Assembly: GCA_022360445.1 (NCBI GenBank)
Contig: JAKSCV010000068.1
Location: 186,001 to 250,000, forward strand
Source: Gammaproteobacteria bacterium
GTDB taxonomy: Bacteria; Pseudomonadota; Gammaproteobacteria; UBA5861
Direction: 5' to 3'
Length of the DNA: 64,000 bases
Positions within the stretch are counted from its first letter, which is position 1. The number at the start of each line of letters is the position of its first letter. Shown in pieces: positions 1 through 64,000 of this stretch. A program made the translations under genes and the position numbers. A model generated the notes under the pieces. That model searched no databases and was not told the origin of the DNA. It saw only the letters and a list, made by a program, of their open reading frames with translations.

Positions 1-609
1 TTCATTCAAACGCGGGTAGGGGATCGCATTGGGTTGATCCTGTTCGGTGATCGCGCCTACGTGCAGGTACCGCTCAGTTTTGACCGAGACACCGTTCGAC
101 ATTTTTTAGATGAGTCGGCTGTGGGGCTGGCAGGTAAAGCAACCTCACTGGGCGACGCTATTGGCTTAGCGATCAAACGGCTCCGTGAACGGCCGCAAAA
201 CGCACGTGTGCTTGTACTGCTAACAGATGGTCGCAATACCGCCGGTGAGGTTGACCCCCTACAGGCCGCAAAGGTCGCTGCTGAAGAGAATGTACGTATT
301 TATACGATCGGTGTGGGCGGTCACCCGCAACAAGTACGCGGATTGTTTGGTTTTCAAACCATTAACCCATCAAGAGATTTAGATGAGCGTTTACTCGAGG
401 ATATCGCGCAAACGACAGAGGGTCGCTATTTTCGCGCACATGATGTTGAAGAACTTCAGAAAATCTATGCCGTTTTGGATCAATATGAGCCTACCTTAGG
501 TGCTCACAAAACCTACCGGCCGGTAAAAGAGCTCTACAGCTGGCCATTGGCACTGGCCTTACTGGTGGCAATGGTGCTCATGGGTGCTAAGGGACGCAGT
601 TATCTATGA
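1..609 (+). CDS. batA: BatA-like VWA-domain membrane protein (5' end outside window)
   Basis: C-terminal 202 residues of a von Willebrand factor A protein; the reading frame is open from base 1, so the start and the MIDAS DxSxS motif lie upstream of the window. The visible part has the VWA motifs around FGDRAYVQVPLS and LLTDGRNTAGEVDP and one C-terminal membrane span (about residues 178-195) ending in a short basic tail, as in BatA. Bat proteins are inner-membrane/periplasmic proteins first linked to aerotolerance in Bacteroides; their molecular role is poorly defined. The stop overlaps the next start by 4 bp (ATGA), which indicates translational coupling. The gene order batA-batB-batC-batD supports the assignment. 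Confidence 0.85.
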   Translation, partial: FIQTRVGDRIGLILFGDRAYVQVPLSFDRDTVRHFLDESAVGLAGKATSLGDAIGLAIKRLRERPQNARVLVLLTDGRNTAGEVDPLQAAKVAAEENVRIYTIGVGGHPQQVRGLFGFQTINPSRDLDERLLEDIAQTTEGRYFRAHDVEELQKIYAVLDQYEPTLGAHKTYRPVKELYSWPLALALLVAMVLMGAKGRSYL

Positions 610-1601
610 GCTTTTCGGAGTTCCATTTTATTCGCCCATTGTGGTTATTAATGCTCCCCATTTTTTATTTTCTGTGTGGGTGGTTATATCAACGTTCCAA
701 TCAGGCCACACTGTGGACCCACTACGTAGATCCTGTTTTACTTAAGCACCAACTGATTTCAGCCAAGTCGCAAAAGCGTGTTTGGCCTTATCTTGGGCTG
801 GCCGGGTGTGCGACAGTTGCCCTCCTTGCCTTGGCGGGGCCCGCATGGGAAAAGCTGCCTTCCCCGGTTTTCCAATCGATGTCGGCTCGGGTGATCATTT
901 TAGACTTATCAAAGTCCATGGATGCGGGGGATATCCAACCTTCGCGATTGATTCGTGCCAAACACAAGTTAATCGATTTGCTCGATGCGGCGGGGGATAC
1001 TCAAACCGCATTAATTGTCTTTACCCGGGTTCCCTATGTCATCTCCCCGCTCACGGATGACACAGCAACAATCCAGGCGATGCTACCTTCACTGGATACA
1101 CAACTCCCGCCCGTTCAAGGCGCTACGATCAGTGCGGCTTTAAAGAAAGCCGATGAATTGCTCGAACACGCTGAAGGTATGCCAGCCTCTATTGTCTTGC
1201 TCACGGACTCCAAGCCGGATGAGGCCAGTTTTAAAGTAGCCAGCAGCCTTCGCAATCAAGGGAAAAGGGTTTCTGTACTGGCTGTTGGTACCACGAGTGG
1301 CAAGCCGGTGCCTATTGCAGGCGGGGGTTTTTTGAAAGACAAGCAGGGGCAGCTTGTTGTACCAGGAGTCAATCAGCTTGAATTACAGCGACTGGCGATG
1401 GTCGGTGGGGGTGTGTACACCTTCTTAACAGCCTCAAAAGAAGATATTCGTCGTATAGCCAGTGCCGTCCCCAACCCTCAATTGGGACACAAGAAGGGGA
1501 CCGATCAGCTGAGTGATCAATGGATTGATCGAGGACCTTACCTGCTCATTTTTATACTCCCTTTTTTGGCATTACTTTTCAGGCGTGGGGTTTTAGCATG
1601 A
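606..1601 (+). CDS. batB: BatB-like VWA-domain membrane protein
   Basis: 331 residues. Two N-terminal hydrophobic segments (about 8-28 and 60-80), a VWA domain starting at about residue 95 with the metal-site motif DLSKSMD (DxSxS), the later LLTDSKPDEA segment, and a C-terminal membrane span (about 310-325). This is the BatB layout, with the VWA domain held outside the membrane between spans. It overlaps batA by 4 bp at the start and batC by 4 bp at the end, so the three genes are one tightly coupled operon. A paralogue of the upstream VWA gene rather than a duplicate: sequence similarity is confined to the domain motifs. Confidence 0.88.
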   Translation: MSFSEFHFIRPLWLLMLPIFYFLCGWLYQRSNQATLWTHYVDPVLLKHQLISAKSQKRVWPYLGLAGCATVALLALAGPAWEKLPSPVFQSMSARVIILDLSKSMDAGDIQPSRLIRAKHKLIDLLDAAGDTQTALIVFTRVPYVISPLTDDTATIQAMLPSLDTQLPPVQGATISAALKKADELLEHAEGMPASIVLLTDSKPDEASFKVASSLRNQGKRVSVLAVGTTSGKPVPIAGGGFLKDKQGQLVVPGVNQLELQRLAMVGGGVYTFLTASKEDIRRIASAVPNPQLGHKKGTDQLSDQWIDRGPYLLIFILPFLALLFRRGVLA

Positions 1602-2428
1602 GATTTCGGTTCTACTTATCATTACTGTTTTTGGCAACAAGCCCAGGACAAGCAGGAGGGTTGTCTGATACTTGGGATACTTTATGGTGGAACAATGACC
1701 AGCGTGGTATGACGTACCTTCAGCAAGAAAAGTACACAGAAGCCGCTACGACTTTTGATCAACCAGGTTGGCAAGGTGTAGCACACTTCCGCGATGGTGA
1801 TTACGAGCAGGCTGCTGCTAAATTTGCGCAGTCCCTGTCTCCGGAAGCACTTTACAACCAAGGCAATGCCTTAGCGCGTTCAGGGAAACTAAAAGAGGCG
1901 TTAGCAGCCTACGAAAAACGTTTGGAAATGAGCGATGATGAAGATACTCGATTTAACCGGGATCTCGTGAAAAAACTGCTGGAATCGCAAGAAAGTCAGC
2001 ACAATAACCAGAAAAATAAAGATGATAATAACCAAAGTGGTACTAATGAAAAGTCAAGTGATAGTGATAGTTCAAGCAGTGAAGAGAATACAGAAAAATC
2101 AGCGGAACCGAAGAAGACTGGCGCGCACGGCCGTGAGGACAGCACTGAACAGAGCGCAGGCTCTGAACACCCGAGTCAGAAGGCTGAGCAGTCACCCGAA
2201 GAAACTGGAGAGGACGGTGGGCGTGAAATGGAAGAAGATCAGGCTGACTATCAACAAGGGCAAAGTCAATATGCGCAATCAGAAACACCGATGCTTGAGG
2301 GCGAGCAATCCCGGCAGCAGTGGCTGAACCGCATCCCGGATGACCCTTCCGGTCTGCTATACCGCAAATTACGCATGATGCACCGCAATGCGTACCCCGA
2401 GACAGGCGATAGTGAAAACCCATGGTAA
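1598..2428 (+). CDS. batC: BatC-like TPR protein with acidic low-complexity region
   Basis: 276 residues. Signal peptide (about 1-20), then TPR-like repeats (about 35-125, with A-L-Y-N-Q-G-N-A-L-A typical of a TPR helix pair), then a long charged, serine/glutamate/glutamine-rich region (about 130-240) that is probably disordered. The short C-terminal segment around LLYRKLRMMHRNAYP is conserved in BatB/BatC-type proteins. It probably scaffolds the VWA partners in the periplasm (inference from TPRs and operon). Starts inside the batB stop (ATGA) and ends inside batD. Confidence 0.82.
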   Translation: MRFRFYLSLLFLATSPGQAGGLSDTWDTLWWNNDQRGMTYLQQEKYTEAATTFDQPGWQGVAHFRDGDYEQAAAKFAQSLSPEALYNQGNALARSGKLKEALAAYEKRLEMSDDEDTRFNRDLVKKLLESQESQHNNQKNKDDNNQSGTNEKSSDSDSSSSEENTEKSAEPKKTGAHGREDSTEQSAGSEHPSQKAEQSPEETGEDGGREMEEDQADYQQGQSQYAQSETPMLEGEQSRQQWLNRIPDDPSGLLYRKLRMMHRNAYPETGDSENPW

Positions 2429-4119
2429 TGCGACTTTTCTTACTCATATCCTTCCTGCTTTTTTCTCATTACGCAGCGGCAGGTCAACTGGTCGCAACGG
2501 TTGATCGCACTTCGATTGCGAGTGGGCAGTCTCTCGTACTTGAAGTCAATGCCGTGGGGGTGGCGGGTGAGCTGGACTTAAATGGGCTGGATGAACGTTT
2601 TGATGTACTTTCCCAAGCGCGCAGCAATAGTTTACAAATCGTCAATGGCAGCATGAACCGCTCGATCGTTTGGCGACTGATATTGGTGCCTAAAAAAACC
2701 GGCCAGTTGACAATTCCGGCACTGCGAGTGGACAGCGCTCAGAGCCAGCCGATTGTCATCAACGTGAGGGAGTCTGCGGTTGACTCAAAATCATCCGGCA
2801 AAGCAGAGGATCTTTTTATTGAAGTGTCATTAACGCCCCAGAGCCTTTATGTTCAGCAGCAAGCTGTTTTTACTTTGCGAATCTATCATGCCATTAATTT
2901 ATCAGAAGCCAGCTTAGTAATGCCGAGCGTTGAGCACGCTCAATTTGAACGCTTGGGAGAAGACCAAACATACAGCGAGCAACGGCACGGAAAAACATAC
3001 CGCGTCATCGAGCGGCGGTATGGTTTTTCAGCCCAGGCCAGCGGGGAAATGACAATTGACCCCGTGGTAGTGCAGGCTCAGGTACCTGTGACAGATGCGT
3101 ATGGCCGGCAGAGCCTAGGTAGTTTCGGTGGGCTTTTTAATCAGACACGGCCTGTTCGATTAGAGTCCCGGTCAATGACATTAAAGATCAAACCTCGGGT
3201 AGACACGATGGATGGTCGTTGGTGGTTGCCTGCACGAGAACTCAAGGTTGAAGAGATATGGCCCCTGCAAAATAAGGAAGTGCGTGTTGGAGACTCGATC
3301 ACGAGAACAATCACACTCTCTGCCTTTGGGTTAAGTGCTAATCAACTGCCTGGAATTGAAACAACGCCAAGCGACGGCTTACAAATTTATCCGGACAAAG
3401 CGGCATTGAATACGGCCCTGCAAGGTGATCTTATGCTGGGCAAACGGGTGGAAAAATGGGCGTTGGTGGCCTCCGAACCCGGTACGTATACACTACCCGA
3501 AGTAAATATTCCTTGGTGGGACACTGTCAACGACAAAGCACGTATTGCCAGCCTGCCAGCTCGAACCGTGGTAGTTTTGCCGGCTTTGCAGCAGACGGAA
3601 AGTTCGCTGAGGCCTGTGGAGAACCCAACGTCATTCACTCCAGAAGCGCTCACCAATACCACGCAGGAAAGCCGACACATTTGGTTTTGGCTAGCATGGT
3701 TTGCTTTCGTGGGTTGGGCCCTTTCATTAGGTGCCATATTTTGGTGGTGGCGGCGTCAAGCGAAGCGTGACAGCAGCTTCCCGAGCAAAAAAGAACCCGT
3801 CAGGCTGAATGCTCGTCTGCGTGATGTTGAACGTGCATGCTTCACGGGTGAACCGCATGCTGTCAAACAGGCTTTGCTCCTGTGGGCCTCAAAACAGTGG
3901 CCAGATCAACCGCCTATGAGTTTGCTTCAAATAGGTGAGCGCCTTGGCGATGATGCTGTTATGCATGAAATGAAAACCCTGGATTCTACCCATTATGGTC
4001 AATCTCAGGGGCAAGCAAATTCGACGAATCCAAACTTAGTTAGATTGATTGAGAACGCGCTGGCAAATGAGAAAAAACGACAGAAAGCAAAGGCCGAAAG
4101 TTTGCTGCCGGATTTATAA
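2422..4119 (+). CDS. batD: BatD-like protein (oxygen tolerance family)
   Basis: 565 residues. Signal peptide (about 1-20), a long beta-rich periplasmic region with an N-terminal segment VATVDRTSIASGQSLVLEV typical of BatD, one membrane span at about 420-445 followed by a basic WWRRQAKR anchor, and a cytoplasmic C-terminal domain. It overlaps batC by 7 bp and closes the operon. A second ATG two codons downstream (2428) is equally possible as start. Function is unproven in this lineage; the family is defined by genomic linkage with VWA proteins and MoxR ATPases, the latter expected just upstream of the window. Confidence 0.85.
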   Translation: MVMRLFLLISFLLFSHYAAAGQLVATVDRTSIASGQSLVLEVNAVGVAGELDLNGLDERFDVLSQARSNSLQIVNGSMNRSIVWRLILVPKKTGQLTIPALRVDSAQSQPIVINVRESAVDSKSSGKAEDLFIEVSLTPQSLYVQQQAVFTLRIYHAINLSEASLVMPSVEHAQFERLGEDQTYSEQRHGKTYRVIERRYGFSAQASGEMTIDPVVVQAQVPVTDAYGRQSLGSFGGLFNQTRPVRLESRSMTLKIKPRVDTMDGRWWLPARELKVEEIWPLQNKEVRVGDSITRTITLSAFGLSANQLPGIETTPSDGLQIYPDKAALNTALQGDLMLGKRVEKWALVASEPGTYTLPEVNIPWWDTVNDKARIASLPARTVVVLPALQQTESSLRPVENPTSFTPEALTNTTQESRHIWFWLAWFAFVGWALSLGAIFWWWRRQAKRDSSFPSKKEPVRLNARLRDVERACFTGEPHAVKQALLLWASKQWPDQPPMSLLQIGERLGDDAVMHEMKTLDSTHYGQSQGQANSTNPNLVRLIENALANEKKRQKAKAESLLPDL

Positions 4120-4139
4120 AATCACCTAGTAAAGTGATT
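4120..4139 (+). terminator. weak hairpin after batD
   Basis: Inverted repeat AATCAC (4120-4125) / GTGATT (4134-4139) starts at the batD stop and is followed by ATTCC rather than a clear T run. It may help end the bat transcript. It overlaps the last codons of the small minus-strand ORF, so its role is uncertain. Confidence 0.25.
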
Positions 4140-4269
4140 ATTCCAGTGCATCCATTAAATCGATGATACATTCCATTTCTTCCTTGCTTACCCGTGTCCC
4201 GCTCATCCAAACTGAGCCTTTCAGGCGCATTCGGTACGGCTGGCACTTGTCTGACATAAAACAGTTCAT
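4138..4269 (-). CDS. possible small protein, 43 residues
   Basis: A short open frame 41 bp downstream of the acyl-CoA synthetase stop and on the same strand. It encodes a 43-residue peptide beginning MNCFMSDKCQPY and ending KEEMECIIDLMDALE. Composition is protein-like: a Cys/basic N-terminal half and an amphipathic acidic C-terminal helix. A purine-rich AAAGGA precedes the ATG but only about 2 bases away, which is closer than ideal. I do not recognise a family. It could be a real small gene translated with the synthetase message, or chance; no other gene explains this gap. Confidence 0.38.
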   Translation of the reverse strand: MNCFMSDKCQPYRMRLKGSVWMSGTRVSKEEMECIIDLMDALE

Positions 4270-4310
4270 GTTCCTTTAAGGCCTAACCGCCCTCAGGTAA
4301 ACGTTCAATC

Positions 4311-6002
4311 TTATATTAGGCCCATGAGCTCCTTCACCTTATTTTTCATAATTTTTCCATTGGCATTTCGAGGCAAGGGAACAAAATCCAAGGTTATTTT
4401 TTTGGGAACTTTGAAGTGCGCCAAATGCTGTTCAACATGTGCTTTCAATTCATCTTCAGTGACGGTGCTATTTTCCCGCACTTGGACCATTGCGCCGACT
4501 TCTTCGCCAAGGATGTGATCTGGAATACCTACAACCGCGGCATCCATAATGTCAGGGTGGTCATACAGGGCGTTTTCTACTTCAACGCAATAGATATTTT
4601 CACCACCACGTATCAGCATGTCTTTAGCCCGATCAACAATGTAAAGAAATCCCTCTTCATCTTTGTACCCAAGGTCACCAGAGTGCAGCCAGCCGTTTGT
4701 GAAGCTGATTGAAGTGGCGTCGGGCTTCTTCCAGTAGCCGGTAACCACCTGAGGGCCAAAGATCCAAACTTCGCCAATTTCACCAGGTGGCAATTCGTTT
4801 TCCTCAGCATTCATGATTTTTACGAACGTCACCGGCGGTGGCGTGCCGACACTGTTGGGCTTAGCGATGTAGTCATCCGCATTGTTAGAGGTTGCCAGAG
4901 CGGATGTCTCGGTTAATCCATATCCATTGCTGGCTTTTATCTGTGGAAATGCCGATTGGACTCGTTTTTGTAATTCGGGTGCTGAGGGTGCGCCACCATA
5001 CCCAATGGTTTGTAAGGAGGACAGGTCATGATAAGGAAAGCGTGCAGACTCTAAAACTTGCCAAACCATCGAAGGAACGCCGCCAAAGGAGGTGATTTTT
5101 TCTTTCTCGATCAGTTCCATTGCCACTTCAGGGTCCCACTTATGCATGAAAACCAGTTTGCTGCCTGCAAAAGTACTGCCGCACAAAATGGCATGGCAAC
5201 CTGTCGCATGGAAGAGAGGTACAGAAATCAATTGAGCCAGTTGTTCTTTAGCGGGTTCCGGTTTTCTACCGTAGCGGATTTCGGTGCGGTAACGGACGAA
5301 AACGCCACTCAGTAAATTGTTGCAAATGTTACGGTGAGTCCCAAGCGCGCCTTTGGGGTGGCCCGTTGTTCCCGACGTATAAAAGAGCGTGCAAGGCGTA
5401 TCGGGTGGGATGGGGATATTGGGTAAATGCTGCTCAGGGTCTGTTTCTGAAAAAAGGTCTTCCCAGCGTTCAGCATGGATGGGCATTTCTTGAGTTTGGC
5501 GTACCGCCACCATATGTTTCAATGCCGTTAACTCTTGCTGATGGTCGATGAGTTCAGCCAGACGTTCCTGATCAGCAAACAGTAATTTTGCGCCGCTGTC
5601 TTGCAAACCATACGTCAGCTCTTCACCTTTCCACCAGGCGTTTAACGGGACGATAATAGCGCCCGAGATGACAGTTGCCCAAAAAATCATGGGCCACTCA
5701 GGCAGGTTGCGCATAGCTAAGGCAACACGGTCACCCTTTTCGATACCGTATTTTGACTTGAGTAGATGCGCTAACTGTGTAACTTTTTGATAATGCGCTT
5801 GATAGGTGTAACGTTCATCATGATAGACAAGATAGTCCCGGTCAAAAAACTGCCGGGTTGATTCCAGAATCGTGCGCAAATTCTCTGGTGCAGATTTCCA
5901 TACTTTAGTGGGTACGCCGTTGATATCGCACTCTTCGATATCGAACATACCGTTTGAAGCTTGTTGTAAGATTTGTTCTGCTTGTGCCAACGGTAAAGGC
6001 AT
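4311..6002 (-). CDS. acyl-CoA synthetase (AMP-forming, class I adenylating enzyme)
   Basis: 563 residues, typical length for long/medium-chain acyl-CoA ligases. The P-loop-like A3 motif TLFYTSGTTGHPKG lies at about 206-219, followed by NGYGLTETSA (A5), WLHSGDLGYKDEEGFLYIVDRAKDMLIRGGENI-type A7/A8 residues and the C-terminal PRNANGKIMK lysine motif (A10). It activates a carboxylic acid through an acyl-adenylate and transfers it to CoA. The start is supported by AGGGAGGAAAAC before the ATG. Substrate cannot be read from sequence; no beta-oxidation gene is adjacent. Confidence 0.85.
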   Translation of the reverse strand: MPLPLAQAEQILQQASNGMFDIEECDINGVPTKVWKSAPENLRTILESTRQFFDRDYLVYHDERYTYQAHYQKVTQLAHLLKSKYGIEKGDRVALAMRNLPEWPMIFWATVISGAIIVPLNAWWKGEELTYGLQDSGAKLLFADQERLAELIDHQQELTALKHMVAVRQTQEMPIHAERWEDLFSETDPEQHLPNIPIPPDTPCTLFYTSGTTGHPKGALGTHRNICNNLLSGVFVRYRTEIRYGRKPEPAKEQLAQLISVPLFHATGCHAILCGSTFAGSKLVFMHKWDPEVAMELIEKEKITSFGGVPSMVWQVLESARFPYHDLSSLQTIGYGGAPSAPELQKRVQSAFPQIKASNGYGLTETSALATSNNADDYIAKPNSVGTPPPVTFVKIMNAEENELPPGEIGEVWIFGPQVVTGYWKKPDATSISFTNGWLHSGDLGYKDEEGFLYIVDRAKDMLIRGGENIYCVEVENALYDHPDIMDAAVVGIPDHILGEEVGAMVQVRENSTVTEDELKAHVEQHLAHFKVPKKITLDFVPLPRNANGKIMKNKVKELMGLI

Positions 6003-6031
6003 GTTTTCCTCCCTTGTGATTTGTAATAATA

Positions 6032-7108
6032 TTAGGTCTCCTGAGCTGCTTTAAAGGCAGCCATTGCCTGGCCGGAATCAAGCGCTTCCCGTGCGCGCTC
6101 AGCACCTGCCTCAATCGTTTCGCTGTGCTGACTTCCCCATAACGCAATAGCTGCACCATAAACCAAGCTATCGTAGGCCGGGCCTCTCTCTCCGTTAAGC
6201 GCCGTCCAGCCAGTTGCGAGTGTTTTTTGCGGTAGATTGTCTGTTTCATGTTCAAAAAGAACGGCGCGAACCGTTTGCTCAATACCAATGTCTGTAGGGG
6301 GCAATGAAACTGTTTTGAGTGGTGCGGATAGGTTTTCATAATAGTGGCAGACCGCTTCCTTTTGCAGGGATGGGATGACACCGCCTTCAACACCGCGAAC
6401 AATCGTTGCGCTGCTAAACCCAGCCTGCCGGGCGAGCTGGTTGTAAACATCTGGATAATTGCGATGAACATAACCTGTATGAAGGTGTGTTTTTAGGGCT
6501 CCACGTAGGGGGGAGCATAGTTTTTCGATTGTTGTAAACAGATTGCGTTTGATCATCTTGTTGCGCAGTGGCAATAAGTGATGTAGAGCCGGGGAATAGA
6601 TTTTCTGGTCAACGTAACCCCACCCAATGGATGGGTTTTGAATTTTCTCAACCACTTTTGAAACAGATTCAAACACATTGACCCCTGCCGCCATGAGCAC
6701 TTGGTGTGCAGTTATGCCATATTTAGGGCCAATCGATTCTAGCCCATGAATAATGGCCGGTATGCCACAGGCCGCCAAAACAGCGGGTAAAAAAGGTGTC
6801 ATGGGTAATCCTCGCCCGTGGCCGTCATAAGGATCAGCAATGTCGATCAAGAGAGGGACATCAAGAGAGGAAAGCTCGATTCTATCGAGCAATGCTTGCA
6901 ACGCAGCAGCATTCTCGTCATCAGATTCCCGCTTCATTCGCAACGCAATCAAGAGGACAGCGGCTTGGGTCAGGTCAGCTTCGCCGTCCAGGATGGCTGC
7001 AAAGGCAGCGTAAGCTTCTTCCCGAGCCAGATCTTTACTATAACCTGGGCCAGTTGCTGCTTTTTGTATTGCGCTGTGCAGCGGGCTTTGAGGGGGATTT
7101 TTTATCAT
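6032..7108 (-). CDS. TrpD2/YbiB-like anthranilate phosphoribosyltransferase-fold protein
   Basis: About 358 residues with an N-terminal helical domain (about 10-75, TQAAVLLIALRMKRES) and the glycosyltransferase family 3 phosphoribosyltransferase fold. In place of the TrpD phosphate-binding GTGGD motif it has DPYDGHGRGLP, as in TrpD2 (YbiB) proteins, which bind nucleic acid and are not tryptophan enzymes. No trp gene is nearby. The ATG at 7108 is preferred; an in-frame GTG at 7123 would add five residues, and neither has a strong Shine-Dalgarno. It lies 29 bp upstream of the acyl-CoA synthetase on the same strand and may share its transcript. Confidence 0.7.
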   Translation of the reverse strand: MIKNPPQSPLHSAIQKAATGPGYSKDLAREEAYAAFAAILDGEADLTQAAVLLIALRMKRESDDENAAALQALLDRIELSSLDVPLLIDIADPYDGHGRGLPMTPFLPAVLAACGIPAIIHGLESIGPKYGITAHQVLMAAGVNVFESVSKVVEKIQNPSIGWGYVDQKIYSPALHHLLPLRNKMIKRNLFTTIEKLCSPLRGALKTHLHTGYVHRNYPDVYNQLARQAGFSSATIVRGVEGGVIPSLQKEAVCHYYENLSAPLKTVSLPPTDIGIEQTVRAVLFEHETDNLPQKTLATGWTALNGERGPAYDSLVYGAAIALWGSQHSETIEAGAERAREALDSGQAMAAFKAAQET

Positions 7109-7147
7109 ATACAAAGCATACACGCTCTGCGGTGAACCTGGCTACTT

Positions 7148-9190
7148 CTACTTTCTATTCATAACTTTGAGGCAAAAAACGATGCCGAATAAAAACAGGA
7201 TACCCGGTAATGTGATCAAACCTAATTGGTTACTGTGGTTCTTAGTGACTTTTATACTGACTTTGCCCGGCTCAGACTCGCTTTTGCCGTCAGACACTTG
7301 AAAGTAAAAGGTATCGTAACCGGTAAATCCGGGGTCGGCTGTGTATTGGTAGGCGCCTGTCAGAGAATCCGTCACTGTAACGGACCCATGTTCGGGTGCT
7401 GTGGAAATGTAATAGGTTAACGCATCGCCGTTTGAATCGGTGCCTGATAAATAACCGGTACCGATGCTGTTCTTTTTCAGGTTAAGGCTATTTTCCAAAG
7501 CAATGGGTTCATTATTGTCACCGACAGTAATAGTGACTTGGTTTTGAGCGGTATTGCCCGCATCATCTTCAACGGATAATTCGAACACAAGGGTTGCATT
7601 GGCGGCAGGAGCGAGGAATGTCGTTACGGCTGTGTTGGGGTTGTCCAGCGTTATGGTATCACCCGAGTACTGTGTCCATAAATAACGGATTAATATTCCG
7701 TTGTCTGAATCAACGCTTTGGCTACCGTCGAGTGTGACCGTACTATTGATGGCCACTGCCTGGTTACTCCCTGGATTGGCGATTGGTGAACCGTTTGCGG
7801 CTAGGGATAGTGCGGCATAGGTATTGAGTAAACCTGAGCCACATTGATTAGCTGCGCAATTTGGATTTACAGGAAACGCACGAGCGGATGAGGTTATGAT
7901 ATTCTCGATTTCACCCGGTGTGAGTGTGTGATCGATACTCAGGATGAGCGAAGCGACGCCTGCGACATGCGGCGCAGCCATGCTGGTGCCGTGATAAAAG
8001 GTGTAATGATGATCATTTTGGGCAGAGGTAATGCCGGAATCCAATGTCGACAAAATCCCATTGGGATCATTTAATTGATTCATCATGCCGCCGGGTGCGG
8101 CAATGTCGACCGCAGTGCCATAATTACTATAAAGTGCACGACTACCTTCTTTGTCAAATGCAGCTACGTTGATTACATTGTTGCAGCTTGCTGGTGTGAA
8201 AGGTGTGCTATCCGTGTTTACACTCGAATTACCGGCTGCTGTGATTACAACTGAGCCGGCCGCAACAGCCGCATCGATCGCGGTTTGCTCAGCGATACCG
8301 CAAGCACCTTGCATCCCCAAGCTTAGATTGATTACTTTTGCCGGTTTTTTAGCCGGCGGTACATTCGGCACCGCTAATCCCGCAGACCAGTAAATGGCAT
8401 CAATAATGTCAGATAATAGGCCGCCGCACTTACCCAGCACTCGTGCGATGAGTAAATCACTTTCCCAATTAACCCCTGCAATGCCCGTGGCATTGTTTGT
8501 GTTGGCGGCGATAATGCCAGCGACGTGTGTGCCATGCCAGGAGCTATCGCCTTCAGGGCAGAGTCCACCTTGCGTTTCATCTGCGGAGATCCAGTCACCG
8601 GGGTCAGTGGCATCGCCATCACGCCCATCACCGTCATTTGCGGTAAAGGTTTCGGAGATAAAGTCGTATTCATCGACAACTCTACCTTGGATGTCTTCGT
8701 GGTTGGGCAGAATGCCCGTATCAATGACAGCAATTGTGACTTGAGATGAGCCAGTTGTCAGGTCCCATGCCGACTCGGTATCCGTTGCACCGATATGATC
8801 ATTAGTTGAGCCCAGATTCCATTGGGCATTGCTGACAAAATAAGGGTCTGTTGAAATTCTCATGGGAAAAACTCGGCGATTATATAAAGCGTACGTTACC
8901 CCAGGTGTTTGATTGATCTGTTCAAGTAAGTCCTGCGTCGCTTCTGAGTCCAACTCATCGGGAATGGAAAGCACATGGGAACCTCCCGCCATTTCTCTCA
9001 CATAGCCAAGGGAATTGCCCAGCTTGGCAGATAGAGGTGAAAGCTTACTCTGGACTTGATATCTTGTGCTTGTGATCTGGGCAGAGTCAAATTTAACAAT
9101 GATTTGCTTGTCACGCGTATGTGCTGATTTAGCAAGCATGAGCAACAATACAAAAAGAGTGGAATGAATGAGGGACCAACGAGTCTTCAT
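7148..9190 (-). CDS. secreted subtilisin-like serine protease (S8) with C-terminal Ig/cadherin-like domains
   Basis: 680 residues. Signal peptide (about 1-24), an I9-type propeptide region (about 27-105), then the S8 domain with the full triad: Asp about 157 (AVIDTGI), His about 219 (HGTHVAG) and Ser about 403 (HGTSMAAP), plus the oxyanion Asn in AAGNSS. Two beta-domains follow: a PKD/REJ-like one (about 470-555, LDGSQSVDSDNG) and a cadherin-like one (about 570-645, GYDTFYFQVSDG). The protein ends in a hydrophobic stretch and a basic tail (VMNRK), which suggests membrane anchoring. ATG at 9190 is preceded by AAGGTG; an upstream GTG is less likely. Probably degrades extracellular protein. Confidence 0.88.
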   Translation of the reverse strand: MKTRWSLIHSTLFVLLLMLAKSAHTRDKQIIVKFDSAQITSTRYQVQSKLSPLSAKLGNSLGYVREMAGGSHVLSIPDELDSEATQDLLEQINQTPGVTYALYNRRVFPMRISTDPYFVSNAQWNLGSTNDHIGATDTESAWDLTTGSSQVTIAVIDTGILPNHEDIQGRVVDEYDFISETFTANDGDGRDGDATDPGDWISADETQGGLCPEGDSSWHGTHVAGIIAANTNNATGIAGVNWESDLLIARVLGKCGGLLSDIIDAIYWSAGLAVPNVPPAKKPAKVINLSLGMQGACGIAEQTAIDAAVAAGSVVITAAGNSSVNTDSTPFTPASCNNVINVAAFDKEGSRALYSNYGTAVDIAAPGGMMNQLNDPNGILSTLDSGITSAQNDHHYTFYHGTSMAAPHVAGVASLILSIDHTLTPGEIENIITSSARAFPVNPNCAANQCGSGLLNTYAALSLAANGSPIANPGSNQAVAINSTVTLDGSQSVDSDNGILIRYLWTQYSGDTITLDNPNTAVTTFLAPAANATLVFELSVEDDAGNTAQNQVTITVGDNNEPIALENSLNLKKNSIGTGYLSGTDSNGDALTYYISTAPEHGSVTVTDSLTGAYQYTADPGFTGYDTFYFQVSDGKSESEPGKVSIKVTKNHSNQLGLITLPGILFLFGIVFCLKVMNRK

Positions 9191-9235
9191 GTGCACCTTA
9201 ACGGCACGACGTGCTGGTTTCTGAATCGTCTAAGA

Positions 9236-9255
9236 AGCCGCCGGCCTAAGCGGCT
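9236..9255 (-). terminator. possible terminator after the MscS-family gene
   Basis: Inverted repeat AGCCGC (9236-9241) / GCGGCT (9250-9255) with an 8-base loop, between the stop of the minus-strand MscS-family gene and the start of the protease gene. On the minus strand it is followed by TTCTTAG, only a weak U tract. Close by is a second repeat, ATCGTA / TACGAT (9262-9280). Confidence 0.35.
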
Positions 9256-9280
9256 GGTTTCATCGTACGAACGATACGAT

Positions 9281-10360
9281 TTATTGTTTCGTAAGGCGCT
9301 CCTGTCGTTTGATGATTTTACTCATAAGTTCTTTTCGACGTGTCAGCTCCGTTAACCGGGTTTCGAGATCTTCAGTATCAGATTCATCGGATTTTGCGAT
9401 CAGCTTTTGAGTTTTTTCAATGTCTGCTTTAAGGCGGCTATATTCTTCTTTGAAAAATTCAAGCTTGGCGGCTTCTTCCCCCTTATCGAAAATAATATCC
9501 TCAGGTGAGGACGCGCCGTTTTCTTGGGTAGACGCCGGTGCCGGACTAACCTTGGGAATCATTCTGATTTCCAAGGGTTGCTGGCGTTGATTCATGAAAG
9601 TCGGTGAGACGATTTCGACACCGGCCTGGTGGAGACAATCTAGCATTTCCTTGCGCAGATTGGATCGGGTGCTTAAGAGGTTTTTGACTTCAGGAAGAAA
9701 ACCGGCGATACGGTAATTAACGGAATAATCACCTAAATCGGTAATATGACAAAAGGCATCTTGCAATTCTGTTTGCTCAGCGGCTTTCAATAGTAAAGAT
9801 TCAATTTGCGTGTGTGGTACATCGTAGCCGAGCGATACGGTTGCTGAGACAATCGTGCCCTCAGGGTGAATGACTACCGTGGGGTGCGACATTAAATATA
9901 AATTGGGGAGTGTCATTAAATCGCGTTCTTCAGTCTGTATTTCGACATGAAAGAGCCCCCGGTCAGTCACACGGCCAAAGTGCTGGTCAATCCGGATAAA
10001 GTCACCGCCCCTAAAATGACCGACAGAGCGCAACATAAAACCGGCGAGAATATTGGCAACAAGTGTGGTGGATGAGAGCGCGATAACACCCGTTACAATC
10101 ACACTTACAAGCCCCAGTAACTGCTTTTTTGTCTCATTTTCAATGGGCAATGTGAGAATGATCAACACAGTAGCACTGAGCCCAAGGACGAGCTGGATCA
10201 ACTGGTATTTAAACTGATTGTCTTTGGTGTTGCCCGGCGATAATTTTTTTTTAACCTGGTAGAACACCCAAAAAGCAAAGAAAATGGCGAGTAACGCCAG
10301 ACTCACCGGTAAGACTGGTTTTAATTCAATTGAACTCAGTAGTTCGATGAGCTGCTCCAT
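9281..10360 (-). CDS. MscS-family mechanosensitive channel
   Basis: 359 residues with four hydrophobic segments in the first 130 (about 15-35, 48-67, 70-95, 98-112). The MscS beta domain follows (FRGGDFIRIDQHFGRVTDRGLFHVEIQTEERDLMTLPN is its core, about 117-150) and then a mixed alpha/beta region. The C-terminal third is highly charged and predicted coiled coil (about 285-359). Family members open under membrane tension and release solutes at osmotic downshift. Transcribed divergently from hemL. The charged tail is an extra over the smallest MscS proteins and may be a cytosolic assembly or regulatory element. Confidence 0.82.
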   Translation of the reverse strand: MEQLIELLSSIELKPVLPVSLALLAIFFAFWVFYQVKKKLSPGNTKDNQFKYQLIQLVLGLSATVLIILTLPIENETKKQLLGLVSVIVTGVIALSSTTLVANILAGFMLRSVGHFRGGDFIRIDQHFGRVTDRGLFHVEIQTEERDLMTLPNLYLMSHPTVVIHPEGTIVSATVSLGYDVPHTQIESLLLKAAEQTELQDAFCHITDLGDYSVNYRIAGFLPEVKNLLSTRSNLRKEMLDCLHQAGVEIVSPTFMNQRQQPLEIRMIPKVSPAPASTQENGASSPEDIIFDKGEEAAKLEFFKEEYSRLKADIEKTQKLIAKSDESDTEDLETRLTELTRRKELMSKIIKRQERLTKQ

Positions 10361-10518
10361 ATTTCGCGCGGTGAGGGGACTGATTGTGGGCCGGTCAAGT
10401 CACGATTGAGGCTAGCACTAATCATGCACAGCAGTTTATCACAAGAGTTTAATGGATTTAGCGTAGAATAGACTTGTCGAAATATTCCCTTCAATTGCCA
10501 GATAAATCAGGAAGTCAT

Positions 10519-11811
10519 GTGACAGAGAAAAAGCAAAACCAATTGTTTGAGCAAGCACAAATTCACATTCCCGGTGGCGTAAATTCACCTGTCCGAGCAT
10601 TTAAAAGCGTAGGCGGTATCCCGCGTTTTATTAAGCGTGCTGATGGTCCGTACCTGTTTGATGCAGATGACCAGTGTTACATTGATTACGTCGGTTCCTG
10701 GGGTCCCATGATTTTGGGGCATGCACACCCCAACGTGATCGATGCAGTTAAAAAAGCAGCAGATAACGGGCTAAGCTTTGGCGCTCCGACTGAAGCCGAA
10801 ACGCTGATGGCTGACAGAGTCTGCGAACTGATTCCTTCGATAGATATGGTGCGCATGGTCAGTTCCGGTACTGAGGCGACGATGAGCGCCATTCGACTGG
10901 CCAGAGGATTTACCGGACGTGACAAGATTATTAAATTCGAAGGTTGCTACCATGGGCATGCCGACTCACTGTTGGTGAAGGCTGGATCGGGTGCCTTAAC
11001 GTTAGGCGTTCCAAACTCCCCTGGTGTTCCGGCAGCATTAGCTGAGCATACCCTGACGTTAAACTATAACGATAGCGAACAGGTTGAGCAGGTGTTTGCA
11101 GCTCATGGGCAGGATATCGCAGCGATTATTGTTGAACCGATTGCGGGTAATATGAATTGTGTCCCTCCTACCTTAGGCTTCCTCGAAACTTTGCGGCGTG
11201 TCTGTGACGACTATGGGAGTGTGTTGATTTTTGATGAAGTGATGACCGGTTTTCGTGTGGCACTAGGCGGCGCGCAAGCTTTGTATCAAGTCACGCCAGA
11301 TTTAACCACTCTGGGCAAGATCATTGGTGGTGGCATGCCCGTGGGTGCTTTTGGTGGTCGTCGCGACATCATGGCGCATATTGCCCCTCTGGGGCCTGTC
11401 TATCAAGCCGGAACACTCTCAGGTAATCCTGTGGCGATGGCCGCAGGACTTGCTACGTTGGAGTTGATCGCAGTGAATGGTTTTTATGCGCAGCTTGAAG
11501 AGAAAACAAGACAGCTGATTGAAGGTCTCCAGTCTGCCGCGAAAGAGGCGGGTATTGGGATGGTTGTTAACCAAGTGGGCGGCATGTTTGGTCTGTTTTT
11601 TACCGAAGCTGAAAACGTTGAAAATTTTTCCGATGTCATGGCTTGTGATGCCGAGCGGTTCAACCATTTTTTTCATGGCATGTTGGAAAAGTGTATCTAT
11701 CTGGCACCTTCGGCCTTTGAGGCGGGTTTTGTCTCGTCTGCACACAACACAGAAGATATTGAAAATACGATAGCCGCTGCTGAGACTGTTTTTGCAACCA
11801 TGAGCTGTTAG
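10519..11811 (+). CDS. hemL: glutamate-1-semialdehyde 2,1-aminomutase
   Basis: 430 residues from a GTG start at 10519; a Shine-Dalgarno AGGA lies about 6 bases before it. The open frame extends upstream to a TTG at 10474, but the family begins just before [20 protein letters not shown], so the shorter form is chosen. PLP-dependent class III fold: the Schiff-base lysine is in [18 protein letters not shown], with EPIAGNMN and FDEVMTGFR motifs. It converts glutamate-1-semialdehyde to 5-aminolevulinate in C5 tetrapyrrole (haem, cobalamin) synthesis in the cytoplasm. The window's B12-dependent reductase needs a corrin cofactor made from this precursor or imported. Confidence 0.93.
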
Positions 11812-11813
11812 GT

Positions 11814-12638
11814 GTGTCGGACACACTATTCGTTTGGCACATGGCCTATGTTTATTACGCGATTCTAGGGTGTGTTGCCGGCACTATTGCCGGTTTGCTG
11901 GGCGTTGGTGGTGGTATTGTGGTTGTGCCAGCACTCGTTGCGATTTTTGCCTGGCAGGCTGTTCCGCATGATTATTTAATGCAAATGGCGATTGGCACTT
12001 CACTTGCCACGATTGTGGTGACGTCATTCTCATCCGTTTGGGCGCACCACAAACGCGGTGCGATCTATTGGGATTTCTTCAAGCGGATTGTTCCGGGTGT
12101 GGTGTTGGGGACAGTGCTGGGTTCTTCAATTAACGATGAGCTGAGCACCCGGAGCTTGCAGATTGTGTTTGGAATATTCATGTTTGCATCAGCTGCTCAG
12201 ATGCTCTTTGAAGGAAAAAACAGAGCCGCTAAAGTCGTCAATACAGGACAGACCAGTCTTATTCAGATGGGGATAGTAGGGATAGCCATTGGTACTGTCT
12301 CTTCTCTACTGGGTATAGCGGGTGGATCGCTCATGGTGCCCTATTTGAAATATGTCGGCTTACCGATCAGGAATGCTGTCGCGACATCAGCCGCAACAGG
12401 GTTCCCACTGGCCATGGTCGGCGCGTTTAGTTTTATTTTGACAGGTCTTGATGAAAGGAACCTGCCACCTTTGTCAACAGGTTATGTTTACTGGCCAGCA
12501 TTTTTATTCATAGCGGTGCCCAGTGCTTTGTGTGCTCCCTTGGGAGCTAAACTGGCTCATTCCCTACCAACAGCACAGCTAAAATTACTGTTTGCTTTTT
12601 TTCTGATGCTGGTTGGGTTGAACATGCTTTGGGGCTAG
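11814..12638 (+). CDS. TauE/SafE-family sulfite/anion permease
   Basis: 274 residues, about eight membrane spans, with the two-fold repeated glycine-rich motif of the family (GTIAGLLGVGGGIVVVPAL near 25 and GTVSSLLGIAGGSLMVPYL near 165). Members export sulfite, sulfonates or related organic anions. It begins two bases after the hemL stop at a GTG; an in-frame ATG at 11841 is an alternative. A perfect 7-bp inverted repeat, GTGTGTC (11812-11818) / GACACAC (11820-11826), spans the start. Substrate is unknown and the pairing with hemL looks positional rather than functional. Confidence 0.83.
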   Translation: MSDTLFVWHMAYVYYAILGCVAGTIAGLLGVGGGIVVVPALVAIFAWQAVPHDYLMQMAIGTSLATIVVTSFSSVWAHHKRGAIYWDFFKRIVPGVVLGTVLGSSINDELSTRSLQIVFGIFMFASAAQMLFEGKNRAAKVVNTGQTSLIQMGIVGIAIGTVSSLLGIAGGSLMVPYLKYVGLPIRNAVATSAATGFPLAMVGAFSFILTGLDERNLPPLSTGYVYWPAFLFIAVPSALCAPLGAKLAHSLPTAQLKLLFAFFLMLVGLNMLWG

Positions 12639-12670
12639 CGCGACAACAAACAAGCCTTACTTTGTTCGTT

Positions 12671-13534
12671 TTACAGATCAAGCCAAAATGTTTGGGTGCC
12701 AAAGGCGATCAACTTGCCAGAAGGTTTGCTGTGAACTTCAACTTTGCTGAACATGACGTTGTCATTTTGATTAATGCAAGTGCTGGTTGCGAGCAGCTCC
12801 TCGGATTCGGTTGCTTCGCAAAAGGTCATTTTGAAATCCACTGTTGCTGCGTTGATGGGTCGGTCAATATAGGCGAAAGGCCCAAATACACCGGCGGTGT
12901 CGGCCATATGGAGAATCACGCCATTTGCTGTTTGTCCACGGAAGTCCTGATACATTGGGTCCAGTGGCATCAAAACCTGCGCTAGGCAAGGTGTAATATG
13001 TGTGACTTCTAATCCCGAACGTTCTTTGAGATTGGGGGCAAAGCGCTCGTTAGCCATAGGGTGATTGTTTTCATCGCTCAACTGTAATGGATTTGGCGTA
13101 GTATAAATGCGCTTTTCAGCTTGCATGGGCGCTTTTTCAGCTTGTGTGCGGAATAAGACCTGGCTATTTGCAATCAATCGTCCGCTTTCATCAGTGATTT
13201 CTGCATGAATAAAGGCAAAGCGCCTTGCTTTACGTGAAAACTGGGCAGTAATAGTAATTTCTTGATCTCTGGTACCACTGATGTAGCTTATTTGCATGTC
13301 AAGCAATTCAGCTTGTTTCGGAGCTAAAGCATAGGCCTGACAAACGAGTAGTAGACCCGCATCCTGCATGACGGTGGCTAAAACACCGCCATGGACAACA
13401 CCAGCAGGGTGGTTCAACTGGATTTCGCGGAAGGGGAGTTTGAGTGTTGCCACATCATCCGTTAAAGATGCGGCTTCTATCCCCCAATGCGTTGCCCAAA
13501 GATCATTCTTATATTGCGCTAATAAATCAGACAT
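12671..13534 (-). CDS. double hotdog PaaI-like acyl-CoA thioesterase
   Basis: 287 residues made of two hotdog domains. The first (about 1-135) contains NHPAGVVHGGVLATVMQDAG, the PaaI/4HBT active-site region. The second (about 150-287) contains FRGQTANGVILHMADTAG at the equivalent place but without the HGG, so only the first half looks canonical. It probably hydrolyses an acyl- or aryl-CoA thioester. It is convergent with the permease gene (32-bp gap) and divergent from moaA. The exact substrate cannot be read. Confidence 0.72.
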   Translation of the reverse strand: MSDLLAQYKNDLWATHWGIEAASLTDDVATLKLPFREIQLNHPAGVVHGGVLATVMQDAGLLLVCQAYALAPKQAELLDMQISYISGTRDQEITITAQFSRKARRFAFIHAEITDESGRLIANSQVLFRTQAEKAPMQAEKRIYTTPNPLQLSDENNHPMANERFAPNLKERSGLEVTHITPCLAQVLMPLDPMYQDFRGQTANGVILHMADTAGVFGPFAYIDRPINAATVDFKMTFCEATESEELLATSTCINQNDNVMFSKVEVHSKPSGKLIAFGTQTFWLDL

Positions 13535-13699
13535 TAATTTTCGTTCTGTGTTTAAAAAAGAAACATTTTATTGGATCGACCCTTAAGCAGCAATGTGTGA
13601 TTATTTTTTCAGAGTGTTTCAAGAGTATTGGATTTGAAGCGTCTTCATGCAAATATACGTTATCGAGAGCGAAAATATTGGCCAACCTTGGAGATGAAT

Positions 13700-14713
13700 G
13701 TGAGTTATACGGGCTCTAAAGAATCAGCGAATGCCGTTAAATTAATGGATCCGTTTGGCCGTCATATTGATTACCTTCGCTTATCGGTGACCGATAAATG
13801 TAACATGCGTTGCTTTTATTGCTTGCCACCCGGATTTAAGAATTTTGAGGTTCCGCAGCACTGGTTGACCTTTGATGAGATCACCCGGGTTGTGAACGCA
13901 TTCACCTCGCTAGGCGTCAGCCGTGTACGTATTACGGGAGGAGAACCACTGTTACGAAAAGATTTGCCGCAGCTGGTGACGCAATTACACAACTTGCCGG
14001 GTTTGGCCGATTTGTCATTGAGTACCAATGCCGCACTGCTGGAGTCATCCGCCATTCACCTTAAGCAAGCGGGCATTACTCGAGTCAACATCAGTTTGGA
14101 TAGTTTGAAACCTAACCGATTCAAAAAAATTACGGGAGGCAGCTTAAAGCACACGTTAAAAGGTTTGATGGCGGCTAAAAATGCAAACCTTAAGCCTGTT
14201 AAAATCAACATGTTGGCAATGAAAGGTGTGAATGATGATGAATTCGAAGATATGGTCAATTTTTGTATTGAGCACGGATTTACCCTGAGATTTATTGAGG
14301 TTATGCCCATGGGGTCAACAGGGCAGGGTGCTGCCAGTCAATATCTTGATTTACAGGAAGTCAAAAAAACACTCGCCAAGCAATTCACATTGATTCCGGG
14401 AATGATGCCCGGCGGTGGCCCCGCCCGTTATGTACAAGTTGATGGCACAGATCTTAAAATAGGGTTTATTACACCAATATCTCAGCATTTCTGTGAGACC
14501 TGCAACCGGGTAAGACTATCGGTTGATGGCACCTTGTACTTGTGTTTGGGGAACGAGCACAAATTTGAACTCAGGCCTCTGCTACGCGAGGGGATCAGCG
14601 ATCAAGGATTGCAGGAAGCAGTCCACCAGGCTCTGGCCTTAAAACCTGAACGCCATTACTTTAAAGAACAGCCTGAAAAAGTTGTCAGATTTATGTCCAT
14701 GACAGGAGGATAG
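13700..14713 (+). CDS. moaA: GTP 3',8-cyclase (molybdenum cofactor step 1)
   Basis: 337 residues from a GTG at 13700 with GGAG six bases upstream. The frame is open to a TTG at 13628 and has an ATG at 13694 that sits directly on the GGAG, so the GTG fits best. Radical SAM enzyme: the N-terminal cluster motif CNMRCFYC (about residue 34), the C-terminal second cluster FCETCNRVRLS...LYLC, and the C-terminal Gly-Gly needed in MoaA. It converts GTP to 3',8-cyclo-GTP. It forms an operon with moaB; moeA lies separately at 58470. Confidence 0.92.
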   Translation: MSYTGSKESANAVKLMDPFGRHIDYLRLSVTDKCNMRCFYCLPPGFKNFEVPQHWLTFDEITRVVNAFTSLGVSRVRITGGEPLLRKDLPQLVTQLHNLPGLADLSLSTNAALLESSAIHLKQAGITRVNISLDSLKPNRFKKITGGSLKHTLKGLMAAKNANLKPVKINMLAMKGVNDDEFEDMVNFCIEHGFTLRFIEVMPMGSTGQGAASQYLDLQEVKKTLAKQFTLIPGMMPGGGPARYVQVDGTDLKIGFITPISQHFCETCNRVRLSVDGTLYLCLGNEHKFELRPLLREGISDQGLQEAVHQALALKPERHYFKEQPEKVVRFMSMTGG

Positions 14714-14715
14714 CG

Positions 14716-15240
14716 TTGTTCGTTAAAAAAGATGCTACATTTCAACCCCTTAGAATTGCGGTACTGACCGTTTCTGACACGCGAACGCTTCAGGACGATA
14801 CATCAGGCGGCACATTGGTCGAATGCATCACCAAAGCCGATCATGTTGTTGCGCGACGCGAAATTGTTAAAGATGACGTCTACTTACTGCGGGCTGTTTT
14901 CTCTCAATGGATTGCGGACCCTGCGGTAGATGTGATCATCGCTACGGGTGGCACAGGGCTCACAGGGCGGGATGTAACACCAAAGGCAGTCAAACCGCTT
15001 TTGGATAAAGACATTCCAGGATTTGGTGAGCTGTTTAGAATGTTGTCTTATGAAGAAATCGGCACATCAACCATTGAGTCATTAGCGTTGGGCGGGGTGG
15101 CGAATGGCACATTGATTTTTTCCATTCCAGGCTCAACCGGTGCGTGCCGCACAGCGTGGGAACGTATTCTCCAACTGCAACTCGACAGTCGAACAGGGCC
15201 TTGTAATCTTGTTGAAGTAAGAACGCGTTTTTTTGAATAA
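14716..15240 (+). CDS. moaB: MoaB-like molybdenum cofactor protein
   Basis: 174 residues, MogA/MoaB fold with the [15 protein letters not shown] nucleotide/molybdopterin motif (about 75-90) and [13 protein letters not shown] near the end. The TTG start at 14716 is set by a strong AGGAGG six bases before it, inside the end of moaA. It acts in molybdopterin adenylylation or a related late step; some MoaB proteins of this type are inactive in adenylylation. It is the second gene of the moaAB pair. Confidence 0.88.
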
Positions 15241-15288
15241 AACCGCTAGCTGAATTAAGCATTAAGGGAAGGGTTTTAATACTATTGT

Positions 15289-16131
15289 TTAATAGAGCGA
15301 CTGCTCAGGCCAGACTAGCCATAATGCCATTAATACGGGAATGCTTGAGATTATTCCGGTCACGATGCTTTGTAACAAAGGCGCTGTCGTGCCTGATATG
15401 GCAATAGCCCGTTGGCAAACAGGGTATAAAAAAGGCACAAAGGCGATAAGTAACAGTGCGATTAAGTTAACTTCTGCGTAAAAATAAGCCAATGTTAAAA
15501 TAGCCCCCAAAAGTAACTGCAGAAACACCATATTGGCTTTTCCCAATGGCTCATGGCGTTTTGGAGTTTGATTTAATAACCACCACCCGCCTGCTGCGGC
15601 GGTAAGTGCTCCTGCCAATTGGCCAATTAACAAAGACCCGTCTAACGAAATGATGATGGCTGAACCGAGTGCAGCTACAAGGTAACTGGTATTCGATATG
15701 TGACTGTGGGAAATCTTAGTCCATACAATGCCAGACGCTGTCCAAATCACTAATGTACCGAGGATCAACCCTACGGCTTCGACCAGTTGTAATCGAAATA
15801 AAATCGGTGAAATTAATATGTAAAGGATGATGAAGGTTGCTGGCGGCATTAGCAGATAACGGCGGAGGCGTGTAATCCAAATGTGAAATAAAAAAGCCGT
15901 TAAGCCCGCAATAGAGACTGCAAAAAATAAGCGATCAATACTGTTGATGTGCGAAGAAGAAAAGCCTTGATGGATACTGAAATAACCTACTAAAAAACCG
16001 AACGAAAGGCCTATGCCCACCAAATAAAGCCGGCTCGTAGGCCATTGATCTTTCCATAGCATTCGTGCACTACTAATTACAATCAATGCCGTAAGAAGTG
16101 GATAAATAACGGTTGTGTTGATTAATCCCAT
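15289..16131 (-). CDS. multi-pass membrane protein of unknown function
   Basis: 280 residues with about eight to nine hydrophobic segments spread over the whole length and only short polar loops (HQGFSSSHINSIDR, NQTPKRHEPLGK). No motif I recognise. It resembles compact inner-membrane proteins with no catalytic loop. It is convergent with moaB (48-bp gap), and its promoter region faces the long spacer before the ABC transporter. It could be a small permease or enzyme-associated membrane subunit; no function is assigned. Confidence 0.6.
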   Translation of the reverse strand: MGLINTTVIYPLLTALIVISSARMLWKDQWPTSRLYLVGIGLSFGFLVGYFSIHQGFSSSHINSIDRLFFAVSIAGLTAFLFHIWITRLRRYLLMPPATFIILYILISPILFRLQLVEAVGLILGTLVIWTASGIVWTKISHSHISNTSYLVAALGSAIIISLDGSLLIGQLAGALTAAAGGWWLLNQTPKRHEPLGKANMVFLQLLLGAILTLAYFYAEVNLIALLLIAFVPFLYPVCQRAIAISGTTAPLLQSIVTGIISSIPVLMALWLVWPEQSLY

Positions 16132-16826
16132 ACCCGAGTATATTCGATTATTGTGATATTTCGTCCCGTTGTTTACAGCCCAAGGTACTCTGTTAACAAT
16201 TCATAGAGTGTCATATTGCGAATGCCATATGTGGCTTACAGTATTATAAAAACGCATAAGCTGTGCAAGGATAATTTTTCGATCCTGTCTTGAATCTGAA
16301 GATAGATCTTTCATGTCATATCTTCATTACTGTTTTGATCACGCGTTCACCACGCAAGCAAGCTATTCGAGGCCCGATTGGCAAAACATGCAGATAAAAT
16401 CGAAGTTTTTATCTTCCTTCTTAAATTCACCAGAACTTAATCCAGACGAATATACTCGCACTCTGCGCGTAGGGAAGAGCACTCTTGATCTCCAAAGGAG
16501 ATGCTTGGCGTGGGAGTATCAACTCGACAGTACCACGAGGGAAATATCTTTAGAGTAGTATAGAGTTAGCATGTATCTGTCAGTTTTATCTATCCCCCTC
16601 TATCTCAGCCTGAATTATTTTCCTGGATGGTCTTCCTTATATAATAATAGAATGATTTTCCTACTAAAAATGAGTAACCTGATATCTGTCATATCACCGA
16701 CCAATAAGATATAGTTATATACAGCTACCCCTGTCTGCGTCGGCCTTCATTGTTTGAGTTGTAATCAAAGGTCTGGTAGTTTCTTTAGATGTCTAATCAT
16801 TTAGCATAAAAAGTTAAGGATAAAAT
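16132..16826. other. AT-rich spacer before the ABC transporter operon
   Basis: Nearly 700 bp without a convincing gene. It is visibly richer in A/T than the transporter genes it precedes. An 81-codon open frame (16313-16558, plus) has no Shine-Dalgarno, no recognisable motif and an ordinary amino-acid mix; it could be a gene remnant. The last 15 bases provide AAGGA for the substrate-binding protein. Promoter and regulator sites for the transporter must lie here, but I see no clear palindrome. Confidence 0.5.
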
Positions 16827-18437
16827 ATGACTAAAAAGACTGAGTCTGAACTGGTTGATCGATTGGCAGCTGATGCCAAAGCTGGGCGTATCAGCCGACG
16901 CCAATTTCTGCAGTACACCATGGTAGCCGGTATGTCGGCTTCGGCGGGATCTCTGCTTTGGACCTCTGGCGTCGCGGCAGCCGTGCCCAAGCGGGGCGGA
17001 ACCTTTCGTTGGGGCATTCATGATGGCAATACTTCCGATACTCATGATCCCGGAACCTATGTCACTCGCCAGATGATTTTCTTGGCGCATCAATATCGCA
17101 GTTATTTGACCCAGATCGAACCTGACAACTCCCTCGGCCCTGATCTCGCCCTCAGCTGGGAAGCGACTCCGGACGCGAAACAATGGACCTTCAAGCTCAA
17201 TCCGAATGCCAGCTTCCATAGCGGCAGGCCGGTGACTGCCGAAGATGTGGTAGCATCGCTCAACCATCACCGTGGAGAGAAGACCACTTCTGCCGCCAAA
17301 TCCCTTCTAACTGATGTGAAAGATATCATTGCCGCAGACAAGCACACCATAACGGTCAAGCTCTCTGGCGGCAATGCGGACCTGCCTTGGCTGATGACCG
17401 ACTACCACCTCGCTATTTGCCCCGCCAAGTCCGACGGCACAATTGATTGGAAGTCAGGGGATGGCTCAGGTCCCTACAAGATTGATAGCGGTAAATTCGG
17501 TGTCAGCTGGAACCTGTCGCGCCATGACGGCTGGCATGGAAAGGGCGCTTACTTTGATGCTGTTGAGATGGTTGTCCTGAATGATCCTAATGCGCGGCAA
17601 ACGGCGCTAATCACGGGCGATGTAGACTGCGTCTCGCAGGTCGATCTGAAGACCCTTAACCTGTTGAAACGCAACCCGAACATCCAGGTCGACAATGTCC
17701 CCTCCGGCGCAGCGATTACAATGCCGATGTTCTGCGATACCGCACCATTCAACGATGTCAATGTGCGTAACGCGCTCAAACTCTCGATGGACCGCCAAGA
17801 GATTATCGATAAAATTGCGTTTGGTGCCGCTACGATGGGCAACGATTTCCACTTGGCGCCGGTTCAGCCTTATTTTCCGGCTGATATTCCGCAGCGTGAA
17901 TACGATCCCGAGAAGGCCAAAGCACTACTCAAAAAGGCCGGTGCTGAGGGCCTATCAGTTAGCCTCTCCACTGCCGACAGCGTCTTCTCCGGTGCAGTCG
18001 ATATGTGCGTCCTCTACGCCGAGCAGGCCAAGAAGGCTGGTATCAACATCAATGTCGTGCGAGAGCCAAACGACGGCTTCTACTCTGACGTATGGCTGAA
18101 GAAACCATTCACAGCGGTATCCTGGGGCGCTCGCCCGACACCGGACGTAATGTTCACCCTGGCCTACAAGCATGATGCCGCCTGGAACGAAAGCCATTGG
18201 AAGAACGAGCGCTTCAACGAGCTGCTACTACAGGCTAAGTCCGAGCTCAACCAGGAGCGGCGCGCAGAGATGTATAACGAGATGTGTCAGCTGATGCGTG
18301 ATGATGGCGGCACACTCATCCCGTTCTTCAACAACTTCGTCTACGCCAGAAACAAGAAGGTGATGCACGGACTTGAACTGGCAGCAAACTGGGCCTGCGA
18401 CGGTGCACGGGCACCCAGTCGTTGGTGGTTCGCATAA
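16827..18437 (+). CDS. ABC transporter substrate-binding protein, family 5 (dipeptide/nickel type), Tat signal
   Basis: 536 residues. Twin-arginine signal SRRQFLQYTMVAGM at about 23-36 followed by an AVP cleavage region near 52, so it is exported folded. The SBP_bac_5 core follows (WTFKLNPNASFHSGRPVTAEDVV near 120; VNVRNALKLSMDRQEIIDKI near 312) and the chain ends SRWWFA. It would bind a peptide or similar ligand and deliver it to the permeases downstream. SD AAGGA precedes the ATG. Codons favour G/C in third position more than the flanking genes do. A hairpin separates it from the permease genes, as often seen where the binding protein is made in excess. Confidence 0.88.
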   Translation: MTKKTESELVDRLAADAKAGRISRRQFLQYTMVAGMSASAGSLLWTSGVAAAVPKRGGTFRWGIHDGNTSDTHDPGTYVTRQMIFLAHQYRSYLTQIEPDNSLGPDLALSWEATPDAKQWTFKLNPNASFHSGRPVTAEDVVASLNHHRGEKTTSAAKSLLTDVKDIIAADKHTITVKLSGGNADLPWLMTDYHLAICPAKSDGTIDWKSGDGSGPYKIDSGKFGVSWNLSRHDGWHGKGAYFDAVEMVVLNDPNARQTALITGDVDCVSQVDLKTLNLLKRNPNIQVDNVPSGAAITMPMFCDTAPFNDVNVRNALKLSMDRQEIIDKIAFGAATMGNDFHLAPVQPYFPADIPQREYDPEKAKALLKKAGAEGLSVSLSTADSVFSGAVDMCVLYAEQAKKAGININVVREPNDGFYSDVWLKKPFTAVSWGARPTPDVMFTLAYKHDAAWNESHWKNERFNELLLQAKSELNQERRAEMYNEMCQLMRDDGGTLIPFFNNFVYARNKKVMHGLELAANWACDGARAPSRWWFA

Positions 18438-18453
18438 CCAATCCAAGAGTAAA

Positions 18454-18475
18454 CAGCCGGCCATAAAGCCGGCTG
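18454..18475 (+). terminator. hairpin/attenuator between binding-protein and permease genes
   Basis: Perfect 8-bp stem CAGCCGGC (18454-18461) / GCCGGCTG (18468-18475), loop CATAAA, followed by CTTTGTCTG. It lies 16 bp after the binding-protein stop and about 185 bp before the first permease. Likely a partial terminator or mRNA-stabilising hairpin that raises the binding-protein to permease ratio. Confidence 0.55.
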
Positions 18476-18660
18476 CTTTGTCTGAGATCCAGTATTTTTG
18501 AATCTCGTTTATAGCAGTTATCCCAATAACAGACAGGCGCGTCCTCCGGTCCACTCAGAAAGAACCCACTCTCACTTGTGGCCAGCAGTAAAAGATAACG
18601 TGTGATTGATCCGGGATAGTTGCGATTGCATTAACATCGTTACTGTATGGAGGACTACCC

Positions 18661-19617
18661 ATGAGCGATGTACTAAAGATTATTGCCAAGCGTCTTGGAC
18701 TCGGCTTTGTCACTCTGCTGGTGATCTCGGTGATCATATTCAGTGCGGTGGAAATGCTGCCTGGAGACATTGCCGAAGCGGTACTTGGACAGGGGGCAAC
18801 CAAGGAGAATGTTGCCGCAATGCGCGAACAGCTTGGCCTCGACCGGCCCGCGCCGGTACGCTACTTTGAGTGGCTGGGCAACGCCTTGACCGGTGACTTT
18901 GGTCAGTCACTGGTGAGCCAGAAGCCTGTCTCCGGCGCTATCGCAGAGCGTTTTGCCAACACCCTCTTTCTCGCTCTATATGCCGCGCTTATCGCCGTAC
19001 CTATTGCTATTCTGTTGGGGGTACTGACAGCGCTATGGCGAAATTCACTATTTGATCGAGTGGCAAATGTCGCAACGCTCACTTCCATTTCGTCACCCGA
19101 GTTTTTCCTTGGCTATATCCTGATACTCTTCCTCTCGGTAAAGACCGGCTACTTTCCATCCCTGGCCAAGATCAGTGCCGACATGACGCTATGGGAAAAA
19201 CTGGATCGCATGTTCCTCCCAGCCTTGACCATGGTTCTGGTTGTTGTTGCCCACATGATGCGCATGACACGCTCGGCTATTATCAACCTATTGGCCTCGC
19301 CCTATATCGAAATGGCCCGCCTGAAGGGGGTACCTGGCTGGCGAATCATCGTGCGCCATGCCTTGCCCAATGCCTGGGCACCGATCATCAACGTGATTGC
19401 CTTGAATCTGGCTTACCTGGTCACCGGAGTGGTACTGGTGGAGGTGGTCTTTGTGTTCCCCGGCATTGGGCAGATGTTGGTGGATAGTGTCACCAAGCGC
19501 GACTTCCCGGTAGTCCAGGCTTGCTGCCTGATCTTCGCTACCACCTTCATCTTGTTGAATTTGGCGGCAGACGTGGGGGCAATCCTGACCAACCCACGCC
19601 TGCGTCATCCGAAGTGA
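18661..19617 (+). CDS. ABC transporter permease, DppB type
   Basis: 318 residues, six membrane spans. The N-terminal segment RLGLGFVTLLVISVIIF and the extracytoplasmic loop AMREQLGLDRPAPVRYFEWL are typical of DppB/OppB. The EAA loop is EMARLKGVPGWRIIVRHALPNAW (about 215-240). It forms half of the membrane channel with the next gene product. GGAGG lies 8 bases before the ATG. Same composition as the rest of the operon. Confidence 0.88.
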   Translation: MSDVLKIIAKRLGLGFVTLLVISVIIFSAVEMLPGDIAEAVLGQGATKENVAAMREQLGLDRPAPVRYFEWLGNALTGDFGQSLVSQKPVSGAIAERFANTLFLALYAALIAVPIAILLGVLTALWRNSLFDRVANVATLTSISSPEFFLGYILILFLSVKTGYFPSLAKISADMTLWEKLDRMFLPALTMVLVVVAHMMRMTRSAIINLLASPYIEMARLKGVPGWRIIVRHALPNAWAPIINVIALNLAYLVTGVVLVEVVFVFPGIGQMLVDSVTKRDFPVVQACCLIFATTFILLNLAADVGAILTNPRLRHPK

Positions 19618-19627
19618 GGTCAATGAT

Positions 19628-20689
19628 ATGAATGACTTTGTCATTGGTTATTACGCGCTCCTGATTGGCGGCTCCTGTCTGGCTGCCTACTACCAGAAAC
19701 GCACACCCTTTCTGCTACTGTTCTCGCTGACCTTAGCCTCGTTCATCATGGGGATTATCGGCGGCGAAGGCGCTCTATGGTTTGTGACCATTGTCGCTGG
19801 CATCATCGCGCTCTCGGCCGGTACCTCTTACGCATTTCGCGAGTTCCTCAGCATCGTGCTGCCGAGGGATATGGCAAGAGCGATTAGGACCGCACCACTG
19901 ACGGCAAGCTTCGGGATATTCGTGGTGATGACCTATGCCATTGCTGGTATCTTTGCACCCGTCATTGCCCCATTTGGTGAGGCCGAGGTGATTTCCTCTG
20001 CATTTGCCCCTGCCGATGAGACGATGTTGCTCGGTGCTGACCAGCTTGGGCGAGATATGTTCAGTCGTATTATCTATGGTGCCAGAAATTCCGTTGGCAT
20101 AGCATTGCTCGCCACATTCATTGCTTTCTTCATTGGTGCAATAGCCGGGCTTATGGCCGCCACTAAGGGCGGCTGGTTTGATCAGATCATGGGGCGCATT
20201 GTTGATGTGGTTATGTCGATCCCATCAATCATCTTCGCCTTGTTGCTGCTCAGTATCTTCGGTACCAGTCTCACCACGCTGGTTATTGTTATAGGCATCA
20301 TCTACGCACCTCGCGTTTTCCGTCTCGCCAGAGCGGTGGCCGGTAACATCGTCGTGATGGATTACATCGAGGCCGCCAAGCTGCGTGGCGAGGGGACCTG
20401 GTACCTGATTCGTAAGGAGATCCTGCCTAACATCACTGCTCCGCTGATTGCCGAGTTTGGCCTCGAGTTTAGCTTCGTCTTCCTGCTAGTGGCTGGTCTC
20501 TCCTTTCTTGGCCTGGGGATACAACCACCTACTGCTGATTGGGGTTCGATGGTGCGCGAGAATGCCACTCTGGTCTCTTTTGGAGAGATCACACCGTTGA
20601 TTCCTGCGGCGGCAATCGCGCTACTGACTGTGGCAGTGAACTTTGTTGTTGACTGGATGCTGTATCGCTCATCCGGGCTGAAGGAGTAA
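19628..20689 (+). CDS. ABC transporter permease, DppC type, with N-terminal extension
   Basis: 353 residues. The canonical DppC part begins near residue 79 (MARAIRTAPLTASFGIFVVMTYAIAGIFAP) and includes LGADQLGRDMFSRIIYGAR and the EAA loop YIEAAKLRGEGTWYLIRKEILPN. In front of it lie about 78 extra residues with two to three hydrophobic segments (about 8-55) that ordinary DppC proteins lack. The upstream ATG has a GAGGT Shine-Dalgarno, and no break is seen, so the long form is taken. Starts 10 bp after the DppB-type gene. Confidence 0.85.
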   Translation: MNDFVIGYYALLIGGSCLAAYYQKRTPFLLLFSLTLASFIMGIIGGEGALWFVTIVAGIIALSAGTSYAFREFLSIVLPRDMARAIRTAPLTASFGIFVVMTYAIAGIFAPVIAPFGEAEVISSAFAPADETMLLGADQLGRDMFSRIIYGARNSVGIALLATFIAFFIGAIAGLMAATKGGWFDQIMGRIVDVVMSIPSIIFALLLLSIFGTSLTTLVIVIGIIYAPRVFRLARAVAGNIVVMDYIEAAKLRGEGTWYLIRKEILPNITAPLIAEFGLEFSFVFLLVAGLSFLGLGIQPPTADWGSMVRENATLVSFGEITPLIPAAAIALLTVAVNFVVDWMLYRSSGLKE

Positions 20690-20693
20690 TATC

Positions 20694-22364
20694 ATGAGTG
20701 AGTCTGACGCAAATACAAGCAAGAAAGAGATGTTACTCGAGATCCGGGGATTGCGTATCGAAGGCTACTCCGACGAGAACTGGACGGAGATCGTTCATGG
20801 TGTCGACCTCGACTTACATCGTGGTGAGATTCTCGGGCTGATCGGTGAATCTGGCGCTGGCAAATCGACCATAGGTTTGGCCGCCATGGGATTCACTCGC
20901 GATGGCTGCCGCATTTCCGGTGGGTCGATCGATTTCGAGGGAATGGACCTGACGACCGCCAGTCCCGACGAATTGGCATCGCTGCGCGGCGCCAAGATCG
21001 CCTATGTTGCCCAATCGGCCGCAGCCTCTTTTAATCCGGCACACCGGCTGATTGACCAGCACACCGAGGCACCGGTCCACTATCGCATTAAAAAGCGTCT
21101 GGAGAGTCAGGAAGACGCTATGGAACTCTATCACAAGCTACGCCTACCCAACCCGAAGGAGATTGGCTTTCGCTACCCACACCAGGTATCCGGTGGCCAG
21201 CTGCAGCGTGCTATGACCGCGATGGCCATGGCCTGTCGTCCCGATCTGATCATTTTTGATGAACCAACCACCGCACTTGATGTGACAACACAGATCGAGG
21301 TGCTGGCGGCGATCAGGGACATCGTCGACCAGTTCAATACTGCTGCGATTTACATCACGCATGATCTGGCAGTTGTTGCGCAGATGGCTGACAAGATCAA
21401 AGTCATGCTACGTGGTGAAGAGGTGGAACAGGCAGAGACCGCCAAGATGCTGGAGGAGCCCGAGGAGGACTATACAAAGTCTCTGTGGTCTGTCCGCAGT
21501 TATAAGCGTCAACAGAAACCCCGTCCCAGTGGCACTACCCCGGTCCTCTCTGTACAGAACGTGGATGCTTCGTATGGCGAGATTCCGGTACTACAAGACG
21601 TCTCATTTGATATCTATGCTGGTATGACCGTCGCTGTTGTGGGTGAGTCTGGATCGGGCAAATCAACCACGGCACGTTGTATCACCGGGCTGCTCCCTCC
21701 CACTAGTGGCAAGGTGTTGTTCAACGGTGAAGAGCTACCGAGTGACTACAAGGCCCGCAGCAAAGACCAGCTTCGCCAAGCGCAAATGATCTACCAGATG
21801 GCTGATACAGCGCTCAACCCTAAGGTAAAGATCAGCGAAATCATCGGCCGGCCAGCCTACTTTTATCGAGGACTGCGCGGGGCGGAGTTGAAGAAACGTG
21901 TTGATGAGTTGCTCGACCTGATCGAGCTTGAACCGGCTGATTATTACAACCGCTATCCACCCGAGCTCTCCGGTGGTCAGAAACAGCGTATCGGTATCGC
22001 CAGGGCATTGGCTGCGAACCCGTCGTTCATCATATGCGACGAGGTCACTAGCGCACTCGATCAACTGGTAGCAGAGGGAATATTAAAGCTGCTCGATCGC
22101 TTGCAAAAAGAGTTTAACCTTGCCTACATGTTTATCACCCATGACTTGGCGACCGTACGCTCTATAGCAGATGAGGTCGTAGTGATGAGACAGGGCAAGA
22201 TCATTGAGCAGGGCCCGAAGAACGAGATGTTCACGCCGCCTCATCATCCTTATACCGATCTACTTTTGTCATCGGTACCAGAGATGGACCCCGAATGGCT
22301 AACAACTGTGCTTGAAGAACGTGGCGTGGATAATATTGGTGAGGGTGCTCTGAAAAAGACCTGA
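20694..22364 (+). CDS. ABC transporter ATPase, fused DppD-DppF type
   Basis: 556 residues with two complete nucleotide-binding domains. NBD1 (about 10-270): Walker [10 protein letters not shown], signature [10 protein letters not shown], Walker [16 protein letters not shown]2 (about 285-545): Walker [10 protein letters not shown], signature [10 protein letters not shown], Walker [13 protein letters not shown]. Note Val where Pro is usual in the second Walker B extension (DEV for DEP). One polypeptide therefore powers the transporter. AAGGAG precedes the start 4 bp after the permease stop. It ends the operon. Confidence 0.9.
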
Positions 22365-22379
22365 TCTACCCAGGAGGCT

Positions 22380-22407
22380 CTGATAATGCTACCTTTGGCA
22401 TTATCAG
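22380..22407. terminator. perfect 10-bp inverted repeat after the ABC operon
   Basis: CTGATAATGC (22380-22389) / GCATTATCAG (22398-22407), loop of 8. It sits 16 bp after the ATPase stop and between convergent genes. No T run follows on either strand, so it is either a non-canonical terminator or a protective 3' hairpin. The remaining bases up to 22527 show nothing else. Confidence 0.45.
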
Positions 22408-22527
22408 GGCAAGAAAGCAAAAAATGCAATTTTCTGCTTCCTTCATTAAATAAATCAAGAGTTCCTTAATGGACAATATCAGTGAGCCATAGGCAGGTCT
22501 AGACTGCCCATGGCGGTCAATGAGGTG

Positions 22528-23088
22528 TTATTCCTTAATGCCTTCAATAAATAGATTTAATATGATTTCAACCGGTATGGCAGGCGCCATGTAATTCATT
22601 CCAAAATCAGTTCGGTTAATCGTCGTTGTGGCGTTATAACCGATCCGGTAGCCTCCCCATGGGTCTTTTCCTTCGCCAATTTTCGTCAGCTTGAACTCTA
22701 CAGGTTTTGTCACGCCTAACAGCGAAAGCTTACCGGTCAATAGGCCTCCGTTTTCTGTTTTCTTGAAGGCTGTTGATGCAAATTCAATCTTCGGGAACTC
22801 CTTGGCGTTGAAAAAATCTGGGCTGCGCAAATGGTCATCTCTTTTTGTGTGATTGGTATCGACACTAGCTGCGTCAATGACCATAACCGCCTGGTTGCTT
22901 GAGCCGTCTTCTTCGACAGAAAAACTGCCTTCAAATGTATTAAAACGGCCAACAAGGTGGCTGAAACCTAAGTGATTCGCAATAAATTGAACGGTTGAGT
23001 GTGCTGGGTCGATCTTGTAGTTGTCTGCATAAACAATCGACGAGGCCAGGAAAAAAATCGAAGCAACCAAAGTTTGTTTTAGTTTCAT
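22528..23088 (-). CDS. YceI-family periplasmic lipid-binding protein
   Basis: 186 residues with a cleavable signal peptide (MKLKQTLVASIFFLASSIVYA) and the YceI beta-barrel: YKIDPAHSTVQFIANHLGFSHLVGRF at the N-terminus, then HLRSPDFFNAKEFPKIEFAST and GYNATTTINRTDFGMNY. YceI proteins bind isoprenoid or other long-chain lipids in the periplasm and are often stress-induced. It is divergent from a LysR regulator, which probably controls it. Confidence 0.88.
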   Translation of the reverse strand: MKLKQTLVASIFFLASSIVYADNYKIDPAHSTVQFIANHLGFSHLVGRFNTFEGSFSVEEDGSSNQAVMVIDAASVDTNHTKRDDHLRSPDFFNAKEFPKIEFASTAFKKTENGGLLTGKLSLLGVTKPVEFKLTKIGEGKDPWGGYRIGYNATTTINRTDFGMNYMAPAIPVEIILNLFIEGIKE

Positions 23089-23174
23089 TTTTACTCTCTC
23101 GGGTGAAATTATGTTGTTTGTCTGTTTACTATATGCGATTCATCAGCTCGACAGAATATAACTTTTGGTTGAAT

Positions 23175-23199
23175 AATTATTAACTTACAGTTAATAATT
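23175..23199. promoter_or_regulatory. 25-bp palindrome, likely LysR operator
   Basis: Perfect inverted repeat with arms AATTATTAAC (23175-23184) and GTTAATAATT (23190-23199) around a 5-base spacer TTACA. It contains a T-N11-A LysR-type core (T23181 to A23193). It lies in the 115-bp divergent region between yceI and the LysR gene and ends 4 bases before the LysR ATG, where binding or the corresponding RNA hairpin would block the regulator's own translation start. Confidence 0.6.
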
Positions 23200-23203
23200 A
23201 GTG

Positions 23204-24118
23204 ATGGATAAGTTTTTGACAATGAACGTTTTTTGTCGCGTGGTAGAGTTGCAGAGTTTTAGCCGAGCAGCCAAAGTGTTTGGTATTTCTGCAGCGATGG
23301 TCAGTAAGCACATTGCAAACCTGGAGGACAATTTAAAAACTCGACTGCTTCATCGCACAACACGGCAAGTCACCCCAACATCAATTGGGATGCTTTATTA
23401 TGAGCGTTGTAAGACGATTTTATCGGAGTTAGAGGAGGCTGAGTCGTCTATTTCAGACCTGACTGGGCGTGTTTCAGGCGTACTGAAAATCTCGGCACCG
23501 ATGGACTTTGGGCGCCTATTTTTGATGCCTGTAATCTCCAAGTTTTTGGTTGAACACGCCGATGTTGGAATTGACATTACTTTTGATGACCGCCACTTGA
23601 ATCTGATTGATGAAGGGTTGGATATGACGGTACGTATCGGTCAACTCCATGACTCCAGTCTTGTGGCTAAAAAACTAGCAACCAGCCGTTTGATTGTTTG
23701 TGCCGCGCCTCATTATTTGAGCCAATACGGAGAACCTCAGAATATTCAGGCGTTGTCGAACCATAACTGCTTAAGTTATAGCTACTCACAGAAAAAAAAT
23801 GAATGGGTTTTTAATAACGGTAAAGGTAAGAGTGAATCTGTCTTAGTTTCAGGGTCTTTAACTGCTAACAATGGTATTGCTTTAAAACGTTCTGCAATTG
23901 CTGGATTAGGTGTTATTTTTCAACCCGATTTTATTGTTTCTGATGCATTGATAAAAGGAGAGCTGGTCGAAATTTTACCCGGGAGCTCTCAAGAGCTCAT
24001 GAACATCTATGGCGTTTATCCTCACCGCCGGTTTATATCCAATAAAGTACGTCGATTTTTAGAGTTTGTTGAGCACTATTTTGAGCAGTCCAATTCCAAC
24101 TTATTGATCAAGAGTTGA
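23204..24118 (+). CDS. LysR-family transcriptional regulator (CrgA-like subgroup)
   Basis: 304 residues. N-terminal winged helix-turn-helix (MDKFLTMNVFCRVVELQSFSRAAKVFGISAAMVSKHIANLE, about 1-42) and a periplasmic-binding-like effector domain (about 90-300). The ATG at 23204 gives the family's usual MDKF start; a GTG sits immediately before it. The gene is divergent from yceI with a palindrome in between, so autoregulation and control of yceI are likely. The 3' end overlaps the convergent CitE-like gene by 18 bp. Confidence 0.85.
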   Translation: MDKFLTMNVFCRVVELQSFSRAAKVFGISAAMVSKHIANLEDNLKTRLLHRTTRQVTPTSIGMLYYERCKTILSELEEAESSISDLTGRVSGVLKISAPMDFGRLFLMPVISKFLVEHADVGIDITFDDRHLNLIDEGLDMTVRIGQLHDSSLVAKKLATSRLIVCAAPHYLSQYGEPQNIQALSNHNCLSYSYSQKKNEWVFNNGKGKSESVLVSGSLTANNGIALKRSAIAGLGVIFQPDFIVSDALIKGELVEILPGSSQELMNIYGVYPHRRFISNKVRRFLEFVEHYFEQSNSNLLIKS

Positions 24119-24919
24119 AAGTCGGATAATTTGTCGGGCGCGTTCGATCACAGGTTTATCTACCATCTGCCCCTGCCAACGAATGCTGCCACTATCCGAG
24201 GCTGCATCGACAGCCGCTAGAACCCCGTGCGCCCATCCAATGTCTTCCTTGCTGGGAGAAAAGAGTTGATTGACTGTCTGAATTTGTTTGGGATGAATAC
24301 AGAGTTTGGCGGTGAAACCAAAACGCTTAGCGCGTTGAGTATCCGCTTCGAGCCGATGACTATCATCCAGTGCAACGGTAACCCCATCAACCGGTGCTTG
24401 AATGCCTGCGATTTTTGATGCAATTACTATCCGAGAGCGAGCATAAAGCAACTCTTCCTCATTTTCACTGGCCGTTGAGCCAGTATCTCCCTGAAAATCA
24501 ATGGAACCGAATGCAATGCGCGTGACTCCTTTTGTTTGTGCGATGTCATCAATTTTCCAAATTGCACGGGCGGTTTCTGCGATGGGAATAAGGTCTGCCC
24601 CTTCTGCCAACTGAGAAGAAATGGTTTCGATCGCTGTGCGATCTTCGGCCATGGGTAAAACGAGGCCACGTACACCTGGGTGTTTTGCAAAAGCACATAT
24701 ATCATCAGCATGCCAAGGACTATCACTTCCATTAACTCTGATATAGGCGGGGTGTTTCGGGCTAATCCATCCAAGAACCACATCCCGGGCGGTATCTTTA
24801 ACTGAGTCGGAAACGGCGTCTTCGAGGTCGAGTATGATGGCATCAGCCCCGGCATTCAGTGCTTTATCAAAGCGTTCGGGACGATCGCCAGGTACAAAGA
24901 GGTAAGAACGTGCTTGCAT
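24101..24919 (-). CDS. HpcH/HpaI-aldolase family CoA-ester lyase (CitE-like)
   Basis: 272 residues, TIM-barrel of the citrate-lyase beta subunit type: RSYLFVPGDRPERFDKALNAGADAIILDLEDAV at the N-terminus, and RIAFGSIDFQGD and KLCIHPKQI downstream, with acidic Mg-binding residues. Stand-alone CitE-like proteins cleave malyl-, citramalyl- or hydroxymethylglutaryl-type CoA esters. No citrate-lyase alpha or gamma subunit is nearby. Substrate not assignable. Confidence 0.8.
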   Translation of the reverse strand: MQARSYLFVPGDRPERFDKALNAGADAIILDLEDAVSDSVKDTARDVVLGWISPKHPAYIRVNGSDSPWHADDICAFAKHPGVRGLVLPMAEDRTAIETISSQLAEGADLIPIAETARAIWKIDDIAQTKGVTRIAFGSIDFQGDTGSTASENEEELLYARSRIVIASKIAGIQAPVDGVTVALDDSHRLEADTQRAKRFGFTAKLCIHPKQIQTVNQLFSPSKEDIGWAHGVLAAVDAASDSGSIRWQGQMVDKPVIERARQIIRLSTLDQ

Positions 24920-24958
24920 GTTATCTGCGCCAATAAGGTTGTATTAAAGCGCAGAAGT

Positions 24959-27097
24959 CTAAGCCATCATCGCGGTGAAGTCATAATTCATTTCGATCGT
25001 GGTTTCTTGCAAAAAATCACCTTGGACGAGATCAACGCCTAATCCCCAAAGCACAGAAAGGCTCTCTGCGTCATTAATACCAGAGGCGATTGTGGTTTGT
25101 CCAAACCGATGCGCTTTTTCTGAAATAGCCTCTATGACTTGTTGATTCTCTCTGTTTTCTGAGAGCTCTTCCATGAAAGAGGTATGGATTTTCAAGTAGT
25201 CAACCGGAACATGACGGACTAAGCGAAATGGGTTGGCTTCGGCACCAAAGTGATCAAAACAAATTTTACAATCGATCTTCCTCAATGCGCTTACAATAGC
25301 ACGCGCATGTTTGATATGTTTGAGCACGGATTCTTCACTGAATTGGAAAACGACACTGCTGGCTGGCAGTTGGAACTGTTTGAGGAGTTGTTTTATCCAG
25401 CGGAAAAGTTCTGGGTCATTCAGGGCAGCTTCTGACAATGGGATAAAAAACACCGTCAACGTCTTGTCTTGAAGTTTCTCAGTCAGTAATGAGAAGGCGC
25501 GGTAAATTACCCAGCGATCAATGCCGCGAGCCATACCTGTACGCAATGCGATGGGGGAAAAAACACTTTGTGTGACCTCTTTTCCGGGGGAGTCGGCAAG
25601 CAGTGGATTAATTTCATATCGTTCACATTCACTGTTGCTTAAACTGATGATGGGCTGGTACCGGATGATGAAGTGGTCACTTTTCAGTGCAGTGGATATC
25701 CGCTTAATCCATTGTTGGTCAAGCTGTCTTTGTGTCAACTCACCCGGTTTGGGACGATAAATGCGTGTGCTTTGTCCTTTAGCTAGAGCCTTACTTAAGG
25801 CACGTTGAGCACGTGACAGGGCGTCATGTGTTTCTTTTGTACTTTCATCAATAATGCAAACGCCGATACTGGCAGGGGTGTTCAATGGATCTTGTTCGTG
25901 ATTCACTGTTTGGTCCGCGATAATTTTCTGTAAGCTTCTTGCACGCTCGTTGATTGCTTTGTCATCTGTTGCTGGATTGATCAGCCCAATTGTGGCTTCG
26001 TCCAGAATGCAAAAAACCTCATCATCCTGTTTGGAGCTTTGTAAAGCTTCTGCAATTGCCTTAAGTAAGTTATCTTTGATTTGCAAGGGGATGTCGGCCA
26101 AGTTGCCACTGTCAAAACTTTCCAAATGAATCAAAAAAAGCGAGCAGCTGGCCGCTTTAATGTTATTGCTGGCCTGATGAATTGCTTCACTTAACACTTT
26201 CAGCAAGTGCTGTCGTGTGTATAAGCCTGTTAGTGGGTCTTTTTGCACAAGCTCCTGGATTTGGCGATTTAATTCTTTCGAATCGGCACGGTTGCGGATA
26301 ATAATTTGTGTACCCAGCTCTCCTTCAATGGTTGTTCGAGTAAACTCAATTGTACCTTTAAACTCCTCACCTGCAGTGTTTTGAAATGTCAGTGAAATCG
26401 ATTGTGTCGCTCCGTCTCCTTCACGGTGTTCACGAATAAACTGTTTTAACTTTTGGTGGTTATCCGTTGTCACCATATCCATCAAAGGCGTACCGAGAAT
26501 GTCGTCCAGCGACTGGAGCCCAAATAACTCAAGATAAGCTTGATTTGTATGAACGTGCATACCTTCTTGTACATAAGCAACAGCATCGCGAGAGCTGGAA
26601 AGCAGCGTTTGACTGCGTTTTTCACTTTCAAAATAAGCCGTTTTTAGAAGGTCATTCGCCCTCACCATACGTAGGTAATTAAATTCCCTTTTTACCGAAA
26701 GTTTTAGATGGACAAAGTCCTCTTTAAGCACGGCATCAATGGCGCCTGCGGAGAGGACTTCGCCTGCTGAAACACCTGTGTCCTCCTCCATCATGCCAAT
26801 AACCGGAATTTTTTGGCCGCTGCGCGTAATAATCTGAATGGCTTCTTGCACGGCGGTTGGCAATTCTGGGAGAGAGCATAAAGCAATATCGTATTGTTCA
26901 GCCTCGAGTTTTCCAGAAAGCTCTTGAAGCGTTTCCACACGCGTAGACTTAAGTAAAAAACCCAACTTGCGCAAGTTGCTATTGTAATGTTCAGCTTCAT
27001 TGAGCGGACCATTACTGATGATAACGAGATGTAACTGCGGTGTTTCGTTTAGTTTGTTATCAAACACGTGTTCAAATTTTCCTTGATTCTCATGCAT
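24959..27097 (-). CDS. degenerate REC-PAS-GGDEF-EAL protein, FimX-like
   Basis: About 712 residues. Layout: REC-like domain (about 20-140) without the usual phospho-Asp context, a PAS domain (about 155-270), GGDEF domain (about 285-455) and EAL domain (about 465-710). The diguanylate cyclase motif is replaced by KQDDEVF and the EAL motif region reads RYEINPLL, so both active sites are degenerate. The EAL core YQPIISL and the DHFGAEANPFRLVRHVPVDYLKI region remain. FimX-type proteins of this plan bind c-di-GMP and steer type IV pilus assembly. The ATG at 27097 is used; a GTG at 27112 is possible. Divergent from efp. Confidence 0.75.
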   Translation of the reverse strand: MHENQGKFEHVFDNKLNETPQLHLVIISNGPLNEAEHYNSNLRKLGFLLKSTRVETLQELSGKLEAEQYDIALCSLPELPTAVQEAIQIITRSGQKIPVIGMMEEDTGVSAGEVLSAGAIDAVLKEDFVHLKLSVKREFNYLRMVRANDLLKTAYFESEKRSQTLLSSSRDAVAYVQEGMHVHTNQAYLELFGLQSLDDILGTPLMDMVTTDNHQKLKQFIREHREGDGATQSISLTFQNTAGEEFKGTIEFTRTTIEGELGTQIIIRNRADSKELNRQIQELVQKDPLTGLYTRQHLLKVLSEAIHQASNNIKAASCSLFLIHLESFDSGNLADIPLQIKDNLLKAIAEALQSSKQDDEVFCILDEATIGLINPATDDKAINERARSLQKIIADQTVNHEQDPLNTPASIGVCIIDESTKETHDALSRAQRALSKALAKGQSTRIYRPKPGELTQRQLDQQWIKRISTALKSDHFIIRYQPIISLSNSECERYEINPLLADSPGKEVTQSVFSPIALRTGMARGIDRWVIYRAFSLLTEKLQDKTLTVFFIPLSEAALNDPELFRWIKQLLKQFQLPASSVVFQFSEESVLKHIKHARAIVSALRKIDCKICFDHFGAEANPFRLVRHVPVDYLKIHTSFMEELSENRENQQVIEAISEKAHRFGQTTIASGINDAESLSVLWGLGVDLVQGDFLQETTIEMNYDFTAMMA

Positions 27098-27221
27098 ATA
27101 ACTATAGCCCACTCTATAGAACTGGCTGGTGGCAGGCCCGTGACAGAGAAATCGCTATTTGGGATTGCCTGCTTTCTTTATCGGATTGCACAAGTTGCCA
27201 GTGAATACCATTAGATCACTG

Positions 27222-27227
27222 TATAAT
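27222..27227 (+). promoter_or_regulatory. -10 element of the efp promoter
   Basis: Perfect TATAAT 75 bp before efp. The nearest TTGCCA (27195-27200) is 21 bp upstream, longer than ideal, so the -35 is unclear. The position fits a housekeeping promoter for efp-epmA and the gene after it. Confidence 0.4.
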
Positions 27228-27301
27228 ACCGTTCAATCAATCCGTGTTTTTTGGATGAGTTTCTAATAATTGAGCTTTATTGACAGAAAGGATATTGGTG
27301 A

Positions 27302-27871
27302 ATGGCAACTTACAGTACAAATGAATTTAAGTCCGGGCTAAAAATCATGATAGACGGATCCCCTTGCTCAATCGTGGAAAATGAATTTGTAAAACCCGGT
27401 AAAGGACAAGCATTTAATCGAGTAAAAATTCGTAACTTAAAAACGGGCCGTGTGGTTGAGAAGACGTTTAAATCGGGTGAGTCGGTAGAAGCGGCCGATG
27501 TGCTCGATACCCAAATGGAATATTTGTACAGTGACGGTGAATTCTGGCACTTTATGGATCCTAAAACATTCGAACAAATTGCCGCAAGTAGCGAAGTTTT
27601 GGGTGATAATGCAAAATGGTTGAAAGAGCAAGACTCGTGTGAAGTGACATTGTGGAATGGTGAGCCCATCGGTGTGACACCTCCCAATTTTGTTGAACTC
27701 AAAGTTGTGGAAACCGACCCCGGTTTAAAGGGTGACACCGCCCAGGGTGGAACAAAGCCAGCAACTCTGGAAACGGGCGCTGTTGTTAAAGTCCCTCTCT
27801 TTATTGAAGAAGGCGAAATGCTAAAAGTTGATACTCGCACGGGGGAATACGTTTCGCGTGTCAAGGCATAG
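27302..27871 (+). CDS. efp: translation elongation factor P
   Basis: 189 residues, the three-domain EF-P length. The modified lysine is K34 in the loop VKPGKGQAF, matching the EpmA substrate type. EF-P enters the ribosomal E site and relieves stalling at consecutive prolines. The lysyl-transferase gene epmA follows 11 bp later, and a third gene overlaps epmA, so the modification enzymes are co-transcribed with their substrate. Confidence 0.95.
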
Positions 27872-27882
27872 CGGAGTTAACT

Positions 27883-28854
27883 GTGAGTGTGGACTGGAAG
27901 CCTTTTGCTTCCCACGAAGTATTGCATCAGCGAGCAAACCTGCTGCAGGCGATTCGATGCTTTTTCGCAGACACAGACGTGCTGGAAGTCGAAACCCCCA
28001 TATTGTCTCGTGCGGGAACAACAGATCCACAGATTGAAAGTTTTATCACTCATCTAGCGGGTCGAGAAAAAGCACTCTACCTTCACACCTCACCTGAATT
28101 TGCAATGAAACGGCTGCTTGCAGCCGGATCACCCGACATATATCAACTTTGTAAAGTCTTCCGGCAAGGTGAGTTCGGCCGCTTTCATAATCCCGAGTTT
28201 ACCTTGCTGGAGTGGTATCGGCTGGGCTTTGATCATCACACCTTAATGAAGGAAGTGGTCGATCTACTGAAGCAGGTGGCGCCGGTTGTCACAGCGGGTG
28301 GCGAGCCACAATTTTTGAGCTACAAAGACATTTTCCTGCAGTACACAGGAATAGATCCACATCAGACAGAGATATCAGAGCTGTCCTCATTTGCCCGCCA
28401 AAAAAACATCAGCTTTCCAGCTCAAATGGCAACGGTTGATGACTGGCTTGACCTACTCATCAGCTGCTGGATTGCAATCAAGTTGCCGCAAGGCCGGTTA
28501 ACCTTTATTTATGATTATCCTGCGTCACAAGCATCGCTTGCACGACTCAGGCCGGAAGGGGATAGCTATGTTGCTGAGCGCTTTGAAGTTTACTACGGAT
28601 CACTAGAACTGGGGAATGGCTTTCATGAGCTCACAGATGCCGGTGAACAAGCAGCGCGCTTCCAGCAGGATCAGACAGCCCGTGTTTTTAACGGGCAGAA
28701 CATGATTCCAGCAGACTCACATTTACTTGAGGCCTTGTCTTTTGGGCTGCCACCGTGCGCGGGTGTGGCACTGGGGATTGATCGTCTGTTAATGCTGATT
28801 ACAGGTGCTCCTCATATTAAAGACGTTTGTACTTTTTCGATTGAAAATGCTTGA
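27883..28854 (+). CDS. epmA: EF-P-(R)-beta-lysine ligase
   Basis: 323 residues: a class II lysyl-tRNA synthetase catalytic core without the anticodon-binding domain. Motif 2 [20 protein letters not shown] and motif 3 [16 protein letters not shown] are intact. It attaches (R)-beta-lysine to K34 of EF-P. The GTG start has GGAG 7 bases before it. EpmB (lysine 2,3-aminomutase), which supplies beta-lysine, is not in the window. Confidence 0.93.
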
Positions 28855-29359
28855 AAGAAAAGAAAACGTTTTACGGGTTTCAGATATCGAAAAATCAGCT
28901 TTGGTGGTTTTGCTAGAGCGCTATGATTTAAAGTTGGAGATCGTTTCCTCAACACTCCCGATCCCCGGAAGTTACTGGGGGGATGACGAAGCTGGTTTGA
29001 TCACTAACCTTCTGTATAGCCGGCTGGAAACGCCCATTCACTCCATTCTTCATGAAGTCTGCCACTTTATCTGCATGTCTCCTAAGCGAAGAGGAACGCT
29101 GCACACCGATGCCGGTGGTTCTGATATTGAGGAAGCCGGCGTGTGTTTTTTGCAAATTCTTTTATCAGAAGAACTTCCCGGTGTAGGGCAAGCCAGAATG
29201 TTTGCAGACATGGATGCTTGGGGCTATAGCTTCCGTTTTGGCACGACAGAACGTTGGTTTTTACATGATGCCGAAGATGCCAGGGAGTGGCTATTAGCAC
29301 ACCGTGTCATCAATGATCTCGGCCAGCCCTGTGGCCTGAATATGCGTCCTGACCCATGA
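28847..29359 (+). CDS. HExxH protein of the EF-P operon, possible divergent EpmC-type hydroxylase
   Basis: 170 residues from the ATG at 28847, overlapping the epmA stop by 8 bp (translational coupling); the frame is open further upstream but that would lie inside epmA. The key motif is [17 protein letters not shown] (about 66-82), a metal-binding HExxH, followed by an EE pair (SDIEEAG) about 20 residues later. The E. coli EF-P hydroxylase EpmC (YfcM) has a similar HEISHW...KARR region and is also about 180 residues. Overall similarity looks low, so this may be a remote EpmC, or an unrelated metalloprotein linked to EF-P. Confidence 0.5.
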
Positions 29360-29425
29360 GCATGAGAGAAGCTCACAACATAATAAGTCGTATTTAGGCA
29401 GAGACAGCAATAGTACCGGCATTCG

Positions 29426-30412
29426 TCACGGGCTGGTTCTTAAATCCGCGATAGCCTGACCCATCTTAAGAGAAACATCTGCTCGAAGTGAGTCATTCCA
29501 CTGAACCGTATCTGGAAACAATAGAATCACCGTAGAGCCCATATTAAATCGGCCCATTTCAGCGCCTTTAGTAAGAGAAACGGATTGCTCTGAATAATTG
29601 ATGCGATGAACGGCTTTACCAGCCGGAGGTGTCACCAGACCTGCCCATACTGTCTCAATGGCGGCAACATTAATCGCACCCACGAGAACCATGGCCATCG
29701 GTCCGGCTGACGTTTCAAACAAACTGACAACGCGCTCATTGCGCGCAAACAAGCCAGGCAGGGCGCGTACAGTGTAAGGTGCAACACTAAACAGTCGGCC
29801 GGGCACATGAACCATGTGTGTCAGATGTCCTGCCAATGGCATATGAATTCGGTGGTAATCTTTGGGTGATAAATAAATGGTTGCAAAGTGTCCGTTTTCA
29901 AAAGGCACTGCCAAGTCATTGAAGCCGCCTAACAGCTCGTGCAGGGAGTAGTCAATGTTTTTGGCCTGAAAAATACGGCCCTGTGTGATTCGGCCTGCTT
30001 GCGAGACCGTGCCATCAACAGGGCTAACAACTGTTGCTTCGCCTGCAGCAATCGGTCGACTGCCGGGTTTTAGCGCTCGGGTAAAAAAAGCATTAAATGT
30101 CGGGTAGGCTTTAAAATCGGGCTCAGCCGCTTCCGCCATAACAATTCCGAAGTGATGACTGAACCAGCGCATAACAGGGACAGCTAACGGCGATTCAATA
30201 CGGGTGAGCTGGTACACCAGCCGCGAAATCAGATGATGAGGGAGTAGATGAAAAGGCCAGGTTTTTATTTTATCGATCAATGTTGAACTCACATCCGTTT
30301 GTGTTAAAGACAAGGCTTTGTCGCCGTTGGTTTCAGGTTTGCGGTTGGGTATTACACTTACAACCGTGACAACGAGGCCAATAAGCAAAAGAATAAAAAA
30401 GATTTTTTGCAT
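29426..30412 (-). CDS. psd: phosphatidylserine decarboxylase proenzyme
   Basis: 328 residues. N-terminal membrane anchor (about 1-22), the conserved SPVDGTVSQAG, YLSPKDYHRIHMP with catalytic His, and the autocleavage site GRFNMGSTVILLF near residue 290, where Ser becomes the pyruvoyl group. The usual LGST reads MGST here, a conservative change. It decarboxylates phosphatidylserine to phosphatidylethanolamine at the inner membrane. Convergent with the EF-P operon and divergent from prmB. Confidence 0.9.
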   Translation of the reverse strand: MQKIFFILLLIGLVVTVVSVIPNRKPETNGDKALSLTQTDVSSTLIDKIKTWPFHLLPHHLISRLVYQLTRIESPLAVPVMRWFSHHFGIVMAEAAEPDFKAYPTFNAFFTRALKPGSRPIAAGEATVVSPVDGTVSQAGRITQGRIFQAKNIDYSLHELLGGFNDLAVPFENGHFATIYLSPKDYHRIHMPLAGHLTHMVHVPGRLFSVAPYTVRALPGLFARNERVVSLFETSAGPMAMVLVGAINVAAIETVWAGLVTPPAGKAVHRINYSEQSVSLTKGAEMGRFNMGSTVILLFPDTVQWNDSLRADVSLKMGQAIADLRTSP

Positions 30413-30565
30413 TTTTTAGGAATAGGATTGTGGACCAACCCGTGGTGCATGCTGTAAAAACGAGAAGCATAACGTTTTTTTTCTTTCACGTCAGGCCTAA
30501 ACCGTTTACCTTTATTTGCTTTGGCCACGTTGGTGTCCGTTTTAAACCATGAATGTCTTTGCGCT

Positions 30566-31477
30566 ATGAGTCAATTAACCGATCATCACAACCCTGTCTC
30601 CTTACTGGATATGATCCGCTGGGGTGAACACTATCTGGAACAGGCAGGGCTTGCCTATGGGCACGGAACAGACAACCCCTTCGATGAAGCGGCCTGGATT
30701 GTTTTACATGCTGTGGGTATCGCCCCTGACGTGGTTAAAGTTGATTACGCACGCGTGCTTACTGAATCAGAAATTGCGGCTGCCAAAAAATGGTTGTCAG
30801 AGCGAGTAGAAACCCGCCTCCCGACGGCCTATTTAACACACCAGGCCTGGTTTGCCGGGCTGGAATTTTACGTTGATCCACGCGTACTGGTTCCCCGGTC
30901 GCCCCTGGCCGAGTTGATCCTTGACGCCTTTTCATCAGTAACCGACCCACAGGGTATTACCCGGATACTGGATATGTGTACGGGCAGTGGGTGTATTGCT
31001 ATTGCCTGCGCGTATGTCTTTGCTGAGGCGGATGTGGACGCGGTTGATCTTTCCGCAGACGCACTTGATGTCGCTAAGATCAATGTCAAAAAACATCAAG
31101 TTGAAGGGCAAGTGAACCTGGTCCAAAGTGATGTGTTTGATCAGGTTCCACATCAACCATACGACTTAATCCTGAGTAATCCACCGTATGTTGATGCATC
31201 TGAAATGCAGGCGTTAGCCGATGAATACCGGCATGAACCCTCATTGGGATTGGCAGCGGGGGAAGACGGGCTTGAGATTGTTGTGGAAATTTTGCGGCAG
31301 GCCTGTAATTACCTGAGCGAAGAAGGTTTACTGATTGTGGAAGTTGGCAACAGTGCAGAAGCGCTGGAAGCCAGATTTCCACACATTCCTTTTCAGTGGT
31401 TTGAGTTTCAATCAGGCGGTGAGGGGGTTTTTATGCTCACTGCCGAAGACTTACGCAAACATGCCGCACAGATCTGA
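30566..31477 (+). CDS. prmB: ribosomal protein uL3 N5-glutamine methyltransferase
   Basis: 303 residues from the ATG at 30566 (an upstream TTG at 30521 would add 15 unlikely residues). N-terminal helical domain with YGHGTDNPFDEAAW, the substrate-proximal FYVDPRVLVPRSPLAELI, SAM motif ILDMCTGSGCIAIACA and the catalytic NPPY in LILSNPPYVD. It methylates a glutamine of ribosomal protein L3. In many relatives aroC follows; here a minus-strand small gene follows after 143 bp with no clear terminator. Confidence 0.92.
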   Translation: MSQLTDHHNPVSLLDMIRWGEHYLEQAGLAYGHGTDNPFDEAAWIVLHAVGIAPDVVKVDYARVLTESEIAAAKKWLSERVETRLPTAYLTHQAWFAGLEFYVDPRVLVPRSPLAELILDAFSSVTDPQGITRILDMCTGSGCIAIACAYVFAEADVDAVDLSADALDVAKINVKKHQVEGQVNLVQSDVFDQVPHQPYDLILSNPPYVDASEMQALADEYRHEPSLGLAAGEDGLEIVVEILRQACNYLSEEGLLIVEVGNSAEALEARFPHIPFQWFEFQSGGEGVFMLTAEDLRKHAAQI

Positions 31478-31620
31478 ATCGGGCACTGAAGCCAATCATC
31501 AAGGTAAAAGCGCTGACTCAGTTTGTATTGACTCCGCTATTTTGGTCAGATTACTCGAATGGTTGAGCAAAAGGGATGTTAGCGATAAAAAAATGCCCGC
31601 TTTCCCGCTTTAATGAATTG

Positions 31621-31983
31621 CTAAGCGTAGGCGTTTGTTTTAAGCCAGCCGAGTGCTTCCTTAAACGTTCTAAATAGTTGAACGGGTTTACCTCTGTTTC
31701 GGGCCACGGTTTCCAGAAAGTAGGGGTCGTTAAGGGTGTTATCTGAAGTGATCACAGCAAATTGATACTCACTCGGTAATGACGAGCCAAATTCATAAAG
31801 CTCCATAGTATCCAGTAATTTGTTTTGTTGCCTTGCATCGACTAATACTTGAGAGCATTTCGTTTCTTTTCTTATTTGGATGACCTGCGCCAAGGAATTT
31901 TTCCAGTCATCAATGGTGGTTTTTCCGAAGGATTCCACTTTGATTACATCAATGTTATCTAGGTAAGCTACGGTCTCTGGCAT
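31621..31983 (-). CDS. small SpoIIAA/STAS-like protein
   Basis: 120 residues, alternating alpha/beta pattern with DWKNSLAQVIQIRKETKCSQVLVDARQQ and QLFRTFKEALGWLK, typical of SpoIIAA-like (STAS/CRAL-TRIO-like) single-domain proteins that are often found alone in proteobacteria. No catalytic residues stand out. Monocistronic. Function unknown. Confidence 0.6.
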   Translation of the reverse strand: MPETVAYLDNIDVIKVESFGKTTIDDWKNSLAQVIQIRKETKCSQVLVDARQQNKLLDTMELYEFGSSLPSEYQFAVITSDNTLNDPYFLETVARNRGKPVQLFRTFKEALGWLKTNAYA

Positions 31984-32084
31984 AGCTGTGACTTTTATGA
32001 TTTGGATAAAGATACGGCTAAATCACTAAGGTTTGGGAGATCCAAAACAATGAGTGATACTTTGGATCTTTTCTGCTGTATGAG

Positions 32085-32656
32085 CTAGTTTTGTGCTACC
32101 CAGCGCTTCGTTATTTTAGCGACGCATTCACCAAATTGTTGAGCCGTTTCGAGGTCGCCGGGTAGAGCCTTCTTCAGGACTTGAATCTGAGGGTGATGGC
32201 GCCATTCAACCACCAAATAGTTAATATCATTTCGGTTGGTCGCTTGAGTATTTGACGGCATCATGCCCGTTCTGACCCAGACCATGCCGTGTTGCATCGC
32301 TAAAGTAAACATTTTGTGAAGTGCGGATAGCTTGTCACCATTATAATGAGGCCGAGTTGGTAAACTCCGCTGCAAGCTTATCTTTCCAGTCTTGCACAAA
32401 CCCCGGCTTGCTTGAGGCATCGGCAAACTTCTTAAATTGCCAGGATGCTGACCTCATATAAGTGGGTGAACCAAAGACAATAGTGTCGAAATCCTTCAAC
32501 AAGCCCCAATCTTGATCCGAAATATCACCTTCCTGATTGATCGAGTAGAGTGTTGATGTTGATACCGGGAACGGCTTTTATACCGGCATGAAAAGCTTCT
32601 GCTTGTTTCTGGGTGTGTCCATAGCCGCTGTGATAAACAATGGTGATTTGTGCCAT
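32085..32656 (-). pseudogene. frameshifted flavodoxin/NAD(P)H:quinone oxidoreductase-like gene
   Basis: The minus strand starts MAQITIVYHSGYGHTQKQA, a flavodoxin phosphate-loop N-terminus, and runs about 40 codons to a frame break near 32545-32555. It continues in another frame as SINQEGDISDQDWGLLKDFDTIVFGSPTYMRS, breaks again near 32340 (TNSAS to YNGDKLSALHKMF), and ends PGDLETAQQFGECVAKITKRW. A third local shift near 32170-32215 leaves MAPSPSDSSPEEG out of frame. Each piece matches the expected order of a WrbA/flavodoxin-fold reductase, so one intact gene has decayed, unless the indels are sequencing errors. Confidence 0.75.
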
Positions 32657-32786
32657 TTAAGCGCCCTCGTGTGTGATCTTGAAAGTAACTTGCGGTAACA
32701 ACTGAACGGGGCAATCAAACCTTAAGTACACTAGAAGTGCTGTGTCATCAACCAATGGGTCTGTTAATTGAAGTGCTCATCCTTTT

Positions 32787-34004
32787 TTAGAACAGAACCG
32801 AGAATAGAGTGGCAGCTAAAGACCCAGCGATAACAATTAGTGGTGACAATCGCCATAGCCTCAACATCACGAGCCCCATTATACTAATAACGAGGTCAGT
32901 ACCTGAACGTATGGCTGCTATAAAAATAGGGTCATACAGAGCAGCTCCCAGTAATCCCACCACCGCCGCGTTGATGCCTGCGATAGCATAATTGGCCGTA
33001 GTGAATTGGGAAAGCCTTTGCCAGAAAGGCAATATTCCCGAGATTAGTAAGAATCCAGGGAGAAACATAAAACTGAAGGCAACAGTAGCACCCCACCAGG
33101 GGCTGGTTTCAGTCGGGATAAGGGCTCCGAGGTAGGCCGAAAAAGCGAACATGGGCCCTGGTATCATTTGTGCTGCACCATAACCGGCAAGGAAATCTTC
33201 CTTACTTACCCAACCGGGTTGTACGATAGTTTCTTCCAAAAGTGGCAAAACCACATGTCCGCCGCCGAAAACCAAAGCCCCGGCTCGGTAAAACGATTCG
33301 GCAATCGAAAATAGTTCGGGCAGAAACGGTTGAGTTAAGGGTAATGCGATTAGAATGAAAAAAAACAAACCTAAAAGTATGCCTCCAAGGTGCTTACTGT
33401 AAAAGATCCGGATGCTGGCTTTCCCCACTGAGGTAGGTTCTCGACATAAGAGTAACCCTGCTATTCCGCCGATGGCGACTGCAACAATCTGGAACCAGGC
33501 TGTATCTGCTAACAACACCATACTGGTGATGAGTGCCGCGAGCGTGCGTCGTGTGGTGTCGGGACACAGTGTTTTTGCCATGTTCAAAATGGCATCGGTA
33601 ACGATAATAAAAGCAACCAGCTTTAAACCATGTACGGCAGCTTCGCCAATGGGGTTAGATAAAGCAGGCAGTAAAGCCGCAAAGCCCACTAATAGCAAAA
33701 CAGAGGGTAACGTAAATGCAACGAATGCTGTGATTGCGCCAGGCCAGCCTGCACGTAAAAGTCCAAGAGCGAACCCCAACTGGCTGCTTGCGGGCCCTGG
33801 GAGGAATTGACAAAGGGCCAGGAGCTGGCTGAATTGGTTCTCTGTTACCCATTGTTTTTGTGTCACTAAGGCGTTACGAAAATAACCCAAGTGCGCGATA
33901 GGTCCGCCAAAGGAGGTCAACCCGAGAGTGAGAAAGGTTATGAAGACTTCCAGGATGCCGTCGTTTTGGGTTAACTGTTTAACAGGAGGAGACATAAGCA
34001 TCAT
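32787..34004 (-). CDS. chrA: chromate transporter, two-domain
   Basis: 405 residues with about ten to twelve membrane spans and the duplicated CHR motif: FGGPIAHLGYFR (about 34-46) in the N-terminal half and FGGGHVVLPLLEE (about 247-259) in the C-terminal half. ChrA effluxes chromate, probably in antiport with sulfate uptake or proton-motive force. No chrB regulator is adjacent. An AT-rich non-coding gap of about 390 bp lies upstream. Confidence 0.9.
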   Translation of the reverse strand: MMLMSPPVKQLTQNDGILEVFITFLTLGLTSFGGPIAHLGYFRNALVTQKQWVTENQFSQLLALCQFLPGPASSQLGFALGLLRAGWPGAITAFVAFTLPSVLLLVGFAALLPALSNPIGEAAVHGLKLVAFIIVTDAILNMAKTLCPDTTRRTLAALITSMVLLADTAWFQIVAVAIGGIAGLLLCREPTSVGKASIRIFYSKHLGGILLGLFFFILIALPLTQPFLPELFSIAESFYRAGALVFGGGHVVLPLLEETIVQPGWVSKEDFLAGYGAAQMIPGPMFAFSAYLGALIPTETSPWWGATVAFSFMFLPGFLLISGILPFWQRLSQFTTANYAIAGINAAVVGLLGAALYDPIFIAAIRSGTDLVISIMGLVMLRLWRLSPLIVIAGSLAATLFSVLF

Positions 34005-34340
34005 TCTTCGGTGGCGGTTATTGTTTTCTTCGGTCTGGAAAGGCGATTCTGTATTCCTTATCCAGCAGTATTTAACAACCAGATGATAGTTTGATTAATT
34101 GAGGGATAAGTAGCCAAATCAATATGCAACCCGGCTAATTTTCAGCATCACTCTGGTTCATTTGCATATCAAATAAGATTGGGTGTGTACCTCAGGGTTA
34201 GGTGTTAGGGTGTCCTCAGTAGCCAGTGCTACCCAAGTGCGAACAGGATTTGTGGCTGAACTGAGTGGCATGACCGGCATGTCGTACGCACATAACGCTA
34301 GTTTGTGTCGCTTTAAGTAATGAAATATCTTAGATGTTAT
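34005..34340. other. non-coding gap upstream of chrA
   Basis: No supported gene. It must contain the chrA promoter (minus strand). I see no recognisable metal-regulator palindrome; the T/G-rich stretch near 34190-34220 is unexplained. Confidence 0.4.
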
Positions 34341-34371
34341 AAGTCATGCCCAGCCAATCGGGGCATGACTT
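34341..34371 (-). terminator. strong hairpin terminator after the tautomerase gene
   Basis: Perfect 11-bp stem AAGTCATGCCC (34341-34351) / GGGCATGACTT (34361-34371) with a 9-base loop, 26 bp downstream of the minus-strand tautomerase stop. The flanks are A-rich before and T-rich after on both strands, so it may act in both directions. Confidence 0.7.
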
Positions 34372-34396
34372 TTGTGGAGATACAAATAGATGAAGC

Positions 34397-34600
34397 TTAA
34401 CTTTTTATCTTCCGCAACTCGGTGACTTGGTCATAACCAATACCCCAGTTATCAGTATTTACCTCATCAATGACAACAAAGGTCGTTTGTGGATTTTTAC
34501 CCAACACATTAACCAAAAGATCAGTGGTGCCTTTTATAAGAGCCTGTTTTTGTGCTTTGGTGACGCCTTCATCGGTTATTTTGATGTTGATATAAGGCAT
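34397..34600 (-). CDS. 4-oxalocrotonate tautomerase-family protein
   Basis: 67 residues starting MPYINIKITDEG: after Met removal Pro becomes the catalytic N-terminal base of the tautomerase superfamily. The rest has the family pattern KQALIKGTTDLLVNVLGKNPQTTFVVIDEV. It interconverts keto/enol or related isomers. GAGGAG lies before the ATG. About 130 bp separates it from the NTF2-like/GST pair, so it may be part of the same detoxification unit. Confidence 0.85.
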   Translation of the reverse strand: MPYINIKITDEGVTKAQKQALIKGTTDLLVNVLGKNPQTTFVVIDEVNTDNWGIGYDQVTELRKIKS

Positions 34601-34730
34601 ATGAACTCCTCATTTAAACGTTAACTCTAAATAGATACTGACATGTATGTGTTCTAACAAACGAGTATCACCGTTCTGTACAAATCTATGAATTGTCCGG
34701 CCGTGTGCGACTGGGCAATCGCTGGATAAA

Positions 34731-35105
34731 TCAGACTGGTTGTTCGATGATTTGGAAGACTTTTGCAATAATGCGCCATTGATCAGCCTCTTTAAGCAAT
34801 GTGAGAAAGTCGACAAAATCCCGTTGTCCAATTGAACAACGGACTCGTGCGCGAGCCGTGTTGTCACCGGCGAACTCAATGGCATCGATAAAGTCTCGCC
34901 TCGGTTCATCTCGTGATGCTGGAGACTTTCGCTGAGCAATGACCTTGAAATAAGTGTTCATATCACGATACAGAGGTGGATTTTCGTCGGCTGTGGCATA
35001 GATTGCTTGGGGATGGAAAACGACCTTGATTTTATCGACATCGCATTCATACAATGCATCAAAATACATCGTCAGCACCTGACTGACGGCCTCAAAGGGT
35101 CTCAT
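34731..35105 (-). CDS. NTF2-like (lumazine-binding/SnoaL type) protein
   Basis: 124 residues from the ATG at 35105, which overlaps the GST stop by 4 bp (ATGA); a longer frame reaches 35204 but would lie inside the GST gene. The cone-shaped alpha+beta pattern (MYFDALYECDVDKIKVVFHPQAIYA ... FLTLLKEADQWRIIAKVFQ) is typical of NTF2-like proteins. No catalytic residue is obvious. Coupled to the GST gene, so likely controlled by the divergent HxlR regulator. Confidence 0.7.
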   Translation of the reverse strand: MRPFEAVSQVLTMYFDALYECDVDKIKVVFHPQAIYATADENPPLYRDMNTYFKVIAQRKSPASRDEPRRDFIDAIEFAGDNTARARVRCSIGQRDFVDFLTLLKEADQWRIIAKVFQIIEQPV

Positions 35106-35731
35106 GTTGTGGCCCCCTCTGAGATGAGTCTTTCGGTTACCATCGCTTGGATAACGGCAGGGCGTTGGCTGATGCGTTGGAAAAATGCATTCGTATTGGG
35201 CCACTGCTCTAACGAATGATCAATAAAGCGTGACCAATTCAAAATCACAAAAGCGTAAACATCCGCCACACTGAAGGTTTGACCTGTTAGAAAATCGTAT
35301 CCCTGTGATAAACGGGATTCGAGTGTAGTAATCCGGCGGTCAATTTTTTTGAGAGCAGTTGTCTTTTCCTCATCTGACAGTTCAAGCTCTGAGAAAAATG
35401 GGCCATAAGCCTTGTGTAATTCAGAGGATAAAAAACTCAGCAATTCTTGTAGGCGAACGCGTTTGAATGAGCCACTTTCGGGAACGAGGCGACTCTGAGG
35501 TTTTAAATCACCCAAGTACTGCAATATGGCCGCATTTTCTGTCAAGACCTCACCAGTTGTGAGGATCAGTGCAGGTACATAACCATTTGGATTGGTATCG
35601 GTGAAGGTGTGGCCATGCTCGGTTTTATTGGCTGCAGTATCTACTTTTATGAGCTCGAAGGGATGATCTAATTCATTGAGGATAATATGTGCGGCCATGG
35701 AACAGGCGCCTGGTTTGTAGTAAAGTTTCAT
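35102..35731 (-). CDS. glutathione S-transferase
   Basis: 209 residues: thioredoxin-fold N-terminal domain (MKLYYKPGACSMAAHIILNE, with Ser/Cys near position 10-11 as in beta-class GstA) with the G-site NGYVPALIL and LTENAAILQYL, and an all-helical C-terminal domain with the conserved SVADVYAFVIL. It conjugates or reduces electrophiles with glutathione. Divergent from the HxlR regulator across a palindromic region. Confidence 0.87.
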   Translation of the reverse strand: MKLYYKPGACSMAAHIILNELDHPFELIKVDTAANKTEHGHTFTDTNPNGYVPALILTTGEVLTENAAILQYLGDLKPQSRLVPESGSFKRVRLQELLSFLSSELHKAYGPFFSELELSDEEKTTALKKIDRRITTLESRLSQGYDFLTGQTFSVADVYAFVILNWSRFIDHSLEQWPNTNAFFQRISQRPAVIQAMVTERLISEGATT

Positions 35732-35787
35732 TAATTTCTCCTGATCATTAAGTGTGGGAAGGAGATATGATATCTACTAAACATTAA

Positions 35788-35819
35788 GTTACCAGGGGTA
35801 ACCTAAATAAATAGGTTAC
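35788..35819. promoter_or_regulatory. three-half-site operator between GST and HxlR genes
   Basis: GTTACC (35788-35793) and GGTAAC (35797-35802) form a perfect inverted repeat with a 3-base spacer. The overlapping GTAACC (35798-35803) pairs with GGTTAC (35814-35819) across 10 bases. Three copies of one half-site in the 115-bp divergent promoter region suggest the binding site of the HxlR protein. Confidence 0.6.
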
Positions 35820-35846
35820 TGCCAGGAAACCTGGATACATAAATTT

Positions 35847-36200
35847 ATGGGACTGAGCGTTAGAAAAAACAGGAGTCCGAAGCCTCCGGAACCTTGCGCA
35901 TTAACCCAGTGCATGGGCGTGATTGCTGGCGCATGGGCACCCAACGTGGTGTGGTGTTTACGGTCTGGGCCTCGTCGTTTCAATGAATTGCGAATCGATA
36001 TTCCACCGATTTCTGCAAAAGTGTTGTCTCAACGTCTTACCGAATTACAAGAGCGAGGTGTGTTGACGCGGCACGTGCGACCTACATCGCCTCCGTCTGT
36101 GGAGTATGAGCTGACAGATTTAGGCCAAGAGCTGATACCTGCTTTGGATGCGATAGTAAAAGTGGGACATAAGCTAAAAGTACAAGGGAAGCTTCCCTAA
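35847..36200 (+). CDS. HxlR-family transcriptional regulator
   Basis: 117 residues, winged helix: GAWAPNVVWCLRSGPRRFNELRIDIPPISAKVLSQRLTELQERGVL is the characteristic HxlR/MarR-like DNA-binding core. The N-terminal CALTQCMGVI holds two cysteines; in several HxlR regulators a Cys at this place senses quinones or electrophiles. Divergent from GST/NTF2, with a likely operator between, so it probably controls detoxification and itself. Confidence 0.82.
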   Translation: MGLSVRKNRSPKPPEPCALTQCMGVIAGAWAPNVVWCLRSGPRRFNELRIDIPPISAKVLSQRLTELQERGVLTRHVRPTSPPSVEYELTDLGQELIPALDAIVKVGHKLKVQGKLP

Positions 36201-36263
36201 AAACGTGTGTGGTGGTGTACTTAATCTGGTAATCAGCGCATTGTTTATGTTCTGCTCATGAGC

Positions 36264-36280
36264 GGTACATCTGTTGTACC
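36264..36280. repeat. small perfect hairpin downstream of HxlR gene
   Basis: GGTACA (36264-36269) / TGTACC (36275-36280) with a 5-base loop, flanked by an outer CTGCT / AGCAG pair (36252-36256, 36281-36285). It may terminate the HxlR transcript; no T run is present. Confidence 0.25.
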
Positions 36281-36352
36281 AGCAGTTATCTTCTCCACGC
36301 ACACATCATGTCAAATATTAAGACTCCAATGATCCAGCCAGCTGATGTGATA

Positions 36353-36625
36353 TCAGTCGCAGTGTTTATCCAGGTAATTTCTGACGAAACCCTCATTTTT
36401 TAATTTGCCCAATTTTTCTAAATCGAGATCCACAATCAGGGTGATTTCAATATTGGGCGTAGTTTCTGCCATGACTGCAAGCGTGCCAGTTCAGGAAGCT
36501 CAACGTCGTAACAAATTAATATTCCGATTTTTTCGAAGTCGGTGTTAAAAACAGTAGGATGATCTGCACCTTGCATAATCCAGCCGCGTTTGTCATGAAG
36601 TGTGGGGCGAATAGAGCGCCAGACC
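36353..36625 (-). pseudogene. nitrilase/carbon-nitrogen hydrolase remnant with internal deletion
   Basis: The minus strand keeps a stretch reading GWIMQGADHPTVFNTDFEK, then IGILICYDVELPELARL, containing the nitrilase catalytic-cysteine motif LICYD. About 40 bases later, in a different frame, comes AETTPNIEITLIVDLDLEK then LGKLKNEGFVRNYLDKHCD and a stop at 36353, which is the nitrilase C-terminal end. Roughly 100 or more codons between them are missing, as is the N-terminus. No upstream start is left. The gene is dead. Confidence 0.65.
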
Positions 36626-36934
36626 GCGTTGGTAAATCGGAATGAGTCAACTCATGCAGCATGACGTCAATAAAACGCCCTCCGGCAAACTTGGGGCAAT
36701 TCATAGGTTGTTGTTTTGCAGATTTTCCATTTCACACGTTCATGCCTCAATAGTTGGTAAAACCTCGACAACGGCAATAGCCGTTGCCTCATTGGCTTGT
36801 ATTGTCTTCCGTGGTCAGCTTTGGCCTGAATAGCTTCTCGGGTTAAGTCGCTCCTAAAAGCCGCAAAAATGGACAAAACTCTCAGTAATCTCTTTGATAA
36901 GGTTTGCAAAAAATCAAACCATAAGGAGATCACT
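36626..36934. other. non-coding gap before the START-like lipoprotein
   Basis: No supported gene; it probably includes decayed 5' sequence of the nitrilase. A perfect hairpin CAACGGC (36769-36775) / GCCGTTG (36780-36786) with an AATA loop lies in the middle. The last bases hold AAGGAG for the next gene. Confidence 0.4.
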
Positions 36935-37531
36935 ATGAGCATTTATAAAAAACTACTTCTTTGCGTCGCATTTTTATCCTTGGCAGGTTGTGCGACCAAA
37001 ATGTTACCTACTCAACAAACAGTTGATGATCGTCATATTGGCAGCTTAAAAATTGATGAGTTTACTCAGTCTAAACAATATGCCATCAGTGCTGCGCACT
37101 TAAATGCTTCCCCCGAAACTGTATTTGCAAAAATTTCCGATCACAAAAACTTACGTGATTGGGTGCCAATGATTGATCATTTGGTTGAAGTTGATCATTC
37201 CAAATCGGTTACCCCTGGCCAACCCAATGTGGGCACTGTACGTATTTGTGATTTCGGTGGTGATACGTTAGTGGAAGATATTCGTTACTGGCAGGACGGT
37301 GTGGGTTATGCCTATAGCGTTCGTGATAGCGACGATGTGGCTGTAACTAATCATCTGGGCGTGATGTGGGTAGAAAGCGATCAGAAAGGTGGTTCTTATT
37401 TAGTCTGGAGACAATATTTCGAAAAAAAATCTTGGTCTCTAAAGGCGCAAATAATGCCATTCATGATGTCTTATGTCATGGATAACGCCATGGAAAATTT
37501 AGTGGAAGAATGGGGCGGTGAAGTTCTTTAA
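36935..37531 (+). CDS. lipoprotein with SRPBCC/polyketide-cyclase-like domain
   Basis: 198 residues from the ATG at 36935 (AAGGAG upstream; the longer frame from 36869 lacks a site). Lipoprotein signal MSIYKKLLLCVAFLSLAGC with lipobox LAGC, so it is anchored to a membrane. The rest shows a START/Bet v1-like fold (ISAAHLNASPETVFAKISDHKNLRDWVPMIDHLVE, then VGTVRICDFGGDTLVEDI). Such domains bind hydrophobic ligands. The AraC-GyrI regulator follows after 40 bp and may be its controller. Confidence 0.7.
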   Translation: MSIYKKLLLCVAFLSLAGCATKMLPTQQTVDDRHIGSLKIDEFTQSKQYAISAAHLNASPETVFAKISDHKNLRDWVPMIDHLVEVDHSKSVTPGQPNVGTVRICDFGGDTLVEDIRYWQDGVGYAYSVRDSDDVAVTNHLGVMWVESDQKGGSYLVWRQYFEKKSWSLKAQIMPFMMSYVMDNAMENLVEEWGGEVL

Positions 37532-37571
37532 AGCTTGAGCTGTAGTTACACGGTAAAAGGGGGAATAAGCG

Positions 37572-38432
37572 TTGTTGGCGCGTTTTTACAGAGCAGTGGG
37601 TTATATTGAACGTAATTTGGACAGACCGATTCGTTTAAATGAGGTTGCCGCTGCGGCCAATTATTCTCCCTACCATTTCAGCCGTATGTTTAAAGCAATG
37701 ACCGGCGATAGCGTAACCGAATATGTGCGTCGTCGTCGTTTAACGGTCGCTGCTGATCGGTTATTAGCTGATGGTGAAATTTCTTTAATGCAGTTAGCGT
37801 TGGATGTAGGTTTCGAAAGCCAAGAATCTTTTACCAAAGCATTCAAGAGCATGTTTAATGTGACGCCGGGCAATTATCGTAAGAATAAAGACCCGATGCG
37901 TTTACTATATCGCGATCCCTATGGGCATAGTGAGCATATTCATCTTTCTTATCAATTAGAAAAAGAACCGGAGATTATTACGCGGCCAGGCATGAAGGTT
38001 GTGGGTATGGCTCACAATTTTGTTGATAGAGATTTAAGTCTTAAGGAAGTCTGGTCCGGTTTTAAGCCAGAGATGGATGGCGTTCCCAATCGAGTTGGAA
38101 AGTTAGGCTTCGGTATTTATGAAGCCTATTATGAGGCGGGCGAGGAAGTTGGCTTTACCTATTGGTGCGCCGTTGAAGTGAATAACTTTGATGAAGTGCC
38201 AGAAGGTTTTCAAGCACGGGAAATTCCAGAGCAACAATATGCGGTTTTTTTGCATCGCGGACCGTTGCCTAATTTGCACAAAACCTTGAAATATATCTGG
38301 GGTAGTTGGTTGCCAAAATCAAAATACGAGTACGTAAGTTCTCCAGAGTTGGAAATCTATCCTGCAAATTACGTCGCAACGGAAAAAGATGCAGAGTTAC
38401 AACTATATATTCCTATTAGTCTTCAGCCGTAA
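37572..38432 (+). CDS. AraC-family regulator with GyrI-like effector domain
   Basis: 286 residues. Two helix-turn-helix units at the N-terminus (about 1-100: NEVAAAANYSPYHFSRMFKAMTGDSVTEYVRRRRL and MQLALDVGFESQESFTKAFKSMFNVTPGNYRK), then a GyrI-like small-molecule-binding domain (about 125-286), the Rob plan. The TTG start at 37572 has AAGGGGG eight bases before it. Probably responds to a hydrophobic or toxic compound and controls efflux or the preceding lipoprotein. The 3' end overlaps the convergent SDR gene by 17 bp. Confidence 0.82.
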   Translation: MLARFYRAVGYIERNLDRPIRLNEVAAAANYSPYHFSRMFKAMTGDSVTEYVRRRRLTVAADRLLADGEISLMQLALDVGFESQESFTKAFKSMFNVTPGNYRKNKDPMRLLYRDPYGHSEHIHLSYQLEKEPEIITRPGMKVVGMAHNFVDRDLSLKEVWSGFKPEMDGVPNRVGKLGFGIYEAYYEAGEEVGFTYWCAVEVNNFDEVPEGFQAREIPEQQYAVFLHRGPLPNLHKTLKYIWGSWLPKSKYEYVSSPELEIYPANYVATEKDAELQLYIPISLQP

Positions 38433-39183
38433 AGCGAATGATTTGCCCGTTTTGCTTCAGCCCTTCGGGACCGAGCAGGTAGAGGTAGGGCGGGGTACGA
38501 CTCTCGGTGGTGGGGAGTTCGTTGCGGGATTCGCCCGGGTAGACCAGTGCACGAGAACGGGTACGCATGGGGCCGGGGTCAATAGCATTTACGGTCAGCG
38601 TTACCGGATCATTGGGATGGGCGGGAGCCGCTTCATGGGCGAGTATTTTGGTTAAGCCTTCGACGCCCGCTTTGGCAACACCAAAGGCACCCCAGTAAGC
38701 ACGCGTCTTTTCATCTGTTGAGAAGATGATGCGGGCGTTGCCTGATGCTTTGAGTAAAGGTAAACAGGCCTGAGTGAGCATAAACGGCCCGTTCAGGTTG
38801 GTTTGGATCATTTTGTACCAGTCATCCGCTGCGTAATTTTCCAGTGGTTTGGGCGGAGTAATCGCCACGGCACAGTGGACGAGGGCGTTGAGCGTTCCGA
38901 GTTCTTTTTTGATGTTCTGTGCAAGGTCATCGTAGTCTTTGTGGGTCGCACCTTCCAGGTCCAGGGGGTAAATCGCGGGTTGTGGATAACCCTTGGCTTC
39001 AATTTCATCGTAGATGGATTCAAGGCGGCGCATTTCTCTGTCCAGTAGGATAACAGTTGAGCCCAACCTCGCAAATTCCATAGAGAGAGCGTAACCCAAG
39101 CCATTAGCGGCACCTGTAATGAGTATGCATTGCCCTTGCAAGAGGTGGTCTGGGGCTTGATAGTCGAGCAGGGAGTTTGCCAT
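38416..39183 (-). CDS. YciK-like short-chain dehydrogenase with Phe at the catalytic Tyr position
   Basis: 255 residues, Rossmann fold with TGAANGLGYALSMEFA (cofactor motif, about 21-36) and IDPGPMRT downstream, closest in layout to YciK-type SDRs. The active-site motif that should read Y-x-x-x-K reads F-G-V-A-K (codon TTT on the minus strand); the upstream Ser is kept (IIFSTDEK). Without the Tyr hydroxyl normal hydride-transfer chemistry would be impaired, so it may have a changed or non-catalytic role. Monocistronic. Confidence 0.78.
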   Translation of the reverse strand: MANSLLDYQAPDHLLQGQCILITGAANGLGYALSMEFARLGSTVILLDREMRRLESIYDEIEAKGYPQPAIYPLDLEGATHKDYDDLAQNIKKELGTLNALVHCAVAITPPKPLENYAADDWYKMIQTNLNGPFMLTQACLPLLKASGNARIIFSTDEKTRAYWGAFGVAKAGVEGLTKILAHEAAPAHPNDPVTLTVNAIDPGPMRTRSRALVYPGESRNELPTTESRTPPYLYLLGPEGLKQNGQIIRFTAED

Positions 39184-39269
39184 AGGTTTGAATCCGTGTG
39201 AGGGCTTTACAGCCGTAAATGGGTCCTGAGCAGACGTAAAGAAGTGTGATTATAGGGTGTCTGCGTTTT

Positions 39270-41546
39270 TCAGCCAACGGCTGCGAGTTCAGAAATGGCC
39301 AGGCTGAGTGATTTATCGAACACGGAGTGATTCTCTATGTGAGTGCAGTCTTTCTTGTCGATATCGCTGAGTAGTTCTGTGGTTGTTTTTTCCATGGCTT
39401 TGAGACCATTTCGGTCAACAAAAACCATGATGCCTTCATCGACTATAATGGCGGAGAGCCTGAGCTTACGGGAAGTCCCCATTTTGTTGTCTTTGACTTC
39501 AAACCAAGCGCCTGGTTGGACATAGTCTGGTAGTTTGGATAGAGGCTCAATGGTATCATCATCAGTTTCTTCCCACGTGCTTGTGTCATGACCGCTCTGC
39601 TTGGCTGGACTGATCACACGATCAATTTCGGCTGCAATGTTGACGGCAGGCAGGTTTTCTCCGTCGGTCATGTCTAATCCGGTATCTTCTATTTCATCTA
39701 AAGTATTGACTCTATCCGCCTCTGCGATGAGTTCTTCGTGGGTTATTTCCAGCGCCTCGATAGATGCTTTGACTTGCACTTCGTTTTGTTTGGATTTGAT
39801 AAACAGCTTTTCAAGCCGTGCTCTGAGTTTTTTGTAGCGCTGGCTGATCTCGGTTTCGTCATAAACCGCTGACAGTGGCTGAAAGGAAGCGACGGTTTCG
39901 TCAAAAAGCGTGAGCAGGTGCGCCCACTGTGGGCTGTTTTTCCCGTATTGGGTATAACCACGGTACATAAGTGTGGCCCATTGTTTCAGAACTAATGTAT
40001 GCAAAGCCGGCGGGAAGGAAGCCTGCTTGAGGGTGGTGCGCAGTTGTTTAATCACAACTTGGCGAGCAACATCTTTGAGCGCCTGCTTTTGCGCCTTGGC
40101 CTCGTTATGTTTAATGTGCTCTTCTAAATCGGCAAGCCATTGGTTCAGTTTATCCATCATGGTGTCAAAAAAGCCAATGTCCTGATCAAAATCGCGGGCA
40201 ATTTCGTCAGTTAACTCATTGAAGAAGGCGTACGCCTGGTCTTGTTTGTCTTCAACAAGGGCCAGGTTTTCGTACAGTTTATTAATGAATTGTTTGACCG
40301 GATGGTTGGTTGTGGTAAGCAACGTTTCGTCGATAAAGGCGGCTTTAAACAAAGGGATTTGTAATTTAAGCAGCTGTGCCTCGGCCAAGGGCGAGGTCTC
40401 GGTATGAGACAATATGGCATTGTAAATATGCTGGACTAGTTCGATTACCCGGCTGTCTAGTTGACTCACTTGCTGCGAAACTATTCCCGATTGCTTGCGG
40501 GAAATTTGTTTTTGGAGTGCTCGCTTTAGTTCAGCGGATTCAAGGAGCTTGGTGTATGGCTGTTTTTTTTGCAGGCTAGATAAACCGGATATGAGGCGGT
40601 CGCGGGGAAAGTAAGATCCTGGGGTGTGAGCACTTTTGGGCTGCACGCTGGCCTGAGATGTGTGAGGGTGAATGTAGCGACTCACCGCTTGATAAATCGC
40701 CTGATCTTGTTGAAGCTCACCAGCGGTGTGGTCAGGAGCACAGTATGAACTTTCTTGAACACGTGTATTTTCTGCGGTGTTGAGTGGGTGTGCTGGCTCA
40801 TCAACGTCGTTTTCTAATTCTGAGAACGATAAGTCCTTGTCCGCAGCGCTGGTGCTTTTGACAGCGGAATGTGTTTCTTTTGCCAGGATATTGGCTTCGG
40901 CGAGTTGTGTGTTGAGTGTTTCGTAAATCTGGTCCAAATTGACCATGACAGATAAGTCGAATAGCTTGTAGAGGATAAGCTTGGTTTGCAGGTCTAACTC
41001 ATCGGTAAGAGGTTTGATTGCTGTTTGAAATGCCTGGCAAAAAACTTTCGGCTCAACGGCTTGGAAGTGAAAGGCAAGTGCAGTGAGTTCACTGAGTGTT
41101 TGCAGGCGCTGTCTCAGTGCACTGAGGATACCCCGGTAAAGCTGAGTGATTTTTTCCTCCATACCGGAGATAGCCACCATTTCTTCCATAACATCCTGAT
41201 CAATCAGGCACAATTCTTCATCATTAACCTGTGCATTGCTGCCCGCTTCCAGAGGTTCGGACTCAACCGTTGGCCGGAGCGATATTTGAATATGGGCCAA
41301 AAATTCGCTTTTAATCTGAGTCCGTTCAAGGCGCAACAGGCGCATCACGTCGAAGTAGTCTTGCTGTTCACGGTTGTTTTCTGCTTTGTCAGCCAAGTTG
41401 AATAGAAAATCATCCGCGCCATCAAACATGGCATCGACCAACGAAGAGGCTTTATCCAACGCAGTGAATTTTAAATCCTGAATCAGCTTTTCAAAATTCG
41501 TGTCTGAACGGTGTTCTGTTTTGCGTGAATACTGGTTCTTTGCCAT
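39270..41546 (-). CDS. DUF1631-family protein
   Basis: 758 residues, mostly helical and charged. The N-terminal region (about 20-100) has LVDAMFDGADDFLFNLADKAENNREQQDYFDVMRLLR, and the C-terminal part has LPDYVQPGAWFEVKDNK...RKLRLSAIIVDEGIMVFVDRNGLKA; both are DUF1631 hallmarks. The C-terminal beta-rich segment resembles a PilZ-like module seen in this family. The middle (about 230-320) is low complexity and variable. Role unknown; related genes occur in Pseudomonas and allied genera. Confidence 0.75.
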   Translation of the reverse strand: MAKNQYSRKTEHRSDTNFEKLIQDLKFTALDKASSLVDAMFDGADDFLFNLADKAENNREQQDYFDVMRLLRLERTQIKSEFLAHIQISLRPTVESEPLEAGSNAQVNDEELCLIDQDVMEEMVAISGMEEKITQLYRGILSALRQRLQTLSELTALAFHFQAVEPKVFCQAFQTAIKPLTDELDLQTKLILYKLFDLSVMVNLDQIYETLNTQLAEANILAKETHSAVKSTSAADKDLSFSELENDVDEPAHPLNTAENTRVQESSYCAPDHTAGELQQDQAIYQAVSRYIHPHTSQASVQPKSAHTPGSYFPRDRLISGLSSLQKKQPYTKLLESAELKRALQKQISRKQSGIVSQQVSQLDSRVIELVQHIYNAILSHTETSPLAEAQLLKLQIPLFKAAFIDETLLTTTNHPVKQFINKLYENLALVEDKQDQAYAFFNELTDEIARDFDQDIGFFDTMMDKLNQWLADLEEHIKHNEAKAQKQALKDVARQVVIKQLRTTLKQASFPPALHTLVLKQWATLMYRGYTQYGKNSPQWAHLLTLFDETVASFQPLSAVYDETEISQRYKKLRARLEKLFIKSKQNEVQVKASIEALEITHEELIAEADRVNTLDEIEDTGLDMTDGENLPAVNIAAEIDRVISPAKQSGHDTSTWEETDDDTIEPLSKLPDYVQPGAWFEVKDNKMGTSRKLRLSAIIVDEGIMVFVDRNGLKAMEKTTTELLSDIDKKDCTHIENHSVFDKSLSLAISELAAVG

Positions 41547-41654
41547 AGTCGATTGAACGCCTGCTGAAGGATAGATATTGAATCTCTGCAGGTTATCGGC
41601 TCATAGCATTGAAAGCTTAAAGGCAAAAATCTGGAAATGAACGTTTGAAAAGCG

Positions 41655-42428
41655 TTAATCGAGAAGGAATTTCTGCACGATGTGTGTGAAAACTTCTGGT
41701 TTTTCTGCATGTAGCCAGTGTCCGGCATTCTGGATTAGCTTGAACTGAGCGGCAGGGAAATATTGACGAATGACCTTTTCATCCCCCTGAGTGATGTAAT
41801 CGGAAGTCCCCCCTTTTATGAATAAAGTTGGGCCTGTGAATGTCCCCCGGTGGGATGGGGCTGCGGCTAAATGTGCATATTGATCGATTAAAACCGGGAG
41901 GTTAAACCGCCAGTTAAACTGTTTATTGTCTTGTCGGTACAGGCTTTTGGCTAAAAATCCCCGAACCTCTGAGCTTTCTATGCTGCTTTTGAGTTGTTCA
42001 TCCGCTTCGCGGCGTGATTTGAGTGACGCCAGATCAATATGCTGAAGAGCATCAAAAATGTCATTGTGGTGAGGGGGGTAGGGTTTAGGCGCAATGTCGG
42101 CGACGATGAGTTTTCTGACAATTGTGGGCTGTGCCAGTGCAAGTTCCATTGCGACTTTGCCACCCATCGAATGGCCAAGCAGGCAAACCTGATTTAATTG
42201 TTGACTTTTAATATACTGGAGCACGTCTTCCGCCATACTGGGATAGCTCATTTCTACACGATGAGGCGACTGACCGTGGTTGCGCAAATCAAGAGCGTGG
42301 ACTGTAAAATTCTGGGCAAGCTTCTGGCATTGAACTTTCCAGTTATCCAGTGACCCGAAGAGGCCGTGTAACACAATAAGTGTATGGCCGGTACGGCCAT
42401 AAATGCTGCGGTGTAAAACAATCGACAT
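41655..42428 (-). CDS. YbfF-like alpha/beta hydrolase (acyl-CoA esterase type)
   Basis: 257 residues with LIVLHGLFGSLDNWKVQ (oxyanion HG), LDLRNHGQSPH, nucleophile elbow GHSMGGKVAM, an acid in the GGTSDYI loop and catalytic His in NAGHWLHAEKP. The order and the RNHG/GHSMGG pattern match YbfF. Hydrolyses small esters or acyl-CoA in vitro in E. coli. Divergent from the next gene with only 33 bp between. Confidence 0.85.
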   Translation of the reverse strand: MSIVLHRSIYGRTGHTLIVLHGLFGSLDNWKVQCQKLAQNFTVHALDLRNHGQSPHRVEMSYPSMAEDVLQYIKSQQLNQVCLLGHSMGGKVAMELALAQPTIVRKLIVADIAPKPYPPHHNDIFDALQHIDLASLKSRREADEQLKSSIESSEVRGFLAKSLYRQDNKQFNWRFNLPVLIDQYAHLAAAPSHRGTFTGPTLFIKGGTSDYITQGDEKVIRQYFPAAQFKLIQNAGHWLHAEKPEVFTHIVQKFLLD

Positions 42429-42461
42429 GCTGTTATTCCTGATGGATCGCGATCGGCGTTT

Positions 42462-43133
42462 ATGAAGAATCTTAACCTGTTTTTATCTACGGGTTGGCTG
42501 ATGTCTGCCTGGACCCTGTACAGCTTGGCAGTTGTTTTGGCGTTATACAAATTCCCCTGGCGTTCCCTGCGAGATAGTCGAGTCGTTCAACATCTTTTTT
42601 TGGGCTTGACCTTTGCCGTGGCACTACTTTGGTTGATGCGAGTGGCTATTTATCCTGGCCTGGAAGTGCATTTTTTAGGTGCCACAGTGTTGACATTAAT
42701 GTTTGGCTGGCCAATGGCATTGGTTTCAACAGCGATTGCTGGTGTAGGGAGTGTGTTTTTTAGTGATGTGAATATTGCAGCTTACGGTATTTACGGGGTT
42801 ATTCGAGGAGTTGTGCCGGTTTTGGTATCGTTCTCAATTTTTAAATTAACCGACTGGTATTTACCCAAACACTTTTTTATCTACATGTTTGTAAACTGTT
42901 TTTTTGGTGCCGGCATTGCTGTTTTTATAAGCTCGTTTTTTCTTATAGGTGCTTTGTGGCTGAGCGCATCTTACCCCCTGTCTTTTCTGTACAGCGAATA
43001 CTTTGTTTACCTACCGTTGATTATGTTTCCTGAAGCCTTAATTACCGGTATGGTAATGACGGGGATGATGGTTTATCACCCCGATTGGATCAAAACATTC
43101 GATAGCGCAGCCTATCTGGATGATAATAAATAA
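42462..43133 (+). CDS. CbiM-like energy-coupling-factor membrane protein
   Basis: 223 residues with six hydrophobic spans; VHFLGATVLTLMFGWPMALVSTAIAGVG and the C-terminal YHPDWIKTFDSAAYLD are typical of the CbiM-type/COG3235 substrate-binding membrane component of ECF transporters. Members import cobalt, nickel or related ligands, but no CbiQ/CbiO energising partners are adjacent here. A link to cobalt for the B12-dependent reductase at 46136 is only a guess. Confidence 0.65.
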   Translation: MKNLNLFLSTGWLMSAWTLYSLAVVLALYKFPWRSLRDSRVVQHLFLGLTFAVALLWLMRVAIYPGLEVHFLGATVLTLMFGWPMALVSTAIAGVGSVFFSDVNIAAYGIYGVIRGVVPVLVSFSIFKLTDWYLPKHFFIYMFVNCFFGAGIAVFISSFFLIGALWLSASYPLSFLYSEYFVYLPLIMFPEALITGMVMTGMMVYHPDWIKTFDSAAYLDDNK

Positions 43134-43185
43134 GCCATTGATTAAAATTTACTTTCTAAATCAAACCACGTAACCGGAGGATCTC

Positions 43186-43815
43186 ATGAAACTTAAAAGT
43201 TCCAGCTTTGCTGATAACGGGCCGATCCCAGCTGAATTTGCATTTGGCAAACACGAGCCCACTGAACACATGACCTTAAGCGACAATAAAAACCCGGCTT
43301 TTTCCTGGGAAGGCGCACCGGATGGCACGCAGTCATTTGTGATGATCTGTCATGACATTGATGTACCAACACAGCTGGATCTGGTTAACCAGGAAGACAA
43401 AGTCATTCCGGCAAGCTTGCCGAGGACGAGTTTTTTCCACTGGGTATTGGTGGATTTACCCGCAACAGCCAAGGCTATCGAAGCCGGTGAGTTTTCCAAT
43501 GGCGTGACGCCAAAAGGTAAGCCCGGACCAGAGGCCTCTAACGGCACACGACAGGGTGTGAATAACTACACCGAATTCATGGCGGGTAACCCCGACATGA
43601 GTGGCACTTATTTTGGTTACGATGGCCCCTGCCCACCCTGGAATGACGAAATTGTTCATCATTATATTTTTACGCTCTACGCATTAGACGTGCCACGTTG
43701 TGATGTCACGGGGCAGTTTGGTGGAGAGGATGTGCTCGCGGCCATTGACGGTCATGTACTGGCACAAGCACAAATCACAGGCTTGTACGCGATTAACCCT
43801 GCGGTGACTATCTGA
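43186..43815 (+). CDS. YbhB/YbcL-family PEBP-like protein
   Basis: 209 residues with the PEBP motif FAFGKHEP, NPAFSWEGAPDGTQSFVMICHDIDVP (D-x-D near the ligand pocket) and FFHWVLVDLP, then YFGYDGPCPPWNDEIVHHYIFTLYALDV. GGAGG precedes the ATG. Bacterial PEBP homologues have no agreed function. It is the first of three plus-strand genes with short gaps (4 and 15 bp). Confidence 0.85.
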   Translation: MKLKSSSFADNGPIPAEFAFGKHEPTEHMTLSDNKNPAFSWEGAPDGTQSFVMICHDIDVPTQLDLVNQEDKVIPASLPRTSFFHWVLVDLPATAKAIEAGEFSNGVTPKGKPGPEASNGTRQGVNNYTEFMAGNPDMSGTYFGYDGPCPPWNDEIVHHYIFTLYALDVPRCDVTGQFGGEDVLAAIDGHVLAQAQITGLYAINPAVTI

Positions 43816-43819
43816 ATCC

Positions 43820-44617
43820 ATGTTGACGTCAAAAATGGTAAGCATTGACCTTTACTATGAGGTACATAGCGAGACAGGATACCCCGTGCTATTCATGCAC
43901 GGCTTTTTATCAAGTCGTGCGCATTGGACACCGAATCTCCCAGCACTCATCGATAACGGGTTTAGACCCATTGTTTTAGAACTGCTTGGGCACGGAAACT
44001 CAAACACACCAGACGCCCCTGAACACTATCACCCCCAGCGCTATGTCCAACAATTTGAGGCCATTCGCGAAACGCTGGGTATAGAGCGTTGGCTCCTATG
44101 TGGTCAATCACTTGGCGCTGCGCTTGTGCTGAATTACGCCTACACCTATCCTGAGCGAACAACGGCACTAGCCTTTACCAATTCGCGTGCTGTCATGATG
44201 GAGCCAGAAGAAAGAAAAGAGGCTCTTGAAGAGTTCCAGCGCGAAGTTGCGGAAAAAGGTCCGCGAGTTATTGCAGAAAGCCCGATGAATCCTACCCGAA
44301 GCCGTCGCTTGCGTGCGGATATTAAGGCATTGTTGATGGCGCATAACGCCCAAATGAGCCTCAGGGCTTATGAAAATGCCATGTACTACACAGTGCCTTA
44401 TGCCGGGGTTAAGCACCGCTTGAAAGATAACACGTGCCCGGCACTGCATGTTTTTGGGCAACGGGAGCGTACGTTTCAGTCCGACCGAGATTATATTGCC
44501 GAGCATATGTCGAATTGCCAGGTAGTTGACCTGGAACATGCCGGTCATGCTGTGAACCTGGATGACGCCGACGGTTTTAATCAGGCTGTTATCACGTTTT
44601 TTAAAAAACAAATTTAA
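43820..44617 (+). CDS. alpha/beta hydrolase
   Basis: 265 residues with VLFMHGFLSSRAHW (oxyanion), LELLGHGNSN, nucleophile elbow GQSLGAALVLNYA (Ser about 95) and catalytic His in LEHAGHAVNLD. Related to dienelactone or ring-cleavage-product hydrolases and many unknown esterases. It starts 4 bp after the PEBP gene and is followed by an SDR, so the trio may process a common substrate. Confidence 0.78.
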   Translation: MLTSKMVSIDLYYEVHSETGYPVLFMHGFLSSRAHWTPNLPALIDNGFRPIVLELLGHGNSNTPDAPEHYHPQRYVQQFEAIRETLGIERWLLCGQSLGAALVLNYAYTYPERTTALAFTNSRAVMMEPEERKEALEEFQREVAEKGPRVIAESPMNPTRSRRLRADIKALLMAHNAQMSLRAYENAMYYTVPYAGVKHRLKDNTCPALHVFGQRERTFQSDRDYIAEHMSNCQVVDLEHAGHAVNLDDADGFNQAVITFFKKQI

Positions 44618-44632
44618 GAGAGGATAAACATT

Positions 44633-45403
44633 ATGAATCCCATGTCGCTTGAAGGAAAAAATATTATCGTTACTGGTGCAGGGCAGGGAATCGGTAAAGC
44701 GATTGCCAAAATGGCTGTTGATTTAGGCGCTCGTGTTGGCATCGTTGATGTCAATGTCGATACGCTGAACGCTACGGTTGATGAAATTGGAAGCTCCAAC
44801 GTTAAAGCCTATGCCGGCAGTGTTTCAGATGCAGCCTTTGTACAAAACATGGTTGACTCTGTGATGAGTGACTTTGGCAGCATCGAGGGCCTTGTCAACA
44901 ATGCAGGTATCGTGCGTGCGGCCATGATTGACAAAATGGAGGAGGGGATTTGGGACCAAGTCATTGATGTTAACTTAAAAGGTGTTTTCCTCTGTCTTCA
45001 AGCTGTTGGGAAGCACTACATCCAAAAAGCCAAGGCGGGCGACCCCTCGCCAGGAGCCCTAGTGAATATTTCATCCGATGCGGGCCGCCGAGGAACCATT
45101 GGCCAAATTAATTACGGCGCTGCCAAATCTGGTGTGCTGGGTTTAACCATGAGTTCCGCGCGTGAGTGGGGCCGTTATGGCATCCGCTCAAACAGTGTCT
45201 GTTTTGGCATGGTTGAAACACCGATGACAGAAACCATTCGAGGTGAAAAGTTTATCGACAAGTATCTGGCTCAAATCCCAATGGGGCGCATTGCAAAACC
45301 GGATGAAGTCGCCAGACCTGTCTGTTTTTTACTGTCTGATGCCGCATCGTATATCACAGGCCAACATTTAAGCGTAAACGGTGGTTTTCATATTGGTGTG
45401 TAA
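44633..45403 (+). CDS. short-chain dehydrogenase/reductase
   Basis: 256 residues, classical SDR: TGAGQGIGKAIAKMA cofactor motif (NAD(P)), NNAG, ISSDAGRRGTIGQINYGAAKSG with the Ser, Tyr and Lys of the active site, and the NGGFHIG C-terminus. Ends the PEBP-hydrolase-SDR transcript. Substrate not assignable. AGAGG lies before the ATG. Confidence 0.85.
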   Translation: MNPMSLEGKNIIVTGAGQGIGKAIAKMAVDLGARVGIVDVNVDTLNATVDEIGSSNVKAYAGSVSDAAFVQNMVDSVMSDFGSIEGLVNNAGIVRAAMIDKMEEGIWDQVIDVNLKGVFLCLQAVGKHYIQKAKAGDPSPGALVNISSDAGRRGTIGQINYGAAKSGVLGLTMSSAREWGRYGIRSNSVCFGMVETPMTETIRGEKFIDKYLAQIPMGRIAKPDEVARPVCFLLSDAASYITGQHLSVNGGFHIGV

Positions 45404-45435
45404 TCCTTCATATTAATGGTCATAGCGATCGACTG

Positions 45436-45458
45436 CGGCGCCTATTCTTCAAGCGCCG
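45436..45458 (+). terminator. possible terminator after the SDR gene
   Basis: Perfect CGGCGC (45436-45441) / GCGCCG (45453-45458) stem with an 11-base loop, then TGGTAGATTTTCC, a weak T run. Confidence 0.4.
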
Positions 45459-45508
45459 TGGTAGATTTTCCTGCATTCCAATTCACAATCGATATATTTA
45501 CTCCCAAG

Positions 45509-45517
45509 TTATCCACA
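45509..45517 (+). promoter_or_regulatory. consensus DnaA box upstream of the nrd locus
   Basis: TTATCCACA matches the DnaA-box consensus exactly. It lies 29 bp before the first NrdR box. DnaA is known to control ribonucleotide reductase genes in E. coli, so the site fits a cell-cycle input here. Two related TTCCCCACA sequences (45542-45550 and 45957-45965) have two mismatches. Confidence 0.5.
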
Positions 45518-45545
45518 GCATAACCCCAGCTAATTGACGGGTTCC

Positions 45546-45561
45546 CCACAGCATATAGTGT
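45546..45561. promoter_or_regulatory. NrdR box 1 upstream of the zinc-ribbon gene
   Basis: Sixteen bases matching 13 of 16 positions of the NrdR consensus (ACACWATATATWGTGT). The second box begins exactly 32 bp downstream, the helical-phased spacing characteristic of paired NrdR sites. Confidence 0.6.
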
Positions 45562-45577
45562 GCCGCTCAACCAAAAA

Positions 45578-45593
45578 ACCCAATTTATTGTGT
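45578..45593. promoter_or_regulatory. NrdR box 2 upstream of the zinc-ribbon gene
   Basis: Matches 14 of 16 positions of the NrdR consensus. Lies just before a candidate promoter (-35 TTGAAG at 45602-45607, 17-bp spacer, -10 AATAAT at 45625-45630) for the small gene at 45696, so an NrdR repressor could block this promoter. Confidence 0.65.
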
Positions 45594-45601
45594 TTTTTAA
45601 C

Positions 45602-45630
45602 TTGAAGTTTGCTTTAAACTGTCAATAATT
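45602..45630 (+). promoter_or_regulatory. candidate sigma70 promoter of the zinc-ribbon gene
   Basis: TTGAAG (45602-45607) and AATAAT (45625-45630) with a 17-base spacer, 66 bp before the ATG at 45696 and directly downstream of the tandem NrdR boxes. Confidence 0.4.
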
Positions 45631-45695
45631 AACCTATGCCTGAGTTGTGGAAGGCACACTGGACTATCTCGCCCATCTTTAATGAGTAGAGCTTT

Positions 45696-45944
45696 ATGAA
45701 GCAATGCACACATTGTGGTTCTGATATGCCGCTATACGATAGCCAATCTCAACAAAGGCTAAAAAGAAATACATACCACTGTGCAGGCTGCCGTGCGCAG
45801 CAGGTTAAGGGTTGTCTAGAAATTCCTGGTAACACAACAGACCTGGACCCTTATTACCATTTTGAGCGTATGCGCGCTTACCGGCAGAAAAATACTACGC
45901 GTAAGCCTGACTGTACGGCAGATCGACTGACATCGAACGTGTGA
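45696..45944 (+). CDS. small zinc-ribbon protein A (upstream of nrdJ)
   Basis: 82 residues: MKQCTHCGSDMPLY then RNTYHCAGCRAQQ, i.e. two CxxC knuckles about 25 residues apart, a zinc ribbon. The tail is basic and polar and includes LDPYYHF. It has a paralogue after nrdJb (49086) that shares QCxxC, M-x-L, Y-x-C-x-x-CR and LDP. It has its own NrdR-box pair and promoter, then nrdJa 191 bp later. Possibly a redox or DNA/RNA-binding accessory to the reductase; no known function is claimed. Confidence 0.65.
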   Translation: MKQCTHCGSDMPLYDSQSQQRLKRNTYHCAGCRAQQVKGCLEIPGNTTDLDPYYHFERMRAYRQKNTTRKPDCTADRLTSNV

Positions 45945-46061
45945 AACTCGAATGTCAATTCCCCACATTTAGAGAATCTTTCAAAAGCAGAGAGCAATCA
46001 CAAAAATAACATCCCAGATATATGGGTTTTCCTTTATCTTGTATCTTTGTGTAATCCATAT

Positions 46062-46077
46062 ACACTATATATAGTGA
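46062..46077. promoter_or_regulatory. NrdR box upstream of nrdJa
   Basis: Matches 15 of 16 NrdR-consensus positions, with a perfect 14-bp palindrome (CACTATA/TATAGTG) at 46063-46076. It lies 58 bp before the nrdJa ATG. No second box is found at the usual 31-32 bp spacing; a weak ATATAT palindrome 50 bp upstream scores poorly. Confidence 0.8.
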
Positions 46078-46135
46078 TCAAGGTAAATGCCTTTTGAGGC
46101 AGCTAAGGAACTCTCTACCAAGGACATCGTGCAGA

Positions 46136-48298
46136 ATGAATAAAAATAGTGTTGTTTCACTCAGTTCAGTCAAGCCCAATACGTCTTCTGTTTCAATGCA
46201 GGAAGCATCCATTGATATTTGGGATAAAAAATACCGATTGAAAACGAAGGATGGGGAACCCGTCGATGAAACGATTGATGGCACCTACCAGCGGGTTGCA
46301 CGCGCCCTGGCTGATGTTGAAGGTGATGATCACAAAAAATCAGAGTGGTATGAAAAATTTCTATGGGCGCTACGCCATGGCGCGATACCTGCTGGACGCA
46401 TTACATCCAATGCGGGTGCTTTGAAACATAAACCCGCCACATCGACCATTAATTGCACGGTTTCGGCTACGATCGAAGACTCCATGAATGACATCCTTGG
46501 GAAAGTTCATGAAGCGGGTTTAACGCTGAAAGCCGGCTGTGGTATCGGGTATGACTTTTCAACACTGCGGCCACGTGGTGCCTATGTTTCGGGGGCGGGA
46601 GCCTACACCTCCGGGCCTCTGTCATTTATGGATATTTACGACAAGATGTGTTTTACCGTTTCCTCCGCAGGTGGGCGCAGAGGGGCCCAGATGGCCACCT
46701 TTGATGTTCGTCACCCGGATGTGATGGAGTTTATTCGCGCCAAGCGTGAAGATGGGCGCTTAAGACAGTTCAACCTGTCGCTTTTGATCACGGAAGATTT
46801 TATCGAAGCGGTTAAAAACGATGCGGACTGGCAGCTTATTTTCCCCGTTCGCAAAATAGAGCTCGATGAGCTGAGGGCCTCAGGAAAAGCACTTCCCGAA
46901 CTTGTCTGGAAAGAATGGCCTACTAAAACGGGGCTTGTCGTCAACGATGAAGGGTTAGTGGCCTGCACGATCTACAAAACAATTCGGGCGCGGCGCTTGT
47001 GGGACATGATTATGGCATCCACATACGATTATGCAGAACCGGGGTTTATCCTCATCGATAAAGTCAATGAGATGAATAATAATTGGTTTTGTGAAGACAT
47101 TCGTGCCACGAACCCGTGTGGAGAGCAGCCCTTGCCACCCTACGGGGCCTGCCTGCTGGGTTCGATTAATTTAACCCGATTTGTATTGGACCCCTTTACG
47201 GAAAAAGCTCGCTTTGATTGGGATAAATTCAAAGAAACGGTTTCCATCTTTACCCGGATGCTGGACAACGTTGTTGAGATCAATGGTCTGCCGCTTGAAG
47301 GTCAACGCGAAGAAATCATGCGAAAACGTCGTCATGGAATGGGCTATCTGGGTCTGGGCTCAACATTGACGATGTTAAAAATAAAATATGGTGAGCCTGA
47401 GTCTCTCGAATTTACGGAAAAGGTTACCCGGGAGATGGCATTATCTGGGTGGCGAACCGGGCTTGAGCTCGCCCGAGAAAAAGGAGCGGCACCCATCATG
47501 GAGGAAGAATTTTCTGTTACTCGCGAAATGCTGCGTCACCGTCCTGAAATGGCAGTTGATGGATACAAAGTAGGTGATCACATTCCCGGCAAAGTACTCC
47601 ACAGCCGTTACAGTCGCTATATGCAGCAAATTGCATCTGTGGATCCTGAGCTGATTGAAGAGTTGGCTGAAGTTGGCGCACGGTTTACTCATCACAGCTC
47701 GATTGCGCCAACAGGTACGATTTCCCTGTCTCTGGCGAATAATGCCAGCAATGGCATTGAGCCTTCTTTTGCTCACCATTATTCGCGGAATATCATTCGG
47801 GAGGGGAAGAAAACGAAAGAAAAAGTCGATGTTTATTCCTTCGAATTACTGGCTTACCGAGAGCGGATTAATGATCAGGCAGCGCCTTTTTCTAACAATC
47901 CGGACAACCAATTGCCAGATTACTTTGTAGCAGCGGATGACATTACACCAAAAGCACACGTCGACATACAGGCGGCAGCACAAAAGTGGATTGATTCTTC
48001 CATTTCCAAAACCGCAAATGTTCCGACTGATTTCCCGTTTGATGAATTTAAAGACATCTATCTTTACGCCTATGAAAATGGCCTGAAAGGGTGTACAACA
48101 TTTCGGTTTAATCCCGAAGTCTTCCAAGGTGTTTTAGTGAAAGAAACGGATCTGGAAAATACAGTCTATGAATTCCAGCTGGATGATGGTTCTGTTGTCA
48201 AACTGAAAGGTAATGAAGAAGTGGAATATGACGGTGAAATGCACACCGCAGCGAACCTTTACGATGCCTTGAAAGAAGGCTACTACGGAAAACTTTAA
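46136..48298 (+). CDS. nrdJa: B12-dependent ribonucleotide reductase, catalytic subunit NrdJa
   Basis: 720 residues from the ATG at 46136 (the frame is open to a TTG at 46094, but the shorter form fits the family's length of about 715). Class II alpha/beta barrel: substrate cysteine in STINCTVSATIEDS, the radical-site NPCGEQ (Asn-Cys-Glu) and PPYGACLLGSINL, and the C-terminal GCTTFRFNPEV. It makes deoxyribonucleotides using adenosylcobalamin, with or without oxygen. The C-terminal redox tail is on the separate gene nrdJb, as in Pseudomonas aeruginosa. Confidence 0.93.
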   Translation: MNKNSVVSLSSVKPNTSSVSMQEASIDIWDKKYRLKTKDGEPVDETIDGTYQRVARALADVEGDDHKKSEWYEKFLWALRHGAIPAGRITSNAGALKHKPATSTINCTVSATIEDSMNDILGKVHEAGLTLKAGCGIGYDFSTLRPRGAYVSGAGAYTSGPLSFMDIYDKMCFTVSSAGGRRGAQMATFDVRHPDVMEFIRAKREDGRLRQFNLSLLITEDFIEAVKNDADWQLIFPVRKIELDELRASGKALPELVWKEWPTKTGLVVNDEGLVACTIYKTIRARRLWDMIMASTYDYAEPGFILIDKVNEMNNNWFCEDIRATNPCGEQPLPPYGACLLGSINLTRFVLDPFTEKARFDWDKFKETVSIFTRMLDNVVEINGLPLEGQREEIMRKRRHGMGYLGLGSTLTMLKIKYGEPESLEFTEKVTREMALSGWRTGLELAREKGAAPIMEEEFSVTREMLRHRPEMAVDGYKVGDHIPGKVLHSRYSRYMQQIASVDPELIEELAEVGARFTHHSSIAPTGTISLSLANNASNGIEPSFAHHYSRNIIREGKKTKEKVDVYSFELLAYRERINDQAAPFSNNPDNQLPDYFVAADDITPKAHVDIQAAAQKWIDSSISKTANVPTDFPFDEFKDIYLYAYENGLKGCTTFRFNPEVFQGVLVKETDLENTVYEFQLDDGSVVKLKGNEEVEYDGEMHTAANLYDALKEGYYGKL

Positions 48299-48324
48299 TC
48301 GATCAATCTGCAGGTACGTAGAGT

Positions 48325-49044
48325 ATGCCAACTAAAATTGAAAAGAAAATTGTGGGTTACCAGGTGGAATCCAGTACTAACACTCAACAAGCAGAAGCTC
48401 CAGCTGCACAGATCGAGCGTACAGACCGGGCGGATATAATTCATATGCATGAGTCCGTCAAGCGCCCCGAGATGTTGATTGGCTCGACCTATAAAGTTAA
48501 AACACCATCGGATATTTCAGAGCACTCGCTCTACATCACGATTAACGACATCATTTTGAATGAAGGCACAGAACACGAGCTACGTCGCCCGTTTGAGGTC
48601 TTCATTAACTCCAAAAACATGGAGCACTTTCAATGGATTGTGGCGTTAACCCGCATCATTTCTGCGGTTTTTCGGAAAGGTGGGGACGTTACGTTTCTGG
48701 TGGAAGAGCTGCGCTCAGTGTTTGATCCTCGCGGTGGGTACTGGAAGCGAGGGGGAAAATACATGCCCTCGCTGGTTGCTGAGATTGGTGATGTTATTGA
48801 GCGGCACTTAATCTCTATTGGCCTTATGAAGGCACCTGAGCTGGATGAACACCAGAAACAACTGATGGACGCCAAGCGGGAAGAGTTCTCTTTATCACCA
48901 AGCCCGGCCTCTGATGATGTGGGTGACGACGAGAATAACTTTCCCAGCAATGCGGAGCTGTGCAAAAAATGCCATACCAAGGCCGTTGTCGTATTGGATA
49001 ACTGTGCGACGTGCTTGAACTGCGGCAATTCCAAATGTGGTTGA
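48325..49044 (+). CDS. nrdJb: ribonucleotide reductase NrdJb (C-terminal domain subunit)
   Basis: 239 residues with the TSCPD-type domain (KRPEMLIGSTYKVKTPSDISEHSLYITIND, about 45-75) and a Cys-rich C-terminal end, CKKCHTKAVVVLDNCATCLN then CGNSKCG, which would be the redox-active/zinc-ribbon tail that re-reduces the NrdJa active site. Begins 26 bp after nrdJa. Together they form the split class II enzyme. The next small gene repeats the CxxC theme. Confidence 0.9.
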   Translation: MPTKIEKKIVGYQVESSTNTQQAEAPAAQIERTDRADIIHMHESVKRPEMLIGSTYKVKTPSDISEHSLYITINDIILNEGTEHELRRPFEVFINSKNMEHFQWIVALTRIISAVFRKGGDVTFLVEELRSVFDPRGGYWKRGGKYMPSLVAEIGDVIERHLISIGLMKAPELDEHQKQLMDAKREEFSLSPSPASDDVGDDENNFPSNAELCKKCHTKAVVVLDNCATCLNCGNSKCG

Positions 49045-49085
49045 CCCCCTAAATTAACTATCGAATCCAGCGGAGTAATTCAGCG

Positions 49086-49325
49086 ATGCAATGTAAACAA
49101 TGTAACACCCCTATGGACTTGATTGGTGAGGAAACAAGCCAACATAGCCTATCGCAGCGTTATCGTTGCTCTGTCTGTCGTAGTGAACGACTGTGTTCAA
49201 AACTGGTTTTAAATGACCAGCCTTTCAGCCTGGACCCATTTGTTAACTATTCGGCCTCGAAATCGATTCAAACAAGGGCAAATGACGAACAAAACTTTCA
49301 ATTGAAACAAGTCGAATATAAGTGA
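49086..49325 (+). CDS. small zinc-ribbon protein B (downstream of nrdJb)
   Basis: 79 residues: MQCKQCNTPMDL then QRYRCSVCRSERL, two CxxC knuckles like protein A, and LDPFVNY at the same place. About 60 residues align over the whole ribbon. It follows nrdJb by 41 bp and probably rides on the same NrdR-controlled transcript. The tail is Gln/Lys-rich. Having two paralogous ribbons flank one reductase argues for a shared role, not chance. Confidence 0.65.
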   Translation: MQCKQCNTPMDLIGEETSQHSLSQRYRCSVCRSERLCSKLVLNDQPFSLDPFVNYSASKSIQTRANDEQNFQLKQVEYK

Positions 49326-49462
49326 TTTTCGTGCTTAAACAGGCCTAATTGGCATAAGCCCAACTCCCGTTTGCTTACGTAATAATTGATCTGACACGCG
49401 CTTGCGCACCTTTTTGGTCTTGTGTTGACCGTCTCAACCTTTTAATCACTGTCATTACAATC

Positions 49463-50374
49463 ATGTTTTTTAAAAATCTTGTTTTATACCGGCTCGAAAA
49501 ACCATTCTCCTATTCACTTGAAGAATTAGAAACCACATTGGGTCAAGCTGCGTTTACACCTTGTGGCCCGGCTGACTCCACGCGCTATGGCTGGTCCACA
49601 CCTATGCCAGTCGGTCAGCAGTATGTCCATTCTGGTTCTGGCTATCACCTAATCGCTGCCAAAAAGGAAGAACGGATTCTGCCTGCCAGTGTTATCCGGG
49701 AACACGCCGAACAACGCGCAGATGAGATTGAAGCCAATACAGGAACAAGGCCCCGTGGGAAGCGCCTCAAGCAATTACGTGAAGAAGTGACAGAAGCGCT
49801 TACGCCGAGAGCTTTTACTCGAAGCCGTTATTGCTATGCTTGGATTTCGCCTCAGTTAAATACCATTGCTGTGGATAGTGCAACCGTCAGCCGTGCGGAT
49901 GAACTGGTCAATTTTCTACGTCAAACACTGGGTAGCTTACCGGTTTCCCTACCCAAGCCTAAACAACCATTGTCTGAAACCTTCACACGCTGGTTGACTG
50001 ATATGCGCTTACTGCCTGCCGAGTTCATCTTAGGTGATGAGTGTGAGCTCCGAGAACCTGTGGAACAGGGTGGTATCGTGCGCTGCCGTCAACAAAATCT
50101 TGAGGCGGATGAAGTCCTCAATCATATAAAAACAGGAAAACATGCTTCAAAGCTGGCGTTAAACTGGAAAGGCCGCTTGTCATTTGTTTTAGACGATATG
50201 TTGAGCATCAAGCGGCTTCGTTTTGGCGAAGATATTCTCGAAGCGGCAGAAGCGAGTGATGAAGGGGATGCCGCTATGCAGTTTGATTCAGACTTCAATT
50301 TAATGAGCCTGGAACTGGCTACATTTATCCCGTATTTATTGGAACATACCTGCCGTTCTGTTAATACTCAGTGA
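49463..50374 (+). CDS. rdgC: recombination-associated protein
   Basis: 303 residues, the full RdgC length: MFFKNLVLYRL at the N-terminus, LEETLGQAAFTPCGPADSTRYGW-type region, and ALTPRAFTRSRYCYAWI. RdgC forms a ring dimer around DNA and limits RecA filament activity. It follows the deoxyribonucleotide locus, is separately spaced (137 bp gap), and is followed by a 226-bp AT-rich gap with no evident feature. Confidence 0.92.
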   Translation: MFFKNLVLYRLEKPFSYSLEELETTLGQAAFTPCGPADSTRYGWSTPMPVGQQYVHSGSGYHLIAAKKEERILPASVIREHAEQRADEIEANTGTRPRGKRLKQLREEVTEALTPRAFTRSRYCYAWISPQLNTIAVDSATVSRADELVNFLRQTLGSLPVSLPKPKQPLSETFTRWLTDMRLLPAEFILGDECELREPVEQGGIVRCRQQNLEADEVLNHIKTGKHASKLALNWKGRLSFVLDDMLSIKRLRFGEDILEAAEASDEGDAAMQFDSDFNLMSLELATFIPYLLEHTCRSVNTQ

Positions 50375-50600
50375 AGTTTTATCATACCTCTGCTGCTACC
50401 TGCTTTGTGTCAATTGAATTTTTAGCCTTACTTTGCACTGTGCAATTTTAGTTATTTAACTGCCATCTTTCCTTCAATTTCTTGAGGCTGTCTGTAAGTT
50501 TGAACTATTTTCATAGTGTGAGATTTACCCTGTCAGGACGTGCACAAATCTATTTTTTATATTAAATCAAAATATAATAGATAATTATTCATGTTGTTTC

Positions 50601-51815
50601 TTACCCATGAGACGAATGTAAAATGCTTTCGTGTTCGAGTTTTTTAATACGTGCCTGATCGAGACCTAGATGAGTCTTAAGAATTTCAATATTGTGCTCA
50701 CCAAGCAAGGGTGCTGGGCCACCCAGGTGTTTCGGTTGATCCATAAAGTGAATGGGCATTCCGCCGATTTTAATTGTCCCCAAAATGGGGTCATCCAGAG
50801 TTCGAACTGTCTCCCGCTCAATCAGATGAGGGTGGTTCATTGCTTCGGCAACAGATAATACCGGGGCGGCCGGAATGTGGTGCTGATTGAGGGTTGCCAT
50901 GGCATCTTGTGTGGATTTAAAAGAGCACATCCATGCTTCGATTTCTTTAACTAGTTGCGATAAATTTTTCAACCGGGTGTCATTCGTTGCAAACCGCTCA
51001 TCTTTTTCTAATTCCGGCTTGGCCATCGCCTGACAGAGACGAGGCCAGTGCGAGTCTGGAACGGTGATGGATATATACCCGTTCTGGGTTTTAAAGTAAC
51101 CCACTGGCGCATACGCACTGGAGTGAGAGCCCGAACGATGCGGCGCTATTTCACCTTTGCTGATGCTGTGTATTTCAACGTTAGCTTCATGTGCACGGAA
51201 GAGAAAGTCGATTAAAGTCGATTCAACGTAAGCGCCTTCTCCGGTTTTTTCACGCCGATAAAGTGCGGCGTTCACTGCTGCAAGTGCACTCATACCCGTG
51301 CCGCAATCGCCGAGGGCTAACCCGATCAGTGCGGGTGCTCCATCCGAATCTCCAACCATGCTGGCCACGCCGGAGTACGCTTGGCCTGTAAAATCAAATC
51401 CGGGCATATTCGAAAGTGGGCCAGACTGACCGAATGCCGAAACAGAGCACATAATGAGACGGGGATTTAATGCGCGTACAGCATCCCAGCCAAAACCCAG
51501 GCGAGCAATCGCGCCTGGGGCATAGTTTTCCACCAGGACATCGGCCTTTTTAATGAGGTCCAGAACCAGTCGTTTGCCTTCAGTTGTTTTTAGATCGACA
51601 CACAGACTTTTTTTGCCTGTGTTTTGTTGAATGAAATAGCCACTCCGTTGATTTTTAACGAGTGGGAGGTACCGGCCTGGGTCGCCAGTTGGCGCGAATT
51701 CAACTTTAATGACTTCGGCACCGAGTTCAGCAAGCGATTGAGTTACGATCGGGCCTGCAAAAAATTGCGTAAAGTCAACGACAACTAAGCCTGCCATAAC
51801 AGGTTCTTTTTTCAT
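50601..51815 (-). CDS. CaiB/BaiF (class III) CoA-transferase 1
   Basis: 404 residues from ATG 51815, placed by AGGAGG 5 bases upstream (a GTG at 51821 is inside the site). Family III signatures: VVDFTQFFAGPIVTQSLAELGAEVIKVE, the catalytic Asp region GFDFTGQAYSGV and GAYVESTLIDFL. It moves CoA from an acyl-CoA donor to a free acid without ATP. It is transcribed away from the GST-like gene at 51934 and is the terminal gene of the CoA cluster on this strand. Confidence 0.87.
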   Translation of the reverse strand: MKKEPVMAGLVVVDFTQFFAGPIVTQSLAELGAEVIKVEFAPTGDPGRYLPLVKNQRSGYFIQQNTGKKSLCVDLKTTEGKRLVLDLIKKADVLVENYAPGAIARLGFGWDAVRALNPRLIMCSVSAFGQSGPLSNMPGFDFTGQAYSGVASMVGDSDGAPALIGLALGDCGTGMSALAAVNAALYRREKTGEGAYVESTLIDFLFRAHEANVEIHSISKGEIAPHRSGSHSSAYAPVGYFKTQNGYISITVPDSHWPRLCQAMAKPELEKDERFATNDTRLKNLSQLVKEIEAWMCSFKSTQDAMATLNQHHIPAAPVLSVAEAMNHPHLIERETVRTLDDPILGTIKIGGMPIHFMDQPKHLGGPAPLLGEHNIEILKTHLGLDQARIKKLEHESILHSSHG

Positions 51816-51933
51816 TTCCACCTCCTTTATTATATGTTTGAGGACTTTTCTTATTAGGTGCTGTTTGAAATAAGACTGTCTTATTTTGCTGAGACTCTTG
51901 TTATCCAGTCAATTAATTTTTTTGGGAAAATTG

Positions 51934-52536
51934 ATGAAAGTATACGGTGATCATAACTCTGGAAACTGCTACAAAATCAAATTAGTGTTGTCCATTCTTA
52001 ATCTGAATTGTGATTGGGAGGATGTTGATATTTTAGCAAACGAAACCCAAACTTCTATGTTTCTATCCAAAAACCCTAATGGAAAGATTCCCGTACTGGA
52101 ATTAGATGATGGGCGCTGCCTTTCAGAGTCCAATGCGATTGTAAATTACCTGGCAACTGGGAGCCCCTTATTACCGGCCGATCCGTTTCAACAGGCGAAG
52201 GTATTGCAATGGCAATTTTTTGAACAATATAGCCATGAACCTTATATCGCTGTTGCTCGTTTTATTGCTAAGTACTTGAACATGCCCAGTGATCGAAAAA
52301 AAGAATATGAAGCAAAACAAGCTGGGGGGCATAAAGCGCTTGGAGTGATGGAACAGCGCCTGTTTGAAAGTGACTACCTGGTTGGTAAACAGCTGACAAC
52401 GGCTGATATTTCGTTATTTGCTTACACCCACGTTGCGCATGAAGGAGGGTTCGATTTATCGCGTTACCCCGCCGTTGTGGCATGGATAACTCGAGTGATG
52501 GCCCATCCCGGCTATGTTGGAATGGGCCGCCACTAA
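51934..52536 (+). CDS. glutathione S-transferase-like protein
   Basis: 200 residues from ATG 51934 (a longer frame begins at 51886 without support). N-terminal thioredoxin-fold domain MKVYGDHNSGNCYKIKLVLS with NGKIPVLELDDGRCLSESNAIVNYL, and a helical C-terminal domain with LTTADISLFAY. It stands alone on the plus strand between two minus-strand CoA-transferase genes, so it may be an insertion into the cluster or a detoxifier of its products. Confidence 0.83.
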   Translation: MKVYGDHNSGNCYKIKLVLSILNLNCDWEDVDILANETQTSMFLSKNPNGKIPVLELDDGRCLSESNAIVNYLATGSPLLPADPFQQAKVLQWQFFEQYSHEPYIAVARFIAKYLNMPSDRKKEYEAKQAGGHKALGVMEQRLFESDYLVGKQLTTADISLFAYTHVAHEGGFDLSRYPAVVAWITRVMAHPGYVGMGRH

Positions 52537-52549
52537 CCGGTTATGAGGA

Positions 52550-53749
52550 TTATTTTGGGTGGGCTGTTGCCCCTGCATCAAGCAAGGCCTGAATGGCTTC
52601 ATCATTGAACTCAAGTTCTTTCAGGATCTCCAAGCTGTGCTCACCAAGATGAGGAGCACCAAATTGAAAGCCGGGCGGATTTTTTGAAAACTTTGCCGGT
52701 GATGTGACCCGGCGGAGCCGCCCTTCTGTTGGGTGATCGTATTCTGCAAAAAAACCGACCTCTTGCAGGTGAGGGTCGTTCAGTAAATCGTCAACGGTAT
52801 TCACCGGTGCGAAAGGGATATCCAGTGTTTCAAGCGCGTTCAGCCAGTCGCCAGTCGATTTTTGGCTCAGTAACTCTTCAAGTTTTGTATACAGTGCTTC
52901 AATGTGATCAGTGCGGCTCATCACGCTATTAAAACGAGGATCTGTCACGAGTTCAGGGTGGCCGGCATATTCAAAAAAGGCTTTCCAGTGCCGGTCGGTA
53001 TAGGGCATGACACATAAAAAACCATCACGGGTTTTGAACGGGCGACGAGTCGGTGCCATCTGCCGTACATATCCGGCAGGCCCCAGGGATGGCTCGTAGG
53101 CTGGGCCAGTGAGGTGTTCCACCAGGATATACGAGGCAAGCGTTTCAAACATGGGCACTTCAATCGCCTGGCCTTCACCGGTTTGTTCGCGTTTATACAG
53201 TGCGGCGAGGATGGCCGACAGCGCCATTAATGAGCCGGTTTTATCGGCTTGAGCGGTGGGCACATAGCGGGGATCGGCATTATGGTAGCGGCCAATCAGG
53301 TCGGCCATGCCACTAATGCCTTGAATTAAATCATCATAGGCTGGGCGATCTCGGTACTGGCCTTCACTGCCATAGCCTACAGTCGTACAGGTGATGATCC
53401 GGGGGTTGACCTTGGCCAGTGTCTCGTAGGCGACACCGAGTTTCGCTGCGGGTTTCGGCCGGTAGTTGTGAATGACCACATCGGACTTTTTAACCAGTTT
53501 GTGCAGCACATCAGCAGAGCCTGGTTTTGTCAGGTCCAGTACGATGCCGCGTTTATTGCGGTTCATATTCATGAACAACGCGGCCATCCCCGGTGTTTTG
53601 GTGGTCGCAATGTTGCGGGTGGTATCTCCGGTGGGCGGTTCGATTTTTATGACCTCGGCATCCCAGTCTCCCAATAATTGGGAAATGTAAGGACCTAGGA
53701 TAACGGAACTCATGTCCAGTACACGGACACCTGCTAGTGGACCACTCAA
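52550..53749 (-). CDS. CaiB/BaiF (class III) CoA-transferase 2
   Basis: 399 residues. TTG start set by GAGGAG ten bases upstream. LDMSSVILGPYISQLLGDWDAEVIKIEPP at the N-terminus, and the active-site Asp in PAYDDLIQGISGMADLIGR. Sequence differs enough from CoA-transferase 1 that they likely use different acids or donors. It lies about 160 bp downstream of the MaoC/DUF35/thiolase genes, so it may belong to the same transcript. Confidence 0.87.
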   Translation of the reverse strand: MSGPLAGVRVLDMSSVILGPYISQLLGDWDAEVIKIEPPTGDTTRNIATTKTPGMAALFMNMNRNKRGIVLDLTKPGSADVLHKLVKKSDVVIHNYRPKPAAKLGVAYETLAKVNPRIITCTTVGYGSEGQYRDRPAYDDLIQGISGMADLIGRYHNADPRYVPTAQADKTGSLMALSAILAALYKREQTGEGQAIEVPMFETLASYILVEHLTGPAYEPSLGPAGYVRQMAPTRRPFKTRDGFLCVMPYTDRHWKAFFEYAGHPELVTDPRFNSVMSRTDHIEALYTKLEELLSQKSTGDWLNALETLDIPFAPVNTVDDLLNDPHLQEVGFFAEYDHPTEGRLRRVTSPAKFSKNPPGFQFGAPHLGEHSLEILKELEFNDEAIQALLDAGATAHPK

Positions 53750-53908
53750 GATGAAACTCTCCTCGTTATTGTTAGCCGGATGGACTCAAGCCTTCCGATG
53801 GGTTCGATAGTCAAAGGACTCGGATTATACATAGGTTTATTGGTTCTACCTATTCGGTTTAAATCAGCCATAAACACATGTTGCGATCACTCAGTGGGTC
53901 AGGCGGAT

Positions 53909-54286
53909 CTATGAGGCAGCTTTTATTTCTGCAGTGCCTTTGATAACAATTTGCCCGTCTTGGTTTTTCACCCAAACATCATAGACTTGGCCGGAACCTT
54001 CTTTTAGTTCCCCCCCGCCGGTAACGGTGTCGTCAATGCGAACGGGTGAAACAAAGCGGATATCCAGATGGACACGGTTCACAACGCCCGCGCCGAGAGT
54101 TTTTTTCAGTGACTGCCAAATCAGTGCTAAAGACATGGTGCCATGTGCAATGATGCCGCCCATTGGGCTTTTGGCGGCAAATTCTTTGTCCACATGAATG
54201 GGGTTGTAATCCTGGGTGACGTCCGCGTAGTTGAGAATTGATTCAAAATCGACATGATTGCTTGCGGGTTCTAATACTTTTTGCAT
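53909..54286 (-). CDS. MaoC-like (R)-specific enoyl-CoA hydratase, catalytic type
   Basis: 125 residues from ATG 54286 with GAGGAGAA six bases upstream; an in-frame GTG at 54301 is rejected. One hotdog domain with the hydratase motif ADVTQDYNPIHVDKEFA, which has the Asp and His of the catalytic dyad. It would hydrate a trans-2-enoyl-CoA. The partner gene upstream encodes a MaoC fold without this dyad, so the two probably form a heteromer as in ChsH1-ChsH2. Confidence 0.85.
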   Translation of the reverse strand: MQKVLEPASNHVDFESILNYADVTQDYNPIHVDKEFAAKSPMGGIIAHGTMSLALIWQSLKKTLGAGVVNRVHLDIRFVSPVRIDDTVTGGGELKEGSGQVYDVWVKNQDGQIVIKGTAEIKAAS

Positions 54287-54297
54287 GATTGTTCTCC

Positions 54298-54699
54298 TCA
54301 CTCGGCGACCAGTGATGTCATCACGCCGGTGAACAGCAGCTCACCGGTATCTTTGCTGTGTGTGCGTGTTTCTGAGTAAGCCCATTTTCGGCCTTTACGA
54401 ATTTTTTTGTCGATGCAACGCACTTCGGTGACTAAGGTTTCACCAATACGTGGCATGCGGTGTATGTCGAAAGACTGTCCGCCATGAACGCCTCCAGGAG
54501 GGCGTGGGGATTGATGCGTCAGAATGGCATCCACAGCAATCATCGCCGTCATGCCAGGTGGCATTACGCCGGGTTCGTTGTCATCCGGATAAACGGTACG
54601 CCATTTGTTTACGGTTTCCTCGTCAACCGTGAATTCTGATTCACCGTACAGTTTTCCCGGCTCGTAATAATCGTATGTAAAAAGCTGCTCTTCTGTCAT
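54298..54699 (-). CDS. MaoC-like hotdog protein, non-catalytic type (ChsH2 N-domain-like)
   Basis: 133 residues, FAS1-like/MaoC N-terminal dehydratase family: PGVMPPGMTAMIAVDAILTHQSPRPPGGVHGGQSFDIHRMPRIGETL, without an N-P-x-H catalytic pair. In ChsH2 such a domain pairs with a catalytic MaoC protein and is fused to a DUF35 domain; here the DUF35 protein is the next gene upstream. Ends at the Shine-Dalgarno of the catalytic partner. Confidence 0.78.
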   Translation of the reverse strand: MTEEQLFTYDYYEPGKLYGESEFTVDEETVNKWRTVYPDDNEPGVMPPGMTAMIAVDAILTHQSPRPPGGVHGGQSFDIHRMPRIGETLVTEVRCIDKKIRKGRKWAYSETRTHSKDTGELLFTGVMTSLVAE

Positions 54700-54708
54700 A
54701 AGTGCCTC

Positions 54709-55134
54709 TTATTCTGCAGGTTCAACTTGTGGGATTTTGTAGTCGGAACCGTCCCGGGTTTCAAAAATTACCCACACGGGCATGCCGATATAGACGCGCT
54801 CTGGTGGGCAATTAAGAATATTGGCGGTGATCCGGAATCCTTCTGCCATGTCAACCATAGCAATGGGGTAGGGGGTGTCATCCTTGAAAGCCGCATTAGG
54901 GGCTCTATGGATAATCGAATACGTAAAAACAGATCCCTGCCCACTGGATTCCCGCCAGTCGAGGTTTTTCTGGTGACATTTCCGACAAACAGAACTGGGC
55001 ACAAACTGGGGTGTTTGGCAATCAAGACAATACTGATAAAGAAGTTTATTGCGGTTAGCGGCCTCCCAGAAAGCCTGAGTATGCGGCTTGGGTTCAATAC
55101 CCGGTTTATTGGGCTTTTGTACGGGTGTATTCAT
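54709..55134 (-). CDS. DUF35 OB-fold zinc-ribbon protein, thiolase partner
   Basis: 141 residues. Zinc-ribbon CLDCQTPQFVPSSVCRKCHQ (about 36-55) and an OB-fold with GSVFTYSIIHRAPNAAF and VDMAEGFRITANI. DUF35 proteins bind thiolase-like enzymes; with Ltp2 they form a steroid side-chain aldolase. The start overlaps the thiolase stop by 4 bp, so the two are translated together, supporting a complex. Confidence 0.87.
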   Translation of the reverse strand: MNTPVQKPNKPGIEPKPHTQAFWEAANRNKLLYQYCLDCQTPQFVPSSVCRKCHQKNLDWRESSGQGSVFTYSIIHRAPNAAFKDDTPYPIAMVDMAEGFRITANILNCPPERVYIGMPVWVIFETRDGSDYKIPQVEPAE

Positions 55135-56291
55135 GATGCGTCTCCCAAAACAAGTGAACAGTGCGCAGAAAAGATACCACCCTGGTTATGGGCAAAGGCC
55201 AGTTCAGCATCTTGTACTTGCCGCTGATCGGCTTCGCCGCGTAGCTGCCGAACGGCTTCGACGACATGCCAAAGGCCACCGGCTGCGCCTGATGAGCCAA
55301 ATGAGAGCAGGCCACCATGCGTATTTGTGGGCAATGCCCCCCCAATCTCCAGTTCACCAGTTAACGCTGCTTCACCAGAAGCGCCGCGCTCATAGAATCC
55401 CATGGATTCAAGTTGAATTAACAGTGTGCTGGTAAAGCAATCGTAAATCTCCGCAACATCGATGTCTTGCGGTGCCACCCCAGCTTTCTTGAATGCGGCT
55501 TCGGCCGAAAATTTGCAGCCAAAATGATCCAGTGTCTCGGGTGCCATCATGATGTGTTCATGCGTATGTCCCTGGCCTGAGCCCAATATCGTGATGGGTT
55601 TTTTGCGCAGATCCGGGGCGGTATCTGCCGCGCTGACGACGACAGCACCACCACCATCAGAAATCAGGCAGCAATCGAGCATATGAAGCGGTTCGGCGAT
55701 CATTTTTGAATTAAGCACATCATCAATTTCAATCGGTTTTTGCATATGTGCGTCAGGGTGAAGCGCCGCGTGCTTGCGACAGGTGACGGCAGCGGCTGCA
55801 AAGTGCTCGTTAGTCAAACCGTAGTCATGCATGTATCGTTGAGCCACCATGGCATAGCTGGCTGGTACGGTGATGCCGAACGGATTTTCAAATTCCGGGT
55901 GGCCGACCATGCTGGAAATCACTGAAACGACGTTGCTGCCATGGCCTGTCACGCGATTATCGCCTGTTACACATAAAACATGTTGACAATAGCCCGCTTC
56001 GACGAGTGCAGCGGCTTCCTGGATAAGCATGGTCCCTGTGGCGCCGCCCATGGAAATGGACGAGAGGTGAGCGGGCCGAATGCCGACATCCTCACAAAAG
56101 ACGGATCCCAGCATGATATGGGGCAGTGTGGTGGCATAGGCGGTCAGCACGCCGTCAATATCGCTGAGTTTAAGACCGGCGTCCTCCACGGCACCGATAC
56201 CTGATTCGGCGTGGATGGACATGCAGGTACTGCCCTCCAATACGCCAACTTGGGTGTTGTAGACACCACTGACGACTGCTTTTTTTATCAT
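55131..56291 (-). CDS. thiolase-like protein (SCP-x/Ltp2 type) without the N-terminal nucleophile Cys
   Basis: 386 residues, SCP-x thiolase fold. Where thiolases have N-C-[AS]-[ST]-G the sequence reads S-M-G-G-A-T-G (about 80-86), so the acyl-carrying cysteine is absent. AEIYDCFTSTLLIQLE (about 280-295) and HNQGGIFSAHCS near the end are typical of the lipid-transfer thiolase family. Loss of this Cys is also seen in Ltp2, which cleaves C-C bonds as a retro-aldolase with a DUF35 partner. TAGGAGG precedes the ATG. Alternatively an inactive thiolase. Confidence 0.85.
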   Translation of the reverse strand: MIKKAVVSGVYNTQVGVLEGSTCMSIHAESGIGAVEDAGLKLSDIDGVLTAYATTLPHIMLGSVFCEDVGIRPAHLSSISMGGATGTMLIQEAAALVEAGYCQHVLCVTGDNRVTGHGSNVVSVISSMVGHPEFENPFGITVPASYAMVAQRYMHDYGLTNEHFAAAAVTCRKHAALHPDAHMQKPIEIDDVLNSKMIAEPLHMLDCCLISDGGGAVVVSAADTAPDLRKKPITILGSGQGHTHEHIMMAPETLDHFGCKFSAEAAFKKAGVAPQDIDVAEIYDCFTSTLLIQLESMGFYERGASGEAALTGELEIGGALPTNTHGGLLSFGSSGAAGGLWHVVEAVRQLRGEADQRQVQDAELAFAHNQGGIFSAHCSLVLGDAS

Positions 56292-56333
56292 TCATCCTCC
56301 TAATTTACTTTAAAAGGCAAACTTAACTTATTA

Positions 56334-57455
56334 TTAGTAATAAGAAATATTGTTCTTCAAGTGATTGAGTTGCTCAATTGTGCCTTCAACCAGCTCTTGC
56401 ATGATCTTCGCAGCAGGTTTCCGCTTTTTCAACATGCCGGATATTTGCCCTGCGGGGTTAAGAATCAAATCATGTCGCCCGGCTTTTTGCGCCGCAGCAG
56501 TAAAGTCTTCCATCAAGATACGCTGGTAGGGTGTGGGCAATGGGTCCAGATTAGAGTCTGCCCAGGCTTTGGAGACCTCGTTGTGAAAGACTCGTACGGT
56601 TTTTCCTGTCCAGATTCGGCTCACTTCAAACTCCTGTGAGTTACCAGCCAGAATTTGATTCTTATTAGTATCGTAAATTTCGCATTCTTCTGCGACCAAA
56701 AATGCCGTGCCTATCCACACGGCCTGGGCTCCCAGTGCTAAGCTGGCCGCAATGCCCCGGCCATCGGCAATACCACCGGCGGCAATTACTGGTGTTGGGC
56801 TGATTTCGTCGACTACCTGGGGAATCAATGGAAATGTTGAAACACGCCCGGTATGGCCGCCAGCCTCACTGCCTTGCGCAATCACAGCGTCTACACCCGA
56901 TTTGCACTGTCGAATCGCATTGCGCACGGACCCTGATAGTCCCAGGACTTTCATGCCCTGGGTATGTCCGGGTTCAACAATGACTTTAGGATCACCCAGG
57001 CCCGCAGCAAAAATCGGCACTTTCTCATCAAGAATAACGTCAATCACCGTTTTGGCGTATTCATTATCAACGACGATGTCGTCCTCCGGGTAAGCCTCCG
57101 GAAGGTCAAATTTTGTGATCAATTCTTTTACGAACGCGACATGCTCCGGGTAGTCTTTTATCAACTGCTCTCTGACACCTTGCCGGGTAGGGGCGGATGC
57201 GGATATTTTCGCAGGTAAAAGCAAGTCAACGCCGAAAGGCTTATCCGTCAAAGAGCGCACTTCATGGATGCGACGACGAGTTTCTTCTGGGCTCAGCCCG
57301 GAGCAGCCCATAATGCCCGCTCCACCAGCCTCAGAGACGGCTGCGACCAGTTTGGGTGGCGTGGCCCGGCCGGCCACCCCCATGCCAGCAAGTAAAATAG
57401 GGTATTCTATTGAGAGTTCGTCGCAAAATGCGTTGTGGAAAGTTGGTTTATTCAT
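56334..57455 (-). CDS. NAD(P)H-dependent flavin oxidoreductase (nitronate monooxygenase family)
   Basis: 373 residues, FMN TIM barrel: YPILLAGMGVAGRATPPKLVAAVSEAGGAGIMG at the start, QGSEAGGHTGRVSTFPLIPQ, and PVIAAGGIADGRGIAASLALGAQAVWIGTAFL. Members oxidise nitronates or dehydrogenate ring substrates; IpdC of the steroid pathway belongs here. As first gene of the minus-strand CoA cluster it could act on the same compound. Divergent from nadC. Confidence 0.85.
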   Translation of the reverse strand: MNKPTFHNAFCDELSIEYPILLAGMGVAGRATPPKLVAAVSEAGGAGIMGCSGLSPEETRRRIHEVRSLTDKPFGVDLLLPAKISASAPTRQGVREQLIKDYPEHVAFVKELITKFDLPEAYPEDDIVVDNEYAKTVIDVILDEKVPIFAAGLGDPKVIVEPGHTQGMKVLGLSGSVRNAIRQCKSGVDAVIAQGSEAGGHTGRVSTFPLIPQVVDEISPTPVIAAGGIADGRGIAASLALGAQAVWIGTAFLVAEECEIYDTNKNQILAGNSQEFEVSRIWTGKTVRVFHNEVSKAWADSNLDPLPTPYQRILMEDFTAAAQKAGRHDLILNPAGQISGMLKKRKPAAKIMQELVEGTIEQLNHLKNNISYY

Positions 57456-57600
57456 AATAATCCCCGGGCGGCAATGTCCAGTTTTATTTTGGATTGTATT
57501 TTTAATGGTTCATGTTTTAATTATTTAATCTATCTTGAAATGACGTTGGCTTCCAGTTTTCGATAGATCGCTTTATGTATTGATTAAGATGATTTTTTAA

Positions 57601-58449
57601 ATGAGTCACTTTAAAGAAAATATCTATGAAGAAGTAAAAAAAGCCCTGCATGAAGATGTCGGCAGTGGTGATGTGACAGCAATGTTGATTGCTGAGAATG
57701 CACATTCAGAAGCACGGGTAATCACGCGTGAAGCCGCAACCCTGGCAGGTGTTGATTGGTTTAATGAGGTCTTTCATCAGCTGGATGAGAGTATTTCGAT
57801 CCAATGGTTTGCCAACGATGGGGACGCTGTGCAGGCGGATCAAACATTGTGCAAACTCTCTGGGCCCTCGCGAACCATTTTAACCGGTGAGCGAACAGCA
57901 CTGAACTTTCTGCAAACATTATCGGGAACGGCAACCTGTGTTGCAGCTTATGTTGCCGCGGTTGCTCATACTTCCGTTAAGCTGCTGGACACGCGTAAAA
58001 CTATTCCAGGTATGCGCCAGGCGCAAAAGTACGCAGTTCAATGCGGCGGCGGTTATAACCATCGCATCGGTCTTTTTGATGCCTTTCTTGTTAAAGAAAA
58101 TCACATCATGGCAGCCGGTGGAATGGCCGCAGCGGTCGCGCGTGCGCGTGAGATTAACCCAAATCTTCTATTGGAAGTTGAAGTGGAATCAATGGCAGAA
58201 TTGGAACAGGCGATCAACGCTTCGGTTGACCGTGTGCTACTGGATAACTTCAATCTGGCGATGTTGAAAGATGCGGCCGCTTTTAGTGCCGGGCGTGTGG
58301 AACTTGAGGCTTCTGGTAATGTATCACTGGAAACACTGGCTGACATTGCAGAGACAGGTGTCGACTATATCTCCATTGGCTCATTGACGAAACATATTCA
58401 AGCCATCGATTTATCCATGCGCTTCAGTGGATCTGACTTTAGTGAATAA
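57601..58449 (+). CDS. nadC: nicotinate-nucleotide pyrophosphorylase (quinolinate phosphoribosyltransferase)
   Basis: 282 residues, the usual length: EDVGSGDVTAMLI, RTALNFLQTLSGTAT, LDTRKTIPGMR and GGGYNHRIGLFDAFLVKENH. It makes nicotinate mononucleotide from quinolinate and PRPP in NAD synthesis. First gene of a plus-strand run with moeA (20-bp gap), a nitroreductase and thiE. Confidence 0.94.
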   Translation: MSHFKENIYEEVKKALHEDVGSGDVTAMLIAENAHSEARVITREAATLAGVDWFNEVFHQLDESISIQWFANDGDAVQADQTLCKLSGPSRTILTGERTALNFLQTLSGTATCVAAYVAAVAHTSVKLLDTRKTIPGMRQAQKYAVQCGGGYNHRIGLFDAFLVKENHIMAAGGMAAAVARAREINPNLLLEVEVESMAELEQAINASVDRVLLDNFNLAMLKDAAAFSAGRVELEASGNVSLETLADIAETGVDYISIGSLTKHIQAIDLSMRFSGSDFSE

Positions 58450-58469
58450 ACATAACGCGGGAAACAGCC

Positions 58470-59714
58470 ATGGCGAGTAACACGGAATGTGCGCCACCCG
58501 GCAGTGGGCTCAATCCGATTGATGTGAGCTTAAATTATTTGCTGTCGCAGGTGACTGCTTTAACAGCCTATGAAGAAGTCAATCTACCCGCGGCACTAAA
58601 ACGCATCTTAGCTGCCCCGGTGACATCAACGGTTAACATTCCACCATGGGATAACAGCGCCATGGACGGCTACGCGATTGCAACCCAAGATCTCACGCTT
58701 AAAGGGGAAACGCGTCTGCCAGTTTCCCAACATATTCCCGCAGGTCACGTGGGCCTGCCGCTCGCATCGGGTACAGCAGCGAGGATCTTTACCGGTGCAC
58801 CGATTCCAAAAGGTGTTGATGCCGTTGTGATTCAAGAGCAATGTCAGCGGGAAGGGGAGCTGGTCCGCTTTTCGGTCAACGTGCAGCCCGGAGATAACAT
58901 CCGACGCCTTGGCGAGGCGGTTAAACAAGGGCAGGAAGTGCTTTCGAAAGGTCTTTTCGTCCAACCACAGCATGTTGGAATGGCGGCTTCCGTTGGTGTA
59001 CGAACGTTGTCTGTGGTACGACGACCCAAAGTGGCCATTTTTTCGACCGGTGATGAGCTTGTTCAACCAGGGCAGGTGCTGGGAGAAGGAGCGATCTACG
59101 ACAGTAACCGGCCCACTCTCGAGGCGTTACTGGAGGCCGCAGGCTGTGAGGTACTGGATTTCGGTCATGCGGTTGACGATGTTGACACTATTACAGATCT
59201 GCTTGGTCGTGCCAGCCAGGTTGCTGACTTAATCATCAGCAGTGGCGGGGTATCTGTCGGTGAAGAAGATCATGTCAAACCCGCTGTAGAAAAACTCGGG
59301 ACGCTTTTGCTCTGGAAAATTGCGATTAAGCCCGGTAAACCTCTGGCTTATGGAACAGTCAAGGGCACGCCTTTTTTTGGCGTACCAGGCAATCCCGTGG
59401 CGCTGTTTGTTACATTTGCGGTTTTTATTCGGCCTTATATTCTGAAAATGCTATCAGCACAATGCATTGCTACACCGTCTTACCCATTGCCACTTGGGTT
59501 CGCTTGGAAAAATAAGGGACAACGGCAGGAATTTGTGCGCGTACAATGTGTAACGAATGCCGATGGCAAACGCTATCTGATGAATTACCCTAACCAATCG
59601 TCCGGCGTTTTAACGTCTGTGGTCTGGGCCGATGGTCTTGCGGTTATTCCTAAGGACTCTGTGTTGTCAGAGGGTGATACGGCTGAATATTGGCCTTTTT
59701 CCGCCCTACTTTAA
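58470..59714 (+). CDS. moeA: molybdopterin molybdenumtransferase
   Basis: 414 residues, four-domain MoeA: PPWDNSAMDGYAI, IFSTGDELVQPGQ, YDSNRPTLEALLEAAG, SSGGVSVGEEDHVK and FGVPGNPVALF are all present. It inserts molybdate into adenylated molybdopterin. It complements moaA-moaB at 13700-15240 and shows the organism makes molybdenum cofactor. Its 3' end carries no overlap with the next start, which has its own AAAGGAG. Confidence 0.93.
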   Translation: MASNTECAPPGSGLNPIDVSLNYLLSQVTALTAYEEVNLPAALKRILAAPVTSTVNIPPWDNSAMDGYAIATQDLTLKGETRLPVSQHIPAGHVGLPLASGTAARIFTGAPIPKGVDAVVIQEQCQREGELVRFSVNVQPGDNIRRLGEAVKQGQEVLSKGLFVQPQHVGMAASVGVRTLSVVRRPKVAIFSTGDELVQPGQVLGEGAIYDSNRPTLEALLEAAGCEVLDFGHAVDDVDTITDLLGRASQVADLIISSGGVSVGEEDHVKPAVEKLGTLLLWKIAIKPGKPLAYGTVKGTPFFGVPGNPVALFVTFAVFIRPYILKMLSAQCIATPSYPLPLGFAWKNKGQRQEFVRVQCVTNADGKRYLMNYPNQSSGVLTSVVWADGLAVIPKDSVLSEGDTAEYWPFSALL

Positions 59715-59728
59715 AGGAGAGAATCATT

Positions 59729-60301
59729 ATGGAAATACTTGATGCACTCATGAACCGGGTCTCAACCGGGTCGAAACGGCTTAAAGAACCCGGTCCATCC
59801 GATACTGAGCTCAAACAGATGCTTCAAGCATCCATGTCGGCTCCCGATCACGGTGGATTGAAACCATGGCGGTTTATCGTGGTGCGAGGAGAGGCCCGTC
59901 ACGCATTGGCCGACTTGTTTGCAGAACACGCTAAACGAATTGATCCGGTGGTTGAACAAAAAGAGATTGATCGCCAAAGAGATAAAGCGCTCGGACCACC
60001 TGTAACACTCATCGTGGTGGCCCAAACGGTGGAAAATGAAAAAGTTCCCGAGTACGAGCAGCTTATTACAGCTGGTATTGCCGCCTTTCAAGTGCAATTG
60101 GCGGCATATGCAATGGGCTACGGTTCGATATTAGTGTCGGGGAAAAAGGTTGATGATGGGCAGATAAAAACTGCGTTTAATGTCGCAAAAAATGAGCGAA
60201 TCATTGGGTTTGTATCATTGGGGCGGCAGGAAGCAATCATGCCGAAAGCTCGCAAAAGTGCTGAGGATATGACCCATTACTGGTCTCCTGGAGGTGCGTA
60301 A
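59729..60301 (+). CDS. YdjA-like nitroreductase
   Basis: 190 residues from ATG 59729 with AAAGGAGAG upstream (the frame opens at 59690 inside moeA). Compact FMN nitroreductase: SAPDHGGLKPWRFIVV (about 36-50) and the GYGSILVSGKK pocket. Binds FMN and reduces nitro or quinone compounds in vitro; physiological substrate unknown. Ends inside the thiE start. Confidence 0.88.
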   Translation: MEILDALMNRVSTGSKRLKEPGPSDTELKQMLQASMSAPDHGGLKPWRFIVVRGEARHALADLFAEHAKRIDPVVEQKEIDRQRDKALGPPVTLIVVAQTVENEKVPEYEQLITAGIAAFQVQLAAYAMGYGSILVSGKKVDDGQIKTAFNVAKNERIIGFVSLGRQEAIMPKARKSAEDMTHYWSPGGA

Positions 60302-60932
60302 CGTCTTACACCGTCTGACAGGGCTGTATGCCATTGCGGATACAGCGCTACTGAAACCGAGTGGCTTTGAAGGTGCGATCCGAAAGGCGTTGATCGGTGG
60401 CACGTCGCTGATTCAATATCGGGATAAAACGCAGGATAAAATGCGCCGGGGGATGCAGGCTAATATCTTGGTTTCACTCTGCCGAAAATACAGCGCTTTA
60501 TCGATCATCAATGACGATATCGCCTTAGCGTCTGACTCAGGCGCGGATGGCGTACATCTTGGTGCTGACGATACGGCTGTTAGCGAGGCAAGGCGCGCAC
60601 TTCCCGATAAACTGATTGGCGCTTCCTGTTATAACCAACTGGATCTGGCCGAAGAAGCCTTTACAGCGGGCGCAGATTATATTGCGTTGGGGGCCGTTTA
60701 TCCTTCACGTGTTAAACCAGATGCTGTGACTGCACCCGTGAGTTTACTTAAACAAGCTCGCCAAATATTTCCCCAACCTATTTGTGCCATTGGTGGTATT
60801 ACTTCCACGAATTTATCAGAGGTGCTGGCGACGGGTGTGGATATGGCAGCGGTCATCTCCGCTATTTTTTCCGAGCAGGATATTGTTGGAGCAACTCAAG
60901 CATTAGCCGGTCAGTTCGGAAGCGTTTCATGA
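60294..60932 (+). CDS. thiE: thiamine-phosphate synthase
   Basis: 212 residues, TIM barrel: LIQYRDKTQDK, SIINDDIALASDSGADGVHLG, IGASCYNQLDLAEEA, ADYIALGAVYPS and PICAIGGITSTNL. It joins HMP-PP and THZ-P into thiamine phosphate. The GTG at 60294 overlaps the nitroreductase stop by 8 bp; a GGAG sits directly on the GTG, so the exact start is uncertain. No TPP riboswitch is seen. Confidence 0.92.
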   Translation: MRNVLHRLTGLYAIADTALLKPSGFEGAIRKALIGGTSLIQYRDKTQDKMRRGMQANILVSLCRKYSALSIINDDIALASDSGADGVHLGADDTAVSEARRALPDKLIGASCYNQLDLAEEAFTAGADYIALGAVYPSRVKPDAVTAPVSLLKQARQIFPQPICAIGGITSTNLSEVLATGVDMAAVISAIFSEQDIVGATQALAGQFGSVS

Positions 60933-60959
60933 CGGGGATGGGGAGCTGGCGTATCCCCG
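60933..60959. terminator. hairpin between convergent thiE and enoyl-CoA hydratase genes
   Basis: Perfect CGGGGAT (60933-60939) / ATCCCCG (60953-60959) stem with a 13-base loop, directly after the thiE stop and 14 bp from the enoyl-CoA hydratase stop. No clear T run. Confidence 0.45.
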
Positions 60960-60972
60960 CCAAAAATGAGGG

Positions 60973-61749
60973 CTATTGATTGGTGAAATTAGGTTTCCGT
61001 TTTTCGGCGAAAGCGGCCATTCCTTCTTTTTGATCTTTTGTGGCAAACGAGGCATGAAAAATACGCCGTTCAACTTTAATACCTTCCGTCAATGAGGTTT
61101 CAAAGGCGGCATTGACAGAGTCTTTCGCCATCATCACAACAGGCGTCGAAAAAGAGGCGATTTTCTCTGCCGTTTTGATGGCTTCTTGCAGTAGATCTGA
61201 AAGGGGCACGATGCGCGCCACTAAGCCACTGCGCTCAGCTTCCTCAGCATCCATTTGCCGGCCGGTTAAGCACATTTCCATAGCTTTAGACTTACCAACC
61301 GCTCGGGTTAATCGCTGTGTGCCACCAGCACCGGGAATCGTCCCGATCGTGATTTCGGGTTGGCCAAATTTGGCGTTGTCTGCTGCGAGAATAAAATCAC
61401 ACATCATGGCGAGTTCACAGCCTCCGCCCAAAGCATAGCCTGCCACTGCTCCAATCACAGGTTTCCGGCAGGTTGTCACACGCTCCCAGTTCGCGGTAAT
61501 GAAGTTTTCTTTGTAGACATCCATATAACCTTTTGTTTGCATTTCTTTGATGTCAGCGCCTGCTGCAAAGGCTTTTTCACTGCCAGTCAGTACGATTGCG
61601 CCAATGCTGTCGTCTCCTTCCAGCTCGTTAAGCCCTGCCGTCAAATCATCCATTAAACCATTTGACAGTGCATTCAATGCTTGAGGGCGATTCAGTTGAA
61701 TAAGGCCTACGTTGCCGTGGCGTTCTAATAGTATGTTTTCATAGCTCAT
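60973..61749 (-). CDS. enoyl-CoA hydratase (crotonase family)
   Basis: 258 residues from ATG 61749 with AGGAG upstream (an earlier in-frame start adds 24 unlikely residues). Crotonase motifs: [10 protein letters not shown] (oxyanion), [16 protein letters not shown] with the first Glu, and [20 protein letters not shown] with the second Glu, so both catalytic residues are kept. Hydrates trans-2-enoyl-CoA to (S)-3-hydroxyacyl-CoA. Monocistronic in this window. Confidence 0.9.
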
Positions 61750-61928
61750 CGATAGGACTCCTGAGGTTGAATCAATCTTCGCCGGAGAATTATACATGAG
61801 TGGCACAGCCCCTGATATCAAGTACTGCCACTCGCAATAAGCAAGAGCTGCTGAAAACTTTTAAATTCTCATCTATATAAGTTATGTGTTGAGTAAACGG
61901 ACTAAAACACAGCTGATTGAGGGTTAAT

Positions 61929-62795
61929 ATGGCGACTGAAATCAACAATACAGAAATAACAAGCAACGATCTCTATCAAAAAATTTATCAGGAAATTGTG
62001 GCAGAAGATGTTTTCTTACCTGTTTTGCCAGAAGTTGCTATCAGCATGAGAAGGGCATTGAATAACCCGGATGTAACAATTAACCGTTTAGCTGAAGAGA
62101 TTAAGAAGGATCAAGCGGTATCAGCAAAACTCATTCAGGTAGCTAATAGTGCTTACTATGCCCGAGCCGTACCGGTTGATACCATTGCTGGGGCAGTGAG
62201 CCGCTTGGGCCTATTTACGACATATAACCTGGCAATGGCGATTACAGCATCCAATTTATTCCACACAAACAGTGATTACATCAAAGAAAAGATGGAACAG
62301 ACGCATACACAGAGTGTGCAAACCTCCTCGTTAAGCCATGCGATAGCGGGAAAATTATCGGGGATTGATCCGGAAAAGGCATTGCTCCATGGCTTATTCG
62401 CCAACATAGGAGAAATTCCAGTATTGGTCTACTCAAACGAAAATCCTGAGCTATTTGCCAGCGATGAGGAACTGGATGATACCACTCGCAATCTAAGAGG
62501 ACCGTTAGGCGAATGGATTCTGGGCAGCTGGCAATTTGAGCCTGATTTTATTGAAACAGTAAGAGAGCTGAATCAGCTAGATCGTAAAATTGAAAAGGTC
62601 AACTATTCTGCTGTTACATCGGCCGCAATCTTGCTGAATCGCAGTATTTTTGAAAGTGAACTGGATATTCAGCAATATGCTATTATCCAGCACTTGAAAG
62701 AAGCAGGCGTTGATTTAACAAACCACTACTTTATTCAGGAAGTCAGTGACGACGTTGCTGACCTTGAGCTTGTTTTGTCTGGCAAATCCATCTGA
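61929..62795 (+). CDS. HDOD-domain protein
   Basis: 288 residues from ATG 61929; an in-frame TTG at 61917 is possible. The HDOD domain spans about 15-215: LPVLPEVAISMRRALNNPDVTINRLAEEIKKDQAVSAKLIQVANSAYYA and HALLHGLFANIGEIPVLVY-type core. HDOD proteins are HD-GYP relatives without the metal residues and usually act in signalling. No partner domain is present. Confidence 0.85.
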   Translation: MATEINNTEITSNDLYQKIYQEIVAEDVFLPVLPEVAISMRRALNNPDVTINRLAEEIKKDQAVSAKLIQVANSAYYARAVPVDTIAGAVSRLGLFTTYNLAMAITASNLFHTNSDYIKEKMEQTHTQSVQTSSLSHAIAGKLSGIDPEKALLHGLFANIGEIPVLVYSNENPELFASDEELDDTTRNLRGPLGEWILGSWQFEPDFIETVRELNQLDRKIEKVNYSAVTSAAILLNRSIFESELDIQQYAIIQHLKEAGVDLTNHYFIQEVSDDVADLELVLSGKSI

Positions 62796-62930
62796 TACTA
62801 TGTCGGCATAGAGGCAGCTATACTGAGTCTTATCTGTTTCTATAAATACCAACCTCCCATCGCAAGTATCCCTAACGCCTTCCCTGAGCGGGCTTTCATA
62901 TAATATCTACTCCGATATATCTCACGCCAC

Positions 62931-62953
62931 CTAGCATCTCGTTGAGGTGCTAG
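62931..62953. repeat. 10-bp hairpin between HDOD and xthA genes
   Basis: CTAGCATCTC (62931-62940) / GAGGTGCTAG (62944-62953) around GTT, with one G-T pair. It lies 135 bp after the HDOD stop and 80 bp before xthA. It may be a transcript end without U run or a leader element for xthA. The rest of the 238-bp gap shows nothing clear. Confidence 0.35.
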
Positions 62954-63033
62954 TGTCAACACAGATCGCTTACAATACTGGGATATTTGAACTCTTTAAT
63001 AACACCTCTAAGCTATTCAGGATAAAAATTCCA

Positions 63034-63858
63034 ATGAAAATTGTGTCTTTCAATATCAACAGCATCCGCGCACGTTTGCATCAACTTGAATCATTAATTT
63101 CAATACATGAGCCAGATGTTATTGGCCTGCAGGAAACAAAAGTTCAGGATGATTTATTTCCTGTTGAAGCCGTTAATGAGTTGGGCTACCAAGTTTACTT
63201 CCATGGGCAGAAAGCACACTACGGCGTTGCTGTGCTGTCAAAACAGTCACCTATGAGCGTGATTAAAGGCTACCCTGGTGATGATGAAAGTGACCAGCGA
63301 AGAATGATCACGGCTGACTTCAGTTTAGCGAATGGCGAAACATTGAGAGTTTTGAATGGGTACTTTCCTCAGGGAGAAAGCCGAGACCACCCCGTAAAAT
63401 TTCCAGCCAAAATGAAATTTTATCGTGACTTAATCACTTTTCTAAAGTCCGATTGTACAAAACCTAAATATCTTGCTGTAATTGGTGATTACAATATCGC
63501 GCCTTTGGATCATGATATAGGCATAGGTGATGTTAATGCAAAACGGTGGTTAAGAGAGGGGAAAACCAGCTTTTTACCAGAAGAACGAGAGTGGATAGAT
63601 CAATTGACAGATTTAGGGCTCTACGATACTTACCGAGAGAAGCACCCTGATATCGCAGACCGTTTCAGCTGGTTTGATTACCGTAGCAAAGGGTTTGAAA
63701 GGGAACCCAAAAGAGGTTTACGAATTGACCACATCTACACCAATGCAGCGTTAACCGCCCACTTAGATGATAGTGATATTGATTATGAGATTCGGTCGAT
63801 GAACAAACCATCGGACCATTGTCCTGTTTGGAGTACTTTTTCCCTGACCTTAAAGTAA
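63034..63858 (+). CDS. xthA: exodeoxyribonuclease III
   Basis: 274 residues from ATG 63034 (the frame runs upstream to 62947 but family proteins start [15 protein letters not shown]). Catalytic motifs: [18 protein letters not shown] (Asp/Asn), [11 protein letters not shown] and PSDHCPVW (Asp-His). Removes abasic sites and 3' blocks in base excision repair. Confidence 0.92.
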
Positions 63859-63905
63859 AGCGGCTGTCATTGTAAAAAAGGAAGCATTCCAAATAGTCGT
63901 TGTGG

Positions 63906-64000
63906 TCATGCTCGCGATGCAGGTTGTCGTTTACCCGGTATATGCCAAACAACTTTTCCGATCACCTGATCTTGAGTAATCTCACCTAGTGTTTCTGTCG
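63906..64000 (-). CDS. C-terminal end of a possible S26 signal-peptidase-like protein
   Basis: Thirty codons on the minus strand running in from the window edge: TETLGEITQDQVIGKVVWHI then PGKRQPASRA and a stop at 63906. The G-x-I-x-x-x-x-[VI]-I-G-K pattern resembles the end of S26-family peptidases, but the piece is too short to be sure. It is convergent with xthA. Confidence 0.35.
   Translation of the reverse strand, partial: TETLGEITQDQVIGKVVWHIPGKRQPASRA

What the first reader, a model, noticed from the sequence alone, without database searches (positions are those of the whole stretch)
53909..56291. ChsH1/ChsH2/DUF35/Ltp2-like hydratase-aldolase module with each domain on its own gene
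A catalytic MaoC protein, a MaoC protein without the dyad, a DUF35 protein and a thiolase-like protein lacking the N-terminal Cys are consecutive and overlapping. In actinobacterial steroid side-chain degradation the same parts form the ChsH1-ChsH2 hydratase and the Ltp2-DUF35 retro-aldolase, with ChsH2 fused to DUF35. Here the domains are split. The cluster could shorten a branched or steroid-like acyl-CoA by aldol cleavage.
Basis: partly seen in the sequence, partly recalled or inferred. Interest (0 to 1): 0.65.

Follow-up and report, generated by a model that had tools for sequence, protein, structure and literature searches.

The report
Split hydratase–aldolase operon, probably not steroid-related
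Four neighbouring genes of an uncultured gammaproteobacterium encode a two-part water-adding enzyme and a thiolase-derived enzyme that has lost the thiolase's key cysteine, so together they probably split a hard-to-degrade fatty-acid-like CoA compound by hydration and aldol cleavage, a trick best known from steroid breakdown but found here in a genome without the usual steroid-ring gene.

Summary
At 53909-56291 (minus strand) lie a thiolase-fold protein, a DUF35 protein, a MaoC-fold protein without catalytic residues and a catalytic MaoC, each on its own gene, probably in one operon with an upstream NMO/FabK-like flavoenzyme. The thiolase nucleophile is truly lost: Gly replaces Cys, and HDxF reads YDCF. 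Cys-less proteins separate from true thiolases with 100/100 support. The Ltp2/steroid interpretation is only partly supported. The protein is not Ltp2: that clade is rejected (p-AU 5e-4), and YDHF plus the second Tyr are missing. Its candidate catalytic pair, Tyr283/Cys285, matches the Comamonas bile-acid aldolase Sal, but Sal membership is not established. The marker KshA is absent. The closest modules, same four genes in the same order, sit on Roseovarius and Azospirillum plasmids among acyl-CoA and transport genes. Splitting itself is not new: Rhodococcus plasmids carry split Ltp2- and Sal-type sets. New are a MaoC partner whose whole active-site segment is deleted, the non-steroid setting, and signs that this hydratase pair keeps different C-C lyases as neighbours. 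Best reading: heteromeric hydratase plus retro-aldolase for a non-steroid, bulky or beta-branched enoyl-CoA. A new variant of a known kind; the reaction is untested.

The parts
55131..56291 (-). Thiolase-fold, Cys-less protein (386 aa); proposed retro-aldolase. Gly83 at the nucleophile position, Tyr283-Asp-Cys285-Phe, Ser333, Gly372
   Evidence: Pfam Thiolase_C_1 5.9e-53; 40% to 4U4E, 36% to TcLtp2, 35% to CtSal; active-site map and tree
54709..55134 (-). Stand-alone DUF35 (rubredoxin-like zinc ribbon with CxxC...CxxC, plus OB fold), proposed partner of the thiolase-fold protein; overlaps its stop by 4 bp
   Evidence: Pfam OB_ChsH2_C 2.3e-21 and zf-ChsH2 5.4e-11; PDB TcChsH2-DUF35 6.6e-20, CtShy-DUF35 6.4e-16
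54298..54699 (-). MaoC/hot-dog protein (133 aa) whose catalytic Asp/His segment is deleted; proposed substrate-binding partner of the hydratase (ChsH2-MaoC or HadA role). Family motif P-x-G-x-x-H-x-x-Q
   Evidence: FAS1_DH_region in 3 of 7 relatives, best 3.5e-15; 5cpg 2.6e-7; hhalign to the catalytic MaoC 94.7%; fold search hits HadAB and ChsH1-ChsH2 weakly, from a low-confidence model
53909..54286 (-). Catalytic MaoC hydratase; ORF listed to 54301 (GTG), likelier start ATG at 54286 with AGGAG upstream. In the 130-aa numbering: Asp31-x-Asn33-Pro34-x-His36 dyad, His53-Gly54
   Evidence: Pfam MaoC_dehydratas 2.5e-22; D31, N33, P34, H36 invariant in 7 relatives; start site read from sequence
56334..57455 (-). 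NMO/FabK-like FMN enzyme, first gene of the run, 42 bp upstream of the thiolase-fold gene; role unknown
   Evidence: Pfam NMO 4.9e-64; PDB FabK 1.7e-49; same order in L033
52550..53749 (-). Type III (CaiB) CoA-transferase, TTG start after GAGGAG, 159 bp downstream of the catalytic MaoC; possible CoA activation step
   Evidence: Pfam CoA_transf_3 2.2e-110; order conserved in L033
50601..51821 (-). Second CaiB CoA-transferase, beyond a divergent GST gene (51886-52536, +); possible pathway member
   Evidence: Pfam CoA_transf_3 2.6e-113; conserved in L033

Best explanation
The four genes encode a two-step acyl-CoA chain-shortening machine. Step 1 (inferred): the catalytic MaoC (Asp31/His36) and the segment-deleted MaoC form a heteromeric enoyl-CoA hydratase. 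The first supplies the dyad. The second, which has no catalytic segment at all, supplies an opened substrate pocket, as ChsH2 does for ChsH1. Step 2 (inferred): the DUF35-bound thiolase-fold protein cleaves the resulting 3-hydroxyacyl-CoA by retro-aldol reaction to a short acyl-CoA and an aldehyde or ketone. Tyr283 takes the proton from the beta-hydroxyl, held by the Gly83 backbone, and Cys285 returns a proton to the enolate, as Tyr302/Cys304 are proposed to do in the characterised aldolase Sal. Cys-dependent thiolysis is not possible because the nucleophilic Cys is gone. The substrate is probably a bulky or beta-branched, non-steroid enoyl-CoA, perhaps activated by the neighbouring CaiB CoA-transferases. 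Shown here: gene content, residue losses, phylogeny, recurrence of the module. Inferred: both reactions, the partnerships, the substrate class.
For: Gly/Tyr replace thiolase Cys/His in all 43 compared Cys-less proteins, which include the characterised aldolases CtSal and TcLtp2 and the ibuprofen-pathway IpfD (PMC12329534, PMC9195938). The Cys-less group is separated 100/100 from true thiolases. CtSal's catalytic pair and Gly89 are conserved as Tyr283, Cys285, Gly83. At the two acid positions every Cys-less protein keeps at least one of Cys, His or Tyr; in the window protein Cys285 is the only one. The catalytic MaoC keeps its dyad in 7 of 7 relatives and the partner lacks the segment in 7 of 7. 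The partner gene is found on 11 plasmid records and 9 of them have the thiolase-fold gene beside it. Same gene order in Roseovarius and Azospirillum. No KshA, with working controls.
Against: No activity, complex or substrate was measured. The nearest split-module relatives have Ser where the window protein has Cys285 (YDSF, with His at position 333), and C304S killed CtSal (PMC12329534), so the acid cannot be the same residue across the clade. CtSal's helper residues Gln161, Gln347 and Gln352 are Pro, Leu and Ser here. No acyl-CoA dehydrogenase lies beside the operon. The fold model of the dyad-less MaoC is poor (pLDDT 50).
Confidence: 0.6

Rival explanations
1. One reading: a split ChsH1/ChsH2/Ltp2 set that removes a steroid side chain (C3 or C5).
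For: Same four roles; DUF35 closest to ChsH2-DUF35 in the PDB; Sal-like Tyr/Cys pair; window clade plus Sal clade is not rejected (p-AU 0.135).
Against: Not Ltp2 (p-AU 0.0005). KshA absent from the genome (98% complete) and from the closest relatives. The catalytic MaoC falls outside ChsH1 (86/88). The nearest modules sit among BCAA-type ABC, TRAP, acyl-CoA ligase and ADP-forming CoA ligase genes. KshA-independent anaerobic steroid degradation was not tested.
Confidence: 0.1
2. The thiolase-fold/DUF35 pair makes rather than breaks C-C bonds (acyl transfer or aldol addition), as PhlC-PhlB and the archaeal thiolase/HMG-CoA synthase complexes do.
For: DUF35 partners occur in both biosynthetic and degradative thiolase-fold complexes (PMC12329534); aldol reactions are reversible.
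Against: The relatives sit in catabolic-looking clusters with dehydrogenases, hydratases, CoA ligases and uptake systems. PhlC-type acyl transfer is generally thought to need a nucleophilic Cys (established knowledge, not tested here), and the window protein has none.
Confidence: 0.1
3. The hydratase pair is active, but the thiolase-fold protein does other enolate chemistry (decarboxylation, hydrolysis) or is a catalytically weak scaffold.
For: TbSLP, with the same YDCF motif, shows weak malonyl-CoA decarboxylation (PMC12329534). Residues 285 and 333 vary within the clade. Elsewhere the hydratase pair sits beside a CitE/HpcH lyase instead.
Against: Tyr, Gly and at least one candidate acid are kept in all 43 Cys-less proteins, which is not what decay looks like; CtSal has no malonyl-CoA decarboxylase activity (PMC12329534).
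Confidence: 0.15

Closest known systems
Sal-Shy, C5 bile-acid side-chain aldolase/hydratase of Comamonas testosteroni (PDB 9MYR; PMC12329534, PMC11321319)
   Same: Cys-less thiolase fold with DUF35; Gly89/Tyr302/Cys304 conserved as Gly83/Tyr283/Cys285; hydratase and aldolase genes together
   Different: 35% identity; Gln161, Gln347, Gln352 not conserved; DUF35 has a C4, not C3H1, zinc site and is a separate protein; hydratase is a MaoC pair, not one homodimeric MaoC; no KshA in the genome
ChsH1-ChsH2-Ltp2 (igr-type) C3 steroid side-chain complex (PDB 6OK1, 4W78; TA441 ORF40-44, PMC12502768)
   Same: Catalytic plus dyad-less MaoC, DUF35, Cys-less thiolase fold
   Different: Ltp2 clade rejected; YDCF/Ser333 instead of YDHF/Tyr344; DUF35 not fused; MaoC partner shorter, with the active-site segment deleted; no ChsE pair beside it
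Split Ltp2-type and Sal-type sets on Rhodococcus plasmids (L124, L125)
   Same: MaoC, MaoC, DUF35 and aldolase all on separate genes, with two CaiB genes upstream
   Different: Aldolases belong to the Ltp2 and Sal clades; MaoC partners only 15-24% identical to the window's; L125's plasmid carries KshA
Roseovarius indicus pRIdsm_01 and Azospirillum p4 modules (L113, L114), uncharacterised
   Same: Same order THL-DUF35-MaoC-MaoC; THL 63/55%, dyad-less MaoC 52/35%, catalytic MaoC 55/47%; same thiolase clade (99/93)
   Different: YDSF with His at position 333; crotonase and acyl-CoA dehydrogenase genes in the cluster; no NMO beside it
IpfD-IpfE, ibuprofen side-chain removal (pIBU218, PMC9195938)
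   Same: Cys-less thiolase fold with separate DUF35 acting on a non-steroid acyl-CoA and releasing propionyl-CoA
   Different: 31% identity, Ala/Tyr at the acid positions, no hydratase pair (a ring dioxygenase is thought to supply the hydroxyl)
HadAB (3R)-hydroxyacyl-ACP dehydratase of Mycobacterium tuberculosis
   Same: Heteromeric hot-dog enzyme; top fold match of the dyad-less MaoC (low-confidence model)
   Different: ACP-dependent fatty-acid elongation, no aldolase; resemblance of the dyad-less MaoC is at fold level only

Membership tests
True (SCP2-type) thiolase | Nucleophilic Cys in the N-terminal half | tested here: not met
   Gly83 in place of Cys
True (SCP2-type) thiolase | HDxF motif | tested here: not met
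   YDCF; all 8 Cys-containing rows have H, all 43 Cys-less rows have Y
Ltp2 | Falls in the Ltp2 clade | tested here: not met
   p-AU 0.00049 against window clade plus Ltp2
Ltp2 | YDHF motif plus second catalytic Tyr (TcLtp2 Tyr344) | tested here: not met
   YDCF and Ser333
Sal | Catalytic Tyr302/Cys304 pair | tested here: met
   Tyr283/Cys285
Sal | Gln347/Gln352 and oxyanion Gln161 | tested here: not met
   Leu328, Ser333, Pro143
Sal | Falls in the Sal clade | tested here: inconclusive
   Free tree places it elsewhere; joining is not rejected, p-AU 0.135
Sal | Shy-type C3H1 zinc finger in DUF35 | tested here: not met
   Sequence shows CxxC...CxxC, C4 type
ChsH1-ChsH2 hydratase | Catalytic MaoC with Asp/His plus partner MaoC without them | tested here: met
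   D31/H36 invariant in one family, segment deleted in the other
ChsH1-ChsH2 hydratase | ChsH2 MaoC fused to C-terminal DUF35 | tested here: not met
   Separate ORFs; the fusion is not universal even in Ltp2-type sets
ChsH1-ChsH2 hydratase | Catalytic subunit groups with ChsH1 | tested here: inconclusive
   Outside ChsH1 with 86/88 support only
Steroid degrader | 3-ketosteroid 9-alpha-hydroxylase KshA in the genome | tested here: not met
   Absent; controls positive on Vibrio and Rhodococcus steroid-gene plasmids
Steroid degrader | ChsE-type acyl-CoA dehydrogenase pair | tested here: inconclusive
   None beside the operon; an ACAD pair at C88, 34-37% to Vibrio steroid-cluster ACADs, sits with another Cys-less thiolase
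Retro-aldolase (function) | Cleaves a 3-hydroxyacyl-CoA | not testable with these tools
   Needs purified proteins

The most novel reading that the evidence does not exclude
A general, horizontally spread hydrate-and-split module outside steroid metabolism. A two-protein hydratase, one subunit of which has lost its entire active-site segment, pairs interchangeably with at least two separate lineages of Cys-less thiolase aldolases and, elsewhere, with CitE/HpcH-type CoA lyases. It would shorten beta-branched or bulky acyl-CoAs whose 3-hydroxy group is tertiary and cannot be oxidised.
Probability: 0.35. Interest if true: 0.6.

Novelty: new variant of a known kind. Interest (0 to 1): 0.42.

Why it matters
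The few characterised members of this Cys-less thiolase group act on steroid side chains or ibuprofen, and the rest tend to be annotated as thiolases or lipid-transfer proteins. This module and its plasmid relatives point to hydratase-aldolase cleavage in other acyl-CoA pathways. The four-residue signature (Gly and Tyr in place of thiolase Cys and His, plus a Cys, His or Tyr acid) gives a simple way to tell probable aldolases from thiolases in genomes. The window genome alone has seven Cys-less proteins of this group with different acid residues, so one organism could be used to test the rule.

Tried and rejected
Nucleophile Cys lost only by misalignment: rejected by several alignments. True thiolase: rejected (100/100 split). 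Ltp2 identity: rejected. Split module as one lineage: rejected, because the thiolases of the split modules (window, Roseovarius, Azospirillum, La6, C30) are not one clade (p-AU 5e-75), so split modules arose or were assembled more than once. Dyad-less MaoC as a spurious ORF: rejected, conserved at 35-52% in same-order modules. Led little further: a KstD protein query (no hit in the window genome, but in the control records it found only its own near-copy, so uninformative); a FadD3 query (40 stretches of acyl-CoA synthetase-like genes, not specific); the dyad-less MaoC across the phylum (only distant MaoC hits of 30-49 bits outside the window genome); its single-sequence fold (pLDDT 50); NMO and CaiB neighbours on plasmids (generic); literature searches for a non-steroid four-part module. 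In one script the CtSal numbering was offset; it was corrected.
Full report
WHAT IS THERE. Reading the minus strand from 57455 down: an NMO/FabK-like flavoprotein (57455-56334), a thiolase-fold protein (56291-55131), a DUF35 protein (55134-54709), a small MaoC-fold protein (54699-54298), a catalytic MaoC (ORF 54301-53909, likelier start 54286), a CaiB CoA-transferase (53749-52550), a divergent GST gene, and a second CaiB (51821-50601). The same order is kept in the sister genome UBA5861 (L033, thiolase-fold protein 97% identical). Close spacing and Shine-Dalgarno-like sequences at the starts suggest one operon from the NMO gene to the catalytic MaoC (inference).

THE THIOLASE-FOLD PROTEIN. In an alignment of 51 proteins the nucleophilic Cys of thiolases is Gly83 and the thiolase HDxF motif is Tyr283-Asp-Cys285-Phe. 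All eight Cys-containing rows, including SCP2 thiolase, benzoylsuccinyl-CoA thiolase and two archaeal thiolases, have Cys/His at these positions; all 43 Cys-less rows have Gly/Tyr. A tree splits the two sets with 100/100 support. At the two positions that hold the second catalytic residue in characterised members, the Cys-less proteins show Cys/His (18), Ser/His (8), His/Tyr (5, the Ltp2 group), Cys/Gln (5, four of them the Sal group, plus L035), Ala/His (3), Ala/Tyr (2, one of them IpfD) and Cys/Ser (only the window protein and its sister). Each of the 43 keeps at least one of Cys, His or Tyr. In the window protein that residue can only be Cys285, as in CtSal, where Tyr302 and Cys304 are essential and C304S is inactive (PMC12329534). 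CtSal's helpers Gln161, Gln347 and Gln352 are not kept. The fold model (pTM 0.81) matches 4U4E best, a Cys-less structural-genomics entry named only putative thiolase, then Ltp2 and Sal.

PLACE IN THE FAMILY. The window protein forms a clade with the split-module proteins of Roseovarius and Azospirillum (99/93), and more widely with those of Paracoccaceae La6, Comamonas endophytica and Cnuibacter (100/99). Joining with Ltp2 is rejected (p-AU 0.0005); joining with Sal is not (p-AU 0.135). So the claim that it is an Ltp2 fails; the claim that it works like a Sal-type aldolase stands as inference.

THE HYDRATASE PAIR. The catalytic MaoC keeps Asp31, Asn33, Pro34 and His36, invariant in seven relatives. 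The partner family (seven members, 25-52% to the window's) lacks the segment bearing these residues: about 13 residues are missing against the (R)-hydratase 5CPG. Its membership of the MaoC/hot-dog superfamily rests on Pfam FAS1_DH_region in three of seven members (best 3.5e-15), on 5CPG (2.6e-7) and on profile comparison with the catalytic MaoC (94.7%); the structure model is weak and supports only the fold. ChsH1-ChsH2 works this way: one subunit brings the dyad, the other the pocket (PMC11321319). The partner family has its own invariant motif around His72 and Gln75, whose role is unknown.

RECURRENCE AND CONTEXT. On plasmids the partner gene is found in 11 of 72,556 records, and in nine of these (Roseovarius, seven Azospirillum, Paracoccaceae La6) the thiolase-fold gene lies next to it. 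Neighbours are BCAA-type ABC and TRAP transporters, AMP-binding and ADP-forming CoA ligases, crotonases and acyl-CoA dehydrogenases. In Sulfitobacter sp. THAF37 the hydratase pair directly precedes a CoA ester lyase gene, and in Antarctobacter it stands without a thiolase in a cluster that holds such a lyase further on. The window genome has a second split set on contig C30, in the order MaoC-MaoC-thiolase-DUF35, whose thiolase is from another lineage. A Roseovarius cluster dehydrogenase is 57% identical to one beside a further Cys-less thiolase-DUF35 pair in the window genome (L022), a lead for the missing dehydrogenation step.

STEROIDS? The genome is 98% complete by the tool's figure and has no KshA; the same search finds KshA on Vibrio alfacsensis and Rhodococcus qingshengii plasmids and not in the closest module-bearing plasmids or the sister genome. 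This argues against aerobic steroid ring degradation, not against every steroid use. Rhodococcus plasmids carry all four parts on separate genes with Ltp2-type (L124) and Sal-type (L125) aldolases, so the split layout alone is not a novelty. In C. testosteroni TA441, ChsH2 split by hand keeps both activities (PMC12502768).

HOW IT PROBABLY WORKS. An acid is activated to its CoA ester (CaiB, inferred), an alpha,beta-double bond is present or introduced elsewhere (unknown), the MaoC pair adds water, and the thiolase-fold/DUF35 pair cuts the C(alpha)-C(beta) bond by retro-aldol chemistry using Tyr283 and Cys285, releasing an acyl-CoA and a carbonyl compound. The point of such a route, in steroid side chains as probably here, is that a tertiary or hindered 3-hydroxyl cannot be oxidised for normal thiolysis. 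The role of the NMO/FabK-like protein is open.

CONCLUSION. Most likely a non-steroid hydratase/retro-aldolase operon, a new variant of the Sal/Ltp2 kind. Gene content, residues, phylogeny and recurrence are shown; the reaction, complex formation and substrate are inferred.

Noticed in passing
L020:9617-12104 (G000 contig C30): Second split set in the same genome: MaoC without dyad, catalytic MaoC, Cys-less thiolase (YDSF), and a DUF35 that has lost its zinc cysteines; divergent acyl-CoA dehydrogenase beside it.
   Followed up: partly
L116:8989-10569; L115:8974-17814: The MaoC pair occurs without a thiolase: directly before a CoA ester lyase gene (Sulfitobacter), and in a cluster that also contains one (Antarctobacter), suggesting partner exchange.
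   Followed up: partly
L121, L122, L160 (Vibrio alfacsensis plasmids, 174-176 kb): A Vibrio plasmid carries what looks like a bile-acid/steroid catabolic set: Sal with Shy, Ltp2 with ChsH1/ChsH2, KshA, FadD3-like ligase.
   Followed up: no
L120:5939-9557 (pIBU218): Besides IpfD-IpfE, the ibuprofen plasmid carries a second aldolase of Ltp2 type (YDHF) with its own separate DUF35, a crotonase and a CaiB.
   Followed up: no
L017, L019, L021, L022, L026: The window genome has 11 Thiolase_C_1 proteins, seven of them Cys-less, and some 30 or more acyl-CoA synthetase-like genes: a rich acyl-CoA degrader.
   Followed up: partly
54298-54699 (residues 67-75): Invariant P-x-G-x-x-H-x-x-Q motif in the dyad-less MaoC family, with no counterpart seen in the catalytic partner; role unknown.
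   Followed up: no
46094-49044: By reading only: a class II ribonucleotide reductase-like ORF of 734 aa followed by a separate 239-aa ORF with a C-terminal zinc-ribbon-like Cys cluster, resembling a split NrdJa/NrdJb.
   Followed up: no
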